This document shows positions 1 through 64,000 of a DNA stretch of 64,000 bases, piece by piece. Position 1 is the first letter of the stretch, and each line of letters opens with the position of its first letter. The translations under genes were made by a program, and so were the position numbers. The notes under the pieces were generated by a model. That model saw only the letters and a list, made by a program, of their open reading frames with translations, ran no database searches and was not told the origin of the DNA. Source of the stretch: Arcobacter sp. (GTDB lineage Bacteria > Campylobacterota > Campylobacteria > Campylobacterales > Arcobacteraceae). The DNA lies in NCBI GenBank assembly GCA_002869565.1, contig PKUJ01000010.1:182883-246882 (forward strand), in the 5' to 3' direction.

Positions 1-76
1 TTAATGCTAATGGTGGTAATCCACCCTCTTGTAATCTTTCTTCAGTATGTGCTCTATAATCAGCGATTAAACTCAT
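1..76 (-). CDS. acnB: Aconitate hydratase B, N-terminal 25 codons (partial)
   Basis: Only the first 25 codons lie in the window; the gene runs off the left edge. The minus strand opens with an ATG at 76-74 behind an AGGAGT ribosome site (87-82). The encoded start includes YRAHTEERLQEGGLPPLAL, which lines up with the opening of E. coli AcnB (YRKHVAERAAEGIAPKPL). AcnB is the bifunctional aconitase / 2-methylisocitrate dehydratase of the TCA cycle, an iron-sulfur enzyme of the cytosol. It is divergent from the fatty-acid operon across a 379-bp spacer. The call rests on a short N-terminus only. Confidence 0.8.
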   Translation of the reverse strand, partial: MSLIADYRAHTEERLQEGGLPPLAL

Positions 77-455
77 ATATAACTCCTAATTAATTTGTAG
101 CACTAGTATAGCATAATCTATACTTGCTCTAATGTACAATTATTGTGATTCATGATACAACTTTTCATAATCAAAAAAAAAGTTACAAAAAGTAATATAA
201 TTTTGCCTTACAATTACTTATTTTCACTATTTCTCCTTATTTACCATATAAATCCATATATTAATAGGTATTAATTAATTTAATATTGCAAGATATTCAT
301 GACTTTCCCAAGTTCTTGATGTACAATTTTTGTACATCATAATCCAAAATGTACACATTATAATTTCTACCTTAATAATTTAAATTAATAAAATTATTTC
401 TTTTTTGTTTTTAATATAATGATAGAATTGAATAAATCGTTATAAGGAGTATATT
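77..455. promoter_or_regulatory. Divergent acnB / fad-operon control region
   Basis: This 379-bp AT-rich spacer holds no convincing gene. It carries four copies of the hexamer TGTACA, at 133-138, 320-325, 331-336 and 350-355. The copy at 133 overlaps where the -35 of a plausible acnB promoter would sit (minus-strand -10 TATACT at 110-105). The two copies at 320 and 331 are the arms of a perfect palindrome, listed separately. A TATAAT at 415-420 with a start near 427 would serve the fad operon; its ribosome site is AAGGAG just before 450. Regulator unknown. Confidence 0.5.
317..339. promoter_or_regulatory. Perfect 10-3-10 palindrome, candidate operator
   Basis: The arms TGATGTACAA and TTGTACATCA are exact reverse complements around a TTT centre. 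A further half-site TGTACA lies 11 bp downstream at 350-355. The palindrome sits about 75-100 bp upstream of the -10 of the fad operon and is far from the acnB promoter. Size and symmetry fit a dimeric repressor or activator (for example of TetR type, a common class controlling fatty-acid genes), but no such regulator is encoded in the window, so the binding protein is unknown. A role as a hairpin in RNA is less likely because no T-run follows. Confidence 0.45.
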
Positions 456-2174
456 ATGCTTTCATATAACTTCAAAACTTATAATGAATTATTCGATTTT
501 ATTACAACTTCTTACACAAATCCTAATTTTCTGAATTACTTAGAAAATGGTAAATATAAATCTATATCAATAAATGAATTCAAAGAAAAAGTTATTTGTC
601 TTTCTATTGCATTAAAAAATATGGGAGTAAAAAGGGGTGATTGCATTGCAATTTTTGCAAAATCTTCTCCATTTTGGTTAATATTTGATTTTGCAATTCA
701 TAAAATAGGAGCAATTTCAGTTCCTATATTTGACAATATTTCAACAAAAAATTTAAATTTTGAAATTGAAGATGCAAATATTAAATATGTTTTTATAGAT
801 TCTATTGAAAGATTAGAGGACATAGAATCTAATGTTACATTTATCACTCATAATTTTTGTATAAAAGAAGATGGCTTTTATAACCTTGATGATATTTTTG
901 TCATGAGCACTGTTTCTTGTGATATAAATGATTTAAAAAAATATTCTCCAAATGAAGATGATATTTTTTCGATAATATATACAAGTGGAAATACGGGAAC
1001 TCCAAAAGGAGTACAATTAACTCATAAAAATATAATAAGCCAAATAAAAGATGTAAATACTATTTTGAAACTTCCTGAAACAGAAGTAATATTATCTGTA
1101 CTTCCTTTAGCCCATATATTTGAAAGAATGGTTATGAGTTTTTATCTAAATCGTGGAGTATCTATATATTTTGTAGATGAAATTCCAAATATTTCTAATC
1201 TTTTAAAAATTGTACGTCCAACAATGATGACAGCTGTTCCAAGACTGTTAGAAAAAATATTCTTTAAAATTAAAATGAATATTGAATCAAAATCATTTAT
1301 CTCAAAACTTATAGCCAAAAATGCTTTTGAATACGCACTTAATAAAAATATGAATAAAACAACTTTTCTATATAAAATATTTAATAAAATTGTTTATAGT
1401 AAATTAAGGGAAATATTTGGAGGAAGAATCACTAAATTAGTGTCAGGAGGAGCCCCTTTAAATGAAGAGATAAGCCAATTTTTCACAAATATAGGAGTAC
1501 CTATTTACCAAGGTTATGGATTGACTGAATCTTCTCCTGTAATTTCTACAAATTATCCAGAATCTAATAAAATTGGTTCTAGTGGAAAAGCACTTCCTAA
1601 TGTTGAAGTTAAAATTGTAGAAAATGAACTATTAGCTCGAGGGGCCTCTATTATGAAAGGTTATTTAAATAATGAAGATTTAACATCTCAAACAATCGAT
1701 AACAAAGGATGGCTTCATACAGGAGATATTGCATCTATTGACAAAGATGGTTATATTTTTATTGAGAGCAGAAAAAAAGATATTTATAAACTATCAACAG
1801 GTAATTATGTATCTGCAATTCCAATAGAACAAGCCCTTTCTAAAAACAAATATGTGGAATTTGCAACAATAATAGCAAACAATAAAAAATATGTTTCTTG
1901 CTTACTTTTTGTTGACAAAGATGTGTATAATAATGATATACTTAATAAACAGTTTACACTTGAAGAGTATTATAATCAAGAAAAGGTACACGAAAGTATT
2001 GAAGCTGATATAAAAAAAATTAATAAAAAATTAAATGAGTGGGAGCGAATCATTCAATATAGCATTGTTACAAATGATATTTCAATTGAGAGTGGTGAAT
2101 TAACTCCATCAATGAAAATTTGTAGAAGTGTAATTGAAGAAAAATATGAAGAGATTATAAATAATATGTACTAG
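456..2174 (+). CDS. fadD: Long-chain fatty acid-CoA ligase (AMP-binding)
   Basis: Activates fatty acids to acyl-CoA by way of an acyl-adenylate, feeding the beta-oxidation enzymes encoded directly downstream. The 572-residue protein has the AMP-binding P-loop YTSGNTGTPKG at 175-185, the GYGLTESSP motif at 353-361, HTGDIA near 421 and a lysine in the C-terminal SMK segment. A clear AAGGAG precedes the ATG. It is the first gene of a six-gene operon; the next start is only 9 bp away. Length matches the FACS family. The chain length of the substrate cannot be read from sequence; the neighbours argue for fatty acids, not acetate. Confidence 0.9.
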   Translation: MLSYNFKTYNELFDFITTSYTNPNFLNYLENGKYKSISINEFKEKVICLSIALKNMGVKRGDCIAIFAKSSPFWLIFDFAIHKIGAISVPIFDNISTKNLNFEIEDANIKYVFIDSIERLEDIESNVTFITHNFCIKEDGFYNLDDIFVMSTVSCDINDLKKYSPNEDDIFSIIYTSGNTGTPKGVQLTHKNIISQIKDVNTILKLPETEVILSVLPLAHIFERMVMSFYLNRGVSIYFVDEIPNISNLLKIVRPTMMTAVPRLLEKIFFKIKMNIESKSFISKLIAKNAFEYALNKNMNKTTFLYKIFNKIVYSKLREIFGGRITKLVSGGAPLNEEISQFFTNIGVPIYQGYGLTESSPVISTNYPESNKIGSSGKALPNVEVKIVENELLARGASIMKGYLNNEDLTSQTIDNKGWLHTGDIASIDKDGYIFIESRKKDIYKLSTGNYVSAIPIEQALSKNKYVEFATIIANNKKYVSCLLFVDKDVYNNDILNKQFTLEEYYNQEKVHESIEADIKKINKKLNEWERIIQYSIVTNDISIESGELTPSMKICRSVIEEKYEEIINNMY

Positions 2175-2183
2175 GAGTTTGTT

Positions 2184-3458
2184 ATGAAAGAGAGAATTGC
2201 CGTAATTGATGGTCTAAGAAGTCCAATTGCTAAGGCTAATGGGAAACTTGAAACACTAGGAGCTGATACTCTTGGAGCCATCATAGCAAAAGAACTTGTA
2301 CTAAGAAATAAAATTGACTATGACAGATTTGACGAAGTTATAATAGGAAATGTAGCGCAACCTGCAAATGCTGCAAATATTGCAAGAGTTCTAGCAATAA
2401 GAGCAGGTTTTCCAGAAAGTACAATTGCATATACAGTACATAGAAACTGTGCTTCTGGAATGCAAGCCATATCCTCTGCTATTGAAAAAATAGAAACATC
2501 ACAAGGTGAGATATATTTAGCAGGAGGAGTAGAATCAATGAGTAATATTCCTCTATTTTTTAATGACCAATTTAAAAACTTTGTTACAAAACTCTCTTAT
2601 GCGAAAACTGCCTCTCAAAGACTAAAAATCATTACAACTTTTAGACCTAGTTTTCTAAAACCTATTATAGGATTAATTACGGGTCTTACGGATCCAATAT
2701 CAGGTAAAATCATGGGAATTACTGCTGAAAACCTTGCTAATGATTTCAATATTAGCAGAGAAGCACAAGATGAATATGCTTTAAATTCTCATCATAAAGC
2801 TCAAAAAGCCCAAGAAAATAAAAGATTTGAAGAAGAGATTCATCCCATTATGACTAAAGATTCTTCTTTCCTAGAAGATGATGGAATTAGACTTAATCAA
2901 ACAATTGAAGCTTTAACAAAATTAAGACCAATATTTGATAAAACAAGTGGTAGTGTAACAGCAGGAAATTCATCACAAGTTTCTGACGGCGCTGCTATGA
3001 TAATATTAACAACAGAATCAAAAGCCAAAGAACTTGGAGTTGAACCTATTGGATTTATAAAAGATTATGCTTATGCAGGTTTAGATGCTTCAAGAATGGG
3101 TTTAGGTCCGACTTATTCAACAAAAAAACTTTTTGATAAAACAGGAACAAAACTTCAAGATATTGATTTAATAGAATTAAATGAAGCTTTTGCTGCACAA
3201 GTTATTGCAAATATTGAAGCTTTTAAATCAGAAGAATATTTCAAAAAAAATCTAAATAGTCCTCCTTTAGGCGAAATAAATCCAGATATTTTAAATGTAA
3301 ATGGAGGAGGAATTGCTTTAGGTCATCCAGTTGGGATGAGTGGAACAAGGATTGTTCTTCATACTTTAAAAGAGTTAAAAAGAAGAGGATTAAAAACTGG
3401 TCTTGCTACACTTTGTGTTGGTGGTGGTCAAGGTGCAAGTTTTTTAGTGGAGGTATAA
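2184..3458 (+). CDS. fadI: Acetyl-CoA C-acyltransferase (beta-ketothiolase)
   Basis: Performs the last step of the beta-oxidation cycle, splitting 3-ketoacyl-CoA with CoA to acetyl-CoA and a shortened acyl-CoA. The 424-residue length is nearer to FadI than to the roughly 390-residue FadA. The acyl-accepting cysteine is C89 in NCASG, the catalytic histidine H381 in GHPVGMSG and the second cysteine C411 in CVGGGQG, so all catalytic residues are present. AGGAG precedes the ATG. It lies between the ligase and the hydratase/dehydrogenase gene, whose ATG follows its stop by 1 bp, and the two products probably form a multienzyme complex. The choice of fadI over fadA rests on length and is tentative. 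Confidence 0.88.
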   Translation: MKERIAVIDGLRSPIAKANGKLETLGADTLGAIIAKELVLRNKIDYDRFDEVIIGNVAQPANAANIARVLAIRAGFPESTIAYTVHRNCASGMQAISSAIEKIETSQGEIYLAGGVESMSNIPLFFNDQFKNFVTKLSYAKTASQRLKIITTFRPSFLKPIIGLITGLTDPISGKIMGITAENLANDFNISREAQDEYALNSHHKAQKAQENKRFEEEIHPIMTKDSSFLEDDGIRLNQTIEALTKLRPIFDKTSGSVTAGNSSQVSDGAAMIILTTESKAKELGVEPIGFIKDYAYAGLDASRMGLGPTYSTKKLFDKTGTKLQDIDLIELNEAFAAQVIANIEAFKSEEYFKKNLNSPPLGEINPDILNVNGGGIALGHPVGMSGTRIVLHTLKELKRRGLKTGLATLCVGGGQGASFLVEV

Positions 3459-3459
3459 A

Positions 3460-5577
3460 ATGAATAATTTAAATTTAGAAATAAATAATGATATTGCAAC
3501 ACTAACCTTTGATTTAAAAAACTCAAAAGCAAATAAACTATCTTTTGAAGTATTAAGTGAACTTGATATTCTATTAAATGAGATAAAAGAGAATAAAGAG
3601 ATAAAAGCCCTAGTTATTGATAGTGCAAAACCCACTATATTTATTGCAGGTGCTGATATCAAAGAAATAGAAGCTATGAATACAGAAGAAGAAGTTTATG
3701 AACAAATCACAAAAGGTGATAATATCTTAAATAAACTAGAAGACTTAAGCATACCAACAATAGCATATATAAATGGAGCTTGTATGGGTGGAGGTCTAGA
3801 ATTAGCGCTTTGTTGTAAGTATAGAATTGCATCAACAAATCCTAAAACAAAACTTGCTTTTCCAGAGATTAAACTTGGATTTTTCCCAGGGCTTGGTGGA
3901 ACACAAAGAGCCCCTAAAGTTATCGGTCTTATAAATTCTCTTGATTTAATCCTAACAGGGAAAATTATTGATGCTAAAAAAGCTTATATACTAGGACTTG
4001 TAAATGAGATTTTTGATGATGGTCAAAAAGAGTTCAAATTAAATACCTTTGTTCAAAAAGCTATTAATGGCGAAATAAAAAAGAAAAAATTATCTTTTAT
4101 GAATAATCTTTTAGAGAAATATTCATTTACAAGGGAGATTGTATATTATCAAACACAAAAATCTATTGAGAAAAAAGTAAATAGAGATTTTAATGCACCA
4201 TATATGGCACTTGAAGTTATAAAACAAACTTTTGGAAAACCATTTGAAGAAGGTATTTTTATTGAAGCAAAAGCCTTTAGTAAATTAGCTGCTACTAAAG
4301 AATCCAAATATATGATTGAACTATTTTTTATGTTTGAAAAATTTAATAAATCATATAAAAAAACTTCTAAACCAATCTCAGATGTTCTTGTAGTTGGAAA
4401 TGGAGTTATGGGTAAAGGTATGATTTGGCTTTTTTCAAAATTCTTAAATGAAGTTAGAATAAAACTAAGAAAAATTGACCAAGCAAATTCTATTTTAAAT
4501 TCAGTCGCAAAATTATACTCATCTTCTATAAAAAGAAGAAGTATGACTAAAAATCAACTAGAATTTAAACTAAATAAAATCTCATATACTGATAAATTTA
4601 ATGGTATGCATAACATAGAACTTGCAATTGAAGCTATTATTGAAGATGAAAAAGCCAAAAAAGAAACTTTTGCCGAACTAGAAAAAGTATTAGATAAAAA
4701 TTCAATAATTGCATCTAATACCTCATCAATTTCAATTGAAGAATTAAGTTCTGAACTTAAAAACAAAAAAAATTTTGTAGGTGTTCATTTTTTCAATCCA
4801 GTTAATATCATGCCTTTAGTTGAAATAATTCCTTCTTCTCAGACCTCTAAGAAAACTATAAATCGAGTAATGGAACTTTTAGTTTCATGTGGAAAAACTC
4901 CAATTATAGTTGGAGATTGCGCAGGGTTTATTGTAAATAGAATTTTACTTCCATATCTAAATGAAGCAGCTTTTATACTTGAAGAGGGTTCAAGTATAAA
5001 ACAAATAGACAAAATATTAAAAGATTTTGGGATGCCTATGGGTCCATTTATATTAGCTGACACAGTAGGTATAGATATTGGATATAAAGTAAGTAAAATT
5101 TTAAATGAAGCCTATGGAGAAAGAATGACTATGTCTCCTTTGTTAGATAGAGTTTATAATGATTTAAAACTATTAGGAACAAAAAGTAAAAAAGGTTTTT
5201 ACATTCATAATGGACGGGATATAAAAGTAAATGAAGAAATTACTGAACCATATAATTTAAATAGACAATTTACTGAGGAACAAATTATTCAAAGATGTAT
5301 TTATATTATGATAAATGAAGCCTCACGATGTTTAGAAGAAGGCATTGTTCAAAGTGCAAATGTAATAAATTTTGCAATGATTACAGGAACTGGTTTTCCT
5401 CCATATAAAGGTGGTTTACTAAATTATGCAAATGATGTTGGCTTAGAAAATGTTTTAAATACATTAAATAGCCTATATGGAAGATACGGGAAAAGATTCA
5501 AACCAAGTAATTTACTTATAAAACTTGTAGAAAATAAGAAAAATTTCAAAACAGGAGATGAGTTATGGATTTCTTAA
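3460..5577 (+). CDS. fadJ: Bifunctional enoyl-CoA hydratase / 3-hydroxyacyl-CoA dehydrogenase
   Basis: A 705-residue FadB/FadJ-type protein. The N-terminal crotonase half shows FIAGADIKEIE (61-71), with glutamates E114 in GGGLELAL and E136 in PEIKLGFFPG at the catalytic positions. The dehydrogenase half begins with the NAD loop GNGVMG (313-318) and has the HFFNP motif with catalytic H443, then FIVNR near 491. It hydrates trans-2-enoyl-CoA and oxidises the L-3-hydroxyacyl-CoA with NAD. The NAD loop is followed by KGM where GAGI is usual. It overlaps fadE by 13 bp, suggesting translational coupling. FadB versus FadJ cannot be separated here. Confidence 0.9.
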   Translation: MNNLNLEINNDIATLTFDLKNSKANKLSFEVLSELDILLNEIKENKEIKALVIDSAKPTIFIAGADIKEIEAMNTEEEVYEQITKGDNILNKLEDLSIPTIAYINGACMGGGLELALCCKYRIASTNPKTKLAFPEIKLGFFPGLGGTQRAPKVIGLINSLDLILTGKIIDAKKAYILGLVNEIFDDGQKEFKLNTFVQKAINGEIKKKKLSFMNNLLEKYSFTREIVYYQTQKSIEKKVNRDFNAPYMALEVIKQTFGKPFEEGIFIEAKAFSKLAATKESKYMIELFFMFEKFNKSYKKTSKPISDVLVVGNGVMGKGMIWLFSKFLNEVRIKLRKIDQANSILNSVAKLYSSSIKRRSMTKNQLEFKLNKISYTDKFNGMHNIELAIEAIIEDEKAKKETFAELEKVLDKNSIIASNTSSISIEELSSELKNKKNFVGVHFFNPVNIMPLVEIIPSSQTSKKTINRVMELLVSCGKTPIIVGDCAGFIVNRILLPYLNEAAFILEEGSSIKQIDKILKDFGMPMGPFILADTVGIDIGYKVSKILNEAYGERMTMSPLLDRVYNDLKLLGTKSKKGFYIHNGRDIKVNEEITEPYNLNRQFTEEQIIQRCIYIMINEASRCLEEGIVQSANVINFAMITGTGFPPYKGGLLNYANDVGLENVLNTLNSLYGRYGKRFKPSNLLIKLVENKKNFKTGDELWIS

Positions 5578-7925
5578 TATTTTTAATAATTGTATGTGCA
5601 CTGGGATTTTACTCCTTCCCTATTGTATATAGTCTAATAATACTCGGTGTTTATGCCTTTGTATTTTTTGAGATATCATTTTTCATTTGGCCATTTTTAA
5701 TTGCTATAGGAGTAATACTTAGTCTAAAAGAACTAAGAATGAAACTTATAACTTCAAAAATAGTTGATTTTATAAATCAAAAAGGGCTAATGCCTAAAAT
5801 CTCAGCAACAGAAGAAGCTGCTTTACAAGCTGGAACAAATTGGGTTGAATCAAACTTCTTTGAAGCAAAAGTAGATTTTGAAGCAATTAGTAACGAAAAA
5901 ATCACTACTTTAAAGGAAGAAGAACAAGCTTTTTTAGACAATGAAGTAAATGAACTGTGTGAGATGACTACTGATTGGGAAATATTTCAGGACAGAGATT
6001 TAAGACCTGATGTATGGAAATATATAAAAGAGAAAAAATTCTTTGGTATGATAATTCCAAAAGAGTATGGAGGATTAGGATTCTCAGCAACTGCTCATTC
6101 TCATATTATAGAAAAACTTGTTTCACGTTCTCAGGTTTTAGCTATAACTATTATGGTTCCAAATTCACTTGGTCCTGCTGAGCTTATATTAAAACACGGT
6201 ACCCAAGAACAAAAAGATAGATACCTTGAAGATTTAGGAAATGGAAATCTTGTTCCTTGTTTTGGATTAACAGAACCAAATGCAGGAAGTGATGCAACCT
6301 CATTAACATCAAATGGTGTTGTATTCAAAGATGAAGATAAAAAACTAAAAATAAGACTTAACTTTGAAAAACGTTATATTACCCTTGGTAATGTAGCAAC
6401 TTTGATTGGTCTTGCTTTTAGATTAAATGATCCAGAACATCTTTTAGGTGAAAAAGAAGACTTAGGTATCACTTTTGGATTAGTTGACTCAAAAATAAAA
6501 GGTGTTGATAACTCAAGAAGACATGATCCTCTTGGCATTCCTTTTGTAAATTCACCTTTATTTGGTAAAGATGTAATTATAAATATTGAAGATGTTATAG
6601 GAGGAATTGATGGTATAGGACATGGCTGGCAAATGTTAGTTGAATCTTTATCTATTGGACGAGGAATTTCTCTTCCTAGTGTCTCTTTAGGTGGAAGTAA
6701 ATTTGCTTTAAATGTATTAGCTTCATACTCAAGTCTAAGGGAGCAATTTGGTCTAAGTATTAATCACTTTGAAGGAGTTGAAGAAAAGATTGCAAAAGTT
6801 GCTGCATACACCTATATGTTGAATGCTGCAAGAAATTATACTTTAGATGCAATTGACAATGGTCATAAACCAGGTGTTGTAAACTCAATTATGAAATACC
6901 ACGCTACAGAAAAATTTAGAGAAGTTATAAATGATTCTATGGATGTATTAGGAGGAAGTGCAATTATAAGAGGGGAAAAAAACTTTTTAGCACATGCTTA
7001 TTTTGCTTTACCTATTTCTATAACTGTAGAAGGTGCAAATATTTTAACAAGAAACCTAATGCAATTTGGACAAGGGTTAATTAAATCTCATCCATATATT
7101 TATAAACAAATAAGTGCTCTAAAAGAAAATAATGTAAATGCCTTTGATGATGCATTTTTCTCTCATGTGGGACTTGTAATATCTGCATTATCTAAAACAA
7201 TGGTTTATTATCTAACTCGTGGTTTTTTTATTCGTACAAAAGGAGATTTTCAAAGATATAAACAAAAACTTGTTTGGGTGAGTGCAGATTTTACATTTCT
7301 ATCAAACCTTGCATTAGCTGTTATTGGGCCAGGACTAAAAAAAAGAGAGAATATTAGTGCAAGATTTGGAGATATACTTTCATATTGTTATCTTATAACT
7401 GCAACTCTAAGGGAATATGAAAATAATCCAAATAAAGAGCATATGGATTTAGTAGATTATATCTGTAATTATGCCTTTAATGAAATTCAAATTGCGAGAG
7501 AAGATATTTTCAATAATATTGGTGTATTAAGAATTTTCATTCCATTTATGAAATTAAATGCAATAGCTATTAAACCAAGTGATAAACTAAATGCAAAAAT
7601 TGTTTCAAAATTAAAAGATTCTGAATATTTAAAAGAATTAACTAAAAATATCTTTGTATCAAACGATAAAAAAGATAGATTTAGAAAATTACAAGAGGCA
7701 ACAAAATCTAATATGGAAGTTAGTTCTATTTTTGTGAAAATTAAACTTGCAGTAAAAGATGGAACAATCAAAAAAGATAGTATAGAAAACATGGTTAAAA
7801 AAGCTCTTGAACTTGAATTAATTGATAAAACAGAAGCAAGTAAACTTCTAAAAGCATATAAGATAAAACAAGAGATAATTTCTGTTGATTCATACAAAGT
7901 TCGAACGTATAAGGCTATGCGATGA
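5565..7925 (+). CDS. fadE: Acyl-CoA dehydrogenase, FadE type
   Basis: Catalyses the first oxidation of beta-oxidation, acyl-CoA to trans-2-enoyl-CoA, with FAD. The 786 residues match the long FadE class (E. coli about 814), not the 380-residue mitochondrial type. Hydrophobic segments occupy about residues 1-45, consistent with membrane attachment. The flavin domain carries PCFGLTEPNAGSD, and the probable catalytic base is E489 in the ITVEGAN motif. A C-terminal region of about 280 residues corresponds to the FadE-specific DUF1974 extension. The start overlaps the preceding gene by 13 bp, and the stop overlaps the next start as ATGA. Confidence 0.92.
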   Translation: MDFLIFLIIVCALGFYSFPIVYSLIILGVYAFVFFEISFFIWPFLIAIGVILSLKELRMKLITSKIVDFINQKGLMPKISATEEAALQAGTNWVESNFFEAKVDFEAISNEKITTLKEEEQAFLDNEVNELCEMTTDWEIFQDRDLRPDVWKYIKEKKFFGMIIPKEYGGLGFSATAHSHIIEKLVSRSQVLAITIMVPNSLGPAELILKHGTQEQKDRYLEDLGNGNLVPCFGLTEPNAGSDATSLTSNGVVFKDEDKKLKIRLNFEKRYITLGNVATLIGLAFRLNDPEHLLGEKEDLGITFGLVDSKIKGVDNSRRHDPLGIPFVNSPLFGKDVIINIEDVIGGIDGIGHGWQMLVESLSIGRGISLPSVSLGGSKFALNVLASYSSLREQFGLSINHFEGVEEKIAKVAAYTYMLNAARNYTLDAIDNGHKPGVVNSIMKYHATEKFREVINDSMDVLGGSAIIRGEKNFLAHAYFALPISITVEGANILTRNLMQFGQGLIKSHPYIYKQISALKENNVNAFDDAFFSHVGLVISALSKTMVYYLTRGFFIRTKGDFQRYKQKLVWVSADFTFLSNLALAVIGPGLKKRENISARFGDILSYCYLITATLREYENNPNKEHMDLVDYICNYAFNEIQIAREDIFNNIGVLRIFIPFMKLNAIAIKPSDKLNAKIVSKLKDSEYLKELTKNIFVSNDKKDRFRKLQEATKSNMEVSSIFVKIKLAVKDGTIKKDSIENMVKKALELELIDKTEASKLLKAYKIKQEIISVDSYKVRTYKAMR

Positions 7926-10045
7926 AAAAAGATTTGCTAGTAAATACTAGTGGTTTTATACTAAATATTCTAGAAAAAGTTCTAGATGCAGATATTGAAA
8001 TAAAAGGGAAAGAAAATATTCCTAAAAATCATCCTAGGATTTTCGTAGCAAATCACTTAACTAGAATGGAAGCAATGATTGTACCTTATGCAATATATGA
8101 TTTAGTAGATAAAAAGGTTGGTGTTATTGCAGATGATTCTTTATTTAAAACATATTTTGGCTCTTTTTTAGAGGAGCTTGGGGCAATGAGAAAATCTGAA
8201 CCTTGTAGAAATAATATCATGATTGGTGATTTAATTACAGGGTGTAAAGATTGGATGATATTTCCAGAAGGAATGATGGTAAAAGCAAAAGATATTACTA
8301 AAGAAGGTGAGCATTTTTGTGTAAAGATTGATGATGTTTGCCAAAAAGTCCATACAGGTTCAGCTTTTTTTGCACTTAGTTCCCAGCTTTTAAGAGAAGA
8401 TTATTTTAATAATAAAATAAAAAATAGTAAAAAATTTCAAAGAAAATATTTCATAAAAGAGTGTAAAGAGATACAAGAAAATGAAACTATGATTGTACCT
8501 ATAAATATTACTTATTCAAATCTTAGAACGGGAAAAAACTTCTTAACAGATATGGCAATAAAATTTTTAGATAAAATAAGTGAAAATTTTTTAGAAGAGT
8601 TAGAAATAGAAGGTAACATAGCTTTGAATTCTAAGATTACAATTCAAATACTCAAACCAATTAGCACAAAAAAAATATTAGCAGATATTTATGATAAAGA
8701 GTTAAATCATACAAAAATAATAAATAAATATAGATACTCATTAACCCATAATTTTATGACTAAAATATACAAAAGTCTAACAATAAATTTTGACCATATT
8801 TTTACACTCACACTTTTTATCTATGAAAAAGAGAAAATTAATAAAATCTATTTTAAAAGAATTTTATATCTTATTGCAAATGAAATAAAAATGAATTGCA
8901 TCTATTACAATGAAAATTTAGATGAGGATATTATTAAACTTGTTTCATATGAAAATTTTGAACCTTTTGAGAGTATTTTAAATGTTGCAATCAAAGATGA
9001 AATTTTATCTGAAATGGAAACAGAGTATGTAATTCATATAGAAAATCTTATGAATCTTTTTACTCATCATACAATTAGATTAAGAAATATAATGAGAGTA
9101 ATTTTAAATGAAGTCTTAATTATAGAGGAAGTAAACGATATAGTTAAAAAACTTATTAATTTATCTGAAAATGAGATAAATGAAAAATTATATAAACTGT
9201 TAAAGAAAGAAGAAATTTATGAGTATGAAAATGATTATGCAATACATATTGATGATGAAGATTTAAAACCTAAAAATATTGGAATTCCATATAGCTTTGA
9301 AAACAATGATTCAAATACATGTGTAATAACAATTCATGGTTTTTCTTCTTCCCCTAAAGAGGTTTTAGAACTATCACAATTTTTGCATAAAAAAGGTCTT
9401 AATGTTTATGCTCCTAGATTAAAAGGACATGGGACTAGTCCAAAAGATTTAAAAGATACAACATGGAATGATTGGTATTTATCGTTGTCTAGAGCTATTG
9501 CTTTAGTCACGTTAAAATATAAAAAAATATTTATTATTGGTTTTTCAACAGGTGGATTATTAGCTCTTTTAAGTACCAAAAAATGTTATCCACAAATAAA
9601 AGGAATTATTTGTATAAATTCAGCTTTACATTTAAATGATATTAGAATAAAAACACTTCTACCTGCTTTATCTTTTTGGAATGACTTAGTTGTATCATTT
9701 AATGCAAATGATTATGCAAAAGAGTATGTTGACAACGTTTCTGAAAACCCTGAACTAAACTATAATAAACACTATATTAAAGCTATAGAACAGCTAGATT
9801 TATTAATGACAAAAACAAGAAAAAATATACCAAAGATTCAAACACCTACTTTCATTATTCAAGCAAAAAATGATCCAGTAGTAAATCCAACATCTGCATA
9901 TGAGATTTATGAAAAAATTAAATCAGAAAAAAAAGAAATATTAATGTTAGATTTAGATAATCATATTATTATAAAAGGAGAAAATACAAAAGAGTTATTT
10001 GAAAGAATATATCTTTTTTTAGATACTTTAGAAAAGGAATACTAA
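7922..10045 (+). CDS. PlsC-like acyltransferase fused to an alpha/beta hydrolase
   Basis: A 707-residue two-domain protein. The first third looks like a lysophosphatidate acyltransferase: ANHLTRME at 43-50 stands at the NHX4D motif (with E50 where D is canonical) and FPEG at 114-117. The middle (about 260-450) has no recognisable motif. From about 466 an alpha/beta hydrolase follows: oxyanion HGFSSSP, nucleophile elbow GFSTGG (Ser near 541), an acid in AKNDP (near 650) and the histidine in DNHII (near 680). The hydrolase resembles monoacylglycerol or carboxyl-esterases. In this operon it may release or re-esterify acyl chains; that role is inference. Confidence 0.75.
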   Translation: MKKDLLVNTSGFILNILEKVLDADIEIKGKENIPKNHPRIFVANHLTRMEAMIVPYAIYDLVDKKVGVIADDSLFKTYFGSFLEELGAMRKSEPCRNNIMIGDLITGCKDWMIFPEGMMVKAKDITKEGEHFCVKIDDVCQKVHTGSAFFALSSQLLREDYFNNKIKNSKKFQRKYFIKECKEIQENETMIVPINITYSNLRTGKNFLTDMAIKFLDKISENFLEELEIEGNIALNSKITIQILKPISTKKILADIYDKELNHTKIINKYRYSLTHNFMTKIYKSLTINFDHIFTLTLFIYEKEKINKIYFKRILYLIANEIKMNCIYYNENLDEDIIKLVSYENFEPFESILNVAIKDEILSEMETEYVIHIENLMNLFTHHTIRLRNIMRVILNEVLIIEEVNDIVKKLINLSENEINEKLYKLLKKEEIYEYENDYAIHIDDEDLKPKNIGIPYSFENNDSNTCVITIHGFSSSPKEVLELSQFLHKKGLNVYAPRLKGHGTSPKDLKDTTWNDWYLSLSRAIALVTLKYKKIFIIGFSTGGLLALLSTKKCYPQIKGIICINSALHLNDIRIKTLLPALSFWNDLVVSFNANDYAKEYVDNVSENPELNYNKHYIKAIEQLDLLMTKTRKNIPKIQTPTFIIQAKNDPVVNPTSAYEIYEKIKSEKKEILMLDLDNHIIIKGENTKELFERIYLFLDTLEKEY

Positions 10046-10485
10046 TGTTAAAAGAGTTAGAAAATAAATTACATTCTGAAATACCAATGACAAAATATAT
10101 GGAACTAAAAGTTAAGTCAATTGATGAAGAAAAGATTATTACAACAATCCCATTAAAACCAAATATAAATGATAAAGGCACAGGTTTTGCAGGAAGTTTA
10201 AGTACTCTTGTAACTATATCTGCTTGGTGTTCTTGTTTTTTAGAAGTTAAGAAACTTGGGTATAAAAAAAGTATGATTGCAATTATAAAAAGTGATACCT
10301 CCTATAAAGCACCAGTAACAAAAGATATGAACTGCATTACAACAGTTCCAAGTAAAGAACAGATAAATATATTAGAAAAAAAATTAAAAGAGAAAGGTAG
10401 TGCCTCTTTAAGAATTAAATCCCAAATAATTCAAGATGATCAAATATGTGTAAATTTTGAAGGGATATATGTCATAAAAGTATAA
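10045..10485 (+). CDS. YiiD_C-type hot-dog thioesterase
   Basis: A 146-residue protein with the hot-dog fold signature of the YiiD C-terminal thioesterase family: an N-terminal helix ending IPMTKYMELKV, then NDKGTGFAGSL where the central helix begins, then SDTSYKAPVTKDM. Such proteins hydrolyse acyl-thioesters, and here the likely substrate is acyl-CoA from the operon's own pathway. The ATG overlaps the previous stop (TAATG), so the two are coupled. Last gene of the fad operon; a new promoter follows. Family assignment is by pattern and the exact substrate is unknown. Confidence 0.72.
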   Translation: MLKELENKLHSEIPMTKYMELKVKSIDEEKIITTIPLKPNINDKGTGFAGSLSTLVTISAWCSCFLEVKKLGYKKSMIAIIKSDTSYKAPVTKDMNCITTVPSKEQINILEKKLKEKGSASLRIKSQIIQDDQICVNFEGIYVIKV

Positions 10486-10516
10486 AGAATTCACTTTTTC
10501 TATACAACTGATATGA

Positions 10517-10522
10517 TATAAT
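10517..10522 (+). promoter_or_regulatory. -10 box of DUF3108 gene; probable leaderless start
   Basis: TATAAT at 10517-10522 lies 6 nt before the ATG at 10529, and there is no Shine-Dalgarno sequence. With the usual 6-7 nt from -10 to +1, transcription would begin at or next to the A of the ATG, giving a leaderless mRNA. Confidence 0.5.
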
Positions 10523-10528
10523 CAAAAC

Positions 10529-11323
10529 ATGAAAAAATTAACTTTATTATTAATATTTATATTTTTTACTTCAAATGTTTTTGCAAAACAAATTGAAGCT
10601 AAATATAATATAAGCTATGGCAATTTTCTTGATTTAGGTGAGGCAATAACTACCTTAGAAATAAATGGAAATGATTATAAAATTGTAATAGCTGCAAAAA
10701 CTATAGGTATGGCAAAATTCCTAACAAATAATCGTGAAGAAATCTATGAGAGTTATGGAAAAATTATAAATAACGAATTTATTCCTAAAAAGTTTGTAAA
10801 AATAAAAAAAGACAATTATAAAAAAAGAACTCGTACTTTCAACTTTGATTATAAAAACAATAAAGTTTTAATAAATGATAAAATAATAGGTAAAGAAAAA
10901 ATACGTATCACTCCTTTAGAAGAAAAATATATTCCAATAAATAAAGAGTTAGATTATGATCTAAATTATTTTGCGAAAAATGATATTTTATCTCTATTTT
11001 TTAATTTAAAAAATAAAATTAAAACCTATAAAGATGGAGAAGAATACACTCTAAAAGCAATAGGTGCAAATAAAACAAAAGGTATTATAAATATTCTAAT
11101 ACCATCAGCAGAATCTTTTAAAAAATTAGCTAAAGTTTTAAAAACCGATGACAAATCAAAATTTACAGTTTTTATTAATCAAAAGATTTTCCAAAGCGAA
11201 AAAGGAGAACTACTTATTTCTTTAAATAAAGAGGGTTTTTGTAGTTTTGCCATACTAAAAGATGTATTGTTTTTTGGAGATATTGTTGGAGAAATGGTAG
11301 ATTTTAAAATAAATAAAGGATAA
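10529..11323 (+). CDS. DUF3108 periplasmic protein
   Basis: A 264-residue exported protein with a signal peptide of about 19 residues ending NVFA. The rest is beta-rich and lysine-rich and carries the DUF3108 pattern: an early YNISYGNFLDLGEA strand pair, then FNFDYKNNKV and a long hydrophobic-alternating C-terminus. Function is not established; members are periplasmic and often next to envelope genes. It is followed after 10 bp by an M48 lipoprotein gene, so the two probably form an operon. No ribosome site is visible; see the adjoining -10 entry. Confidence 0.7.
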   Translation: MKKLTLLLIFIFFTSNVFAKQIEAKYNISYGNFLDLGEAITTLEINGNDYKIVIAAKTIGMAKFLTNNREEIYESYGKIINNEFIPKKFVKIKKDNYKKRTRTFNFDYKNNKVLINDKIIGKEKIRITPLEEKYIPINKELDYDLNYFAKNDILSLFFNLKNKIKTYKDGEEYTLKAIGANKTKGIINILIPSAESFKKLAKVLKTDDKSKFTVFINQKIFQSEKGELLISLNKEGFCSFAILKDVLFFGDIVGEMVDFKINKG

Positions 11324-11333
11324 GGTTAAAAGA

Positions 11334-12161
11334 ATGAAACACATTAGAAAATATATTATAGCACTAAGTTTTATAGTATTATTTGTTGGATGTACAAATA
11401 AAGCTCCCATAACAAATAGAAGTCAATTGATTCTTATGTCTCAATCAGAAGAGCTAGCTCTTGGTGAAAAATCATATAAAGATACATTAAAAAAATCGAA
11501 AGTTATAAGAGGAACAAGAGATGCCAATAGAATCAAAAATATAGGTTATAAAATTGCAAAAGTTGTAAATAGAAGTGATTATAAATGGGAATTTAATTTA
11601 GTTGATAGTAAAGAAAAAAATGCATTTTGTCTACCCGGTGGCAAAGTTGTAGTTTATACAGGAATTTTACAAGCTGCTAAAAATGATGACCAGCTTGCAA
11701 CTGTTATGTCTCATGAAATTGCACATGCATTAGCAAGACATGGAGCGGAGAGAGTTAGTTCAGGAATGATTGCAAATGGTGTTCAAGTTTTAGGAAATAT
11801 TGTTTTAGGATCACAAGCACCAGAGCTTACACAAACATTTAACATGGCATATGGATTAGGAGCACAATATGGTGTTTTACTACCATATGGAAGAATGCAA
11901 GAGAGTGAGGCAGATGAAATTGGTATTTATTTAATGCATCAAGCAGGATACAATGTTTATGAAGCTTTAAAATTTTGGGAAAATATGAGTGCAGGTCAAA
12001 AAAGTGGAAATGAATTCTTTTCAACGCATCCTAATTCAGAGACAAGAATTGCTAATATTAAAAAAGTAATAGCAAATATTGAAAAAACTCAAAAACAGAG
12101 TCTAAATAGAGTTTCTACACCTACAGTTAAAAATTCAAATTTAGGTAAAAAAATTCAATAG
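11334..12161 (+). CDS. M48-family metallopeptidase lipoprotein
   Basis: A 275-residue outer-envelope protease of the LoiP/YcaL/BepA-like M48 group. A lipobox FVGC places the lipidated cysteine at C20. The zinc motif HEIAH is at 127-131 with catalytic E128, and the third ligand is probably the glutamate in QESEADEIG. The C-terminal region has the usual THPNSETRI segment. Such proteases degrade misfolded outer-membrane proteins. It ends the two-gene operon with the DUF3108 gene and is followed by a strong hairpin. Confidence 0.85.
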   Translation: MKHIRKYIIALSFIVLFVGCTNKAPITNRSQLILMSQSEELALGEKSYKDTLKKSKVIRGTRDANRIKNIGYKIAKVVNRSDYKWEFNLVDSKEKNAFCLPGGKVVVYTGILQAAKNDDQLATVMSHEIAHALARHGAERVSSGMIANGVQVLGNIVLGSQAPELTQTFNMAYGLGAQYGVLLPYGRMQESEADEIGIYLMHQAGYNVYEALKFWENMSAGQKSGNEFFSTHPNSETRIANIKKVIANIEKTQKQSLNRVSTPTVKNSNLGKKIQ

Positions 12162-12165
12162 ATTA

Positions 12166-12192
12166 AAAACTATCCCCAAAAGGGATAGTTTT
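12166..12192. terminator. Bidirectional terminator between convergent genes
   Basis: An 11-bp perfect stem, AAAACTATCCC (12166-12176) with GGGATAGTTTT (12182-12192), around a 5-nt loop. The stem carries its own A and T runs on both sides, so it can work on either strand. It separates the M48 gene from the convergent yebC, whose restored stop codon falls on its right edge. Confidence 0.8.
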
Positions 12193-12901
12193 ATGCCATA
12201 TTTGTAAATACAGCCTGAACGTCATCATCTTCATCAAGTTTTTCTAATAACTTAGCAATTTCTTCTTGTTGTTCTTCAGTAAACTATTGAGGGTTATTTG
12301 AGATTCTTTCTAATTTAGCTTTAGTAAGTTCAATACCTAAATCTTCAAACGCCTTATTTAAAGTACCAAAATCTTTATAATCATCACTTACAAGAACAAT
12401 ACCATCTTCTTCTTCAATTTCTTCAAGACCTGCATCTATAAGTTCTAACTCTAACTCTTCAATATCCATATCTTCAGTTTTGTTAAATTCAAAAATAGCT
12501 TTTCTATCAAAGAAAAATTCCATTGAACCAGTTGGTGCTAAACTACCACCATTTTTATTAAAATACATTTTAATATTTGCAACCGTTCTTGTATTATTAT
12601 CTGTTGCCGTTTCTACAAAAATAAGTGCCCCATGAGGACCTTTACCTTCAAAATTTACATCTGTATAGTTTGCCGAATCTTTTCCACTTGCTCTTTTAAT
12701 AGCTGCCTCAATATTTGTTTTTGGCATATTTTCAGCTTTTGCATTTAATATTGCTGTTCTAAGTGCAGAATTCATTTCTGGATCAGGAACTCCAGCTTTT
12801 GCTGCCATTTCAATTGCTTTTGCTAATTTTGGAAACAATTTAGACATTGCTCCCCATCTTTTTAATTTTGACGCTTTTCTATATTAAAAGGCTCTACCCA
12901 T
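12191..12901 (-). pseudogene. yebC: YebC/PmpR-family regulator, two in-frame stops
   Basis: The reconstructed frame runs from ATG (12901-12899) to TAA (12193-12191), 236 codons, the normal YebC size. The start reads MGRAF-stop-YRK, where relatives in Campylobacter have MGRAFEYR; the stop TAA is at 12886-12884. A second stop, TAG at 12286-12284 (codon 206), falls between NNPQ and FTEEQQEEIA, after which the expected acidic tail DDDVQAVFTN is intact. The longest open piece is 12284-12847 (187 residues from an internal Met at MSKLFPK). YebC proteins bind DNA or assist translation of difficult motifs. Both stops are one G-to-T change from a Glu codon. A true pseudogene and two base-call errors are both possible. 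Confidence 0.8.
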
Positions 12902-13003
12902 AAAATAACTCCAATTAATTTTCAATTTTTTTTTGGATTATAGCGTGTTTGTAATAATAGCTTTATAAGATGTTGCCAAAATGTTTTTAGATATTATATA
13001 ATT

Positions 13004-13855
13004 ATGAAAAAAATAATACCCATAATACTCCTGTTAATCATAGGTTTAAATGCTATAAATATCAGTTCGCAAAAAGTTAAAAATGCAAATACTGTTTTAG
13101 TGTCTTTTCAAAAAAAAGATATTTCAAACCCCAAACTTACATTCAATAAACAGCATATTAATTTTTTTAAATCTAATAAAAAAGAAGATACTTATTATGC
13201 TTTAGTCCCTATTTCCTACTATGAAAAAGTAGCTAAACATAAAATTATTATTTCATATATAAAAGATGGAAAAAAGATTTTTAAAGGAGTGCCTTTAGAA
13301 ATAATTGATGGAAAATATAAAAGTGAAGTTATTAATGTCCCAAAAGGAAAAGTAAGCTTAAGCCAAAAAGATAAATTACGTACAAAAAAAGAGTATTCAA
13401 ATGCAATTAAAATTTATAATACAATAAATAAAGAATTATATTTTGACGAAAAATTTATATATCCTTTAGCTACAAAAATAACAAGTGATTTTGGTAAAAA
13501 AAGAGTTTATAATGGTATCTTCAAATCTTATCATAGTGGAACTGATTTTAAAGCAGCAGTTGGAACTCCTATAAAAGCTAGTAATAATGGTATTGTTGTA
13601 ATATCTGGAAATAGATTTTATGCAGGTAATTCAATTGTTATTGACCACGGACAAGGGATATATTCTTGTTATTTTCACTTAAGTAAAATGAATTATAAAA
13701 CTGGAGATTTTGTAAAAAAAGGTGAAATTGTTGGATTAAGTGGAAGTACAGGAAGAGTAACTGGCCCACATTTACATTTTTCTTTCAGAGTGCATGGAAT
13801 GCAAGTAGATCCGTTACAATTAATAAATTTGCTAAATAACTATACAGTTTATTAA
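13004..13855 (+). CDS. M23-family peptidoglycan endopeptidase
   Basis: A 283-residue exported LytM-type zinc peptidase. The N-terminal hydrophobic stretch (about 3-18) is a signal peptide or anchor. The catalytic domain occupies about 150-275: HSGTD with H177 and D181, H225 in YFHLSK, and HLH at 256-258, all four metal or catalytic positions present. An N-terminal beta-domain precedes it, as in cell-shape endopeptidases of this phylum. It probably cuts peptide crosslinks in the wall. There is no ribosome site; TATTAT at 12992-12997 and the overlapping TATAAT at 12997-13002 lie against the ATG, suggesting a leaderless message. Confidence 0.82.
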   Translation: MKKIIPIILLLIIGLNAINISSQKVKNANTVLVSFQKKDISNPKLTFNKQHINFFKSNKKEDTYYALVPISYYEKVAKHKIIISYIKDGKKIFKGVPLEIIDGKYKSEVINVPKGKVSLSQKDKLRTKKEYSNAIKIYNTINKELYFDEKFIYPLATKITSDFGKKRVYNGIFKSYHSGTDFKAAVGTPIKASNNGIVVISGNRFYAGNSIVIDHGQGIYSCYFHLSKMNYKTGDFVKKGEIVGLSGSTGRVTGPHLHFSFRVHGMQVDPLQLINLLNNYTVY

Positions 13856-13883
13856 GTAAAAATTATAGTAAATTTAAGTAATA

Positions 13884-13889
13884 TATACT
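13884..13889 (+). promoter_or_regulatory. -10 box for mlaA operon
   Basis: TATACT at 13884-13889 stands 27 bp before the mlaA ATG, with an AAGG ribosome site between. It is the only good -10 in the 61-bp gap after the M23 gene. Confidence 0.4.
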
Positions 13890-13916
13890 TTATTCACACA
13901 CAAGGTACTCTTAAAA

Positions 13917-14768
13917 ATGAAAAATTTGATTATATTTGCTTTAACAATAATAACGTTTAATGCCTGTAGCGTAACAAGTTATTATAAAGTTAATTCTAAC
14001 TTAGAGTTTGAAGCCGTTGCAAAAGAAGATAGAAATACATATATTCTTTTTGGGAAAGAGAGAGCTTTAGAACTAAAAGAAAATAAAGACAAAAAATTTT
14101 TTGTAGATGAAGGATTTACAGAAGAATTTGCTGAAAAACCAGATGATTTTGATCCACTTGAGCCATACAATAGAGTTATGACATCTTTTAATGACTATGT
14201 CTATGTAAATCTTCTAACTCCAACAGCAGAAGCATATTCAAAAGTTATGCCAAAAGAAGCAAGAATTGGTATTTCAAACTTTTTCCACAATATCACATTT
14301 CCTATACGATTTGTAAATAATATTTTACAATTCAAATTCTCATATGCTTTAGAAGAATTAGGTAGATTTAGTGTTAATTCAACAGCAGGAGTTTTAGGAT
14401 TTATGGATCCTGCAAAAGAGTATCTTAATTTAGAAAAAAGAGAAGAAGACTTTGGACAAACTTTAGGATATTATGGAGTAGGAGAAGGATTCCATATAGT
14501 TATGCCATTATTAGGCCCATCAAATCTTAGAGATAGAATTGGATCTTTTGCAGATGGTTATATTGCACCATTTTCATATTATTCTGCTTTCTCTGATAAA
14601 ATTACAGATGACTTTTTCGTAACTATAGGAGTGAGTACTTTTGAATCTATCAATTCTACTTCACTAAATTTAGGACAATATGAAAGCATAAAAAAAGATG
14701 CTATTGATTTATATCCATTTTTAAAAGATAGTTATACACAAATAAGAAAAAAAGCAATTAAGGAATAA
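13917..14768 (+). CDS. mlaA: MlaA/VacJ-family outer-membrane lipoprotein
   Basis: A 283-residue lipoprotein with lipobox FNAC (C17). The conserved MlaA opening DPLEPYNRVM lies near residue 80, followed by the hydrophobic helices and the NSTAGVLGFMDPA and FGQTLGYYGVGEG signatures. MlaA removes mislocalised phospholipid from the outer leaflet of the outer membrane. The spacer between lipobox and domain (20-78) is acidic and lysine-rich. It is followed after 1 bp by mlaC and then by an MMPL transporter, the arrangement seen in Campylobacter (Cj1371-Cj1373). Confidence 0.88.
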   Translation: MKNLIIFALTIITFNACSVTSYYKVNSNLEFEAVAKEDRNTYILFGKERALELKENKDKKFFVDEGFTEEFAEKPDDFDPLEPYNRVMTSFNDYVYVNLLTPTAEAYSKVMPKEARIGISNFFHNITFPIRFVNNILQFKFSYALEELGRFSVNSTAGVLGFMDPAKEYLNLEKREEDFGQTLGYYGVGEGFHIVMPLLGPSNLRDRIGSFADGYIAPFSYYSAFSDKITDDFFVTIGVSTFESINSTSLNLGQYESIKKDAIDLYPFLKDSYTQIRKKAIKE

Positions 14769-14769
14769 A

Positions 14770-15345
14770 ATGTTTAAAATATTAATTTCAACACTTTTAA
14801 TTTTTACATCATTATCTTTCGCAATGACACAAGCAGAAATAAAATCAGAGATGAGTAATAAGATTGATAAAGTTATATTAGTTTTAAAAGATTCAAAAAT
14901 AAGTAAAGAGAATAAAATTACTGAAATTATTCAAACTATGGATTCTACTTTTGATTATGATTTAATGTCAAGATTATCTTTAGGAAATACTTGGAAAGAA
15001 ATTTCTTCAGAACAACAAAAACAATTTACAGAACTTTTTACAAAAAAACTAAAAAATTCTTATGTAGAAAAACTTGATTTGTATACTGATGAATTAGTCC
15101 ATATTTTGGGAACTGAGCAAACTAAAAGAAATAGACTAACCCTTAATACTCAGCTTATAGGGAAAGAATCAAAACATGATATTAACTATAAGTTTTATAA
15201 AAAGAAAAATGAAGATAACTGGTTGATATATGATGTAGATTTAATTGGCGTAAGTATTATTCAAACATATAGAAAACAATTCTCAGGATTTTTAAAAGAA
15301 AAATCATTTAATGATTTACTTGCATTTTTAGAAAATTCTAAATAA
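14770..15345 (+). CDS. mlaC: MlaC/Ttg2D-family periplasmic phospholipid-binding protein
   Basis: A 191-residue protein with a signal peptide ending LSFA (about 18). The MlaC family core is visible: DSTFDYDLMSRLSLGNTWKEIS followed by EQQKQFTELFTKKLKNSY, and near the end YDVDLIGVSIIQTYRKQF. It shuttles phospholipid between MlaA and an inner-membrane complex. No mlaFEDB genes are near; the adjacent partner is an MMPL-type protein instead. Length is typical. Confidence 0.87.
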   Translation: MFKILISTLLIFTSLSFAMTQAEIKSEMSNKIDKVILVLKDSKISKENKITEIIQTMDSTFDYDLMSRLSLGNTWKEISSEQQKQFTELFTKKLKNSYVEKLDLYTDELVHILGTEQTKRNRLTLNTQLIGKESKHDINYKFYKKKNEDNWLIYDVDLIGVSIIQTYRKQFSGFLKEKSFNDLLAFLENSK

Positions 15346-15354
15346 AACTAAACT

Positions 15355-17850
15355 ATGGTAAAAAGGTTTTACGACTCTTATATTTTAAAACATCCAATAA
15401 AAGTTCTTTTTTTGCTATTATTGGGTGTTTGTTTCTTAGGATATTACACTTCAAAACTTGAAATTGACGCTTCTTCTGAAACATTACTTTTAAATGATGA
15501 TAAAGATTTACAGTTTGCTCGAGAAGTTAGTAAAAATTATCACAATCCAAACTTTCTACTTGTAACATATAAACCTAATAGCAATTTACTTTCAGAAGAA
15601 AGTTTAAAAAATCTAAAAAGTTTAAGTGATGAATTTACACAACTAGAAGCAGTAGAATCAGTTACTTCAATTTTAAATGTTCCTTTACTTCAATCACCAG
15701 TTCAAGAATTAACTCAACTTGTAAATAATATAAAAACTCTAAGCGATAAAAATATAGATAAAAATTTAGTAAAAAAAGAGATTTTAGAATCTGAATTATA
15801 TAAAAATAGTCTAGTAAGTGAAGATTTTTCTACAAGTGCAATTGTACTAAATCTTAAAAGTGATAAAAAATATGCACAATTACTAGAAAAGAGAAATGCG
15901 CTTTTAACAAAAAAAAGAAATAAAACTATTTCTAAAGAAGAAGAGAAAGAACTGTCAAAAACTATTCTTGAATTTAAGGCACATAGAGATATTCAAAGAG
16001 TTAAAGAACATGAAAATATTGAAGCCATAAGAGTTATTATAAAAAAATATCAAGGTGAGGCTTCACTGTTTTTAGGTGGAGTAATAATGATTGCCGATGA
16101 TATTATTGGTTTTGTTAAAAATGACCTTTTTATATATGGTTCAACTCTTATTTTTTTAATAATGTTTATACTTTGGGTTATTTTTAGACAAATAATTTGG
16201 ATTATTTTACCTCTTGTAATTTGTACTCTTTCTGTTGTCTCAACAGCAGGAACATTGGGATTATTTGGTTGGGAAGTAACTGTAATATCTTCAAACTTTA
16301 TTGCTCTACAATTAATTATTACAATATCAATTGTTCTGCACCTTGTAGTAAGATATAGAGAACTTAGTGCAAAATATAATAAAGCGAGCCAATATAAATT
16401 AGTAATTAATACTATCCTTTCTAAATTAAACCCATCATTTTTTGCAATTATTACTACAATTGCAGGATTTGGTTCATTGGTTCTTTCAGGTATTCAGCCA
16501 GTTAAGAATTTGGGTTGGATGATGAGTGCTGGTATTGCTATTTCTCTTCTAATAACATTTATTGTTTTTCCTGCTGTTTTAATTATGATGAAAAGAGTAA
16601 ACGCAAGTAAAGAATCACATTTTAAACTTGGTATTATAAGTGGATCAACTTATTTAGTAGAAAAAAAAGGTCCTGCTATTATTATTGGAAGTATTTTAGT
16701 TGTAATTTTTTCTTTAACGGGAGCTTCTAAACTTATTGTTGAAAATAGTTTTATTTCCTATTTAAAAAAATCTACTCAAATATATAAAGGTATGAAAGTA
16801 ATTGATGAAGAACTTGGTGGAACAACACCTCTTGATGTAATTTTAACCTTTGAAAGTGAAAAAGAGACAGTAAAAGAAAAAAAGAAAAAACCTATTGAAG
16901 ATGACTTTGATTCTTTTGAAGATGAGTATGCAAAGTCTGAAAATGATGCGCAATATTGGTTTTCAGTAGATAAAATGAATACTATTATGAAAGTTCACAA
17001 CTATTTAGAGACTATACCTGAAGTAGGAAAAGTTCAATCCCTAGCGACACTTTTAAAACTTGGAAAAATTTTAAATAAAGGTGAAGATTTAGATGGCTTT
17101 AAACTTGCACTTTTATACAATAAGCTTCCACTTGAATATAAACAGATGATTTTAGAACCATATATAAATATAGAAAAAAATCAAGCAAGAGTTACAATGA
17201 GAATTGTAGATTCAAATCCTAAGTTAAGAAGAAATGATTTAGTAAATAAAATTAATCATGATTTAAAAAATATTATAAATGATGATAATGTTGAATATAG
17301 ACTATCAAATTTAATGATTTTATACAATAACATGCTTCAATCACTTTTTGATTCACAAATCAAAACCTTAGGATTTGTAGTTGGTATTTTATTTATAATG
17401 TTCTTGATTTTATTTAGATCATTTACTATTGCATCTATTGCAATTTTAGCAAATATGATTCCAATTTCAATCATTTTTGGAATTATGGGTTGGCTAAATA
17501 TTCCTCTTGATATTATGACAATAACAATTGCAGCAATTTCAATTGGAATTGGAGTTGATGATACAATTCATTATATTCATAGATTTTATGAAGAGTATAA
17601 AAAAGATCACGACTATTTAAATGCTATGAAAAGATCTCATGAGAGTATTGGATATGCAATGTTTTATACTTCATTAGTAGTTATTGTTGGTTTTTCAATT
17701 TTGGTTTTATCAAATTTAATACCTACAATTTATTTTGGTCTATTAACAGTTATTGTTATGATAACAATTTTAGCTTCCGCCCTACTTTTACTACCAAAAC
17801 TTTTAATAACTTTTAAACCTTATGGACAAAAGGAAAAAACTCATGTTTGA
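15355..17850 (+). CDS. MMPL/RND-superfamily lipid transporter
   Basis: An 831-residue inner-membrane protein with two similar halves. Each half has one N-terminal membrane helix (about 13-30, and about 440-460), a large periplasmic domain, then five helices (about 255-415, and about 665-820). Motifs GIGVDDTIHYIHRF and VLHLVVRYREL lie on the fourth helix of each half, as in hydrophobe exporters of the RND superfamily. A charged insert (about 500-530, rich in K, E and D) interrupts the second periplasmic domain. With MlaA and MlaC it probably forms a lipid transport route across the envelope; direction is unknown. Confidence 0.82.
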   Translation: MVKRFYDSYILKHPIKVLFLLLLGVCFLGYYTSKLEIDASSETLLLNDDKDLQFAREVSKNYHNPNFLLVTYKPNSNLLSEESLKNLKSLSDEFTQLEAVESVTSILNVPLLQSPVQELTQLVNNIKTLSDKNIDKNLVKKEILESELYKNSLVSEDFSTSAIVLNLKSDKKYAQLLEKRNALLTKKRNKTISKEEEKELSKTILEFKAHRDIQRVKEHENIEAIRVIIKKYQGEASLFLGGVIMIADDIIGFVKNDLFIYGSTLIFLIMFILWVIFRQIIWIILPLVICTLSVVSTAGTLGLFGWEVTVISSNFIALQLIITISIVLHLVVRYRELSAKYNKASQYKLVINTILSKLNPSFFAIITTIAGFGSLVLSGIQPVKNLGWMMSAGIAISLLITFIVFPAVLIMMKRVNASKESHFKLGIISGSTYLVEKKGPAIIIGSILVVIFSLTGASKLIVENSFISYLKKSTQIYKGMKVIDEELGGTTPLDVILTFESEKETVKEKKKKPIEDDFDSFEDEYAKSENDAQYWFSVDKMNTIMKVHNYLETIPEVGKVQSLATLLKLGKILNKGEDLDGFKLALLYNKLPLEYKQMILEPYINIEKNQARVTMRIVDSNPKLRRNDLVNKINHDLKNIINDDNVEYRLSNLMILYNNMLQSLFDSQIKTLGFVVGILFIMFLILFRSFTIASIAILANMIPISIIFGIMGWLNIPLDIMTITIAAISIGIGVDDTIHYIHRFYEEYKKDHDYLNAMKRSHESIGYAMFYTSLVVIVGFSILVLSNLIPTIYFGLLTVIVMITILASALLLLPKLLITFKPYGQKEKTHV

Positions 17851-18037
17851 GCAACATCTTCAATGTCCTTACTGTAGACAAGCGATAACTATCCTTCTTG
17901 ATACAGGAATTGATGGTTATGCCTCTGTTATTGATGATTGTGAAGTATGCTGTAGACCTATAGATATAGATTATTATGTTGAAGAAGGAGAAGTCACTAC
18001 TTTTTCTTATAATTCAATTGAAGGAAATGAATTTTAA
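17843..18037 (+). CDS. CPXCG-motif cysteine-rich small protein
   Basis: A 64-residue protein with two paired-cysteine motifs, CPYC near the N-terminus and CEVCC about 30 residues later, the pattern of the CPXCG small zinc-ribbon family. The start at 17843 is chosen over an in-frame ATG at 17822 because AAAGGAAAAA lies just upstream and the shorter form begins MFEQHLQCPYC as in relatives. It overlaps the end of the MMPL gene by 8 bp, and its stop overlaps the next start by 1 bp. Function unknown. Confidence 0.72.
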   Translation: MFEQHLQCPYCRQAITILLDTGIDGYASVIDDCEVCCRPIDIDYYVEEGEVTTFSYNSIEGNEF

Positions 18038-18603
18038 TGAATATTGCAATATATTGTGGTTCATCATTTGGAAACGACCCGATTTTTGAATCCCATGCTA
18101 AAAATATGATTCAAGCCTTATATAAAAAAGATGCAACCATAGTTTATGGTGGTAGTAAAGCAGGGATTATGGGAACAATTTCCAAAGAAGCTATTTCTCT
18201 AAATATGAAAGTGTTAGGAGTCATTACTCATAAGTTAATAGATAAAGAAATCTTAAATCCAAATATAACAAAAATTTACACTGTAAGTAATATCCGTGAA
18301 CGAAAAGCTAAAATGGAAGAGCTATCAGATGCTTTTATTGGCTTTCCTGGCGGATTTGGGACAATAGAAGAACTAAGTGAAGTATTTACTTCTATACAAA
18401 TAGGAATACATAAAAAGCCTTGTGCACTGTACAATTTAAATGGATATTATGATAAACTCGTCGAATTTTTCCAATCTTGCGTAGATCAAGGATTTATAAA
18501 ACAATCCCATCTTGATGCAATTATTGTAAGTGATGATATAGAATATATTTACAACTCTTTTGTAAATTATAAGGCTCCTAAAAATAAATGGGAAATTTCT
18601 TGA
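18037..18603 (+). CDS. LOG-family protein (cytokinin riboside 5'-monophosphate phosphoribohydrolase-like)
   Basis: A 188-residue Rossmann-fold protein of the TIGR00730/LOG class. GGSKAGIMG lies near residue 47 and the family signature PGGFGTIEE near 106. Members hydrolyse nucleoside 5'-monophosphates to base and ribose 5-phosphate. A second LOG protein is encoded at 58053-58676; this one is the shorter, plant LOG-like type. It closes the mlaA operon. The physiological substrate in bacteria is uncertain. Confidence 0.82.
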   Translation: MNIAIYCGSSFGNDPIFESHAKNMIQALYKKDATIVYGGSKAGIMGTISKEAISLNMKVLGVITHKLIDKEILNPNITKIYTVSNIRERKAKMEELSDAFIGFPGGFGTIEELSEVFTSIQIGIHKKPCALYNLNGYYDKLVEFFQSCVDQGFIKQSHLDAIIVSDDIEYIYNSFVNYKAPKNKWEIS

Positions 18604-18655
18604 CATATTAATTTTTTATTAACCTTTTGTTTTTATATCATTAATTGTGTTCTAT

Positions 18656-18661
18656 TATAAT
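18656..18661 (+). promoter_or_regulatory. -10 box for candidate small RNA
   Basis: TATAAT at 18656-18661 in a T-rich context; transcription would start near 18668 and end at the hairpin 56 bp further on. There is no open reading frame between. Confidence 0.5.
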
Positions 18662-18667
18662 TATCTT

Positions 18668-18756
18668 ATCAAATAGGTAACCGCGAATTACTTATAGAAT
18701 TTTTGCGAATAAGTTCTCCTCGAAACAGAGCTCCTCTCCTGCTCTGTTTATTTTCT
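18668..18756 (+). ncRNA. Candidate trans-acting small RNA with CUCCU motifs
   Basis: A free-standing unit of about 89 nt in a 294-bp gap: -10 TATAAT upstream, an internal 6-bp stem (ACTTAT 18690-18695 with ATAAGT 18709-18714), a single-stranded TTCTCCTCG, and a terminator hairpin whose loop reads TCCTCTCCT. Two CTCCT blocks therefore lie unpaired, one before and one within the terminator loop. CTCCT is the complement of the ribosome-binding core AGGAG. Small RNAs of other bacteria use exposed C/U-rich loops in this way (for example Helicobacter RepG). It is not SRP RNA, tmRNA or 6S RNA by motif. The 5' end is inferred. Confidence 0.5.
18723..18756 (+). terminator. Intrinsic terminator with pyrimidine loop
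   Basis: Perfect 9-bp stem AAACAGAGC (18723-18731) with GCTCTGTTT (18741-18749), a 9-nt loop TCCTCTCCT, then ATTTTCT. It is the most GC-rich hairpin nearby and lies 120 bp past the LOG stop, so it more probably ends its own short transcript than the mlaA operon. Confidence 0.75.
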
Positions 18757-18773
18757 AAAAATTGTTACGAATT

Positions 18774-18799
18774 TCACATATATCACATTAATTTCACAT
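18774..18799. repeat. Three TCACAT repeats upstream of the two-repeat protein gene
   Basis: TCACAT occurs at 18774-18779, 18783-18788 and 18794-18799; the outer two are 20 bp apart and sit in the identical decamer ATTTCACATA. They lie about 50-75 bp upstream of a TATAAT at 18849-18854 that fits the promoter of the gene at 18898. The phasing near two helical turns suggests a protein-binding array; the protein is unknown. Confidence 0.35.
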
Positions 18800-18897
18800 A
18801 AAAGTTATATAATTATTACATAATTATACTAATGATAATTTTTTTTAGTATAATTTATTTATAAAATTTGTCAGATAAATGAAAGGTATAATTTTAT

Positions 18898-19305
18898 ATG
18901 AAAAGACTTGATAATACTCAAAAAGAATTATTACTTACAAACTTAGACGAAGATGGAAAATTATCTTGTTTAAAAGCTTTTAAAGTTGCTAGACTAATTG
19001 GAATGAAACCAAGAGATATGGACGAAATTACAAAATCTTTAGATATTAAAATTACTAATTGTGAACTTGGAGTATTTGGAAAATTAAACTTTTCAGAACT
19101 TGAAGATAATATTTATGATAAACTTTCTAAAAGTTTTGCACATGATAAAAAAATTGATTGTGAAATTGCTTGGCATACGGCAAGAGATAAAGGCTCAAGT
19201 TTAAAAAAAGTTGGCTCAACTATAAATAATTCTGATATCAAAGTTAGACATTGTCAACTTGGATGCTTTTACGATGAAGAGTTTGAAAAATACGACGACA
19301 ATTAA
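18898..19305 (+). CDS. Protein of two similar halves with C-x2-LG-x-F motifs; function unknown
   Basis: A 135-residue soluble protein built from two copies of a unit of about 60 residues. The first reads GKLSCLKAFKVARLIG followed by DIKITNCELGVFG; the second KKIDCEIAWHTARDKG followed by DIKVRHCQLGCFY. Each unit thus has a leading Cys, a helical stretch and a closing I-K-[IV]-x2-C-[EQ]-LG-x-F. I recall similar single-unit proteins in anaerobic Proteobacteria but cannot name a function. The paired cysteines could hold a metal or form disulfides. It is monocistronic, with its own promoter. Confidence 0.7.
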   Translation: MKRLDNTQKELLLTNLDEDGKLSCLKAFKVARLIGMKPRDMDEITKSLDIKITNCELGVFGKLNFSELEDNIYDKLSKSFAHDKKIDCEIAWHTARDKGSSLKKVGSTINNSDIKVRHCQLGCFYDEEFEKYDDN

Positions 19306-19369
19306 TATCTTCATTTAATCTATTCACTAACTTATTTTTGTATACTTTCAAAAAAATTGAAAGGCTATC

Positions 19370-20008
19370 TTGAAAAAATATATTCTTTTTGATAATGATG
19401 GAGTCCTCGTTGAGACTGAGAAATGGTACTTTGAAGCAAATGTAAAAGCATTGTCAGAGATTAATATTAAACTTGAAGAAGAAGTTTATATGGAAATTAT
19501 GGCTAGAGGTGGGACAGCATGGGAAGTTGCACAAAAACAAGGTATATCTAAAGAAACTATAGATAAAAAAAGATTTCAAAGAGATCTCTACTATCAAGAA
19601 TTTTTAAAAACAAAAAATATAGAAATATCAGGCGTAAAAGAAATATTAACTAAACTATCAAAAAAATATAAAATGGCAATAATTACAACATCAAGAAGAG
19701 TCGATTTTGATTTAATTCATAAAGATAGAGGTATTGTTGATTTTATGGATTTTACACTTTGTGTAGAAGAGTATAAAAGAGCAAAGCCATTTCCTGATCC
19801 ATATTTAGCTGGACTTAAAAAATTTAATGCAAAAAAAGAAGAAGCTATAGTAATTGAAGATTCTCAAAGAGGGCTAATTTCTGCATACAAGGCAGGAATA
19901 CAATGTGCCGTTGTAAAAAATGAATTTACAAAAACACATGATTTTTCAAAAGCAAATTTTTATATTGATAATCTAAACGAATTAGAAAATTTACTTTCTA
20001 CTCTTTAG
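19370..20008 (+). CDS. HAD-superfamily hydrolase, phosphoglycolate phosphatase / beta-phosphoglucomutase type
   Basis: A 212-residue HAD enzyme with motif I DNDGVLV (D8 nucleophile, D10 acid), motif II TTS near residue 103, the motif III lysine around 139, and motif IV VIEDSQRG near 163. The cap is the alpha-helical C1 type. Start is TTG at 19370; no in-frame ATG gives a complete motif I. It phosphatases or isomerises a small phosphate ester; the substrate cannot be told. Its end overlaps the convergent aminotransferase by 18 bp. Confidence 0.82.
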   Translation: MKKYILFDNDGVLVETEKWYFEANVKALSEINIKLEEEVYMEIMARGGTAWEVAQKQGISKETIDKKRFQRDLYYQEFLKTKNIEISGVKEILTKLSKKYKMAIITTSRRVDFDLIHKDRGIVDFMDFTLCVEEYKRAKPFPDPYLAGLKKFNAKKEEAIVIEDSQRGLISAYKAGIQCAVVKNEFTKTHDFSKANFYIDNLNELENLLSTL

Positions 20009-21109
20009 ATATTTTTTCAACCTTTTAATACCCTCTTTCATGTGTTTTATATCTCTTGTATATGCAAATCTAAGGTATTGATTAGTCTTATTCGACCCAA
20101 AGTCTATTCCTGGAGTTGTAGCTATATGAATTTCTTCTAATAACTCTTTTGCAAAAGAAAAACTATCATTTGTATATTTTGAAACATCTGCCCAAAGATA
20201 AAAAGCTCCATCTGGTTTAGCATCAACTTTAAAAATATCATTTAATTCTTTATATAAATAATCCCTTCTATCTTTAAAAGTCTCTTTTACTTCTGCTAAA
20301 TACTCATCATCAAAGGCTTCAAGTGCACCATATTGAGATAATGTAGGAGCTGAAATAAAAATATTTTGTGCAATAATCTCTGCTTCTCTGCTTAAATGTT
20401 TTGGAACAATTATCCATCCAAGTCTAAGACCTGGCATACAATAATATTTTGAAAAACCGTTTATAACAAAAACACTCTTTGAAAATTCCAAAGCGGTACT
20501 AGCCTCTTTTTCATAAACTAAACCGTGATATAACTCATCAGAAATAAAGGCAATACCATTATCATCACAATAATTTATTATCTCTTTTAAATTATCTTTG
20601 TCATAAATATTTCCAGTTGGATTGGAAGGAGAAGATATTTGTAGTGCATTTATTTCTTCTTTTTTTAGATGTTCAATATTTAATTGATAATCACAAGACT
20701 TATCAATATTCATAAAAACTGGTTCTATATCTAACATTTGTGCAAAATTTTTATAACATGGATATGAAGGATCACTTAATCCTAATCTTTCTTTATGTTT
20801 TAAAGTTAAAGTATATGCAACCAAAAAAGCTCCAGAAGTTCCAGGAGTAAGTAAAACTTGGGAAGAATCTATTTTTACACCATAAGTTTTTTTATAATGT
20901 TTAACTATTTTTTCACGTAACTCTAAAAGTCCCAAACTTTCTGTATAAGCAAATTTATCATCTTTTAGTGCTTTTTTAAGACTTTTTTTTACTTTTGGAC
21001 TGGGATTTAAATCAGGTTGCCCTATTTCAAAGTGAATTGTGTCATCGTATTTTAAAGCATCTCTTACAATATCCATTACTATAAAAGACTTCATTTTTTC
21101 ATATCTCAT
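19991..21109 (-). CDS. Class I/II PLP-dependent aminotransferase
   Basis: A 372-residue fold-type I aminotransferase of the aspartate/aromatic group. The PLP lysine is K221 in NGFSKYYCMPG, followed by the phosphate and carboxylate arginines around GLRLGW (R229). N163 in SNPTG and D192 in ISDELYHG are the usual cofactor contacts. It transfers an amino group between an amino acid and a 2-oxo acid; specificity is not evident. The N-terminus RYEKMKSFIVMDIV is typical of the family. No operon partners. Confidence 0.85.
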   Translation of the reverse strand: MRYEKMKSFIVMDIVRDALKYDDTIHFEIGQPDLNPSPKVKKSLKKALKDDKFAYTESLGLLELREKIVKHYKKTYGVKIDSSQVLLTPGTSGAFLVAYTLTLKHKERLGLSDPSYPCYKNFAQMLDIEPVFMNIDKSCDYQLNIEHLKKEEINALQISSPSNPTGNIYDKDNLKEIINYCDDNGIAFISDELYHGLVYEKEASTALEFSKSVFVINGFSKYYCMPGLRLGWIIVPKHLSREAEIIAQNIFISAPTLSQYGALEAFDDEYLAEVKETFKDRRDYLYKELNDIFKVDAKPDGAFYLWADVSKYTNDSFSFAKELLEEIHIATTPGIDFGSNKTNQYLRFAYTRDIKHMKEGIKRLKKYLKSRK

Positions 21110-21451
21110 TAAATATCCTATAAATTAAAGGAGATAATTATATCTAAGTTCAAATAAGTAAGTGATTTTATAAAAAAGGAGTATAACACAACGAAACTAA
21201 CTTAAGCGAAGGAGAAGAATTAATACTTATGAGTTAGCTTCTATTGCGTCTTTTGGCTGTGTATTTGTACATCAAATCTTTTAATGTACTGGAAGTATAT
21301 AACAATAGCCTTAAACATTTTTATGTAAAAAAAACAAATAGGAGTTTTTTAGTCTTATTTAAGTTTGAGGATAATTTTTATCAATTAGAATCACTTTACT
21401 TAGTTATGTGTAATATTTTGTTAGTATTTCATATATTATATAAGGAACACT
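21110..21451. other. Gap with a possible structured element; no convincing gene
   Basis: These 342 bp separate the aminotransferase from the gene at 21452. Inverted segments GAAACTAACT (21193-21202) and AGTTAGCTTC (21232-21241) pair with one mismatch, and ACACA (21186-21190) pairs with TGTGT (21258-21262) outside them, giving a possible branched hairpin of about 77 nt. A TTG-initiated open frame (21244-21480) exists but has no ribosome site, runs into the next gene and looks non-coding. I could not match the fold to a known riboswitch on either strand. Confidence 0.3.
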
Positions 21452-22198
21452 ATGCAATATTTTGGAATTTTAGAAACTAAATATGAAGAATTGTTTGTAA
21501 CTTCAAGTTTTATGTACTTTAATAGAGAAGAGGAAACAATCACAGCAAAAGAATTAAAACAATTAATTAAAACAAATAAAGATAGAAAAAAAAATATTGC
21601 GGGAACAATATTTTTATATAATCCAATCGTAACTCCAGTTGGATTTGATTCAAACAAGATTTTATTAGAACAAGACTTTGATCAATTTGGAGAATATATT
21701 GAATTAAAATCTGAAAACTACATCACTACTTTTAAACAAGCAATGGCTAAACAATGTGAAGGTAAACTTGTAGAGATTAAAAATCTATTTAATCTAAATG
21801 AAGAGCATATAGACGCATCTCAACTTTTAATGAAATTTAATTCTGATTTGGAAACATATAACTCAGCACAAAATACAGAGTTTGATAGAGATATAATGTA
21901 TTTAGATGCTCAAAACATTATACCAGCAGGTAAGTTTGTATTTTTTGCATGGGGAGAAAAAATCAATCCGAAAGAGTTTCCATATATAAATGATTATGCA
22001 AGATTAATATTTGATAGAACGGTACAAATGGGTAAAAAAGTCGCATTTGTTTATAAAAAAGAAAAAACATTGGATGGGTCAATCGAATATTTACAATTTG
22101 CATCTCCAACGCAGTATTCTAAATATAAACATGCAATTAACCACTCAATTAAAAAATCATTTGAGACAAATCCACCCATACCAATAGGTTATGAGTAA
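21452..22198 (+). CDS. Uncharacterised 248-residue protein
   Basis: I do not recognise this protein. It lacks a signal peptide and membrane segments, so it is probably cytoplasmic. The sequence is a regular alpha/beta mix: NIAGTIFLYNPIVTPVG near 50-66, a helical acidic middle (90-140), and IPAGKFVFFAWGE near 157-169, a strand-turn that recalls DUF1643 proteins but too weakly to assign. The ATG follows an AAGGAA ribosome site. It stands alone between a long spacer and the ferritin-like gene. Confidence 0.65.
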   Translation: MQYFGILETKYEELFVTSSFMYFNREEETITAKELKQLIKTNKDRKKNIAGTIFLYNPIVTPVGFDSNKILLEQDFDQFGEYIELKSENYITTFKQAMAKQCEGKLVEIKNLFNLNEEHIDASQLLMKFNSDLETYNSAQNTEFDRDIMYLDAQNIIPAGKFVFFAWGEKINPKEFPYINDYARLIFDRTVQMGKKVAFVYKKEKTLDGSIEYLQFASPTQYSKYKHAINHSIKKSFETNPPIPIGYE

Positions 22199-22272
22199 GA
22201 AAGTATTTTCTTAAATTGACTTTATTTATTTAGTGTGATATTATTTTATAAAACAAATCAAAGGAAGAGAAT

Positions 22273-22740
22273 ATGAATGTTTACGAATATGCTATGAAAG
22301 TTGAAAAAGAAGGTGAAGCCTACTATCGAGAAATGGCTGCTGCAGCGACAAACAGTGGTTTAAAAAGAATTTTTACTATGCTTGCAGATGAAGAAGTTAA
22401 ACATTACAATGTTTTCAAAAATATGATGAAAAAAGAGGATATGGATTTAAAAGATTTAGATTTGATTACTGATACTAAAACTATTTTCCAAACTCTTGCA
22501 GATGAAAAAGATAATGTTACTTTTGATGCAGATCAAGTTCAATTCTATAAAGATGCAATTACAAGAGAAAAAGATTCTCATGATTTTTATGCTGAAAAAG
22601 CTGAAGAATTAGATAATGAGAAACAAAAGAAAATTTTTCTACATGTTGCAAAAGAAGAAATTAAACATAGACAAATTCTTGAAGAAATTGTTACATTCCT
22701 TGAAGAGCCAGCTGACTGTGTTGCTAGCGCAGAATTCTAG
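22273..22740 (+). CDS. Ferritin-like diiron protein, rubrerythrin type without rubredoxin domain
   Basis: A 155-residue four-helix protein. Two ExxH helices are present: EEVKHY (about 46-51) and EEIKHRQ (about 132-138), with further glutamates in KEGEAYYREM and REKDSHDFY on the partner helices. That is the diiron set of the rubrerythrin family. The C-terminal rubredoxin iron site is absent; the last residues carry a lone cysteine. Such proteins remove peroxide or store iron. Strong AAGGAAGAG ribosome site. Monocistronic, followed by a hairpin. Confidence 0.82.
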   Translation: MNVYEYAMKVEKEGEAYYREMAAAATNSGLKRIFTMLADEEVKHYNVFKNMMKKEDMDLKDLDLITDTKTIFQTLADEKDNVTFDADQVQFYKDAITREKDSHDFYAEKAEELDNEKQKKIFLHVAKEEIKHRQILEEIVTFLEEPADCVASAEF

Positions 22741-22756
22741 AAATAAATTTAATAAT

Positions 22757-22785
22757 ATATAGAGCTTAAATCTTGAGCTCTATAT
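22757..22785. terminator. Hairpin after ferritin-like gene
   Basis: ATATAGAGCT (22757-22766) pairs with AGCTCTATAT (22776-22785) around a 9-nt loop, 17 bp past the stop codon. The T-run afterwards is weak (TAAAC), so termination efficiency is uncertain. Confidence 0.55.
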
Positions 22786-22955
22786 TAAACTATCAATAAT
22801 ACAATTTAAAACTCACTTATATAAAAATCTTATAATCTCATAATATGAAACTTCTCTAAATTAGTTTTAAAATAAATACTTTATTAAAAAATTTAAGTGT
22901 AAAATTTTTCTAATAAGAGAAGATTATTCTTTTTCTCAAAAACTAAGGAGTTATT

Positions 22956-23516
22956 ATGTCAAAAGTATTAATTTTAACTGGTGATTTTGTTGAAGATTAT
23001 GAAATGATGGTACCATTTCAATGTCTTAAAATGTTAGGACATGAAGTAGATGCAGTATGCCCAGATAAAAAAGCTGGAGAGCAGATAAAAACTGCAATTC
23101 ATGATTTTGAAGGTGACCAAACTTACACAGAAAAGCCAGGTCATAACTTTACATTAAATGCATCTTTTGATGAAATAGATGAATCAAAATATGATGCACT
23201 CTTAATTCCAGGAGGAAGAGCTCCTGAATATATTAGATTAAATCCAAGAGTTATTGAAATTGTTCAAAATTTTAATAATGCTAATAAACCTATAGCTTCA
23301 GTTTGTCATGGTATTCAAGTTTTAGTAGCAGCAAATGTTGTTACAGACAAAACATGCTCTTGTTATCCTGCATGTGCACCAGATTTAGCTTTACATGGGG
23401 CAACATGGGCTGATATTGGATTTGAGAGTGCAATTGTCGATGGAAACTTAGTTACAGCTGCTGCCTGGCCTGCACACCCTGAATGGCTTGCAAAATTTAA
23501 CGAGCTTCTAAAATAA
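22956..23516 (+). CDS. DJ-1/PfpI-family protein
   Basis: A 186-residue class I glutamine amidotransferase-like protein. The nucleophile elbow is ASVCHG with C117 followed by H118, and the conserved acid is within DFVEDYE near residue 14. PGGRAPEY near 86-93 is the PfpI loop. Members act as glyoxalase III-type deglycases or chaperones, or have unknown roles. AAGGAG precedes the ATG. Monocistronic and closed by a strong terminator; it is followed by an IclR regulator gene. Confidence 0.82.
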
Positions 23517-23524
23517 ATTTCACT

Positions 23525-23566
23525 ACTAGATATACAGAGTTTAAATCTTTTGTATATCTAGTTTTG
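23525..23566 (+). terminator. Intrinsic terminator after DJ-1-like gene
   Basis: A perfect 12-bp stem ACTAGATATACA (23525-23536) with TGTATATCTAGT (23551-23562), a 14-nt loop, then TTTG. It starts 8 bp past the stop codon. Confidence 0.75.
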
Positions 23567-23591
23567 TTAAAATAAAATAAAAAGAGTATTC

Positions 23592-24326
23592 GTGTCTGAG
23601 CAAATAAAATCTTTCGCAAAAGGATTATCTGTACTAAAAGAGATAATTAGCTACGGGAAACCAATAACAGCAAATGAACTATGCCAACGCTTAGAAATTG
23701 ACAAAAGTACAATGTCAAGGCTTATTACTACACTAAAAGTACAAGGATTTATTACCTATTTAAATGATTCTAAAGATATAATTCCTACTTATGTATTAGA
23801 AAATAAAACAAAAAAAACAAAAATTGAACTAATAGTTAAAAAAACAAGTGCCCTACTAGATGATATTTATTTACATACAGCAGAGTGTAGTTATGTTGCA
23901 ATATTTGATGACTACAATGTCTTATATCTAAATCAAGTAGATAATTCTAATCGCGTCTTGAAAACAAGAAATTCAATAGGTTTACATGCACCTTTACATA
24001 CAAATGCTTTAGGAAAGGCTATATTGGCATTTGGAAACTATGATTTAAATAAAGTAAAACTAAATGAATACACTAGAAATACTATCACTACAATTGATAA
24101 CTTAAGAGCCCATCTTGATGAAATCAGAACCAGAGCATATGCTACAGACAATGAAGAGTATGAGTATGGTCTAAGATGCGTTGCTGTTCCGCTATTTAAC
24201 AAAGAAAATATATTAATTGGCTCAGTTGGAATATCTGGCTCAGCTGCTAGACTTACACTAGAAAAACTTGATGAATTTGGAAAAAAGATTTCTGATTTAA
24301 CTCAAAAACATATAATTGCTTGCTAA
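23592..24326 (+). CDS. IclR-family transcriptional regulator
   Basis: A 244-residue regulator starting with GTG. The winged helix-turn-helix occupies about 5-65 (ISYGKPITANELCQRLEIDKSTMSR region). The effector domain follows, with the IclR hallmarks HAPLHTNALGKAILA and CVAVPLFNKENILIGSVGISG near the C-terminus. IclR proteins sense small acids or aromatic catabolites. The neighbours give no obvious target; it may act on its own promoter or on remote genes. Convergent with the next gene, with a 2-bp gap. Confidence 0.85.
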   Translation: MSEQIKSFAKGLSVLKEIISYGKPITANELCQRLEIDKSTMSRLITTLKVQGFITYLNDSKDIIPTYVLENKTKKTKIELIVKKTSALLDDIYLHTAECSYVAIFDDYNVLYLNQVDNSNRVLKTRNSIGLHAPLHTNALGKAILAFGNYDLNKVKLNEYTRNTITTIDNLRAHLDEIRTRAYATDNEEYEYGLRCVAVPLFNKENILIGSVGISGSAARLTLEKLDEFGKKISDLTQKHIIAC

Positions 24327-24328
24327 TA

Positions 24329-24625
24329 TTAAAAAGAGGCTAGTTTTTGAATTATAGCTTTTGCTTCATGCTCATCAAAAAAAATATTGTTGTGTAATTC
24401 AAAACTTGCAGTTTTAAGAAATTCGATTTTCTTTTCTTGAAGTAAAGATTTATCTTTTTCGTACTGAGAAATCAATTTTAACATTTCATATTCATATTTT
24501 TTGATTAATTCTTCTTTTTTGATTGCACTTGGTTTATATCGTTTAGTATTTCTCATAAATAGCAATATTGCTAAAGCAGAGAGGATTAAAAATATTACAA
24601 TATAAAGAATAGAAAATTCTTCCAT
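24329..24625 (-). CDS. Small single-span membrane protein, function unknown
   Basis: A 98-residue protein with one hydrophobic helix at about 6-24 and a charged, probably coiled-coil cytoplasmic tail (KKEELIKKYEYEML, then QYEKDKSLLQEKK). It lies 15 bp downstream of a larger single-span membrane protein on the same strand, so the two are probably co-expressed and may interact. I do not recognise the family. Confidence 0.6.
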   Translation of the reverse strand: MEEFSILYIVIFLILSALAILLFMRNTKRYKPSAIKKEELIKKYEYEMLKLISQYEKDKSLLQEKKIEFLKTASFELHNNIFFDEHEAKAIIQKLASF

Positions 24626-24640
24626 TTTTAATCCCTATTA

Positions 24641-25831
24641 CTAATTTGAAGCAGGAACAATAATAGGTCTTTTATTTAAAGATTTTGCTTCAATAGCAAG
24701 AGATTCAGCTCTTTTTGCAATTGCTAAAGCTTCTTCAACCATCTTTCTATTCTCATTTATAATATTCATATTATCCATTCTTTCAATAAGTGTTCTATAT
24801 TCCATATGTCCTAAAACATCAAGAACACCAGGTGATTTTGAAATAAAATCAATATACTTTTCATCTTTCCAATTATTTGTTAAAGTTTCATCTAAATATT
24901 TTTTATAATTAGCATTTATTTTAGCAGGATTAGCAATAAAAGCTAAATCTAAATTAATATCCTCTTTTTTATCAAAATATAAATCATGAAGTTGTTGTAA
25001 ATAAGGAACCAAACCTAAGTTTGAAATATAAGTATAAACTTTTTCTTTCTCACCTTTATCATGTAAATAATCTAAAATATTTATTGAAACTTCTGATTTG
25101 CCACTTGCAAATAATTGTTCAATTTTTTCAGTACAATTTATAAAAACTTGCTTTGATTCTTTTTCATCAAGTTTTTCAATAAATTTAAATAAATCAATGT
25201 TGTAACCATAAGAAAATTTATTTATAGTTTCACACATTGGTTTTAAAATCGAATCTGGATTTTTTAAACTATTTGCATACTTTACAATTGCATTTACATT
25301 ATTTACTTCTTCAGCTGTAAAATATGTGTTTTGATAATAATAAGTAATTTCTTCACTTAAATTAACATCTAATAACTCTTTTGATTTTGTTTCATAAAAT
25401 TGTGTTAATTCTTCATTATTATATTTTTTACAACCAAGAGCTAATTGAGAATATTTATCTGAGATTTCTAAATATTTTTCAACTTTTTGCTCAATATTCA
25501 TATTTGCTAAAAGTTTAGATGTTCTTAATAAAATATGGTCTTTGCTTGCATTTAAAACATCTGCAACTTTCAGACCTCTTTTTGGTAACTCTTCAACTAA
25601 AGTAGTAATCTTTTGATTATATTCATCATAACTTTGTGAATCTTGTATTTTGTCAACAAGCTTCACAGCTGATGAAATTTTAACAGTTCTTCTTATTAAG
25701 AAATATACTACAAGTACTATTAAAACTAAAATACCTAAAATAATAAGCACTTCATTTGGCGCTTGTTTATAGATTTCTATTAAATTATATTTTGATTCTT
25801 TCGCAATAGATAAAAATTCAGTTACCGACAT
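24641..25831 (-). CDS. Membrane-anchored 396-residue protein, function unknown
   Basis: A strongly hydrophobic helix at about 27-46 (VLIILGILVLIVLVVYFLI) is followed by a long helical, lysine- and glutamate-rich domain with no catalytic motif. A final helix ends with IVPASN. The predicted all-alpha domain resembles a tetratricopeptide-like or coiled scaffold rather than an enzyme. Its product and the 98-residue protein encoded downstream appear to form a pair of the inner membrane. Family unknown to me; reading frame quality is good and codon use matches neighbours. Confidence 0.65.
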   Translation of the reverse strand: MSVTEFLSIAKESKYNLIEIYKQAPNEVLIILGILVLIVLVVYFLIRRTVKISSAVKLVDKIQDSQSYDEYNQKITTLVEELPKRGLKVADVLNASKDHILLRTSKLLANMNIEQKVEKYLEISDKYSQLALGCKKYNNEELTQFYETKSKELLDVNLSEEITYYYQNTYFTAEEVNNVNAIVKYANSLKNPDSILKPMCETINKFSYGYNIDLFKFIEKLDEKESKQVFINCTEKIEQLFASGKSEVSINILDYLHDKGEKEKVYTYISNLGLVPYLQQLHDLYFDKKEDINLDLAFIANPAKINANYKKYLDETLTNNWKDEKYIDFISKSPGVLDVLGHMEYRTLIERMDNMNIINENRKMVEEALAIAKRAESLAIEAKSLNKRPIIVPASN

Positions 25832-25957
25832 TTTATTCCCTTCTAACTATTATAAACTTAAAATAATAGTATACAAAAATAAACTTCATCTTTATTTATA
25901 TAGGGGATATATTTAGTCTCTTCTAGCCCTTCATACTACGTGCAATAACTCTTGTAC

Positions 25958-26515
25958 TTAATTTCTATTTATAATTGATTCAAGTTCAATTGCATCAACC
26001 ACACCAATATATTTTTTTTCAAACTTGCCATCTTTATTATAAAGAAAAGATTCTGGATACATTTTAACTTCATCAAAAGCTTGTGCTATTCTATAGTTTT
26101 CATCACCTTGTGTAACTGGAAACTTCATATTAAATCTAGCCATGAAGTCTGCTAATTCTTTTGCATCTTTATTTTTTTCCATTAAGATTCCAATTATTTC
26201 AAACTTATCACTATATTTTTCATAAAGTTTTACAAATGTTGGCATTTCTTCTAAACAAGGTGCACACCATGTTGCCCAAAAATTTAGCAAAACAACTTTT
26301 CCTTTTAATTGTTCTGAAGTTAAAACATCATTTTCAACTTTGAAAGTAATTGTTTTACCATCTGTAGTTTTTAGGTTATAAGTCTTATTACTTTTAACTT
26401 TTAAATCTTTAAAGTCACCACTATCTTCAATAATTGTTTTTGCATCTTCTCCGCCACAACCACTAAACAAAAATACAAATAAAATTGAACTGAAAATTAT
26501 TAAAAACTTTTTCAT
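25958..26515 (-). CDS. TlpA-like thioredoxin-fold lipoprotein
   Basis: A 185-residue thiol-disulfide oxidoreductase exported as a lipoprotein (lipobox FSGC, C20). The active site WATWCAPC holds C84 and C87, and a cis-proline lies in VKMYPES near 155. This class reduces periplasmic disulfides, often for cytochrome c maturation, or protects against oxidation. It follows dsbA by 2 bp in a dsbB-dsbA-tlpA operon, so an oxidising pair and a probable reductant are co-expressed. Confidence 0.85.
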   Translation of the reverse strand: MKKFLIIFSSILFVFLFSGCGGEDAKTIIEDSGDFKDLKVKSNKTYNLKTTDGKTITFKVENDVLTSEQLKGKVVLLNFWATWCAPCLEEMPTFVKLYEKYSDKFEIIGILMEKNKDAKELADFMARFNMKFPVTQGDENYRIAQAFDEVKMYPESFLYNKDGKFEKKYIGVVDAIELESIINRN

Positions 26516-26517
26516 TA

Positions 26518-27183
26518 TTACATTCCTTCTTCTTTATATATTTCTGATTCTACTAAATCTTCAAATTTTTGATAAATTAATTTTTCTAATTTTTTTCCAT
26601 TTACAAAAAATGATGGAGTTCCTCTAACCCCCAATGTTTTTGCATCTTTTCTATCAAGTTCAAGCATTTTATCAATATTAATTGTAGCAACATCCTGTTT
26701 TAGTTTTTCTATATCAAGACCTTCAATATTAGGTAAATAAGTCCAAAGTAGTTCTGGATTAGGTTTTTTTGGGTCTGCCCAAATAGGTTGATATTGATAA
26801 ATTAATTTTTCAACCTCTTTGTATCTATCTTGTAGTCTAGATGCCTCTAATATTTTAATAGCAAATTTTGAATTTTGATGATTATCAAGATATCTAATAA
26901 CTAAACTAATATTTTCATAATTATCTTTATAAATATTATAGATTGCAGGATAAAAAGCTCTACAAGATGGACATTGAGGATCTGTGAATTCAGTAATTAC
27001 GACATTTTTTTCGTTCTTACCAAATTTTATTGAGTGATCTCTAACAAATGGAGCACCAGTAGAATTATTTTCTGCTAACTTTTCAATTTTTTCTGTTTTA
27101 TTGTTTTGAAAAATCATAACTGCAGCTATGAAAACTGCAATTAAAACCGCAACTGATATAAAAACTATTTTTTTATTTTGCAT
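26518..27183 (-). CDS. DsbA-family thiol-disulfide interchange protein
   Basis: A 221-residue periplasmic thioredoxin-fold protein with an N-terminal membrane helix (about 5-25). The active site is DPQCPSC with C71 and C74; the cis-proline motif RGTPSFFVNG lies near 190. The inserted helical domain sits between them. The CPSC dipeptide differs from the classical CPHC of DsbA and places it nearer the DsbG/Com1-like group. It overlaps dsbB by 11 bp, its expected oxidant. Confidence 0.83.
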   Translation of the reverse strand: MQNKKIVFISVAVLIAVFIAAVMIFQNNKTEKIEKLAENNSTGAPFVRDHSIKFGKNEKNVVITEFTDPQCPSCRAFYPAIYNIYKDNYENISLVIRYLDNHQNSKFAIKILEASRLQDRYKEVEKLIYQYQPIWADPKKPNPELLWTYLPNIEGLDIEKLKQDVATINIDKMLELDRKDAKTLGVRGTPSFFVNGKKLEKLIYQKFEDLVESEIYKEEGM

Positions 27184-27610
27184 TATTACACACCTTTTTT
27201 TGTCCTAGGACTAATAAAATTAAAATTAAAGAATAAGCAGTTAATGATAAAAATGGAATATCTATAAACCCAAAATACTCAAAATATTCAGTAGAACAAG
27301 GAACACCTTGAGTACAAGGAACCGCACTCTCTGGAATAATTCCCCACATTAGAAGATTGTGATATATTGAAAATATAATTCCTACCAAAACTAGAGGCAT
27401 CGAATATTTAAATACTTTTTCATCTGGATAAAGTAAGTTTATCAGAAAAATCAAAACTAAAGGATACATAAAAATTCTTTGGTACCAGCACATTGTACAT
27501 GGAACAAATTCCATTATTTCACTAAAAAATAGCGACCCCAATGTCGCAATACTTGCAACAATAAAACACCCAAATATTATATTTTGGCTTATAAGTTTTT
27601 GATTATTCAT
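27173..27610 (-). CDS. dsbB: Disulfide bond formation protein B
   Basis: A 145-residue inner-membrane quinone reductase with four membrane helices. The first periplasmic pair is CTMC (C38, C41) directly before WYQR, whose arginine contacts quinone in DsbB. The second pair is C99 and C105 in PCTQGVPC. It reoxidises the DsbA-like partner encoded by the overlapping next gene. First gene of the operon; a palindrome overlaps its ribosome site. Confidence 0.88.
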   Translation of the reverse strand: MNNQKLISQNIIFGCFIVASIATLGSLFFSEIMEFVPCTMCWYQRIFMYPLVLIFLINLLYPDEKVFKYSMPLVLVGIIFSIYHNLLMWGIIPESAVPCTQGVPCSTEYFEYFGFIDIPFLSLTAYSLILILLVLGQKKVCNNAK

Positions 27611-27614
27611 AACC

Positions 27615-27634
27615 TACCTAAAAATTTTCAGGTA
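27615..27634 (-). promoter_or_regulatory. Palindrome over the dsbB ribosome-binding site
   Basis: TACCT and AGGTA flank AAAATTTT, with one mismatch, in the leader of dsbB; the AGG of the right arm on the coding strand abuts the AGGTAGG ribosome site. It could be an operator or an RNA hairpin that hides the ribosome site. Only symmetry supports it. Confidence 0.3.
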
Positions 27635-27657
27635 TTTTATCCAAAAAACTGTGGAGA

Positions 27658-28677
27658 CTATGTGGATTTTCTTATTTTCTTTTTATACTGTTTTTTTATT
27701 TCTTGTGCTAATTTATGTACAAGCATTGCATAATAGTTACTTTGGTTATATCTAGTAATAACATAAAAATTTCTAGTTCCATACCAAAGTTCATAAAATT
27801 TGTCTCTATCAAGTTTTATTAAATGTACTTTTTTATTATAAAAAAACCTTTTACTTTTTGGTTTAATTACTTTTAATCTTGAACGCTTATATCTATGTTT
27901 AAAACCTGTTTTAAGTTTTGTAAATCTTTTGCCTTCATAAGAAACTCTTGTTGCAATAGGAATATATTTATTCCAACCTGATTTATTAAAATAATTTGCA
28001 ACGCTTCCTATTGCATCAGATTCATTATTTAAATCAATTATTTTATCTTTATTAAAATCAATTGCCAATGGTTTAAAATTGCTCGGCATGAATTGTGCTA
28101 ATCCTATTGCACCAGCAAAGGAACCATATATGTTTTTCGGATTTTGTTTATTTTTTCTCGTAAGTTTTAAAAAAGCTCTTAGTTCACTTTTAAAAAATCT
28201 ATTTCTTCTATTCTCTTCAAAAGCCAAAGTTGTAAGAGCATCAAAAACTGGATAATTTCCAGTAAACTGTCCATAAAAACTTTCAACACCTATAATTGCA
28301 GTTATATATTCAGCCTGAACACCATATTCTTTATAAGCATTTTTTAATGTTTTTCTATTTCTTTTCATAAATTCAACACCAAGTTCAATTCTTTTATCAT
28401 TTAGAAGTTTTTTTTCATACCTATCCCAACTACCATGATATTTTTTTACCTCAAAGTCGGACTTTTTAACTTTGGTATAATATTTCAAGGAAGAATTTTG
28501 AACGTCTACATTAGAAAAAAGTTTTTCTAACTCTTGTTTATTAAATTTATCATGTTTTGTTAGAATATTAATAAATTTTTTCACTTCTAGATTTTTAGTA
28601 TAATCTTTACTATCTGCCATCAAAGGTATAGTTAAAATTGTCAAAATGATTAGTTTAATAATTTTAATTTTTATCAT
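27658..28677 (-). CDS. mltB: MltB-type lytic murein transglycosylase
   Basis: A 339-residue SLT family 3 enzyme with a signal peptide (about 1-21, no lipobox). The catalytic glutamate is E132 in IIGVESFYGQFTG, followed by VFDALTTLAFEENRR. SFAGAIGLAQFMPSNF near 190 and the Asp-rich KDKIIDLNNESDAIGSVANYF are the usual substrate-binding and calcium-like loops. It cleaves glycan strands with formation of anhydro-MurNAc. Basic C-terminus. Upstream of dsbB with a 47-bp gap. Confidence 0.87.
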   Translation of the reverse strand: MIKIKIIKLIILTILTIPLMADSKDYTKNLEVKKFINILTKHDKFNKQELEKLFSNVDVQNSSLKYYTKVKKSDFEVKKYHGSWDRYEKKLLNDKRIELGVEFMKRNRKTLKNAYKEYGVQAEYITAIIGVESFYGQFTGNYPVFDALTTLAFEENRRNRFFKSELRAFLKLTRKNKQNPKNIYGSFAGAIGLAQFMPSNFKPLAIDFNKDKIIDLNNESDAIGSVANYFNKSGWNKYIPIATRVSYEGKRFTKLKTGFKHRYKRSRLKVIKPKSKRFFYNKKVHLIKLDRDKFYELWYGTRNFYVITRYNQSNYYAMLVHKLAQEIKKQYKKKIRKST

Positions 28678-28766
28678 AACAGAACCATATCATAAAATCT
28701 AAAAAAATTATATAAAAAATTATACTTTAAATATAAAATTCAGTTTAAAATTAATTCATAAAAAAT

Positions 28767-29717
28767 TTATTGACTAAGAGAGTCTTTTCTTATTGAAGTA
28801 GCAGTTAAAAATACATAATACTTTCCAGTTAGAGTAACCCTAAATTTTTTTTGTTGTAGATACTTTTTACAAAAATAAGCATCTTTAAATAAAATTGACA
28901 TTTCAGAAAATGAATAATTTGGAGCCTTTGCTCCATAAATAATCTCTCCATCAATCCATCTAGAATTTGGGAAACCTAATATCATACTCCCATCTTTTTT
29001 TAGATAATTCTGAACTATATTCATAAAAATTTTATTAAAATCTAAATTTGAACTTTGTAGAGTTCCTATTGATATTATTAAGTCAAATTCCCCTAAATCT
29101 AGCTCTTGTAAATTGTTAATATCATATGAATACAAAGATACATTTTCACTTTCTTTAAATTTTTCTTTTGCAAGTTTTATTGCTGATTCACAATAGTCAA
29201 TTCCTACAAATTCTATATCTGAAAAATTTTTACAATATTTTTGAATAAGTTCAAACTCATCTGCACTATTTATACCTAAATTTAAAACTCTTGTTTTCGT
29301 CTGTATTTTCACATTTTTTAAAGCTTCTAAATATGTTAGTAAAATTTCTGGTTCTTCATTTTTATTTATTAAAGAAAAAGTTGAATTTGTGCCGTATTTT
29401 TCCTCTTTTTCTAATTTTATTTTATGAAAAGAATCTTCTAAATTCAACTTTTCAAATCTAATTATTACTGTCTCTTCAGAAAATATTGTAGGTGTTAAAA
29501 TTTTACAATACATTTTTTGTGATAAATCAACCCATGATTTATAAGATCTATAAATGTATTCTGTATCACCTAAACAAACAAGTTCTCCATTATATTTAGA
29601 AGAAAAAAGGTCTGGATTTATAACTTCAAATTCAATAATTTCTTTATTTGCTAAATCATAATCTTTTTTTAAAATACCAATAATCTCATGCATCGAATGA
29701 TTTGTAAATTTGTTCAT
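28767..29717 (-). CDS. Class I SAM-dependent methyltransferase
   Basis: A 316-residue protein whose C-terminal two-thirds is a Rossmann methyltransferase: motif I VLNLGINSADEFEL near 145, the acid after strand 2 in FVGIDYCESAIKLAKEKF, and DLIISIGTL near 208. Motif I has LGINSA where LGCGxG is usual, and the glycine content is low. The first 110 residues form an extra domain. The substrate is unknown. Divergent from the Cache kinase gene. Confidence 0.72.
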   Translation of the reverse strand: MNKFTNHSMHEIIGILKKDYDLANKEIIEFEVINPDLFSSKYNGELVCLGDTEYIYRSYKSWVDLSQKMYCKILTPTIFSEETVIIRFEKLNLEDSFHKIKLEKEEKYGTNSTFSLINKNEEPEILLTYLEALKNVKIQTKTRVLNLGINSADEFELIQKYCKNFSDIEFVGIDYCESAIKLAKEKFKESENVSLYSYDINNLQELDLGEFDLIISIGTLQSSNLDFNKIFMNIVQNYLKKDGSMILGFPNSRWIDGEIIYGAKAPNYSFSEMSILFKDAYFCKKYLQQKKFRVTLTGKYYVFLTATSIRKDSLSQ

Positions 29718-29815
29718 AAAATAGTTCTTTTTTTAATCGTATTGTATCAAACTTATATAATAACTAGTGACCTTAAAGTTACAAATTAATTAAAATTTCT
29801 AAAAATAGTATTTTT

Positions 29816-31765
29816 ATGCTAAAATTACGACAATTTTTAACTAGGTCTGCAATGATATTTCATAATGAAAAACAACTTTTAAAAATCATAAAATATACTC
29901 CCTCAATATTTATTCTTCTAATTTCTATAATTATTCTTTCTTTCCAATTTATAGAAAATAAAAAAACTTTTGAAAAAGAAAAAGAAAAAATTCATTCAAA
30001 ATTTATAAAAGAAAATAAAATAATAATTAAAGAAAAAGTTAACGAAGTCTATAATTATATTAAGAGAGAACAAAATTCCACAGAAGATGAACTAAAAAAA
30101 TCACTTAAACATGCTTTAGTAAATGCACATGTTATTGCAAAAACAATATATGAGAATAATAAAAATCAAAACCCAAAACTAATAAAAAAACTAATAATAG
30201 ATGCCTTAAGAAATATAAGATTTAATAAAGGAAGAGGCTATTATTTTATATATGAAAATAGTGGAAAGAATATTTTACTCCCCCATAACGAAGAACTAGA
30301 AGGAAAGGATTTTTGGTCTCATCAAGATGCAAAGGGTTCATATATAATTCAAGATATGACAAAACTTTTAAAACAAAAAGATCAGTCTTTTTATGAATGG
30401 TATTGGTTTAATCCAATTAATCCAGATAAACAAAGAAAAAAGATTGGTTTAGTAAGAAACTTCGAACCATTTAATTGGTTTATTGGAACAGGTGAATATA
30501 TTGAAGATTTTGAAAAAGAAGTACAAGAAGGACTTCTACGAAACATTAAAGAGATTAGATTTAATAATACAGGATACATATTTATAATAAATTATGACTC
30601 AATTTACCTAAGTCATATAAGAAAAAACTATATAGGAAAAAGTGCAATAATAAATAATGATGCTACAGAAACTAAAAAAGTAATTAAAGATTTAGTTAGT
30701 ATATCAAAAAAAGGTGAAGGGTATTACTCTTATATTCAAAATAAAAAGCCAGGAAGCGATGAATCAATTAAAAAAATATCTTATGTAAAAGGCCTAAATG
30801 ATTGGTCATGGATAATTGGTGCAGGTTTTTATGAAGATGATATAAAAAAAGCAATAATAAAGAAAAAAATAGAACTAAAAAAAGAATTTGAAGATTATCT
30901 TATTCAAACTATACAAATATCATTAATATTAATTATTATACTTTTAGCCTTTTCTATATATTTTTCTAGAATACTTCAAAGAAAATTTGTACGATATAAT
31001 AATGAAATAAATGAACATTTAACAGAAAATACAAGACAACAAAATATTATGGCACAACAATCAAAAATGGCAGCAATGGGAGAGATGATTGGTAATATTG
31101 CGCATCAGTGGCGCCAACCTTTATCAACCATAACAACAACAGCAACAGGAATAAAACTCCAAAAAGAGCTAGGTATGTTAAAAGATGATTTTTTAGTTGA
31201 AGGATTAACCGGTATAAATGATTCTGCTCAATATTTATCAAAAACTATTGATGATTTTAGAAATTTTTTCAAGACAAATAAAAAAACAACAAATTTCAGT
31301 GTAAGTGAAGCTATTGATAAATCATTATCTATATGTAGTGCGCAATTATATAATTTAGAAATTGAGATTATAAAAGATATAAAAGATACTAATATTTCTA
31401 ATTATGAAAATGAATTTATCCAAGTAATAATAAATATTATAAGTAATGCTAAAGATGAACTACTAAAAAAAAATAAATATTTCAAAAAAATGATTTTTAT
31501 AAAAGTTAAAAAAGAAAATGATTTTCTAACTATTAAAATCAAAGATAATGCAGGTGGAATTGCCAATGATATTATAGACAGAGTTTTTGAACCATATTTT
31601 ACAACTAAACATCAAAGCCAAGGTACAGGTATAGGTCTTTATATGTGTAGAGAAATCATAGAAAAAAATATGCATGGGATTTTAGAAGTAAAAAATAGTG
31701 AATATGAATATGATCATGTAGATTTCAAAGGTGCGTGTTTTAAAATTAAATTACCATCCTATTAA
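29816..31765 (+). CDS. Sensor histidine kinase with tandem Cache domains
   Basis: A 649-residue membrane kinase. After a helix at about 26-46 come two Cache_2-type sensor units (about 120-215, GRGYYFIYENSGKN through WFIGTGEYIED; and about 240-350, NTGYIFIINYDS through WIIGAGFYEDD). A second helix (about 365-388) leads to the phosphorylation box IAHQWRQPLSTI and a complete ATPase domain (NAKDEL, GGIAND, GTGIGLYMC). There is no HAMP domain. No response regulator is adjacent, so it is an orphan. No ribosome site; TAGTAT at 29806-29811 suggests a leaderless mRNA. Ligand unknown; Cache domains often bind organic acids or amino acids. Confidence 0.87.
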   Translation: MLKLRQFLTRSAMIFHNEKQLLKIIKYTPSIFILLISIIILSFQFIENKKTFEKEKEKIHSKFIKENKIIIKEKVNEVYNYIKREQNSTEDELKKSLKHALVNAHVIAKTIYENNKNQNPKLIKKLIIDALRNIRFNKGRGYYFIYENSGKNILLPHNEELEGKDFWSHQDAKGSYIIQDMTKLLKQKDQSFYEWYWFNPINPDKQRKKIGLVRNFEPFNWFIGTGEYIEDFEKEVQEGLLRNIKEIRFNNTGYIFIINYDSIYLSHIRKNYIGKSAIINNDATETKKVIKDLVSISKKGEGYYSYIQNKKPGSDESIKKISYVKGLNDWSWIIGAGFYEDDIKKAIIKKKIELKKEFEDYLIQTIQISLILIIILLAFSIYFSRILQRKFVRYNNEINEHLTENTRQQNIMAQQSKMAAMGEMIGNIAHQWRQPLSTITTTATGIKLQKELGMLKDDFLVEGLTGINDSAQYLSKTIDDFRNFFKTNKKTTNFSVSEAIDKSLSICSAQLYNLEIEIIKDIKDTNISNYENEFIQVIINIISNAKDELLKKNKYFKKMIFIKVKKENDFLTIKIKDNAGGIANDIIDRVFEPYFTTKHQSQGTGIGLYMCREIIEKNMHGILEVKNSEYEYDHVDFKGACFKIKLPSY

Positions 31766-31822
31766 AAGATATAACATAGAAAGTTAAAACAACCACCTCG
31801 TAAAATATTTTAACTCTAAAAA

Positions 31823-32161
31823 CTACATAACTTCAACATCTGTAACATCAACGCCTGATAGTTTTTCCATTTTTTCTTCAACTAAAGTCAAAAACTCTTC
31901 TCTATTTTTTTCATCCATGTTATTATTTAACATTTCTATAATATATTTAATTCCGTTTGCATTAATTTTATGAACACTAGCTAAATAATGTACAAAAGAT
32001 ATCATTTTTACATCATTTATTGAATAGAGTTTTTTCACCTCATTTTTAGGAGGGAAAAGTCCTTTATCTTCATACATTTTTAATGTTCTAACTTTTGCAG
32101 TCAAAAGCTCTGCAATACTATTTAACGGTATTACATCTTTATTATTATCAAGTAACGCCAA
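31823..32161 (-). CDS. MerR-family transcriptional regulator
   Basis: A 112-residue regulator with the MerR winged helix at about 10-80: SIAELLTAKVRTLKMYEDKGLFPP, then the wing and YSINDVKMISFVHYL. The C-terminal helix is short and has no cysteine cluster, so no metal sensor is apparent. It is divergent from ectA over a 310-bp spacer that contains several palindromes, which makes it a candidate regulator of the ectoine operon. Known ectoine regulators (EctR) are MarR-type, so this would be a different solution; inference only. Confidence 0.75.
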   Translation of the reverse strand: MALLDNNKDVIPLNSIAELLTAKVRTLKMYEDKGLFPPKNEVKKLYSINDVKMISFVHYLASVHKINANGIKYIIEMLNNNMDEKNREEFLTLVEEKMEKLSGVDVTDVEVM

Positions 32162-32471
32162 AATAAACCTTTTATTTAAAGTTTTTGATTATATAAAATT
32201 ATTGTTTTGAATATACTTTACTGTGTATGAAAAAGAGAAATTATTTATAAATTCAAATCACAACACATAAAATCCCAAAGTTTGTTTAAAAATTACATAT
32301 TAAATGTAAATATATTACATTATATTTGTAAATAAAATGAAACTATTTTCCAATATTTAAACATAAATTAAGTATTTAATGTTATTATTAAAGAGTAATT
32401 TATAAAAAATTTACAAATTTTAAGTAAAAAAATTACTGTTATTATGTAAATAACTAACAAAAAGGATTCAA
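32162..32471. promoter_or_regulatory. Divergent merR / ectA control region with palindromes
   Basis: This 310-bp spacer has no gene. Two interlocked palindromes share half-sites: TTACAT (32293-32298) with ATGTAA (32304-32309), and AATGTAA (32303-32309) with TTACATT (32315-32321). A separate perfect 6-5-6 palindrome, GTTATT / AATAAC at 32438-32454, lies 17 bp before the ectA ATG, close to its AAAGGA ribosome site. No consensus -35/-10 pair stands out. Confidence 0.45.
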
Positions 32472-32984
32472 ATGGCGGCATTAAAAGTACTAATAAAAGT
32501 ACCTGAAAAAAACTTTTCTAAGAAAATATTTAAACTAATAAAGGATACAGATGTTCTTGACTTAAATTCTGAATATCTTTATTTATTGCAAACAACACAT
32601 TTTAAGAACACTTGTTCTCTTGCAACATTAGAAGATGAAGTTGTAGGTTTTGTATCTGGATATAGACACCCGCAAAAACCCAATACATTATTTATATGGC
32701 AAGTTGCTGTTGATGAAAGATTTAGAGGACAGGGATTAGCAAATAAATTAATGTTTAATATCTTAAAAAGAAAGGAAAATCTTGATTTAAATTATATACA
32801 TACTACTGTTTCTCCAAGTAATAAAGCATCAATAAAGGCTTTTGAAAAGTTTGCAATAAAACTTAATACAAAAATGGAAGAAAAGGACTTTTTTATAAAA
32901 GAAGATTTTATTAATCAACATGAAGAAGAGGTTTTATATGAAATAGGACCTTTTAAATTAAAGGAAAAAAATGAGAATATTTGA
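32472..32984 (+). CDS. ectA: L-2,4-diaminobutyrate acetyltransferase
   Basis: A 170-residue GNAT-fold enzyme that acetylates diaminobutyrate with acetyl-CoA, the second step of ectoine synthesis. The acetyl-CoA loop lies in WQVAVDERFRGQGLANKLM, and the closing segment HTTVSPSNKASIKAFEKFA is typical of EctA. Strong AAAGGA ribosome site. First gene of ectABC-orf-ectD-ask; it overlaps ectB by 14 bp. Confidence 0.92.
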   Translation: MAALKVLIKVPEKNFSKKIFKLIKDTDVLDLNSEYLYLLQTTHFKNTCSLATLEDEVVGFVSGYRHPQKPNTLFIWQVAVDERFRGQGLANKLMFNILKRKENLDLNYIHTTVSPSNKASIKAFEKFAIKLNTKMEEKDFFIKEDFINQHEEEVLYEIGPFKLKEKNENI

Positions 32985-34251
32985 AAATTTAGAATCAGAA
33001 GTAAGAGGATATATTAGAAGTTTCCCAACAATTTTTAGAACAGCAAAAGGTGCAATATTAACTGACGAGCAAGATGAAGAATATATTGATTTTTTTGCAG
33101 GAGCAGGAACATTAAATTATGGACATAATAATGATTATGTGCAAGAGGCTCTAATAGATTATCTCAAGAGTGATGGGATTGTTCACGGACTAGATATGGC
33201 AACTACTGCAAAAAAAGAATTTATACAAACTTTTCAAGACACTATATTAAAACCTAGAAACCTTGAATATAAATTACAATTTACAGGACCTACTGGTACT
33301 AATGCAGTTGAAACAGCTTTAAAACTAGCAAGATTAGTAAAAGGTAGAAGTAATATTGTTGCTTTTACAAATGGGTATCATGGATTATCGCAAGGATCAC
33401 TTGCAGTTACTGGTAATAATGAATATAGAGATGAAAGTTATATTAGTAGAACAAATGCTACTTTTATGCCATTTGATGGTTACTTTGGTGATATGAATAC
33501 TTTAAAATATTTTAGAAAATTTATCGAAGATGGAAGTAGTGGTGTTGATTTACCTGCTGCAGTTATTCTTGAAACAATTCAAGGTGAAGGTGGAATCAAT
33601 GTTGCTTCAAAAGAGTGGCTACAAGAACTAGAGTCTATTTGTAAAGAATTTGATATATTAATAATTATAGATGATATTCAAGTAGGAAATGGTAGAAGTG
33701 GGGAGTTTTTCTCTTTTGAATTTGCAGGAATAACACCTGATATAGTAACTCTTTCAAAATCAATTGGCGGTGGCTTACCTATGGCTTTATTATTATTTAA
33801 AGCAGATTTAGACCAGTGGAAACCAGGTGAACATACAGGAACTTTTAGAGGTAATAACCTTGCTTTTGTTGCTTCAAGAGTTACATTAGAAAATTATTGG
33901 CAAAACGATGATTTAACAAACGCAGTTTTTTATAAAGAGAATATATTAAAAAATAGATTAGAAAAAATTGCCAAAAAATATGAAGATGAATACACAATAG
34001 TAGTAAGAGGTAGAGGATTAGCTTATGGTTTTGAAGTTAAAAATGACAAATCAATAGCAGGTCAAATTTCTGAATATGCATTTAAAGAAAACCTTATTTG
34101 TGAAACATGTGGTAGTGATGGACAAGTTGTTAAATTTTTACCTCCATTAACTATTAGTGAAGATTTATTAGTTGAAGGATTAGATAGATTTGAAACAGCA
34201 ATTGAAAAACTTTTTTTAGATAAAAAACAAAAATTAAGTGAGGAATTTTAA
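32971..34251 (+). CDS. ectB: Diaminobutyrate-2-oxoglutarate aminotransferase
   Basis: A 426-residue class III aminotransferase that makes L-2,4-diaminobutyrate from aspartate semialdehyde with glutamate, the first committed step to ectoine. The PLP lysine is K263 in LSKSIGGGLPMA; GPTGTNAVETALKLAR near 106 is the phosphate-binding loop; IIDDIQVGNGRSG holds the cofactor aspartate. Its ATG lies inside ectA, and its stop overlaps the ectC start by 1 bp. Confidence 0.94.
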   Translation: MRIFENLESEVRGYIRSFPTIFRTAKGAILTDEQDEEYIDFFAGAGTLNYGHNNDYVQEALIDYLKSDGIVHGLDMATTAKKEFIQTFQDTILKPRNLEYKLQFTGPTGTNAVETALKLARLVKGRSNIVAFTNGYHGLSQGSLAVTGNNEYRDESYISRTNATFMPFDGYFGDMNTLKYFRKFIEDGSSGVDLPAAVILETIQGEGGINVASKEWLQELESICKEFDILIIIDDIQVGNGRSGEFFSFEFAGITPDIVTLSKSIGGGLPMALLLFKADLDQWKPGEHTGTFRGNNLAFVASRVTLENYWQNDDLTNAVFYKENILKNRLEKIAKKYEDEYTIVVRGRGLAYGFEVKNDKSIAGQISEYAFKENLICETCGSDGQVVKFLPPLTISEDLLVEGLDRFETAIEKLFLDKKQKLSEEF

Positions 34252-34643
34252 TGATAGTAAGAGATATTAAAAATATTATTGGTAGTAAACAAGAAGTTCA
34301 TGCAGAAGAAGGACAATGGGTTAGTAGAAGAATGCTTCTAAAAGATGATGGAATGGGATTTTCTTTTCATGAAACTATAATAAAAGCAAATACAAAAACA
34401 CATATTCATTACCAAAATCATTTAGAAGCAGTCTATTGTGTGGGTGGAGATGGAAAAATTGAAGATTTGGCAACAGGCGAAATACATGAATTATATGATG
34501 GTGTAATGTATGCATTAAACAAGCATGATGATCATAATCTTTATGGCGGAACAAAAGATATGAGAATGATATGCGTTTTTAATCCTCCAATAAAAGGGAC
34601 TGAGAATCATGATGAAAATGGAGTTTATCCTTTAGAAGAATAA
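34251..34643 (+). CDS. ectC: L-ectoine synthase
   Basis: A 130-residue cupin that cyclises N-gamma-acetyl-diaminobutyrate to ectoine. The N-terminus MIVRDIKNIIGS, the segment SRRMLLKDDGMGFSFHET and the metal-site region HYQNHLEAVYCVGG are characteristic of EctC. Later CVFNPPIKGTENHDENG matches the family's closing motif. Length is standard. Coupled to ectB through TAATG. Confidence 0.94.
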   Translation: MIVRDIKNIIGSKQEVHAEEGQWVSRRMLLKDDGMGFSFHETIIKANTKTHIHYQNHLEAVYCVGGDGKIEDLATGEIHELYDGVMYALNKHDDHNLYGGTKDMRMICVFNPPIKGTENHDENGVYPLEE

Positions 34644-34689
34644 ATATATTTAAAAATAAAAAGGTCTATTAAAATAATGGGTGAATCAA

Positions 34690-34995
34690 ATGAAATACAT
34701 ATATGTAGAAAACTATCTTAAAATCTCTAGAGAAATGAAACTTGAATTTTTAAAATTCATGTATTGTTTTAAACGATTTAAGATAATAAACCAGAAAATA
34801 GTTTTAAACGACAATTCATTAATCTTAGAATTAAGTGTAGATTCTTCTTTTAATATTGCGAAAAAATCTATTGATTTATTCTTTAAAAAAAACAAGGATA
34901 TTAAATCTTTTTTCACAGATAGACTTTTAATAGAAAAGAATACTTTATATCTTTTCAATGATAATAATCTAATAAAAGAAGTAAAACTCAAATGA
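34690..34995 (+). CDS. Unknown small protein between ectC and ectD
   Basis: A 101-residue basic protein starting at ATG 34690, behind GGGTGA; an upstream in-frame GTG at 34681 is possible. It is helical at the N-terminus (KISREMKLEFLKFMYCFKRFK) followed by beta strands. I recognise no family. It lies within the ectoine operon, 47 bp after ectC and 71 bp before ectD, on the same strand, so it is presumably co-transcribed. It could be an accessory gene or a passenger. Confidence 0.55.
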   Translation: MKYIYVENYLKISREMKLEFLKFMYCFKRFKIINQKIVLNDNSLILELSVDSSFNIAKKSIDLFFKKNKDIKSFFTDRLLIEKNTLYLFNDNNLIKEVKLK

Positions 34996-35065
34996 GATTG
35001 CTAGCTTTTTATATAGATGAAAAATTGATTGTGAAAAATAAAATTAGAATACAAGGAGATAATTA

Positions 35066-35947
35066 ATGCAAGACCTATACCCATCAAGAAAAGAAAAAGA
35101 ACAAGTTATAGAAAGAGTAGATAAAACTGTATATAGTAACAAAGCCGTAGGAGAAGACTCTCTAGATAATATTTCAAGAAAAGAGTACGAAGAAAATGGT
35201 TTTATTATTTTTCCTAATGCATTTAGTGAATATGAAACAAAAGAGATGTTATCAGAATTAGAATATATGGCTTCAAATCATGAATTATCCCAAAATGAAG
35301 AGTTTATTTATGAACCTGATAGTAATGAAATAAGAACCGTCTTTAATCAGCATATTTTCAGTGCTCTATTTGACAAAATATCAAGAGATTCAAGAATCCT
35401 TGATAAAGCAAAACAAATTTTAGGAAGCGATATCTATATTCATCATAGTAGAATAAATGTAAAGCCTGCATACAAAGGAAAATCATTCCCTTGGCATAGT
35501 GATTTTGAAACATGGCATACGGAGGATGGACTTCCTAGATGTAGATGTTTAACGGCATGGATTATGCTAACAGATAATACAGAATTTAATGGACCTTTAT
35601 ATGTTATTCCAAAAAGTCATAAAAAATATGTTTCTTGTAAAGGGCAAACTCCAGAAAACAATTATAAAAAATCATTAAGAAAACAAGAATATGGAGTACC
35701 AAGTGTAGAAGCTATAAAAGAATTAGTAAAAGATTCTGAATTAGTAGGAGCATATGGAAAAGCTGGAACATTGGTTATTCATGATGGAAATACTATGCAT
35801 GGAAGTCCAGATAATATTTCTCCAAATAGTAGAACAAATGCATTTTTTGTATTTAATTCTGTTGAAAATAAACCAGAAAAACCATTTGGAGCAAAATCAA
35901 ATAGAGCTGATTTTTTATGTTTGAAAGATTTTACTCCAGTATCATAA
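35066..35947 (+). CDS. ectD: Ectoine 5-hydroxylase
   Basis: A 293-residue Fe(II)/2-oxoglutarate dioxygenase that converts ectoine to 5-hydroxyectoine. Iron ligands are H144 and D146 in PWHSDFETWH and H245 in NTMHGSPDN; the EctD signature surrounds the first two. R-containing SPNSRTNAFFVFN supplies the 2-oxoglutarate contact. AAGGAG precedes the ATG. The cell can therefore make hydroxyectoine, useful under heat and salt stress. Confidence 0.93.
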   Translation: MQDLYPSRKEKEQVIERVDKTVYSNKAVGEDSLDNISRKEYEENGFIIFPNAFSEYETKEMLSELEYMASNHELSQNEEFIYEPDSNEIRTVFNQHIFSALFDKISRDSRILDKAKQILGSDIYIHHSRINVKPAYKGKSFPWHSDFETWHTEDGLPRCRCLTAWIMLTDNTEFNGPLYVIPKSHKKYVSCKGQTPENNYKKSLRKQEYGVPSVEAIKELVKDSELVGAYGKAGTLVIHDGNTMHGSPDNISPNSRTNAFFVFNSVENKPEKPFGAKSNRADFLCLKDFTPVS

Positions 35948-35967
35948 GATAAAAAAAAAGGATTAAA

Positions 35968-37335
35968 TTGAACATAAAAGTATGTAAATTCGGTGGAAGT
36001 TCAGTAAAAGATTCAACTCAAATAAAAAAAGTATTGAAAATAATTAAAAGTGATGAAAAAAGAAAAGTTATTGTGGTATCAGCTCCGGGGAGAGATGAAA
36101 CATTTAATGAAAAAATTACAGATCACTTACTAAATATAGCAAGTAATGGAAATCATTTTAATGAACAAAAAATTTATATAAATGCTGAAAAAAGTATAGA
36201 AGTTGTTATAAAAAAATTTGAAACTTTATGTAAAGAGTTAAAAATTGATGGTAAATTAATTATTGAAAATCTTATAGAAGATTTAAACAATAACTATTTA
36301 AAAAATGAAAAACGACAAGCCTTTTTTTTATCAAGAGGAGAACATTACAACGCAAAGGTAATAACTCAATTTATGAAAAATAGTGGTTTAAATATCAAAC
36401 TTCTTTTACCTGAAGAGTTTGGTTTTATTCTTGATGAAAATTTTTGTGATGCTAAGATTAAAACAATAACATATGAGAATATTAAAAATAAATTTATTTT
36501 TGAAAAAGATGAAATATTTATGGTCCCTGGATTTTATGGAATTACAGATAAAGATGAAATTGCAGTAATGAGTAGAGGTGGTTCTGACTTAACAGGTGGG
36601 GAGTTGGCATATGCTTTAGATGCTGATATTTATGAAAATTGGACTGATACAGATGGTGTTTATGAAGTAGATCCAAGAATAATAAAAAATTCGAATGTTA
36701 TACCAAGATTGACTTTTAAAGAGTTACGATTATTAAGCTCAAAAGGTTTTAACGTATTTCACTTTAATGCAATGCTAAATTGTAAAAAAGGGAAAATACC
36801 AATTAGTATTAGAAATACAAATAATCCCGAAAGAGAAGGTACTCTAATACTAAATGAAAGAGTACCAATGGAAGACTTAGTTGGTATAGCAAAACTTGAT
36901 AATATGGCTGCTATTCATATTCAAAAAGATATGTTAGGTGATGAAATAGGTTTCACAGCAGAACTTTTAAAAATTTTTGAAGAGTATAATATCCATACTC
37001 ATCATTATCCTACAGACAAAGATGATATTTCAGTACTAACAGATCAAGAAGACTTAAAAGGTAAAATTAACAATCTAAGAAGAGATATTGAAAGAAGATT
37101 AGATACAAATAATATATATGTAACATATAACCTTTCTGTTATAACTTTAGTAGGTATTGGACTTAAACACAATACTTTTGCAATAGTTGATGCTCTATCT
37201 GCATTAAAAGAAAATAATATATCTTTTGAAATGTTTGATATGAGTCCATCAAAAATATCTTTTCATATTGGGGTATCTCAGAATATTGCTGATATTGCGC
37301 TAAAAACACTCTATCAAGTCCTTTTAAAAGATTAG
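35968..37335 (+). CDS. ask_ect: Ectoine-specific aspartate kinase
   Basis: A 455-residue aspartokinase, phosphorylating aspartate to supply aspartate semialdehyde for EctB. The N-terminus VCKFGGSSVKD is the kinase ATP/aspartate site and GGSDLTGGELAYALDADIYENWTDTDG the second signature. ACT domains follow (about 310-455). Its place at the end of the ect operon identifies it with the Ask_Ect group, which avoids feedback by lysine and threonine in other bacteria. Start is TTG behind AAGGA. Confidence 0.9.
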   Translation: MNIKVCKFGGSSVKDSTQIKKVLKIIKSDEKRKVIVVSAPGRDETFNEKITDHLLNIASNGNHFNEQKIYINAEKSIEVVIKKFETLCKELKIDGKLIIENLIEDLNNNYLKNEKRQAFFLSRGEHYNAKVITQFMKNSGLNIKLLLPEEFGFILDENFCDAKIKTITYENIKNKFIFEKDEIFMVPGFYGITDKDEIAVMSRGGSDLTGGELAYALDADIYENWTDTDGVYEVDPRIIKNSNVIPRLTFKELRLLSSKGFNVFHFNAMLNCKKGKIPISIRNTNNPEREGTLILNERVPMEDLVGIAKLDNMAAIHIQKDMLGDEIGFTAELLKIFEEYNIHTHHYPTDKDDISVLTDQEDLKGKINNLRRDIERRLDTNNIYVTYNLSVITLVGIGLKHNTFAIVDALSALKENNISFEMFDMSPSKISFHIGVSQNIADIALKTLYQVLLKD

Positions 37336-37338
37336 ATT

Positions 37339-37827
37339 TTGAAGAACAAACTATTAATAATTATACTTAGTATATTAATCTTCATTTTAATAAGTTCTTT
37401 GAGTGCTGGAACATATTTAATTTATAGTAATAACCTTTTATCCAATAATTTAGAAAAAGAAGAAAAGCAAGCCACTATTTCAAGTAAAGAAATGACTTAT
37501 TATGCAGATGTTAATGATTTAATATTAAATATTATTAATAAAGATGGAAGGTTAAAACTAATGAAATTATCTTTTACTGTAAAAAGTACTGAACCTTCAA
37601 TCGAACAAATCCTTGAAAATAATCAAGCAGAAATAGCAGATATAGTCATATCTTTAATTAGTGCTAGAAAGAGTGAAGAACTTCTAACTTTAGGTGGACA
37701 AAATCTTTTAAAAGAAGACCTCTTAAAAGAAATAAATACAAATATAAATCAAATTATAAAAGTTGATGATAAGGTATCAAAAAATATTGTAAAAGAAATT
37801 CTTTTTACTACTTTTGTAATGAATTAA
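37339..37827 (+). CDS. fliL: FliL-like flagellar basal-body-associated protein
   Basis: A 162-residue single-span protein: membrane helix at about 5-30, then a FliL-type periplasmic domain (YYADVNDLILNIINKDGRLKLMKLSFTVK; ending VKEILFTTFVMN). FliL binds the stator and supports motor torque. Start is TTG 3 bp past the ask stop, with no clear ribosome site. It lies outside any flagellar cluster, directly after the ect genes, which is unusual. Confidence 0.72.
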   Translation: MKNKLLIIILSILIFILISSLSAGTYLIYSNNLLSNNLEKEEKQATISSKEMTYYADVNDLILNIINKDGRLKLMKLSFTVKSTEPSIEQILENNQAEIADIVISLISARKSEELLTLGGQNLLKEDLLKEINTNINQIIKVDDKVSKNIVKEILFTTFVMN

Positions 37828-37841
37828 TAAAAAGAGAAATT

Positions 37842-38285
37842 GATGAAAAATCCTATAATTAAAGATTTATTTTGAAAACAAAAATTTTAATATTTATAAT
37901 ATTATTATCAATTTCTCTTGCAAATATAGATATACCTTATACTACAAGATATAGTAATATTATAAAAATAGAAAATAATGATATATATATCTTTTTTAAA
38001 AAACCTAAAAATGATGATTATGAAAATATAAATGTGGTTTTTCTAACTGATGATTTAAAAAAAATAAAAATAAAAAATGTGAAGGTAATCTTTAATAGAA
38101 TTATAAATATCAATGAAACAGAAAAAATGAAATATGAAACTACATTAATAGAAAGAAATAAAAATGAATATAATGGCAAATTTAGACTTTTGTACTATGG
38201 TTTCTGGAAATTTAAATTGATTATAGAAAAAAACAAGAAAATATATACTTTTAAAGACTATTTTTTTTATTCTCCTACTTTATAA
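37842..38285 (+). CDS. Small exported protein, possibly FixH/YtkA-like; start uncertain
   Basis: The main frame (137 residues, 37872-38285) opens with TTG and a signal peptide ending SLA. Just upstream an ATG at 37842 with a ribosome-like AAGAGA reads MKNPIIKDLF and then stops at TGA overlapping the TTG. Adding one T to the TTTT run at the junction would join both into one frame of about 147 residues. The C-terminal part NEYNGKFRLLYYGFWKFKLIIE suggests a FixH/YtkA-like beta domain. Function unknown. Confidence 0.5.
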
Positions 38286-38303
38286 ATAATATACATTTTG
38301 TTA

Positions 38304-38331
38304 TTGACTTGTCGCCATTAAATGTTATAAT
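38304..38331 (+). promoter_or_regulatory. Promoter of phoH gene; probable leaderless start
   Basis: TTGACT (38304-38309), a 16-bp spacer and TATAAT (38326-38331) form the best -35/-10 pair in the window. The ATG is 6 nt after the -10 and has no ribosome site, so the transcript probably begins at the ATG. Confidence 0.7.
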
Positions 38332-38337
38332 ATTTTT

Positions 38338-39711
38338 ATGAAAGAAAAAGTATATGTATTAGATACGAATATCATTTTACAAAATGTGCAAAACTTAAGT
38401 AGAATATCTGACAATAGCACTAACAACATCGTTATACCAGAAACAGTTTTATTAGAATTAGAGGATAAAAAGAAACTAACAAATGAGTTAGGTTATTATT
38501 CTAGAGAGTTTGCACGGCTACTAGCAAAAATGAAAATAAAAGAAATTGACTACAAGACAGGCTTTAAAGTTGTAAAACTTTATAATGATGAAATGACCCT
38601 TCATATTATTTCAAAAGATAAATATGAATCAGAAATAGAACAAGTTCATTTGAGTGAAAGTAATGACAAAAGAATAATTGAAGTTGCTGCAATTGCACAA
38701 GACTATTACAAAGGAATACAGACTGTATTTTTATCTTTAGATGTCTATGCTAGAACTTTTGCTCTTTTTAAAGGTATAAAAGCAGAAACACTTCATGATG
38801 ATAAATCTACAGTTCCAAAATTTGAATTTGTAAAATATATAAATCTAGATTCTTCAAGGTTTAATTCACTTGATGGCTCTGATATAAAAAAATTTGATGA
38901 AGAGTACTCTTATGAAAATTTTTGTTATGCTTTTGAAAGTGAAGATGGGAACAAAGCATATTCTGTAATAATTAATGAAAGAATAAATATTTTAAATGAT
39001 TCAGATTTTAAATCTTTGCAAGTAAAACCTGCAAACTTAAAACAAAAACTCTTTATGAAAGCAATTTTATCGGATATGTTTGAATTAATAGTAATTGATG
39101 CAAAAGCTGGTTCAGGTAAAACTTTGATGTCAATCACAGCAGCTATGAGACTAATTGACTTGGGACATTATGATAAAATAGTTTATGTTAGAAACTCTAT
39201 TGAATCACTAGATCGTGGTGCAGATGTAGGTTATTTAGCAGGAAATGATGAAAAATTTAGAATCTATAATATGGCACTACAAGATACTTTAGAATTTATT
39301 GCTAAAAAGCATTTAAAGAAAAGTGAAAATAAAGAGAATAAAGAGTCTATTGAATCAAAAATTTCTGAACTTACATCTAAATATTGTATTGAAACTTTAT
39401 GGCCAGGAGAAGCTAGAGGTAGAACACTATCTGAAGCAATTGTTATTATGGATGAATGGCAAAATAGTTCTGAAAAAACAACCCAGCTACTCTTAAGTAG
39501 GCTTGATGAATCTTGTATGGCAATTGTTATTGGATCAAATAGACAAATAGATAACTTGTACTTAAATAAATACAACAATGGATTGACATCATTGCTTAAA
39601 CAAACTAGAAATAAACATCCTGAAATAAATATGTTTGCAATTGAACTTGAAAAAGCGGTTCGTGGTAAATTTGCAGAGTTTACAGAAAGAATATTCGAAA
39701 GGAAAAGATAA
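38338..39711 (+). CDS. PhoH-family ATPase with N-terminal PIN domain
   Basis: A 457-residue PhoH2-type protein joining a PIN ribonuclease domain (about 1-150, first acid in VLDTNIILQ) to a PhoH helicase-like ATPase (about 225-457). Walker A is AKAGSGKT at 255-262, and Walker B VIMDEWQN near 377. PhoH2 proteins act as RNA helicase-nucleases. Its stop TAA lies at 39709-39711, sharing the bases of the probable start of the HD gene that follows. Confidence 0.87.
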   Translation: MKEKVYVLDTNIILQNVQNLSRISDNSTNNIVIPETVLLELEDKKKLTNELGYYSREFARLLAKMKIKEIDYKTGFKVVKLYNDEMTLHIISKDKYESEIEQVHLSESNDKRIIEVAAIAQDYYKGIQTVFLSLDVYARTFALFKGIKAETLHDDKSTVPKFEFVKYINLDSSRFNSLDGSDIKKFDEEYSYENFCYAFESEDGNKAYSVIINERINILNDSDFKSLQVKPANLKQKLFMKAILSDMFELIVIDAKAGSGKTLMSITAAMRLIDLGHYDKIVYVRNSIESLDRGADVGYLAGNDEKFRIYNMALQDTLEFIAKKHLKKSENKENKESIESKISELTSKYCIETLWPGEARGRTLSEAIVIMDEWQNSSEKTTQLLLSRLDESCMAIVIGSNRQIDNLYLNKYNNGLTSLLKQTRNKHPEINMFAIELEKAVRGKFAEFTERIFERKR

Positions 39712-41384
39712 TCCAAAGTAGATTAATAAATGACACTATTTATAATCATATTCAATATACAAAACTTGAAGATAAAATTCTTCAAACAAAGATACTGAAT
39801 AGATTACAATTTATCACACAAAATGCTTTAGCATACTTTTCATATCCATCAATTACCACTAAAAGATTTATACACTCTTTAGGAACTATGCATTTAAGTT
39901 CGTATATTTTTAAAAATGCTCTGCTTAATGCGCATAAAGAGACAAAAAACTCTTTTTTAAAGGATTTGAAAAAAGCTGTTAAATCTATAATCAAAGAAGA
40001 AAAACTAAACATCAATCTTGATGATTTAGCTTACTTTGATAATAAAGCTTTATACCAATTTACAATCCCAACAAAAAATAAAAAAGATAGAGTTATTTAC
40101 ACTATTCTTTTACAAACTATTAGATTAGTTGGGCTTTTACATGATGTTGGTCACCTCCCTTTTTCACATCAAGTAGAATATGCACTTAAAAAAATCTATA
40201 ATGACATAAAATTAAAAGATGAATTAACAAAAAAAGAATTAAAATTTCTCACTATCTATGAAGAGATAACAGAAAACTCTAAAGAAGTACTTCATGAAGC
40301 AATTGGAAAACAACTTCTAATAATTCTTTTTGAATATGAAATTTTTGATTTAATTAAAGAAAATGAAGAAAAAGACTTAATAAAACTTATCAAAATATTA
40401 TCTTTGAAAATCTTACAGAACAAAATATATAAAGGCTTTGATTTTTCTGTTTTACATAAAGTAATTGATAGTACAGTAGATGCAGATAGACTTGATTACA
40501 TCAATAGAGATATGTTAGCAAGTGGTTATATAACAGGACCAAATGACCATATTAGAATTACAAAACAAGCAGTATTAGTCGAAGAAAAGGGGAAATACCA
40601 TTTAAGCTATTTTGACATGTGTTTGATTGACATTGAACATATGCTTGAAATGCAATTCAACCTATACAAAAAAGTAATCTTTAATCATGGTATTGCAAAA
40701 ACAGATGCCATCTTAGAAAACGTAGTTCGTTATCTATCTAAAAAATATTTCGAAAATGAAAAAGAGACTGATAAACTTTCTAATTCTATTTCCATGCTTT
40801 GGAATTTTGCAGAACATAAAGATATAGAAAATAGACTCGATACAATATCTCAACTTGATGAGAATTGGCTAATTTCTCTATTTAAAGAAGAATATTTTCA
40901 GATAAAAAGAAAAGAAGAATTAAGCCACGAAGATAAAAAATACATCTACTGTTTTGAAGAAGTTCTTTTTGGAAAAAGATATTTTAGAAGTCCTTGGAAA
41001 AATTTAAATGAATTTTATAAAGTATTAGATTTTACAACAGTTCAAAGATACCAATTTAGAGAAAGTTTTGGAAATATAACACAACAAAGAGAAAAAGTAC
41101 TTCAAGAAAAACTTGACAACTTTGTTAATAAATGGGAAAACGAAGATAATACACTTTTTTTCACATACCAAATAGTCTCTTTTAAACTCGGAATTGAGAA
41201 AGATTTTTCTTTCTATGATGGGGGAAATTTAATTAGTATCGATGAAATTTCAACTCTACGAAAAAGATTAAAACAATCAATGCTAAATACAGTTCCATTT
41301 TATATCTACTCAAATAAAAAAAATATGAATGAGCAAATGAAAGAGGATTTAAGAAAAATACTTTTTGAAGTATTTAATAACTAA
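39708..41384 (+). CDS. HD-superfamily phosphohydrolase, SAMHD1/dGTPase-like; probable ATA start
   Basis: The frame is open from the PhoH stop to 41384. The first in-frame ATG (39888) would remove the first HD histidine H56 in KRFIHSLGTMHLSS, so the true start must be upstream. The only position with an AAAGGA ribosome site is ATA at 39708, giving a product of 558 residues and an ATAA overlap where ATGA is normal. The HD pair is in LLHDVGHLPFSHQ (H145, D146) and the last aspartate in STVDADRLDYINRD. This is the dGTPase-like class that hydrolyses nucleotides. No ATG, GTG or TTG fits. Confidence 0.75.
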   Translation: MIQSRLINDTIYNHIQYTKLEDKILQTKILNRLQFITQNALAYFSYPSITTKRFIHSLGTMHLSSYIFKNALLNAHKETKNSFLKDLKKAVKSIIKEEKLNINLDDLAYFDNKALYQFTIPTKNKKDRVIYTILLQTIRLVGLLHDVGHLPFSHQVEYALKKIYNDIKLKDELTKKELKFLTIYEEITENSKEVLHEAIGKQLLIILFEYEIFDLIKENEEKDLIKLIKILSLKILQNKIYKGFDFSVLHKVIDSTVDADRLDYINRDMLASGYITGPNDHIRITKQAVLVEEKGKYHLSYFDMCLIDIEHMLEMQFNLYKKVIFNHGIAKTDAILENVVRYLSKKYFENEKETDKLSNSISMLWNFAEHKDIENRLDTISQLDENWLISLFKEEYFQIKRKEELSHEDKKYIYCFEEVLFGKRYFRSPWKNLNEFYKVLDFTTVQRYQFRESFGNITQQREKVLQEKLDNFVNKWENEDNTLFFTYQIVSFKLGIEKDFSFYDGGNLISIDEISTLRKRLKQSMLNTVPFYIYSNKKNMNEQMKEDLRKILFEVFNN

Positions 41385-41465
41385 ATATTGCAAATTGAAA
41401 TATTTTTTACTCTAATAAAAAATATTTACTAAAATACCATTAATAAAAACAAAAAAGGTTTTATA

Positions 41466-41846
41466 ATGAGTATTTTAGGCAAATGCCCATATTGTGAAGG
41501 TAAAGTTATTTCAAAAAAAATGACTGCACAAGGTAAACAAATCAAACTTTATTCTTGTGAAAATTCAAAAAAAGAGTACGATGAAAGTGAACAATATGTT
41601 TTTACAGCTGATTCAACTTGTACTTTTAGAGTCTATTCAAATGCATTTTTAAAATGGAATAAACGTTCCTTCTCTGAATATGAGATGAAGAAACTATTAC
41701 AAGATGGTCAAACTATAATTAGACTTCATGGTAGACGTGGAACTGGTGAATATTTTAAATACGTGATTACAGATAAAGAGTATGGAGTTTCAGTTTTATG
41801 GGATGAAGAAGTAGAAAAAGAAGAACTAGAAAAGAAAATTTCATAA
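41466..41846 (+). CDS. Zinc-finger protein, topoisomerase-like C4 type
   Basis: A 126-residue protein with CPYC (C7, C10), C31 and C52, spaced as in the C4 zinc fingers found at the ends of type IA topoisomerases. The second half is a compact basic/aromatic domain (RSFSEYEMKKLL then LHGRRGTGEYFKYV). It is probably a stand-alone nucleic-acid-binding protein. Ribosome site AAAAGG. A strong hairpin follows. Confidence 0.65.
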   Translation: MSILGKCPYCEGKVISKKMTAQGKQIKLYSCENSKKEYDESEQYVFTADSTCTFRVYSNAFLKWNKRSFSEYEMKKLLQDGQTIIRLHGRRGTGEYFKYVITDKEYGVSVLWDEEVEKEELEKKIS

Positions 41847-41849
41847 AGA

Positions 41850-41908
41850 ACTCCTTTTATAAGAAAACATTATAATTTAGTTTTCTTATAAGGAGTCTAA
41901 ATTTTTTA
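41850..41908 (+). terminator. Terminator after zinc-finger gene
   Basis: A long stem, ACTCCT and TATAAGAAAAC (41850-41868) with GTTTTCTTATA and AGGAGT (41880-41896), has a 2-nt bulge and an 11-nt loop, followed by CTAAATTTTTT. The gene ppiC converges on it. Confidence 0.75.
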
Positions 41909-41910
41909 GA

Positions 41911-42192
41911 TTAGTCTTCTCTTGAAGTAGTTTCTAATAAGTGATACCCAAATTGAGTTTGAACTGGTCCATGAACTACGTTAATAGCTTCATTGAAGAC
42001 AACTGCATCAAATTCTGGAACCATTTGACCTTGAGAAAAGTTACCTAAATCTCCACCTTGTGCTCCTGATGGACATTGAGAGTACTCTTTTGCTAAGTCT
42101 GCAAAATCTTCTCCATTTGCAATTCTATTTTTTAATTCTACACATAATTCTTCATTTTCAACAAGTAAATGTCTAGCTGAGGCTGTTGCCAT
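41911..42192 (-). CDS. Parvulin-type peptidyl-prolyl isomerase, PpiC-like
   Basis: A 93-residue single-domain parvulin: ASARHLLVENEELC at the start, GEDFADLAKEYSQCPSGAQGGDLG in the middle and VHGPVQTQFGYHLLE at the end match PpiC of E. coli in order and length. It catalyses cis-trans isomerisation of prolyl bonds in the cytosol. The ATG at 42192 follows an AAAGGAAA ribosome site; an ATG 12 codons upstream (42228) has none. The leader carries a GTCCC / GGGAC hairpin (42209-42225). Confidence 0.87.
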   Translation of the reverse strand: MATASARHLLVENEELCVELKNRIANGEDFADLAKEYSQCPSGAQGGDLGNFSQGQMVPEFDAVVFNEAINVVHGPVQTQFGYHLLETTSRED

Positions 42193-42239
42193 ATTGTTTC
42201 CTTTTAATGTCCCATTAGAGGGGACCATAAATTTTTAAA

Positions 42240-42277
42240 CTACTTTTTAACCTTGGAGTAAATCCAACTAAAAGTAG
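42240..42277 (-). terminator. Stem-loop after dbpA-type helicase gene
   Basis: CTACTTTT (42240-42247) pairs with AAAAGTAG (42270-42277), and TTGGA with TCCAA inside, around a GTAAA loop. On the minus strand it comes 60 bp after the helicase stop and is followed by TTTAAAAATTT. Terminator is the simplest reading. Confidence 0.5.
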
Positions 42278-42337
42278 CAAAATCCTAAAGAGAATAATGA
42301 ATTATTCTTATTAAAATTTGTGAAATATTACCTTTAA

Positions 42338-43708
42338 TTACTTTTCATATACTTTAAAGTACTTGCCTTTTATCTTTCCACGCTCTAAACCAGAAACTGC
42401 TTTTTTTATAACTTCTTTTTTTACAGCGACATAAGAAACAAAATCTAAAATATCAATTTTCCCTATATCATTTTTATCAATTCCAACACCCGCTGTAAGG
42501 GCACCTAAAATATCCCCTGCTCTAAGCTTTTGTTTTTTACCAGCAAATATAAAAACTGATCTAAAATCTGCATCTATTTTGTAAGATAAATCATCTACAA
42601 CTTCTTCTAATTTATCAAAAGAAACATCTTCAAATTTTTCTTTTATTAAATCTAATCTACTATCATCTTCTAAAGTACATAAACTAACAGCTAATCCATT
42701 TTTTCCAGCACGTGCTGTACGCCCTATTCTATGAGTATGAACCATTTCATCTCTAGCCATATCGTAATTTATTACTAAGTCAATATCGTCAATATGCAAG
42801 CCTCTTGAAGCAACATCAGTTGCAACTAATATAGGATATGATTTATTTGAAAATAGAATTATTGTTTCATCTCTATCTCTTTGTTCTAAATCAGAATGAA
42901 GTGTTAAAACATCCAATCCTAAATCAATTAAATCATCACTTAATTCATCACATTTTATTTTTGTATTACAAAAAATCAATACTGATTTTGCTCCATTTGA
43001 AGATATTAAAGCAGGAATAAAAGATGTTTTATTTTCTTCTCTAAGCTCATAAAATTTTTGGTTTATAACCTCATTTTCATGAACACTTTGTGTTTCTACA
43101 AAAATTGGTTTATCTAAAATTGCTTTTGATAAAGTTTCAATATTTGGCTCATAAGTAGCAGAGAAAAGAAGTGTTTGTCTTTGTTTCGGAATATTTTCTA
43201 TTACTTTTAAAATATCATCATAAAAGCCCATATCAATCATTTTATCTGCTTCATCTAAAACTAACAAGTTAACGCTAGATAAATCAACTTTTGTTTCGTG
43301 TATATGTTGAAGCATTCTTCCTGGAGTTGCCACGAGAATATGCGCTCCATGTCTTAAAGATGCAACCTGAGGTTTAAAAGGAACTCCTCCACACAAAGTC
43401 AAAACTTTTACATTATGAATATGTCTAGATAGTTTTCTAATCTCAATTGCTATTTGATTTGCTAACTCTCTTGTCGGAGCAAGTACTATTGATTGTATTC
43501 TAAAATTTTTTACATTTAGTTTATTTACAATTGGAATACTAAAGGCAACTGTTTTTCCAGAACCTGTTTTTGCTTGTGCAACTACATCTTTATTCTTTAA
43601 AATATCATCTAAACAAAGTGACTGAATATCAGTCATTTGTTTAAATCCTAAAGAATCAATATTTTTTAAAAAATCTTTTCCAAGATTTAAAGTATTAAAT
43701 TGTTTTAT
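42338..43708 (-). CDS. dbpA: DbpA-like DEAD-box RNA helicase; probable ATA start
   Basis: A two-domain helicase with Q motif GFKQMTDIQ, Walker A AKTGSGKT, DEAD box VLDEADKM, SAT, and motif VI HRIGRTARAG. The C-terminal domain ends with KIKGKYFKVYEK, like the 23S rRNA-binding DbpA domain. The first ATG (43636) would delete the Q motif; the open frame extends upstream to ATA at 43708-43706, giving 456 residues (E. coli DbpA has 457) with AGAAGG 8 nt before. No ATG, GTG or TTG is available between. Either an unusual start or a changed ATG. Confidence 0.82.
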   Translation of the reverse strand: MKQFNTLNLGKDFLKNIDSLGFKQMTDIQSLCLDDILKNKDVVAQAKTGSGKTVAFSIPIVNKLNVKNFRIQSIVLAPTRELANQIAIEIRKLSRHIHNVKVLTLCGGVPFKPQVASLRHGAHILVATPGRMLQHIHETKVDLSSVNLLVLDEADKMIDMGFYDDILKVIENIPKQRQTLLFSATYEPNIETLSKAILDKPIFVETQSVHENEVINQKFYELREENKTSFIPALISSNGAKSVLIFCNTKIKCDELSDDLIDLGLDVLTLHSDLEQRDRDETIILFSNKSYPILVATDVASRGLHIDDIDLVINYDMARDEMVHTHRIGRTARAGKNGLAVSLCTLEDDSRLDLIKEKFEDVSFDKLEEVVDDLSYKIDADFRSVFIFAGKKQKLRAGDILGALTAGVGIDKNDIGKIDILDFVSYVAVKKEVIKKAVSGLERGKIKGKYFKVYEK

Positions 43709-43711
43709 TTT

Positions 43712-45999
43712 TTAGCCTTCTTTTGGTAGTTTAATTACAAATTCTGCACCAGTATAAGTATAATCTTCATATTGTCCAGAACAGTTTCTTGCGTAGATTG
43801 TACCTTTCATATGCTTAACAATTATCTCTTCGCACATATATAGTCCAATACCGGTACCTTCTGATTTATGTTTAGTAGTAAAATATGGTTCAAAAATTCT
43901 ATTTATAATATTTTCAGGAATTCCATTCCCCGTATCTTTTATCTTAATAAATAAATTATCAGCAGAAGAATAAGTATCAATAAAAATAATCCTATTTTCT
44001 AAATTCTTTTTTAAAAGTTGATCTCTTGCATTATTCATAATATTTATCAATACTTGTAACAGTTCATTTTCCATAGCAAAAATTTGGAAATTTTCTATCT
44101 TTTTAATAATCAAAATATCTTTTGCTTTAAATTGTGGAGAGAGTAATTCTAATGTTTTGGAAATAGTATCAACTATTTTAAAATCGCTTTTATTTTCATT
44201 TGGCTTAAAAAAGTTTCTAAAATCGTCAATTGTTTTTGATAAATATTGTACTGAATTATTTATCATTGTCATTGTTTCATCAAATTCTTTATCATTATAC
44301 TTCCCTATTTTTTTTAAGACTTTTGCTCCTGTTGCAGCAGTACTAATTACACTTAAAGGTTGTCTCCACTGATGAGCAATATTTGAGAGCATTTCACCCA
44401 TGGAAGCCATTTTTGATTGTTGTAATAACATTAAATCTTTTTCTTGCAATTCTTTTTGAGCTTTATTTTTTTGAGATACATCATGTACTGTACATAGGGT
44501 TCGAATCGGAGTACCTTTATTATCATATTGATGAATACCATTTATTTCAACATAAGAAATTTTTCCATCAGATCTAATAATTCTGTACTCGTTATAAAAT
44601 TTTGTTTTTTCATCAAATGATTTATTAAAAATTTCTTCTATTTTTATTAAATCTTCAGGAAAAAATATTTTCTTAAAATCGTTAATATGTATAGTTTTTT
44701 TATTATTTTCAAGTGAAAATATTTTACTAGATTCATCTGAAAATGTAATTAAATTGCTATTAAAATCATACTCCCAATTCCCAATATGTGCTATTCTTTG
44801 AGCCTCTTTCAAAATGTCTTGTGATTTTATTAATTCCTTATTTTGTTTTTCTAATTCTTTTTGTAACAAAGTCTCTTTTGTTATATCAAATCTGTGAGCA
44901 ATAAACTCAACTATTTCGCCATTTTTATCTAATATTGGAGAGATTGTAGTATTTAAATAAATTGTATTTTTATCTTTTGTTATATTTCGAACTAAAGATT
45001 TAAAAGTATGTTTTGATTTTATTAAGTGCCACATATTATCAAAAAAATCATTAGTGGTTTCAGGGTGTCTTAAAAGGGCATGTGTTTTTCCTAAAAGTTC
45101 ATTTTTTGAATAACCTGTTATATCACAAAAACTATCACTTACATATATAATATTACCCTCTAGGTCAGTTTTAGAAACTATATTACTTTTTTCTATGATT
45201 GACAAATATTGTTTTAAATAATCATCTGAATTTTCTACTTCTTTTTTAAATTTATTAATTGTTTTTGAAGTTATACGATTAACCAAAAGTACCAGTAAAA
45301 TTAAAACTATTAAAAAAATTAAAGCTATTGCAATATCTCTTTTTAGCTCTTTTTGAATATTCTTTTTTAAACTATTCTCAATTTTAATCAATTGTGAATT
45401 TATATCACTCATGAAAAAACCACTACCAATAATCCAATTAAACTCTTTATCTAATAAAATAAAAGCTTTTTTATATTTTTCTTTTTTTGTTTTAGGATGA
45501 ACAAATGAATAGTCTAAAAATGTGCTTCCATTTTTTAAAACATCTTCTTGATATTTTGAACATATAAATTACCATCTAAGTCTTTGACATTTTTATCTAA
45601 TACTTTTCCAAAAGGCACAAGAGGATGCAGTAAAATTTTTTGCACATATTCATTATTATCTTTAATTAAGTCAAAAACAAAGTAATATTCATATGGATTA
45701 TCTTTATTCAACTCTTTATACATATTAAGAATGTACTCTTTTTTTTCACTTAAAGTTAATCTTTGACTATTTGCATTAGATTTTAAAAATTTATGTATGG
45801 TTAAAACATTCTCTTTTGAGAGTTTCTTTTTATCTTCTATAAATTTTGTTTGTAATTTATTTTTAAGTTCTTCAAAACTTTTTTCTTTTGAACTATAAGA
45901 AGAGTATATAATAGCAACTGCAAAAAATATAACTAGTAGTAATATTGTAATAAAATTAAATTTACTTATGTTTGATTCATCAATTTTCAAAAGTATCAC
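43712..45999 (-). pseudogene. Cache-PAS-PAS histidine kinase, frameshifted
   Basis: Two open pieces, 45535-45999 and 43712-45412, are parts of one gene. The first (154 residues) holds a membrane helix and the start of a Cache domain and ends abnormally at ...YVQNIKKMF. Restoring one A to the run at 45554-45557 gives YVQKYQEDVLKNGS and an open frame to FNWIIGSGFFMSD, then the second piece. That piece has a membrane helix, two PAS domains (SKTDLEGNIIYVSDSFCD; NLITFSDESS), the box IAHQWRQPLSVI and a full ATPase domain. The product would be about 760 residues. A homopolymer sequencing error is plausible. Confidence 0.82.
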
Positions 46000-46043
46000 C
46001 TTGATTTATTACTAATATTCTACCTTTTTTATGATAAAACTAA

Positions 46044-46583
46044 TTATATTTTTCTAAAATAATAAGAAGTCCCTAATACAATAGCTAAAATAAACCCTAT
46101 TCCATAATATTTATATTCTTCTGCATATGTAAGAATAATTTCGCCTAACATATAACTTCCATATCCAATAACTATTGCCCAAATTGTTGTAGCTAATACA
46201 TTGTAAATCGTGAATTTTTTAAAAGAATACTTAGTAAGTCCCATAGCAAGTGGTATTAAAGTCTTTATTCCATAAATATATTTTTGAATAAAAACAACTG
46301 GTGAGCCATATTTACGCATTAATAAATGTGCTAAAGCAACTTTTCTTCCATATTTTTTCATGGTATCTTTTGCATATATTTTATTTGTTCGTGCCATATA
46401 AAATAAAAATTGATCACCTATAAAGTTTGATGTTCCTGCAACAATCATCGTAACAACAATATTTAAATCTCCGGAATATGATAAAACACCTGCAATAACA
46501 AGTCCTACAAAGCCACCACCAAAAGAATACAAGAATAATATTAGATATGCTAAATACCCACCGTTTCTAATCAGATCTTCCAC
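46044..46583 (-). CDS. DedA/SNARE-associated family membrane protein
   Basis: A 179-residue inner-membrane protein with about four to five hydrophobic helices. The DedA core is present: GDQFLFYMARTNK, then the re-entrant loop KYIYGIKTLIPLAMGLTKYSFKKF with its arginine/lysine-rich ends. DedA proteins flip phospholipids or undecaprenyl-phosphate. It lies 1 bp after the gene of a 210-residue unknown protein. Specific lipid unknown. Confidence 0.8.
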   Translation of the reverse strand: MEDLIRNGGYLAYLILFLYSFGGGFVGLVIAGVLSYSGDLNIVVTMIVAGTSNFIGDQFLFYMARTNKIYAKDTMKKYGRKVALAHLLMRKYGSPVVFIQKYIYGIKTLIPLAMGLTKYSFKKFTIYNVLATTIWAIVIGYGSYMLGEIILTYAEEYKYYGIGFILAIVLGTSYYFRKI

Positions 46584-46584
46584 A

Positions 46585-47217
46585 TTATACCTTTATCTCA
46601 AAAAATTCTAATGCTTCAATAACATCATCAGCTTCTATATCTATTAATTCTTCTTCAATTTTTTCTTTTATATTTTTAATAATAAAATCTTTAACTTTAA
46701 TTTTTGTATCCTCAATATCATCAACAATTACAAAACCATTAAATTGAACTTCATTATCATAATATACCAAAACACCGTTACAATTGGACTCTATAAAATC
46801 AGAAATTTCTCTATAAGAAATATCACAGGCAACTGCATTCCAACCTAAGTTTTCTAACTCTTTATTTTCAAATAATTCAACACCATCTGTTTGATGATCA
46901 AAATAGAGCATTTTTGTTTGATTCAAAAAAATTATTTCTTGCCATGCACCAAGAGGTATCAAAGAGCAAATGCTCCCATTAATAGATGGTTTATAATTTT
47001 TAAATATATTATTTGCTAATGAGTTTGTATCCAAAATCGATGGGAATTTTTCATAATCATCTAATTTAAAAATTATAGGATTATTTGATTCATTATTATC
47101 ATCTAAATGTAATTTGCCATCAATTTCAATTTCAATTTTTTTCTTCTGTGAAACTGCATTTAAAATTTCTATTATATTAACTTTAATATTTAAGTCTTTT
47201 ATATTAATTTCTTTCAA
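46585..47217 (-). CDS. Unknown acidic cytoplasmic protein
   Basis: A 210-residue acidic protein without signal peptide. The middle has YDNEVQFNGFVIVDDIEDTKIK. It alternates short strands and helices. I recognise no family. Because its stop is next to the dedA start, the two are likely co-expressed. The gene has normal codon use for the region. Confidence 0.6.
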   Translation of the reverse strand: MKEINIKDLNIKVNIIEILNAVSQKKKIEIEIDGKLHLDDNNESNNPIIFKLDDYEKFPSILDTNSLANNIFKNYKPSINGSICSLIPLGAWQEIIFLNQTKMLYFDHQTDGVELFENKELENLGWNAVACDISYREISDFIESNCNGVLVYYDNEVQFNGFVIVDDIEDTKIKVKDFIIKNIKEKIEEELIDIEADDVIEALEFFEIKV

Positions 47218-47408
47218 TTTATACCTTTAAAATAATCCGTGATTGTAACTAAATAACATTAAAAAGATGCAAGTTATACACTTTGTATATCTATATATAA
47301 GAAAAAATTAATTTTTTTATAAATTCTTATTTTTTTAGCATTCTTCTAGACAATTCTTAAGATTAAATTATATATACTGAGCCCACACATAATTAAAAAA
47401 GGTTGGGG

Positions 47409-48638
47409 ATGTCCTTATTTCAGAGCTTATGTAGATACTTTTATAAAAATTACACTAAAACTATCTACATAGTTGATATTCTTTATATGAAAGATATTAA
47501 TGCTGTCTACGGCTTTGAAAATGGAAATTATATACTTGCTCAGCTTTTTAAACTTATTAAAAATGATATAAAAAATCAAATACTTCTTAGCTTAGAAAGA
47601 CGTCTTTGTATTGAAATAAAAAATACTCATGTTGATGTTTTTACTATAACAATTTTTGAAGAATTAAATGAGATGGAAATTATAGAAGTGAAAAATATTA
47701 TTTTTAATAATATTGTAACTACTCAATTTTTATTATTAAATAATGATATCAAAATAGATATAGATGTTACAATAGGCTGTTCAAAAGGTATCGACAAGGA
47801 TTTACAAGTTTATGCTGAAAAAGCATTACATAATGCAAAATTAAATTATATAAATTTTATGTATTATGATTCAAATCTTTATAAAAATCATTTTTTAAAT
47901 GAAGAATTATTAGCAGCTCTTCATAGAAATATTAAAGAAAAAACCGTAGAACCATTTTTTCAGCCAATACAAAATAATAAAACATCCGAAATAACTAAAT
48001 ATGAAGCATTAATGAGAATTTATGATACTAATGGAAATATAATTATGCCACAAGTATTTATAGGAAAAGCTAGGAAGTATAGACTTTTTAATAAATTAAT
48101 GGAAATATTAATCCTAAAAGTTATTGATTATATTAAAAAATATAAAATCCAAGTAAGTATCAATCTTGATTACAATGATATTTTAAATCCATCAATGAAA
48201 AGTTTGATAATCAATAACATCAAAAACACAGATATAGGATCATATTTAACAATTGAAATACTTGAAAGTAAAAAAATCAACAATTTTTATTTAGTTAATG
48301 ATTTTATTAATGATTTAAAAACATATGACGTACAAATTGCAATAGATGACTTTGGAAGTGGATTTTCTAATTATGAGCATATTTTAAATATTAATACTGA
48401 TTATATAAAATTAGATGGAAGCCTTATAAAAAAAATAGATGAAGATATATATTACAATCTTGTAAAAAGTATCGTTTTATTTTGCAAAGAACAAAATATA
48501 AAAGTTGTTGCAGAATTTGTTAGTGATTTAAAAATATTAAGATATGTAAAATCTTTAGATATAGATTATTCTCAAGGATATTATATAGGAAAACCAGAAA
48601 AAATAGATCAAATAATTGGAAAAAAAGATGAAAACTAA
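47409..48638 (+). CDS. EAL-domain c-di-GMP phosphodiesterase with degenerate GGDEF
   Basis: A 409-residue cytoplasmic protein. The N-terminal half is a GGDEF fold whose signature is lost (THVDVFTI where GGDEF should be). The C-terminal EAL domain keeps its metal and catalytic residues: YEALMRI, the Asn in SINLDYNDI, EILES, IDDFGSGFSNY, LDGSLIK, AEFVSD and QGYYIGKP, so hydrolysis of c-di-GMP is likely. The ATG at 47409 follows AAGG; a TTG at 47403 would overlap the ribosome site. The next gene overlaps by 11 bp. Confidence 0.82.
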   Translation: MSLFQSLCRYFYKNYTKTIYIVDILYMKDINAVYGFENGNYILAQLFKLIKNDIKNQILLSLERRLCIEIKNTHVDVFTITIFEELNEMEIIEVKNIIFNNIVTTQFLLLNNDIKIDIDVTIGCSKGIDKDLQVYAEKALHNAKLNYINFMYYDSNLYKNHFLNEELLAALHRNIKEKTVEPFFQPIQNNKTSEITKYEALMRIYDTNGNIIMPQVFIGKARKYRLFNKLMEILILKVIDYIKKYKIQVSINLDYNDILNPSMKSLIINNIKNTDIGSYLTIEILESKKINNFYLVNDFINDLKTYDVQIAIDDFGSGFSNYEHILNINTDYIKLDGSLIKKIDEDIYYNLVKSIVLFCKEQNIKVVAEFVSDLKILRYVKSLDIDYSQGYYIGKPEKIDQIIGKKDEN

Positions 48639-49437
48639 ATTAAAAGAAATTACCAACTCTACAGTAAATGAACTTCTTTCTAATGAAATAATTCTACCAT
48701 CAAACTATTTTCAATGTTTTGATAAACATGCAAAAAATGTTGAAATAGATATAGATAGTGAATCTTTTGAAAAAGAATTAAGTGAATTGATTCTTCTTGA
48801 ATTTAATACTATAAATGATTACGTTAATGAAGCAGTAAAAACAATTGATTCAGCAGCATCCTTAACACTTGAAGCCCAAGAAGCGATAAAAAATCAAAAT
48901 ACTCTACTCTTAAAAAACCTATATTCAAAAATAAAAATATTACAATCTGAATTACAAAATATTACAGACAATGTCTACAAAGATTATTTAACAAAAGTAC
49001 ATAATAAAAAATGGCTTTATCATAAATATCTTTCAAAAAAAGCAAACTTTAAAAAAGATGCTTTAGTTATTTTAATAGATGCTGCAGACTATGAATATAT
49101 TATGAAAACATATAATAAACTTATTTCAAATAATTTGCTTATTTATATTGCAACTTATCTTCAAAAAAAATTTAAAGAAGAGAATTTAAACTTTGAGATA
49201 TCTAGATATTTAACTAATAAATTCATAATAACTGTAGATGAAGCTGATTTAAATCAACTTGAAATAATAATGAGTACTATCTCAAGTTTATTGTATAACA
49301 CGACACTAAAAAGTAATTCAGGGATTATGATAAAGCCAACATTTGACTACTCAATTATGCAAGTAAAAAAAGACTCTTCTTTTCATGAATCAATTGATTC
49401 TCTTATAAAAAAAATTCAAGAGACTAAGAAAAAATAG
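48628..49437 (+). CDS. Degenerate GGDEF-domain protein
   Basis: A 269-residue protein. Residues about 1-115 are helical and acidic and may form a coiled coil. The rest is a GGDEF fold: it opens with KDYLTKVHNKKWLYHKYL (normally D-x-LTGLxNR) and has YLTNKFIITVDE in place of the GGDEF loop, so it cannot be an active diguanylate cyclase of the usual type. Coupled to the EAL gene, it may be its regulatory partner. ATG at 48628 is chosen over an in-frame TTG at 48616 because GGAAAAAAAG precedes it. Confidence 0.72.
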   Translation: MKTKLKEITNSTVNELLSNEIILPSNYFQCFDKHAKNVEIDIDSESFEKELSELILLEFNTINDYVNEAVKTIDSAASLTLEAQEAIKNQNTLLLKNLYSKIKILQSELQNITDNVYKDYLTKVHNKKWLYHKYLSKKANFKKDALVILIDAADYEYIMKTYNKLISNNLLIYIATYLQKKFKEENLNFEISRYLTNKFIITVDEADLNQLEIIMSTISSLLYNTTLKSNSGIMIKPTFDYSIMQVKKDSSFHESIDSLIKKIQETKKK

Positions 49438-50335
49438 AATAAAATTTTCTTAGTCTTTCTTGTGCACTATTAATATCTATCTCTTCAAATCTGACTTTAC
49501 TACCTATTTTCATTTGAGCTAATTTAAAACAATCTACACTAAAAACACTTCCAATCTTAGGGTAACCCCCAATAGTCTGTCTATCTTTTAATAATATAAT
49601 TGGTTGTCCATCACTTGGTATTTGGATAGCACCAAAACTAATACCTTCTGATATTATTCCGTTTATATCACAAACTATTGGTTCCCCATTTAATTTACAT
49701 CCCATTCTATTAAACTCATTTGTTATTGTATATGTATTTGAAAAAAACTTGTCTTGTTCTTCTTTTGAGAAGTTCTCTTCTTGATATGAAAGAATTACTC
49801 TTAATGTTAACTCATCTTCATATATTGGGATATACTCTTTTTTTAATCTTTTATTATGAACTTTAGGAAAAGCTTTATAAGGTAAAATATCTCCTTTTTT
49901 TAACTTTTGACCATCTATTCCACCAAGATTCTCTTTTAGAGTTGTACTATTACTTCCGAACTCTTTTTTAATATCAAAGCCATCTTTAACACATAAATAA
50001 ACTCTTGCACCTTCTATTATTTTCCCTATTTTAATTATATCACCACTTTTTACATGATAAGTGTGCCAACATTCTTTAGGAATATCATTTATAAAAACTT
50101 CACAAATAGCTCCTGTAATTGCTATTTGTGTATCTAAATGAGCTTTAAAAATTACATTTGAAAAAGATATTTCTATAGTATTTGTATTAAAAGGGTTTGA
50201 TAACATCTTATTTGCATAAAAATAAGCATACTCATCCATTACACCTGAATTTGTAACACCAATATGAGAATAAGAGTATCTTCCTAGGTCTTGTATAGTT
50301 GCTAAAATTGGATTATTTATTATTTCTAAACTCAT
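49424..50335 (-). CDS. pxpC: 5-oxoprolinase subunit C
   Basis: A 303-residue biotin-carboxyltransferase-like protein (KipA/PxpC). MSLEIINNPILATIQDLGRYSY, ITGAICEVFINDIP and MGCKLNGEPI are the family landmarks, and ILLKDRQTIGGYPKIG is highly conserved. With PxpA and PxpB it makes the ATP-dependent enzyme that opens 5-oxoproline to glutamate. Overlaps pxpB by 4 bp; last gene of the operon. Confidence 0.9.
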   Translation of the reverse strand: MSLEIINNPILATIQDLGRYSYSHIGVTNSGVMDEYAYFYANKMLSNPFNTNTIEISFSNVIFKAHLDTQIAITGAICEVFINDIPKECWHTYHVKSGDIIKIGKIIEGARVYLCVKDGFDIKKEFGSNSTTLKENLGGIDGQKLKKGDILPYKAFPKVHNKRLKKEYIPIYEDELTLRVILSYQEENFSKEEQDKFFSNTYTITNEFNRMGCKLNGEPIVCDINGIISEGISFGAIQIPSDGQPIILLKDRQTIGGYPKIGSVFSVDCFKLAQMKIGSKVRFEEIDINSAQERLRKFYSIFS

Positions 50336-51006
50336 ATTATCCCACCTTGAGCTAGATATTTCTCTTTTGATATTGGATTAAACTTTACTTTGTCACCAAC
50401 ACTAAGTGGAGATAACTTTTCTAACTTTTTATCAAATAATTCCATTGTTGTTCTTCCTATTATATTCCAACCACCAGGGGAACTTTGGGGATAAACTGCT
50501 GTTTGTGTATCGGCAATAGCAACAGAACCTTTAGGTATTTGTTTTCTAGGACTTGCTAATCGAGGAAGTGCGATTCTTTCATCAACACTTGCAAGATAAG
50601 CAAAACCAGGTAAAAATCCAATAGCATATACATCATATAACTTGCTTGAGTGTATTTCTATTATCTCATCAATAGTAAGTTTTGTTTTATCACTCATATA
50701 CTCTAAATCTAAACCCACCTCTTCTCCATAATAAACATCTATATTGATAATATTCTCTTTTGAATTATCATCATAGTCCAAATGGATACTACTTTTCAAA
50801 AGCTCTTTTATGGTGGCGTAATCATATTTTAAAACATCATATGAGATAAATATAGAAGTGTACGAAGGGATAATCTCTACTAAACCTTCAATATTCAAAC
50901 CCTTTAAACATAAATATGCTTTTTTTACATCTTGGGCTATTTTTTCACTTATCTCATTGCCAAAGTAGATAATTAAAGAATCAACTGAAGCTATTTTAAA
51001 TACCAT
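50332..51006 (-). CDS. pxpB: 5-oxoprolinase subunit B
   Basis: A 224-residue KipI/PxpB protein with its hallmark stretches IGFLPGFAYLASVDERIALP and RKQIPKGSVAIADTQTAVYP followed by SSPGGWNIIGRT. It forms the carboxyltransferase-like pair with PxpC. The ATG abuts the pxpA stop and its own end overlaps pxpC, so the three are translated together. Confidence 0.92.
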   Translation of the reverse strand: MVFKIASVDSLIIYFGNEISEKIAQDVKKAYLCLKGLNIEGLVEIIPSYTSIFISYDVLKYDYATIKELLKSSIHLDYDDNSKENIINIDVYYGEEVGLDLEYMSDKTKLTIDEIIEIHSSKLYDVYAIGFLPGFAYLASVDERIALPRLASPRKQIPKGSVAIADTQTAVYPQSSPGGWNIIGRTTMELFDKKLEKLSPLSVGDKVKFNPISKEKYLAQGGII

Positions 51007-51738
51007 CTATATTGCCTTTCTAAGTATCTTTATAAAATCCAAAGCTTTTTCATTGTCACCATGTACACATATTGTATCAGTTTTCAAAAATAGTTTTTCC
51101 CCACTAATACTATATAAAAAACCATTCTGTTTTAAAGTTATAACTCTATTTATAACTTCTTTTTCATCATGTATTACAGCATTTGTTTCTACTCTTGAAA
51201 CTAAAGACCCATCATCATTATAGTTTCTATCTGCAAACACTTCATAAAGTAAATCTATACCACACTCTTTTGCAATAGTTTCATACTCTTTGTTTTTTGA
51301 ACTTGATAGAATCATAAGATTTATATTCTTATCAAAAGATGAAACTGCACTTAAAATTGCTCTAAATATATCTTCATCTTTCATCATATCATTATATAAA
51401 GCACCATGTGGTTTCACGTAAGATATATTACTTTCTTGTGCCGCACAAAATCCACTCAATGCTGCTATTTGATACAAAACTATTGAACTTATCTCCTCTT
51501 TAGTACAAGTTATACTTCGTCTTCCAAACCCAACTAAATCTTGATATCCAGGGTGAGCCCCAATACTTACTTTATTTTTTTTGGCTAAGGCTACAGATTT
51601 TTTCATAGTAAGAGCATCCCCTGCATGGAAACCACAAGCAAGATTTGCCATATCAATATAAGGCATAATCTTATCATCTGATCCCATCTTCCAAATACCG
51701 AAACTCTCGCCCATATCACAGTTTAATTTTATACTCAT
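51007..51738 (-). CDS. pxpA: 5-oxoprolinase subunit A, first copy
   Basis: A 243-residue LamB/YcsF protein: LNCDMGESFGIWKMG at the start, ANLACGFHAGDALTM, VSIGAHPGYQDLVGFGRR and YVKPHGALYNDMM, all diagnostic. It supplies the catalytic site that hydrolyses oxoproline once phosphorylated. It is the first of the pxpABC trio and comes 19 bp after the TRAP permease gene. A close paralogue is encoded at 56870-57604. Confidence 0.93.
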   Translation of the reverse strand: MSIKLNCDMGESFGIWKMGSDDKIMPYIDMANLACGFHAGDALTMKKSVALAKKNKVSIGAHPGYQDLVGFGRRSITCTKEEISSIVLYQIAALSGFCAAQESNISYVKPHGALYNDMMKDEDIFRAILSAVSSFDKNINLMILSSSKNKEYETIAKECGIDLLYEVFADRNYNDDGSLVSRVETNAVIHDEKEVINRVITLKQNGFLYSISGEKLFLKTDTICVHGDNEKALDFIKILRKAI

Positions 51739-51757
51739 AATATTCTCTATCTATAAG

Positions 51758-53095
51758 TTATTTTGCAGTCATATATTTAGGTAAATAGTCAACTATTTCA
51801 GGAAAAGCTGTAATTAAAACAACTGCAACAATCATCAAAATAAAAAATGGTAAGGTTGCTTTTAATATATACTCTATTTTTTCACCACTTATACTTTGTA
51901 TAACAAATAAAGAAAAACCAACAGGAGGTGTGATTTGTGATAACTCAACCATAAATACTAAAAATATACCAAACCATAAAGGGTCAAATCCTGCTAAAAC
52001 AATAATAGGTAAAACAATAGGTAAAGTCATAACAACAATAGAAATACCATCTAAAATCATTCCTAAAAATACATACATAATACCAATGATTAATATTAAA
52101 ACAAAAGGTGATAAACCTAAGGTTCCTATATATTCACTAATAGCTCTAGCAATACCTAAAAACCCAACAACTTGTGATAAAAATCCAGCTCCTACTATAA
52201 TAAAACTAATCATAACTGAAGTTTTAATAGAGTTCAAAAGTGCATTTTTAAATATCTCAAAACTAAAACTTCTAAAATAAACTGCAAGAATAATAGAACC
52301 CAAAACACCTAAAGCAGCAGCCTCAGTTGGGGTTGCAAATCCACCATAAATTGAACCTAAAACAACAGCTATCAATAAAAATACTGGAAACAAATCTTTT
52401 ATAGAATGGGTAAAATCATCTATTGTATATTTGTCTTTATTTTTTGGTACAACACTACTATCAAGCTTTGAAGCAATCATTATGTAAAATGAGTACAAAG
52501 AAGCAAGTAATAATCCAGGAAGTACCCCTGCCATAAAAAGTTTTCCTATAGAAACATCTGATAAAACTCCATAAATAATCATTATAAGTGATGGAGGAAT
52601 CAAAAACCCTAAAGTACCACTTCCTGCAAGTGAACCTAAAGCTAAAGATTTTGAATATCCCCTTTTTTTAAGTTCATCTAAGGTGATTTTCCCAACAGTT
52701 GCTGTTGTAGCTGCACTTGAACCAGAAATTGCAGCAAAAAGTGAACAAGCTGCTACATTTACATGAAGTAGTTTTCCTGGAATAAAATTTAACCAAGGCA
52801 TTAAACCATTTAGCAATCTAGTTGAAATAGATGATTTATATAATATCTCCCCCATTAAAATAAACATAGGAAGAGCTGCTAGTGACCAAGAATTTAGTGA
52901 ATCATATACAGATGATGCCAACAAGTCCCCTATTTTGTCATATATTGAGATAACAGGTGGTAGATTGTGATCAAATATCAACATACCTACTATCCCTGTC
53001 AATAACAATGAAACTCCAATCCAGATTGAAGATAACAAAAATGTAAACATAATAAAAATTATAACAATTGATAAAACTAATGGATCAGATATCAT
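51758..53095 (-). CDS. dctM: TRAP transporter large permease subunit (DctM type)
   Basis: A 445-residue inner-membrane protein with about a dozen hydrophobic helices. Family motifs include SAATTATVGKITLDELKKRGY and PTEAAALGV, and the NWxGxG-like loop near GSGTLGFLIPPS. DctM carries sodium-driven uptake in tripartite transporters. It overlaps dctQ by 11 bp and is followed by pxpABC on the same strand, which suggests uptake of 5-oxoproline or a related acid. Confidence 0.92.
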   Translation of the reverse strand: MISDPLVLSIVIIFIMFTFLLSSIWIGVSLLLTGIVGMLIFDHNLPPVISIYDKIGDLLASSVYDSLNSWSLAALPMFILMGEILYKSSISTRLLNGLMPWLNFIPGKLLHVNVAACSLFAAISGSSAATTATVGKITLDELKKRGYSKSLALGSLAGSGTLGFLIPPSLIMIIYGVLSDVSIGKLFMAGVLPGLLLASLYSFYIMIASKLDSSVVPKNKDKYTIDDFTHSIKDLFPVFLLIAVVLGSIYGGFATPTEAAALGVLGSIILAVYFRSFSFEIFKNALLNSIKTSVMISFIIVGAGFLSQVVGFLGIARAISEYIGTLGLSPFVLILIIGIMYVFLGMILDGISIVVMTLPIVLPIIVLAGFDPLWFGIFLVFMVELSQITPPVGFSLFVIQSISGEKIEYILKATLPFFILMIVAVVLITAFPEIVDYLPKYMTAK

Positions 53096-53570
53096 TTTTT
53101 ATTCCTTTTAATACAAAAACTAAAACAGTCAATATAAATAAGGCAATTCCTAAAGGCATAACTAACTGTGTTAAATAAAGAGGGGTTTCTGATACTGATT
53201 CTGATACCATTTCCATTTCATAAGAATCATAGGTAAATAAAATAGTTCTATAAAAAGCAAAAGTTAAAACAACAATTGTGATTAAGCCAGCAAATACATC
53301 AATAAACCTATTTGCTTTTTTTGACATTTTAGAAGTTATAATATTGATTCTAATATGTGCATCTTCTTTAAAGGTATATGCTAAACCTAAAAAAATTGAA
53401 GCTAAATATAGATATCCGCTATATTCATCTGCAATCATTGTAGACATATCAAAAAAATATCTAATAAATATCTCAGTCAAAATCAATAAAACCAAAGATA
53501 CTAATAAAAGTGATGACAGATAAGCTCCCCAAAGAGAGAGCTTATTTACTGTATTATAAAAAGTTTTCAT
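53085..53570 (-). CDS. dctQ: TRAP transporter small permease subunit (DctQ type)
   Basis: A 161-residue membrane protein with four helices and the DctQ pattern IFIRYFFDMSTMIADEYSGYL, followed by AYTFKEDAHIRIN. It partners DctM. It starts 2 bp after the gene for the binding protein. Confidence 0.9.
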   Translation of the reverse strand: MKTFYNTVNKLSLWGAYLSSLLLVSLVLLILTEIFIRYFFDMSTMIADEYSGYLYLASIFLGLAYTFKEDAHIRINIITSKMSKKANRFIDVFAGLITIVVLTFAFYRTILFTYDSYEMEMVSESVSETPLYLTQLVMPLGIALFILTVLVFVLKGIKNDI

Positions 53571-53572
53571 GA

Positions 53573-54529
53573 TTATTTTCTATATTCTTCAAATATCTTT
53601 TTTGTATCTTTATTAGCATCTGATAGATACTCTTTTAACATTTTATTTGCAATAATAGCTAACTCTTTTTTTAGCTTATCACTAGCTTCTGAGATGTGCA
53701 TACCATTATTTGCCATAGTATCAAGAGCATCTTTATCCTCAGCTTTTACAGCTTCCCATTGAGCTTTTTCAATCTCTGCTGCTGCTTTTAACATTGCATC
53801 TTTTTGTGCTGAATCTAGTGAATTCCAATAGTCAAGGTTGATAGTAACAGCCTGTAAAGGGTATGCATAGTTTATTTTTGTAAAGTTAGTTAAAACTTCC
53901 CAGAACTTACCATCTTTTCCCGATGAAGATGAAGTAATAACAGAGTTAACCATTCCTGTTCTTAGAGCTGAATAAACCTCTCCCCAAGGTAAAGCAACTG
54001 CATTTCCCCCTGCATCATTTACAAACTGTGCTGAGTTTTTATCATAAGTTCTAGTTTTAACACCTTTGAAATCTGCCAAAGTTTCTAATTTTTTATTTGA
54101 ATAAAATCCAGATGCGGGCCAAGTTACAGAGTAAAGAAGTTTTTGATTCCATTTTTTCGCTGTTTTTTCATATGCTGGTTTTGAGATTTGATAAAGTTTA
54201 AAAGCATCATCATATGAAGTTGCAATAAAAGGTAAAGCAGAGATACCAAATACTTTTCCCCCACCTGAAGTAAAAGGTATAAACATGTCAGTCATAGCAA
54301 CTGTACCATCTTTTACAGCTTTTAAAGGATTCCCTTTTACTAAAGAAGAACCTGCATGTACTGTAATATCAACACTACCACCTGTATAATCTTTAACTAA
54401 AGAAGCAAATTTTTCAGCACCCTTTGTGTGAAAATTATTTGCACCATATTTTGCATTTAAATTCATTTTTACATTTCCAGCAAGAACTAAACTTGCAAGA
54501 GAAGCAACTAGTAAACATTTTTTTAACAT
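53573..54529 (-). CDS. dctP: TRAP transporter substrate-binding protein (DctP type)
   Basis: A 318-residue periplasmic solute receptor with signal peptide ending VLAGN (about 18). DctP landmarks: HTKGAEKFASLVKDYTGG, the carboxylate-binding arginine probably in GVKTRTYDKNSAQFVNDAGGNAVALP, and MVNSVITSSSSG. It captures an organic acid for DctQM. A GTGAGT-N5-GTGAGT repeat lies 44-60 nt upstream of the start. Ligand inferred from the pxp genes downstream. Confidence 0.9.
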   Translation of the reverse strand: MLKKCLLVASLASLVLAGNVKMNLNAKYGANNFHTKGAEKFASLVKDYTGGSVDITVHAGSSLVKGNPLKAVKDGTVAMTDMFIPFTSGGGKVFGISALPFIATSYDDAFKLYQISKPAYEKTAKKWNQKLLYSVTWPASGFYSNKKLETLADFKGVKTRTYDKNSAQFVNDAGGNAVALPWGEVYSALRTGMVNSVITSSSSGKDGKFWEVLTNFTKINYAYPLQAVTINLDYWNSLDSAQKDAMLKAAAEIEKAQWEAVKAEDKDALDTMANNGMHISEASDKLKKELAIIANKMLKEYLSDANKDTKKIFEEYRK

Positions 54530-54572
54530 TGTAATCTCCTAATTTTAGATAAGGAAATTTTAATTGTTTGAG

Positions 54573-54589
54573 GTGAGTAATTAGTGAGT
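54573..54589 (-). promoter_or_regulatory. GTGAGT direct repeat upstream of dctP
   Basis: GTGAGT occurs at 54573-54578 and 54584-54589 (11 bp start to start), followed by TTTT; on the coding strand it reads ACTCAC-N5-ACTCAC. The same arrangement occurs upstream of the sensor kinase gene (56847-56863) at nearly the same distance from the start codon. OmpR-type regulators, such as the one encoded next door, bind direct repeats of 10-11 bp. Confidence 0.6.
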
Positions 54590-54602
54590 TTTTAGGAATA
54601 TA

Positions 54603-55283
54603 TCAAAAAGATTTTAATTTATATCCCTCTTGTGGAACATTTAATATTAATTCTATTGGTAATCTGTGTCTTAACTCTTTTATAAAAGTTTTCAAAGCAC
54701 TCATACTCATAGATTTGTCTTTCCAAATATACTCTTCAATAATAGAATAAGTTAAGATATTATTTTTATTTTCATAAAGTAAAATTAAAAATTCTTTATC
54801 CCGTTTTCTTAAAGTTACAAGCTCATTTTTATAGTATAATTCCCTATTTTTCATATTAAAATAAAGTTCATCAGAAAATACAATTTTTTCATCTAGTCTT
54901 TCTTTAAAAACCTTTGTAATCCCTGCAAATAGACTTTCAGAGGTGAGTGGTTTTAAGATATAATGGTTTATATTTAGGTTTATTAAACTTAAAAGATACT
55001 CCTCATTTGAGTATGCTGTAAGCATTATAATAATAGTTGATAAATCTTCTTTTCTAATCTCTTCTACCATTTCAATACCATTTTTTTCAGGCATTTCAAT
55101 ATCTGATATTATAAGGTTTGGTTTTTTATCATAATACATATAATATCCATCTTCTCCATTTGAAGCCTCATAAACTTCTGCAAAATAGTATTTTAATGTA
55201 TTAACTAATCTTTTTCTAATTCCATCTTCATCTTCAACACAAAGGACTGTTAGGTTTTTTAATTGTTCTTCTAATTGATCCAT
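54603..55283 (-). CDS. OmpR-type response regulator for the TRAP/pxp locus
   Basis: A 226-residue regulator: receiver domain (about 10-125) with acids in CVEDEDG, phosphorylation at D61 in IISDIEMPEKNG, the Thr in MLTAYS and the lysine in ILKPLT. A winged-helix DNA-binding domain follows (about 140-226: YKNELVTLRKRDKEFLILLY, NVPQEGYKL). It comes 2 bp after the restored stop of the cognate Cache kinase and just before dctP. It very probably controls the transporter operon and itself. Confidence 0.88.
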   Translation of the reverse strand: MDQLEEQLKNLTVLCVEDEDGIRKRLVNTLKYYFAEVYEASNGEDGYYMYYDKKPNLIISDIEMPEKNGIEMVEEIRKEDLSTIIIMLTAYSNEEYLLSLINLNINHYILKPLTSESLFAGITKVFKERLDEKIVFSDELYFNMKNRELYYKNELVTLRKRDKEFLILLYENKNNILTYSIIEEYIWKDKSMSMSALKTFIKELRHRLPIELILNVPQEGYKLKSF

Positions 55284-55285
55284 TT

Positions 55286-56805
55286 TTATACCTTAATTTT
55301 TACTTTGAAAAGTGCACCATACTCTGTATTTTCAACACTTAATTCTCCACCCATATTCTTTCTATTATCATTTTAGACATATATAAACCTAAGCCCGTTC
55401 CATTAGAACTGCTTTTTGTGGTAAAGTATGGTTCAAATATTTGTTCTAAATACTCCTCTTCTACTCCATTTGCATTATCTGTTACAGTCACAATTGCATA
55501 ACCATCGATATAATCAACTTCTAAATCTATTCTTGGATTTTTTATCTGTCGTTGAATCAATATATCTTTTGCATTTGACATTAGATTCAACAATACTTGA
55601 GCAAATTCTCCTTTATATCCATATATCTCGTAATTACACTTTATATTTGTATTAAGCTTTATATTATTGCTTTTTACCGAAGCTGTAATCAATGATTTTG
55701 CTTCAAAACAAGAATCTTCTATATAAAAATAAACTTTCTTTTTATCAGGTTTGAAAAAGTTTCTAAAATCATCAATAGTGTATGACATAAACTGAATAAG
55801 CCTATTTGACTCTTTTACTGACTCTTGTATCATAGCATCATCTGCTTTTTTAAATTTTGAAGCAGTTTCTAGCTCCATAAGTATTCCAGCTACTTCACTT
55901 AAAGGCTGTCTCCATTGGTGGGCTATCATAGACAACATTGTTCCCATACGAGCAAGTCTTGATTGATGAAGCATAGCCCTATCTTTCTTTTTTGCTTCTA
56001 CAATTGCTACTTTTACTTTATTTTCTAAATTTTTATTCATATCCTCTAAAAGTAACTCTTTTTTCTTTACATTTTCTTTGTATTTACGAAAAACTTCTGT
56101 AATCTTTTTTGACATCACAAAAGAGATAAGCCCAATAATCAACATAACAAAAAAAGATACAACTACTACTATTCTAATATATTTATTTATTCGTTCTTCC
56201 AATAATTTTTTATTTTCAAAAATAGACTTTTGGATATCATCAATATATAAGCCAGCTCCAATAACCCAATTATATTTTTTATAAAGTTTAAAAAAACCTA
56301 ACTTTTTAGAAAAATGGATCTCTTTTGGTTTTTGCCAATAATAATCTATAAAAACTCCATTAGGATTTTTTAATGTTTTATCAACAAACTCTTTAATAAT
56401 AAAAGAACCAATAGCATCTTTTAAATCTATATCATATGTATTTAAGCTTTTCTGCCTAAAAGGATGAGCACGTAAGTAATAAGAAGTATCATGTATCCAA
56501 ATATATCCATGTTTTTCATATCTAATTGTTTCAATATATCTTAAAACCTCATCTTTTAACTCTTCTTGGCTAAGTTTTGTATTTTTTTTCACATGATATT
56601 CAATATAATTTATAACATATTCAACTTCTTTTTTGAGAATATTTTTCTGCTTTTTAAGATACTCATCTTCAACACGAATACTCTCTTCTTCAAAGTAATC
56701 ATTTTGATTTTTTACAAAAAAATATATATTGAATACAGCAACTAAAATTACTGTGAGGATAGGAGTGAGTATGATTAATCTTGGGATATTTTTTTCTGTA
56801 AACAT
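55286..56805 (-). pseudogene. Cache_2 sensor histidine kinase, frameshifted near the 3' end
   Basis: The open frame (55339-56805, 488 residues) ends ...MIIERIWVEN. One missing A at about 55355-55360 explains this: restored, the end reads MIIERNMGGELSVENTEYGA and continues KVKIKV to a TAA at 55288-55286. The rest is a membrane Cache_2 sensor (HGYIWIHDTSYYLRAHPFR; WVIGAGLYIDD), second helix near 215-235, box IAHQWRQPLSEV, and ATPase motifs to GTGLGLYMS. Only the last strand of the ATPase domain is altered, so partial activity is possible even if the lesion is real. Partner of the regulator encoded next. Confidence 0.82.
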
Positions 56806-56846
56806 TCTTAGAACTCCTATTTTATTCGAAAAAATACTTATTGTAA

Positions 56847-56863
56847 GTGAGTTTAAAGTGAGT
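56847..56863 (-). promoter_or_regulatory. GTGAGT direct repeat upstream of sensor kinase gene
   Basis: GTGAGT at 56847-56852 and 56858-56863, 11 bp apart, again followed by TTTT, 42-58 nt upstream of the kinase ATG. It matches the repeat before dctP in sequence, spacing and distance, which points to autoregulation of the sensor/regulator operon. Confidence 0.6.
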
Positions 56864-56869
56864 TTTCAA

Positions 56870-57604
56870 TCAAATGAGTACTTTTTGTAATGCTTTTATA
56901 AATGATAAAGCATTTTCACCATCTCCATGAACACAAATTGTATCAGCATTTAGAAATAGTTTTTTGTCATTTATACTATTGATATATCCATTACTAGCTA
57001 ATATTCTTACTCTTTCCATAACTTCAAGTTCATCATAAATAAAAGCTTCCGGTTTAATTCTTGAAACTAAACTTCCATCATCATTGTAATTTCTATCTGC
57101 AAAAACTTCATATAATAATTCAATACCATAGAGCATAGCAGTATGTTTATAAGCTTCATTATTAATAGTTGAAAGAACCATAAGTCTAATATTTTTATCA
57201 AAAGATGAAATAGCACTTAATACTGCTTTGAAAATATTTTCATCTCTCATCATATCATTGTATAAAGCTCCATGTGGTTTTACATATGAGATAGGAGCAT
57301 TGTGTAATTTAGAAAAAGCATTTAAAGCTCCAAGTTGGTAAAGGACTATAGATTTTATCTCTTCTAAAGTACAAATCATACTTCTTCTTCCAAAACCTAT
57401 TAAATCTTGATAAGAAGGATGTGCGCCAATCGAAACTCCATACTTTTTTGCAAGTTCAACGGTTCTATTCATTGTAACACTGTCAGAGGCATGAAAACCA
57501 CAAGCTAAATTTGCCATAGAAATATATGGCATAATTTCTTCGTCTTTTCCCATTTTCCAAATACCAAAACTCTCACCCATATCGCAATTAAGTCTAATAT
57601 TCAT
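56870..57604 (-). CDS. 5-oxoprolinase subunit A, second copy
   Basis: A 244-residue LamB/YcsF protein, alike in every motif to the pxpA product at 51007-51738 (LNCDMGESFGIWKMG, ANLACGFHASDSVTM, VSIGAHPSYQDLIGFGRR, YVKPHGALYNDMM, ADTICVHGDGENAL); by eye about two-thirds of residues match. It lacks its own pxpB and pxpC. Being upstream of the sensor operon on the same strand, it belongs to the same locus. It may be a spare catalytic subunit or act on a related lactam. Confidence 0.88.
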   Translation of the reverse strand: MNIRLNCDMGESFGIWKMGKDEEIMPYISMANLACGFHASDSVTMNRTVELAKKYGVSIGAHPSYQDLIGFGRRSMICTLEEIKSIVLYQLGALNAFSKLHNAPISYVKPHGALYNDMMRDENIFKAVLSAISSFDKNIRLMVLSTINNEAYKHTAMLYGIELLYEVFADRNYNDDGSLVSRIKPEAFIYDELEVMERVRILASNGYINSINDKKLFLNADTICVHGDGENALSFIKALQKVLI

Positions 57605-57658
57605 AACATTACCTTGTATTAATATTAGACTATTTTACCATATATTAATTTTATAACT

Positions 57659-57859
57659 TTAAAATTCGTCTTTGATACCTGATTTATTCACTCTAATTAT
57701 TCCTAAAACTAAGATTATTCCTAGAACAAAATATAAGTTAACATCAACCATTGATGCCACCCAAACAGTCATAATAGATGCGATAATTGCAATATTTCGA
57801 TACAAAAAGGAGTATAAGTAAATCAATACAACTGCCATTATAAATAATAATTCTGTCAT
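57659..57859 (-). CDS. Small membrane protein, 66 residues
   Basis: Two hydrophobic helices (about 4-20 and 27-55) and a short charged tail GIKDEF. It is on the same strand as the second pxpA, 54 bp upstream of it. No family is recognised. The ATG has no strong ribosome site, so it is a weaker gene call. Confidence 0.5.
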   Translation of the reverse strand: MTELLFIMAVVLIYLYSFLYRNIAIIASIMTVWVASMVDVNLYFVLGIILVLGIIRVNKSGIKDEF

Positions 57860-57960
57860 TCTTTTTCCATTTTTTAATTTAAAGTAGAATTTTAACTGCT
57901 AAAAGTGTGTAAGGAGTGTGCTTATTTAAATTTTATTTTTTTAAAAATTATTATTATATA

Positions 57961-57975
57961 AAATAATGATTATTA
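57961..57975. promoter_or_regulatory. Fur-box-like palindrome upstream of LOG gene
   Basis: AATAAT-G-ATTATT (57962-57974) resembles the 7-1-7 Fur consensus (TGATAAT-N-ATTATCA) in its core. It lies about 27 bp upstream of a TATAAT at 58002-58007 that serves the gene at 58053. In a genome this AT-rich the match could be chance. Confidence 0.3.
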
Positions 57976-58052
57976 CAAGTAAGGTTCAATTATAATTATT
58001 CTATAATGTCGAGTTAAAATTAATAAATGTATATATAAGAAAAGAGAATATA

Positions 58053-58676
58053 ATGAAAAATATAGAGAATATTTGTAAAAAGTCAATTGCGGATGACTTT
58101 AACAATGGCAAAAAATTACTAAAAAATTTAAAAAATAGTGTCACTATATTTGGTAGTGCAAGAACCTCTCAAAGTGACTATCATGCATTATTAGCTCAAA
58201 AATTAAGTTTTAATCTTGCACAAAATGGAATAAATATTATCACTGGTGGTGGAGATGGAATAATGCAAGCTGCAAATAAAGGTGCATATAAATCAAGTAA
58301 TGCAGAATCAATTGGTCTAAATATAGAATTACCATTTGAGCAGTCATCAAATCCTTACACTACAAAAAGTCTTACTTTTAGTTACTTTTTTTCAAGAAAA
58401 TATATGTTAGTAAAATATTCAAGAGCTTGTGTTGTTTTCCCTGGTGGTTTTGGAACTTTAGATGAGATGTTTGAAGTTTTAACTCTAACACAAACAGGAA
58501 AAATGAATGGATTTAAGATTTTTTTAGTTGGCGAAGAATATTGGAAATATCTTATTAAGTTTATGAAAAAATCTCTTTATAAAGAGGGCATGATTAATAA
58601 AGAAGACTTGAATATTATAACACTTACAGATGATATAAAACTTATTGAAGAAGAGATAGAAAAACTACTAAAATAA
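58053..58676 (+). CDS. LOG-family nucleotide phosphoribohydrolase-like protein
   Basis: A 207-residue Rossmann protein with GGGDGIMQAANKGA near 70, NIELPFEQSSNPYTT near 91 and the signature FPGGFGTLDE near 130. This is the longer bacterial TIGR00730 type, distinct from the shorter paralogue at 18037-18603. Members release the base from nucleoside monophosphates. Own promoter (TATAAT 58002-58007). Convergent with, and overlapping by 9 bp, the next gene. Confidence 0.83.
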   Translation: MKNIENICKKSIADDFNNGKKLLKNLKNSVTIFGSARTSQSDYHALLAQKLSFNLAQNGINIITGGGDGIMQAANKGAYKSSNAESIGLNIELPFEQSSNPYTTKSLTFSYFFSRKYMLVKYSRACVVFPGGFGTLDEMFEVLTLTQTGKMNGFKIFLVGEEYWKYLIKFMKKSLYKEGMINKEDLNIITLTDDIKLIEEEIEKLLK

Positions 58677-59210
58677 ATTAGTAGCTTTTCCATCAAAGCT
58701 TATCTGATTTTTCTTTTTCATATAAGCTATATGTTCTTCTTTTGTAGAATTATTATAGTAATCGGTAAGTTCACTTCTGTCACTTACAAAATCGTAAAGA
58801 GGAACACCCATACCACAAGAAGAATTCACGCTTTCAATACTTAATTCAAATACTTGTCTAGCGCCATTTGTATACTCAAATTTTTCTATATATTTATTCC
58901 AAGACTTATCTTTTTCTTGAATAACTTTTACACTGCAATATAATCTTAAAATTAAATGTTTACCTTCAAATGCACAAAACATCATTGTAAGACGATTATC
59001 TTCTTGTAAATGTGCTGCTGTTTCATTTCCACTACCAAAAAAGTTTAACCATAAAATTGTAGACTCATCAATAATTTTTAATGTTCCATCTAAACCTTTT
59101 GGAGAAATATTTATTTTCCCTTCTTTTGGTGCAGTTGCTACAAAAAACATATGTTGTTGATTTATGAACTTTATTAATTTTTCATCAAGTTTTTCTTTAA
59201 ATTTTGCCAT
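58668..59210 (-). CDS. Pyridoxamine 5'-phosphate oxidase-like FMN-binding protein
   Basis: A 180-residue split-barrel protein: QQHMFFVATAPKEGKINISPKGLDG at the start is the PPOX flavin-binding strand pair, and the ending is typical of the PNPOx-related group (VPLYDFVSDRSELTDYY). Not PdxH itself, given the lack of its C-terminal motif. Probably an oxidoreductase or flavin-sensing protein. Followed upstream by a 144-residue unknown gene on the same strand, 8 bp away. Confidence 0.75.
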   Translation of the reverse strand: MAKFKEKLDEKLIKFINQQHMFFVATAPKEGKINISPKGLDGTLKIIDESTILWLNFFGSGNETAAHLQEDNRLTMMFCAFEGKHLILRLYCSVKVIQEKDKSWNKYIEKFEYTNGARQVFELSIESVNSSCGMGVPLYDFVSDRSELTDYYNNSTKEEHIAYMKKKNQISFDGKATNLF

Positions 59211-59218
59211 TTTAACTC

Positions 59219-59653
59219 CTAATATTGATACATATGATATTTTTTATTTTCTGCTGATTTTCTATCTTCTATTTTTTTATAAATTGCTAAAGCTTTTTGT
59301 TTTTGTTCTTCATTAATCTCTTTAGTTTTATACTCTTTAATTAGCTCATCTAAAACTAGTATATATACAATTGAATTTAATCTTAGAGAATCTTCATTTT
59401 TCATTAATTTATCTAAATCAATTGCATAAACTGATTCTTGAAAAGTAAAAAAAAGTCTTTGTGAAACATCATCAAGTCTATATGAATAACCTAAAATTGT
59501 TAAAAAATTCTCTTCAAACTCTTTATCTAGTTTTTCATTTTTTAACTCTTTTGTAAACTCACTAATCTTTACATCTAATTTAGAAGCTATTTCTTCTGCT
59601 TCAACAACACTGTTCTTAAAACCATATATAAAATCTGAAATATTCTTTATCAT
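59219..59653 (-). CDS. Unknown helical protein, 144 residues
   Basis: An acidic, helical cytoplasmic protein (ISEFTKELKNEKLDKEFEEN; IVYILVLDELIKEYKTKE). No motif is recognised. It precedes the PPOX-like gene by 8 bp on the same strand and is probably in operon with it. Confidence 0.6.
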   Translation of the reverse strand: MIKNISDFIYGFKNSVVEAEEIASKLDVKISEFTKELKNEKLDKEFEENFLTILGYSYRLDDVSQRLFFTFQESVYAIDLDKLMKNEDSLRLNSIVYILVLDELIKEYKTKEINEEQKQKALAIYKKIEDRKSAENKKYHMYQY

Positions 59654-59761
59654 AATTACCTACTTTTATTTATTTCACAATTATTATATATAAAAAATAT
59701 AAAATAGACTAGTTTTATATCAATTAGCATATAATAACAAAAAAATTTACTAGGAAAAAAT

Positions 59762-60571
59762 ATGAAGAAAATTTCAATTGCAGCATCTATAGTTTTATGT
59801 TCTACTTTAAGTTTTGGTTTTGATTTAGGAAGTATTACAAAAAGTGTAATGGACAATGTGGTAAATACTCCAGCAAAAACATCTACAACAAATACTACAA
59901 CAGAACTTAGTAATTCAACTGTTTCAAGTGGATTAAAAGAAGCACTAAAAGTTGGTGTTGATTATGCAGTTAAAAACTTAGGCGCAAATAATGGATATTT
60001 AGATAATTCTCTTGTAAAAATCCCTTTACCTGAAAATTTAAAAAAAGCAGAAACATTAATAAGAAGTGCCGGCGGAGATAAAATGGCTGATGATTTAATC
60101 AACTCTATGAATACAGCAGCAACAAAAGCCGCTCCAAAAACAGCAGAGATTTTTGTGGATGCAATTGATAAAATGTCACTTACTGATGCCCAAAAAATTT
60201 TAGGTGGAGATAAAAATGCAGCAACTGATTATTTCAAAGCAAATACAACTGCTTCCCTAAAAAAGATGATTACACCAATTATTCAAGCAACTATGAAAGA
60301 AAATCAAGTTGCAGGATATTATGATGCATTTAATAATTACTATAAACAATATGGGAAAGGTTTAGTTGAAAATAGTTCAGTTATGGGATTAGCTAAAAAT
60401 TTTGGTGTTGACTCTTATTTGCCTTCTAGTTCTGACCAAAATTTAGATGATTATGTAACTGATAAAGCTATTGATGGATTATTTAAAATGATTGCATCAA
60501 AAGAGTCAGCAATTAGATCAAATCCAGTTGAACAAACAACATCTATTTTAAAACAAGTATTTGGTAAATAA
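59762..60571 (+). CDS. DUF4197-family exported protein
   Basis: A 269-residue protein with a signal peptide ending LSFG (about 19). After a threonine/serine-rich linker (30-58) comes the DUF4197 domain: SGLKEALKVGVDYAVKNLG, DNSLVKIPLPENLKKAETLIRSAGG, LTDAQKILGGDKNAATDYFK and a C-terminal YVTDKAIDGLFKMIASKE. Function is unestablished. Ribosome site AGGA; monocistronic with a terminator after it. Confidence 0.85.
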   Translation: MKKISIAASIVLCSTLSFGFDLGSITKSVMDNVVNTPAKTSTTNTTTELSNSTVSSGLKEALKVGVDYAVKNLGANNGYLDNSLVKIPLPENLKKAETLIRSAGGDKMADDLINSMNTAATKAAPKTAEIFVDAIDKMSLTDAQKILGGDKNAATDYFKANTTASLKKMITPIIQATMKENQVAGYYDAFNNYYKQYGKGLVENSSVMGLAKNFGVDSYLPSSSDQNLDDYVTDKAIDGLFKMIASKESAIRSNPVEQTTSILKQVFGK

Positions 60572-60577
60572 AAATTT

Positions 60578-60604
60578 AAAAAAGCGAGAAATAATCTCTT
60601 TTTT
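60578..60604 (+). terminator. Terminator after DUF4197 gene
   Basis: AAAAAAG, a 2-nt bulge and AGA pair with TCT and CTTTTTT around AATAA; the T-run forms the end of the stem. Starts 6 bp past the stop. Confidence 0.6.
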
Positions 60605-60727
60605 AATGTATTAAATTTAATCTTAATACAATATTCTATTATAAAAAAGTTTTTAATGGATTTTTTTATTATTTTTAATAGATTTTTAGATAACATACGT
60701 TAAGTTTTGGGTTAGGGACAAGTATCT

Positions 60728-61468
60728 ATGTTAAAAAATATTTTTTTACTTATTAGTTTTATAATATTCATTATTGGTTGTGGTTCAAAAGATTATACGC
60801 TTTTTTCAAAAAATCAACAATTTGCAAACGCTAGCAATAACAATGTAAATAACAAAATTTATAGATATAAAATTAAACCTTATTACAGAATATCCGTACT
60901 TTTTTATGAACACCCAGATATAAGTACTAGACAAATTGGTGATTTTCAAGAGGACACAGTTGGAATATTAGTCAATGCTGATGGAATAGCATCATTTCCT
61001 TTAGTAGGTGATCTAAAGGTTACAGGAATGTATGTTGAAGAATTAGAAAAAAAACTTAAAAAATTAGCCTCTGAATTTATTATTAACCCTTCTGTAAATT
61101 TAAATATTATCAATCATAGAATTTTTGTTTTAGGAGAAGTAAATCAACCAGGAACAATTAGAGCAACTAACACAACTATGAGCCTTTTTGAAGCAATATC
61201 AAGTAGTGGTGGGTTAAAAGACACTTCAAGAAAAAATGAAGTTCTAATTATCCGTGGAGATCTCAAGAAACCTGACTTAATTAAAATTGACTTAACAAAC
61301 TTTGAAAGTCTTACGCAAAATAATTTGACTTTACAACCTTATGATATTTTGTATATAAATCCAAACAATGCTAAAAATTTTAATACCACAATAAATGAAC
61401 TTTTTCCTGTAATCCAACTTTTACAATCAGCTACAAGTTCAGCTTTAAATGTGAAATCAATTAATTAA
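60728..61468 (+). CDS. Wza-type polysaccharide export lipoprotein
   Basis: A 246-residue lipoprotein (lipobox IIGC, C18). A Poly_export domain (KIKPYYRISVLFYEHPD; GILVNADGIASFPLVGDLKVTGM) is followed by an SLBB domain (HRIFVLGEVNQPGTIRATNTTMSLFEAISSSGGL). It forms the outer-membrane exit channel for capsule or exopolysaccharide. It is followed after 9 bp by the wzc-type gene. Shorter than E. coli Wza (379), as is common in this phylum. Confidence 0.87.
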   Translation: MLKNIFLLISFIIFIIGCGSKDYTLFSKNQQFANASNNNVNNKIYRYKIKPYYRISVLFYEHPDISTRQIGDFQEDTVGILVNADGIASFPLVGDLKVTGMYVEELEKKLKKLASEFIINPSVNLNIINHRIFVLGEVNQPGTIRATNTTMSLFEAISSSGGLKDTSRKNEVLIIRGDLKKPDLIKIDLTNFESLTQNNLTLQPYDILYINPNNAKNFNTTINELFPVIQLLQSATSSALNVKSIN

Positions 61469-61477
61469 GGGTTTAAT

Positions 61478-62017
61478 TTGAATAAAAATATAGGATATTA
61501 TAAAGACTTAATAAAGAAACATCTATTTACCTTTATAGGTGTATTTACAGTTATTTTTGCAATATCAATTGCGTATGCCTATTATGCGCAAAGGATATAT
61601 CAATCAGAAGCAACAGTTGAGATTATCAATTACCAACAAAATGTCAATACTATTAATAATCCTTTACAAATTGCTGTTGAGCAAAATTCGCCTGAAGATG
61701 AAGCTGAAATTCTAAAATCAAACCTTTTAATAGATCAAGCTATTAATAACTTAAATTTTAATATGAAATTCTACCATGCTAAAAACAATAAAAACTTTGC
61801 TATTGATCATATGGAATTTCCATTAGAAATTAAAATTTTTACTATTAAAAAAAGATTACTTTATGATAAAAAGATAGAAATCATCCCATTAGATGAAAAT
61901 AGTTATAAATTTAGTACTGATTCAGAAGAAATCACAAAATTTGATGAAGTTTACACATATGGTCAACTAATTGATAATGAAATTTTTACTTTACAACTTA
62001 ACAAAAAAATAAACTAG
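61478..62017 (+). pseudogene. Wzc-type polysaccharide copolymerase/kinase, N-terminal piece
   Basis: The first 179 residues of a Wzc-like protein: a membrane helix (about 16-34), the Wzz domain start YQSEATVEII and EDEAEILKSNLLIDQAINNL, breaking off in the middle of the Wzz domain at EIFTLQLNKKIN with a TAG (62015-62017). The rest of the same domain resumes at about 62536 in another frame (MSKTFGQKYFMIKNSQS). The two halves join smoothly if 62015-62535 (521 bp) is removed. Start is TTG. Confidence 0.75.
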
Positions 62018-62028
62018 GATTATTACTT

Positions 62029-62349
62029 ATGAGATATATCATTTTACCTTTTCTCCTAATACAACTTTTATTTTCACAAAATTTAAGTAAAAAAATCATG
62101 GTCACTTCTTCTAAAACAGAGAAAAAAGCTCAAGAAGAATTAAATCGTTTTAATGAATTAACTGGAGAAAGAGTTAAAAAACTTCAAGAAGAACTTAATT
62201 TTGAAATTAAAGCCAGACCTTCTGGCAAATTTTATGTCTTAGTACTTGAACCATTTGAAAATTATTCTAAAGCAAAAATAGTATTAGATGAGATTAAGTT
62301 TAGATATACAGATGCATATATCAGTAAATATACACAGCCTAAGAAATAA
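62029..62349 (+). CDS. SPOR-like exported protein lying inside the wzc-type gene
   Basis: A 106-residue protein with a signal peptide (MRYIILPFLLIQLLFS), a helical KKAQEELNRFNEL segment and an SPOR-like beta-alpha unit (SGKFYVLVLEPFENYSKAKIVLDEI then AYISKYTQ). It stops at TAA (62347-62349), yet the same frame stays open to 62541 with a lysine/glutamate-rich linker and runs straight into the Wzc remainder. So the TAA is one base from GAA and may be another lesion. SPOR-like small proteins occur near polysaccharide export genes. Its position inside wzc is abnormal. Confidence 0.55.
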   Translation: MRYIILPFLLIQLLFSQNLSKKIMVTSSKTEKKAQEELNRFNELTGERVKKLQEELNFEIKARPSGKFYVLVLEPFENYSKAKIVLDEIKFRYTDAYISKYTQPKK

Positions 62350-62535
62350 ATAGATACTAAAAAAAATGAAAATCTACAAATAAAAGAAGAGAATCAAAAT
62401 AAGCTTATTAAAAATTTACAAATAAAAGAAAGTCCTTCTACTTTAGAAGAGGAAGAGACAACTATTAAAAATCAAGAACCCATTATCACAAAAAAAGTTC
62501 AAGAAATTAAAGATGGAATAAAAGAAAAAGAAAAC

Positions 62536-64000
62536 AATAAAATGAGTAAAACTTTTGGTCAAAAATATTTTATGATTAAAAATTCTCAAAGTACTATTAG
62601 AAATAATATTAAGAGAAATCTATCTGTATATCCACTACTAAAAGATTCATCAATTATTCGTGTTGAATACAAAGATTTTACAGCCCAACGAAGTACTGAA
62701 TTTGTTAATGAACTTTTAAAAGTTTATTTAGATCAAAATATCAATGAGAATTCAAAACAACTTAGGGAAAGTTTAGCCTTTATTGAAACTCAATTAAATA
62801 AAGCTAAAGAAGAATTGGAACTTTCAGAAAAGGAACTAGAACTTTTTAGAAGTAATAACTTACTTTTTAATATTGATAAAAAAGTTGAACAGATTAATAA
62901 ACAAAAAGATGAATTACAAAAAGAACTTTTAAGTGTAGAACGACAAAAAAGTCTTTTTAATTCTGTAAAAGAAGCACTCTTAAAAGGAGAAATGATTAGT
63001 TCTGGATCATTTAATGACTCTACACTTACAGACAATATCAAACAACTTAATTTAGAAAGAAATTTACAACAAGAATTTGCAGCTAAATACACACCTTCAC
63101 ATAAAAAAATGATTGCAATCAAGGACAAAATTGCTTCATTAGAAGATGGTATAATCAAAAATGTAAAAAATATTGATATTTCATTAAAAGAGAATAAAAA
63201 AAGTCTAAAAGAACAAATCCATAATTTAAATGAAGAAATTCTTCTCTTACCAAATCTTGCAATGGAACTTGCTAAACTTGAGAGACGGTTTTCTTTAAAA
63301 GAGAGTGTTTATAAAGATTTACTATTAAAATATAATGATACATCTTCTAAGTATATTTCATCAAAAAGAGTTAACCGTATAATTGATTATGCAATTGAAC
63401 CTCAAACTCCAATTAAACCAAAAAAAATGATTATCTTTGCATTAGGTTTTATGGGAGCTCTACTTTTTGGTTTTATAGCAGTATTGATAAAAGAATATTT
63501 TGATATTTATATTAAACGCCCAAGTGATTTATTAAATATTTCTAAAACACCATATTTTGGATATATTCCTTTTGTTAAAACAAAAAATTATAACAAACTA
63601 TTTATTCTTGATGATTTAAGTTCAGATGAAAGTGAATCTTTACGTCGAATCAGAAGTAGTCTTGAACTTACAGGACAAAAAAATAATTCTAGAGTTATAT
63701 TAACTACTTCTACAGTTTCAAATGAAGGTAAAAGTACTTTTATCGCAAATTTAGCAGTGATTCTTGCCCTAACTTAGAAAAAAACTATTATATTGGGACT
63801 TGATTTAAGAATTCCACAACTTCATCTAAAATTTGATATAAATAATAAAAAAGGAATGAGTGACCTATTAGCAAATAATATTAAACTTAATGAAGTTATT
63901 CAAAGTGTTAATGTAAAAGATAAATCTAGTCAATATTCTCTTGACATTATTCCATCAGGTAATATTCCACCAAATCCATCAGAACTAATTGAAAATGGCA
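62536..64000 (+). pseudogene. Wzc-type copolymerase/tyrosine autokinase, C-terminal piece (partial)
   Basis: Continues the broken gene: end of the Wzz domain, long coiled-coil (about 62780-63340: SLAFIETQLNKAKEELELSE), the PIKPKKMIIFALGFMGALLFG membrane helix, and the BY-kinase domain with SESLRRIRSSL and Walker A TTSTVSNEGKST. A TAG at 63775-63777 then interrupts between LALT and KKTIILGLDLRIPQL (Walker A' GLDLRIP), after which the frame is open to the window edge. The stop is one base from GAG. The kinase would be lost if the stop is real. The gene continues beyond 64000. Confidence 0.75.

Follow-up and report, generated by a model that had tools for sequence, protein, structure and literature searches.

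Judged by comparison with related genomes, a short intergenic site in the 64,000-nucleotide stretch of Arcobacter sp. DNA analysed here (the window; contig PKUJ01000010.1, positions 182,883 to 246,882) is one copy of a real, conserved and previously uncatalogued multi-copy small-RNA family of Arcobacter-like bacteria. As a whole, the family is best explained, with somewhat more confidence than doubt, as a set of envelope-stress small RNAs (sRNAs) that would combine masking of ribosome sites by an anti-Shine-Dalgarno (anti-SD) stretch with a GCGAA-loop recognition module.

A predicted small-RNA gene in the window

A preliminary description of this site had proposed a small-RNA gene with a -10 box, no open reading frame, an internal stem and a terminator with a 9-nt loop, and these elements are borne out. 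The -10 box is a perfect TATAAT (18656-18661, + strand) placed 10 bp past the last half-site of the promoter box, a spacing conserved among copies, and no ORF of at least 50 aa crosses 18656-18756. The predicted RNA of about 85-90 nt (18667-18755, +), its start placed by the -10 box, has a folding energy of -20.2 kcal/mol, compared with an average of -11.6 kcal/mol for shuffled sequences (z = -3.25; 1 of 200 shuffles as good). In the minimum free energy (MFE) fold, hairpin 1 (18673-18695, +) has the loop CCGCGAA, with GCGAA at 18683-18687, and hairpin 2 (18696-18717, +) has the loop TTGCGAAT, with GCGAA at 18705-18709. The conserved anti-SD element TCTCCT (18715-18720, +) lies partly within the 3' arm of hairpin 2. 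It is followed by an intrinsic-terminator-like element (18723-18755, +), whose hairpin (18723-18749) carries the 9-nt loop TCCTCTCCT as described; its U-tract, TTTATTTTC, is weak, and a simple terminator scan therefore misses it. The segment TTCTCCTCG (18714-18722), which had been described as exposed, is so only in part: CCTCG is free, and TTCT is paired in the 3' arm of hairpin 2. Stems, promoter and terminator are all conserved in relatives, in agreement with the proposed small-RNA gene.

Distribution and types of the family

A search at the DNA level gave matches in 15 of the 16 genus genomes, with many of the matches spanning both promoter and RNA. Set side by side, the relatives follow a common plan: promoter repeats, a GCGAA hairpin, a second GCGAA hairpin, the anti-SD stretch and a terminator. 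The pattern of TATAAT plus two GCGAA at set distances occurred in 16/16 genus genomes, with 1-5 matches each and few control matches. When a stricter pattern was applied to 104 genomes of the family Arcobacteraceae, it matched in 16/16 of the genus and 2/31 of a second genus, and in none of the 57 genomes of 18 other genera, with 0 control matches. Across 84,980 species, the same strict pattern picked out 111 stretches, which were then scored with a promoter-box matrix. True copies scored at least 23, apart from one with its box displaced by a single base, and the best unrelated stretch reached 5.9, leaving a clean gap. The contigs that carry true copies are labelled Halarcobacter, Arcobacter, Campylobacteraceae and Campylobacterales, with one metagenome-assembled genome (MAG) labelled only 'bacterium'; by these neighbours, the organism of the window would belong to the Arcobacteraceae, close to Halarcobacter. 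A repeated element, ATAATACCCCAAGAAAAAAGA, found on three contigs (L090, L094, L163) of one Campylobacterales MAG (JAMOOV), has two GCGAA as in the search pattern; it was rejected as a family member, the promoter box being missing.

We compared 40 distinct copies. In type A, to which the window copy belongs, hairpin 2 is followed by UCUCCU; the anti-SD stretch of type B is UUUGUUUCCUUGUGUG or a near variant; and type C, the mixed remainder, has UUCUCC or UCUCC. Five copies reside in this genome: that of the window, a pair on C20 separated by about 1 kb, and one each on C34 and C21, both of the latter with GUGAA in the first loop. Rfam 15 covariance models gave no hit in the window at gathering or lax cut-offs and scored far under the cut-offs on the paralogs (for example, RsaE at 31 against 79 bits), and a literature search returned no paper on a twin-GCGAA-loop RNA family. 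Intergenic regions of Arcobacter sp. L have been analysed by Stav 2019 (PMC6429828), who left motifs confined to a genus unnamed.

The -10 box of the window copy lies 53 bp beyond the end of a LOG-family gene (possible lysine decarboxylase; 18037-18603). Such a gene adjoins several but not all of the type A orthologs. A cis-acting leader of the next gene was considered and rejected, because the RNA ends in a terminator of its own and the copies adjoin unrelated genes.

The anti-SD stretch and its predicted targets

All 40 copies contain an anti-SD stretch, of the UCUCC or UUUCCUU types, and in type B 10-12 nt within it are nearly invariant. Two such sites had been proposed for the window copy; of these, the internal UCUCCU recurs in every type A ortholog seen, the CUCCU of the terminator loop only in some relatives.

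Start regions were searched for the complement of the type B anti-SD stretch, and those from about 1.26 Mb of this genome, including the window, and from 0.4 Mb of G013 were ranked by duplex energy. The porin start of the same genome ranked 19-24 of 1529 in G000, 8 in G007, 9 in G013 and 10 in G015, and 116, 201 and 1120 in G006, G005 and G016, respectively; outside G000 and G013 these ranks are approximate, because the background consists of the start regions of those two genomes. The porin start is thus within the top 1.6% in 4/7 genomes, which are related to each other. For the anti-SD stretch of the window copy, the porin is not a favoured target (rank 1114 of 1529). Target prediction had been suggested as a check on the idea that this RNA represses several mRNAs; no target class stood out in the ranking for the window copy, and that idea therefore stays conjectural.

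Signal-peptide or outer-membrane genes were not enriched among the predicted targets in this genome. For type B in G013, signal-peptide genes were enriched (p = 2e-4), in part due to stronger Shine-Dalgarno sequences (p = 0.015), and the enrichment was not repeated under the outer-membrane definition. The type B target pattern CACAAGGAA-N-ATG had 91 matches against 59 in the reversed control, which is no clean signal; the matches include prs repeatedly, in seven genomes, as well as starts of OmpA-like, TonB-receptor, porin and MlaA-like genes. The prs start of this genome (L300:11915) and its orthologs in six other genus genomes read CACAAGGAAAATCTGATG or nearly so, complementary to the type B anti-SD stretch. 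An OmpA-like gene follows prs, and in G011 and G013 it has the same site.

Twin GCGAA hairpins and a porin leader with the same loop

GCGAA, rarely GUGAA, occupies the loops of two hairpins that are common to the copies; the loop letters are fixed and the stems vary. Exchanging arms between copies weakened the pairing from -8.8 to -5.3 kcal/mol in hairpin 1 and from -5.4 to -3.2 kcal/mol in hairpin 2. Over all types, 0/1000 random reassignments were as good as the native arms, and within type A, where the stem of hairpin 2 is weaker, 15/1000 (hairpin 1) and 14/1000 (hairpin 2) were, counts that are not strict probabilities because the copies are related. The preliminary description, largely right otherwise, had suggested asking whether the terminator loop is the most conserved part. 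That place belongs instead to features it had missed, namely the four-half-site promoter box and the GCGAA of the two hairpin loops.

At lepA of G013 (L313:2153, - strand) and at a TtcA-like gene of this genome (L384, about 19.0 kb), a promoter-like TATAAT is directly followed by CGCGAA and then by the ribosome site. These mRNAs may start with CGCGAA, and a hairpin is possible there in G013 lepA.

The same loop recurs in the leader of a porin gene (L378:12050-13249, - strand; L423, this genome, C16 at about 253.2 kb), where a long hairpin with the apex TTTTGCGAATTT stands about 60 nt before the start codon. Porin leader hairpins with a GCGAA loop were found in six genomes of the genus and in G016 of the second genus. 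Their stems covary in this set (-15.9 kcal/mol native vs -8.0 kcal/mol swapped; 1/5000), and the stem of G015, wholly different in sequence, still pairs. In G015 the porin adjoins an sRNA gene, and the single porin of the second genus for which such a leader was found belongs to G016, one of the two sRNA-bearing genomes there. Other genus genomes that do carry the RNA have a different porin leader or none of this kind. GCGAA hairpins are not a widespread leader element: in the 1.26 Mb of this genome covered, such leaders are rare, and that of the porin is the strongest GCGAA-loop leader of 684.

The loops of the RNAs and of the porin leader have the same sense and are not complementary, and UUCGC, the complement of GCGAA, was found at 0/1159 start regions of this genome and 3/370 of G013, which is no enrichment. 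Identical rather than complementary loops, together with the count of 0/1159, therefore argue for a common binder, most simply a protein.

Such a binder would also accommodate a pure decoy. The CsrB and RsmZ decoys present multiple GGA loops that bind CsrA; by this logic the RNA would only titrate the GCGAA-loop binder from the porin leader and perhaps from other RNAs, and its pyrimidine stretch would be secondary or a processing site. Like these decoys, the family does repeat one and the same hairpin loop, which is found again close to the ribosome site in the leader of an mRNA, and the two loops per RNA, up to five RNAs per genome, a porin loop identical rather than complementary and the missing UUCGC sites all fit titration. 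However, a pure decoy needs no anti-SD stretch, and here one is kept in every copy and nearly unchanged throughout type B; GCGAA-loop leaders are also few in the sampled part of this genome. We therefore consider a pure decoy unlikely, and the family, with GCGAA instead of GGA, two loops only and an anti-SD stretch, falls outside the CsrB/RsmZ class.

Alternatively, the GCGAA loops might pair with UUCGC in target RNAs by kissing, which would make the RNA an ordinary antisense regulator with several seeds and the porin leader loop a target-side mimic or a chance likeness. Seeds are classically located in loops, and the rare GUGAA variant could still pair with UUCGC through G-U, but the lack of UUCGC enrichment at start regions and the same-sense loop of the porin leader make this quite unlikely.

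A promoter box shared with putative envelope-stress genes

Upstream of the -10 box, half-sites ATTAAT (18607-18612), ATTAAC (18618-18623), GTTTTT (18629-18634) and ATTAAT (18640-18645) are spaced 11 bp apart on the + strand. The matrix score of this box (18607-18645) is 34.6, by far the best in the window, and the consensus of 25 aligned copies is RTTAAY-N5-RTTAAC-N5-RTT(A/T)NN-N5-RTTAAT-N10-TATAAT. In three genomes, the same architecture with at most 3 mismatches precedes degP/htrA, LTXXQ (CpxP/Spy-like) and eptA-like genes. The degP/htrA gene with the box is followed in this genome by a response regulator and a kinase, and in G009 and G013 a different regulator and kinase come after the LTXXQ genes with the box. 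As expected of a CpxR-type regulon, degP, a cpxP/spy-like gene and the regulator's own operon thus have the box in common, with up to 3 mismatches and in a weaker form at cpxP. The cpxP-like promoter of this genome (GTTAAT ATCTC GTTAAG ATAAG ATTTAT AAATG ATTAAA ATCCTCATGT CATACT) is taken as a weaker site because its matrix score is not above 6, and the RNA promoters have stronger boxes than either the cpxP-like or the degP promoter.

We predict that the degP-, eptA- and cpxP-like genes and the sRNAs form a Cpx-like envelope-stress regulon and that envelope stress probably switches the sRNAs on. A Cpx-like response regulator of the OmpR family is the best candidate activator, the link between box and regulator being drawn from shared sites and autoregulation geometry only. 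Such a regulon would unite the RNAs with a protease, a periplasmic chaperone-like protein and a lipid A modifier, in a group little studied for regulation of this kind.

A CRP/FNR-type regulator such as NssR, which would place the RNA in a nitrosative-stress or antimicrobial-peptide response, is a very unlikely activator. The NssR site is TTAAC-N4-GTTAA, and adjacent half-sites of the box can be read as the similar TTAAC-N5-GTTA. The two readings also have htrA as a common target, since activation of htrA by NssR has been reported in Campylobacter jejuni (PMC13189099). Yet the box consists of four direct half-sites with strict 11-bp spacing, A or G alike as first base and 10 bp to the -10 box, which is the geometry of OmpR/PhoB/CiaR sites, and it is carried by two OmpR-class regulator-kinase operons.

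The porins with the leader hairpin (L360-L363, L367, L370, L371) have upstream promoter repeats of their own, GCGATTAAAMTGCGATTTCATTTAA, with an 11-bp period, which are probably the site of another response regulator.

The terminator loop

The preliminary description had likened the RNA to RepG of Helicobacter pylori (PMC8295292), a small RNA from a related bacterial class, on the strength of the C/U-rich terminator loop of the window copy. RepG uses such a loop, which is conserved, to pair with a homopolymeric G-repeat of a target leader. CTCCT is found in this loop in the window, L007, L008, L009, L012 and the diverged L026; the other copies lack it, several orthologs having GATTTTTGAT or other unrelated sequences. 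Because the loop varies among orthologs, and likewise among paralogs, a RepG-type mechanism does not hold for the family, which differs from RepG in promoter and structure too; despite the matching loops of the window copy and some relatives, action through TCCTCTCCT is highly improbable.

Proposed mode of action and comparison with known systems

According to the explanation that we favour, a Cpx/Cia-like (OmpR-family) response regulator would activate the sRNA promoters, most likely under envelope stress. The induced RNA would expose its anti-SD stretch, UCUCCU in the window copy and UUUCCUUGUGUG in most paralogs, and pairing of this stretch with ribosome sites would lower translation; the best supported target of the paralogs is the porin mRNA. 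The two GCGAA-loop hairpins would serve as a module for recognition, most likely by an RNA-binding protein able to read the GCGAA-loop hairpin of the porin mRNA leader as well, and the small RNA would either bring this protein to the target or take it away.

The twin-loop module may point to an RNA-binding partner in bacteria that lack Hfq. Hfq (PF17209) had no match in four genomes, whereas the controls matched in 5/14 genomes as expected. For this Hfq-less lineage we tentatively suggest, as one possibility, that an RNA-binding protein recognises the GCGAA hairpins of both the porin leader and the sRNAs, serving as matchmaker or being titrated, so that stress would shut the porin down. For the question of how trans-acting small RNAs work in Hfq-less bacteria, the loop motif offers a direct handle in the form of whatever binds it; if the suggestion is true, this would be a new protein-guided small-RNA system.

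CpxQ, MicA, RybB and OmrA/B of enterobacteria are Hfq-dependent. The family resembles them in its envelope-stress-type regulator and in porin repression at the ribosome site, which is predicted here, but it differs in its free-standing genes, its twin loops and the lack of any sequence relation, and the four genomes without an Hfq match set it apart from Hfq-dependent small RNAs.

By analogy, the family would work most like the streptococcal csRNAs (PMC3091779, PMC8186281) set in a Cpx-like regulon, with the twin GCGAA-loop module in addition. In both, one two-component regulator (predicted here) controls several related short RNAs of a genome, and the genes have direct repeats of 11-bp period ten bases from TATAAT, an anti-SD stretch between hairpins and a terminator. 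CiaR sites of streptococci read TTTAAG-N5-TTTAAG, ten bases from TATAAT (PMC3091779). In contrast to these two TTTAAG, the promoters described here have four RTTAAY half-sites and so lie outside the csRNA definition; they also belong to another phylum, and the RNAs have no sequence relation to csRNAs and carry two upstream hairpins with GCGAA loops. In csRNAs an unpaired region is complementary to both the Shine-Dalgarno sequence and the start codon; no conserved complement to AUG was noticed in the GCGAA-loop family, and the complement to the Shine-Dalgarno sequence is present in all of its copies.
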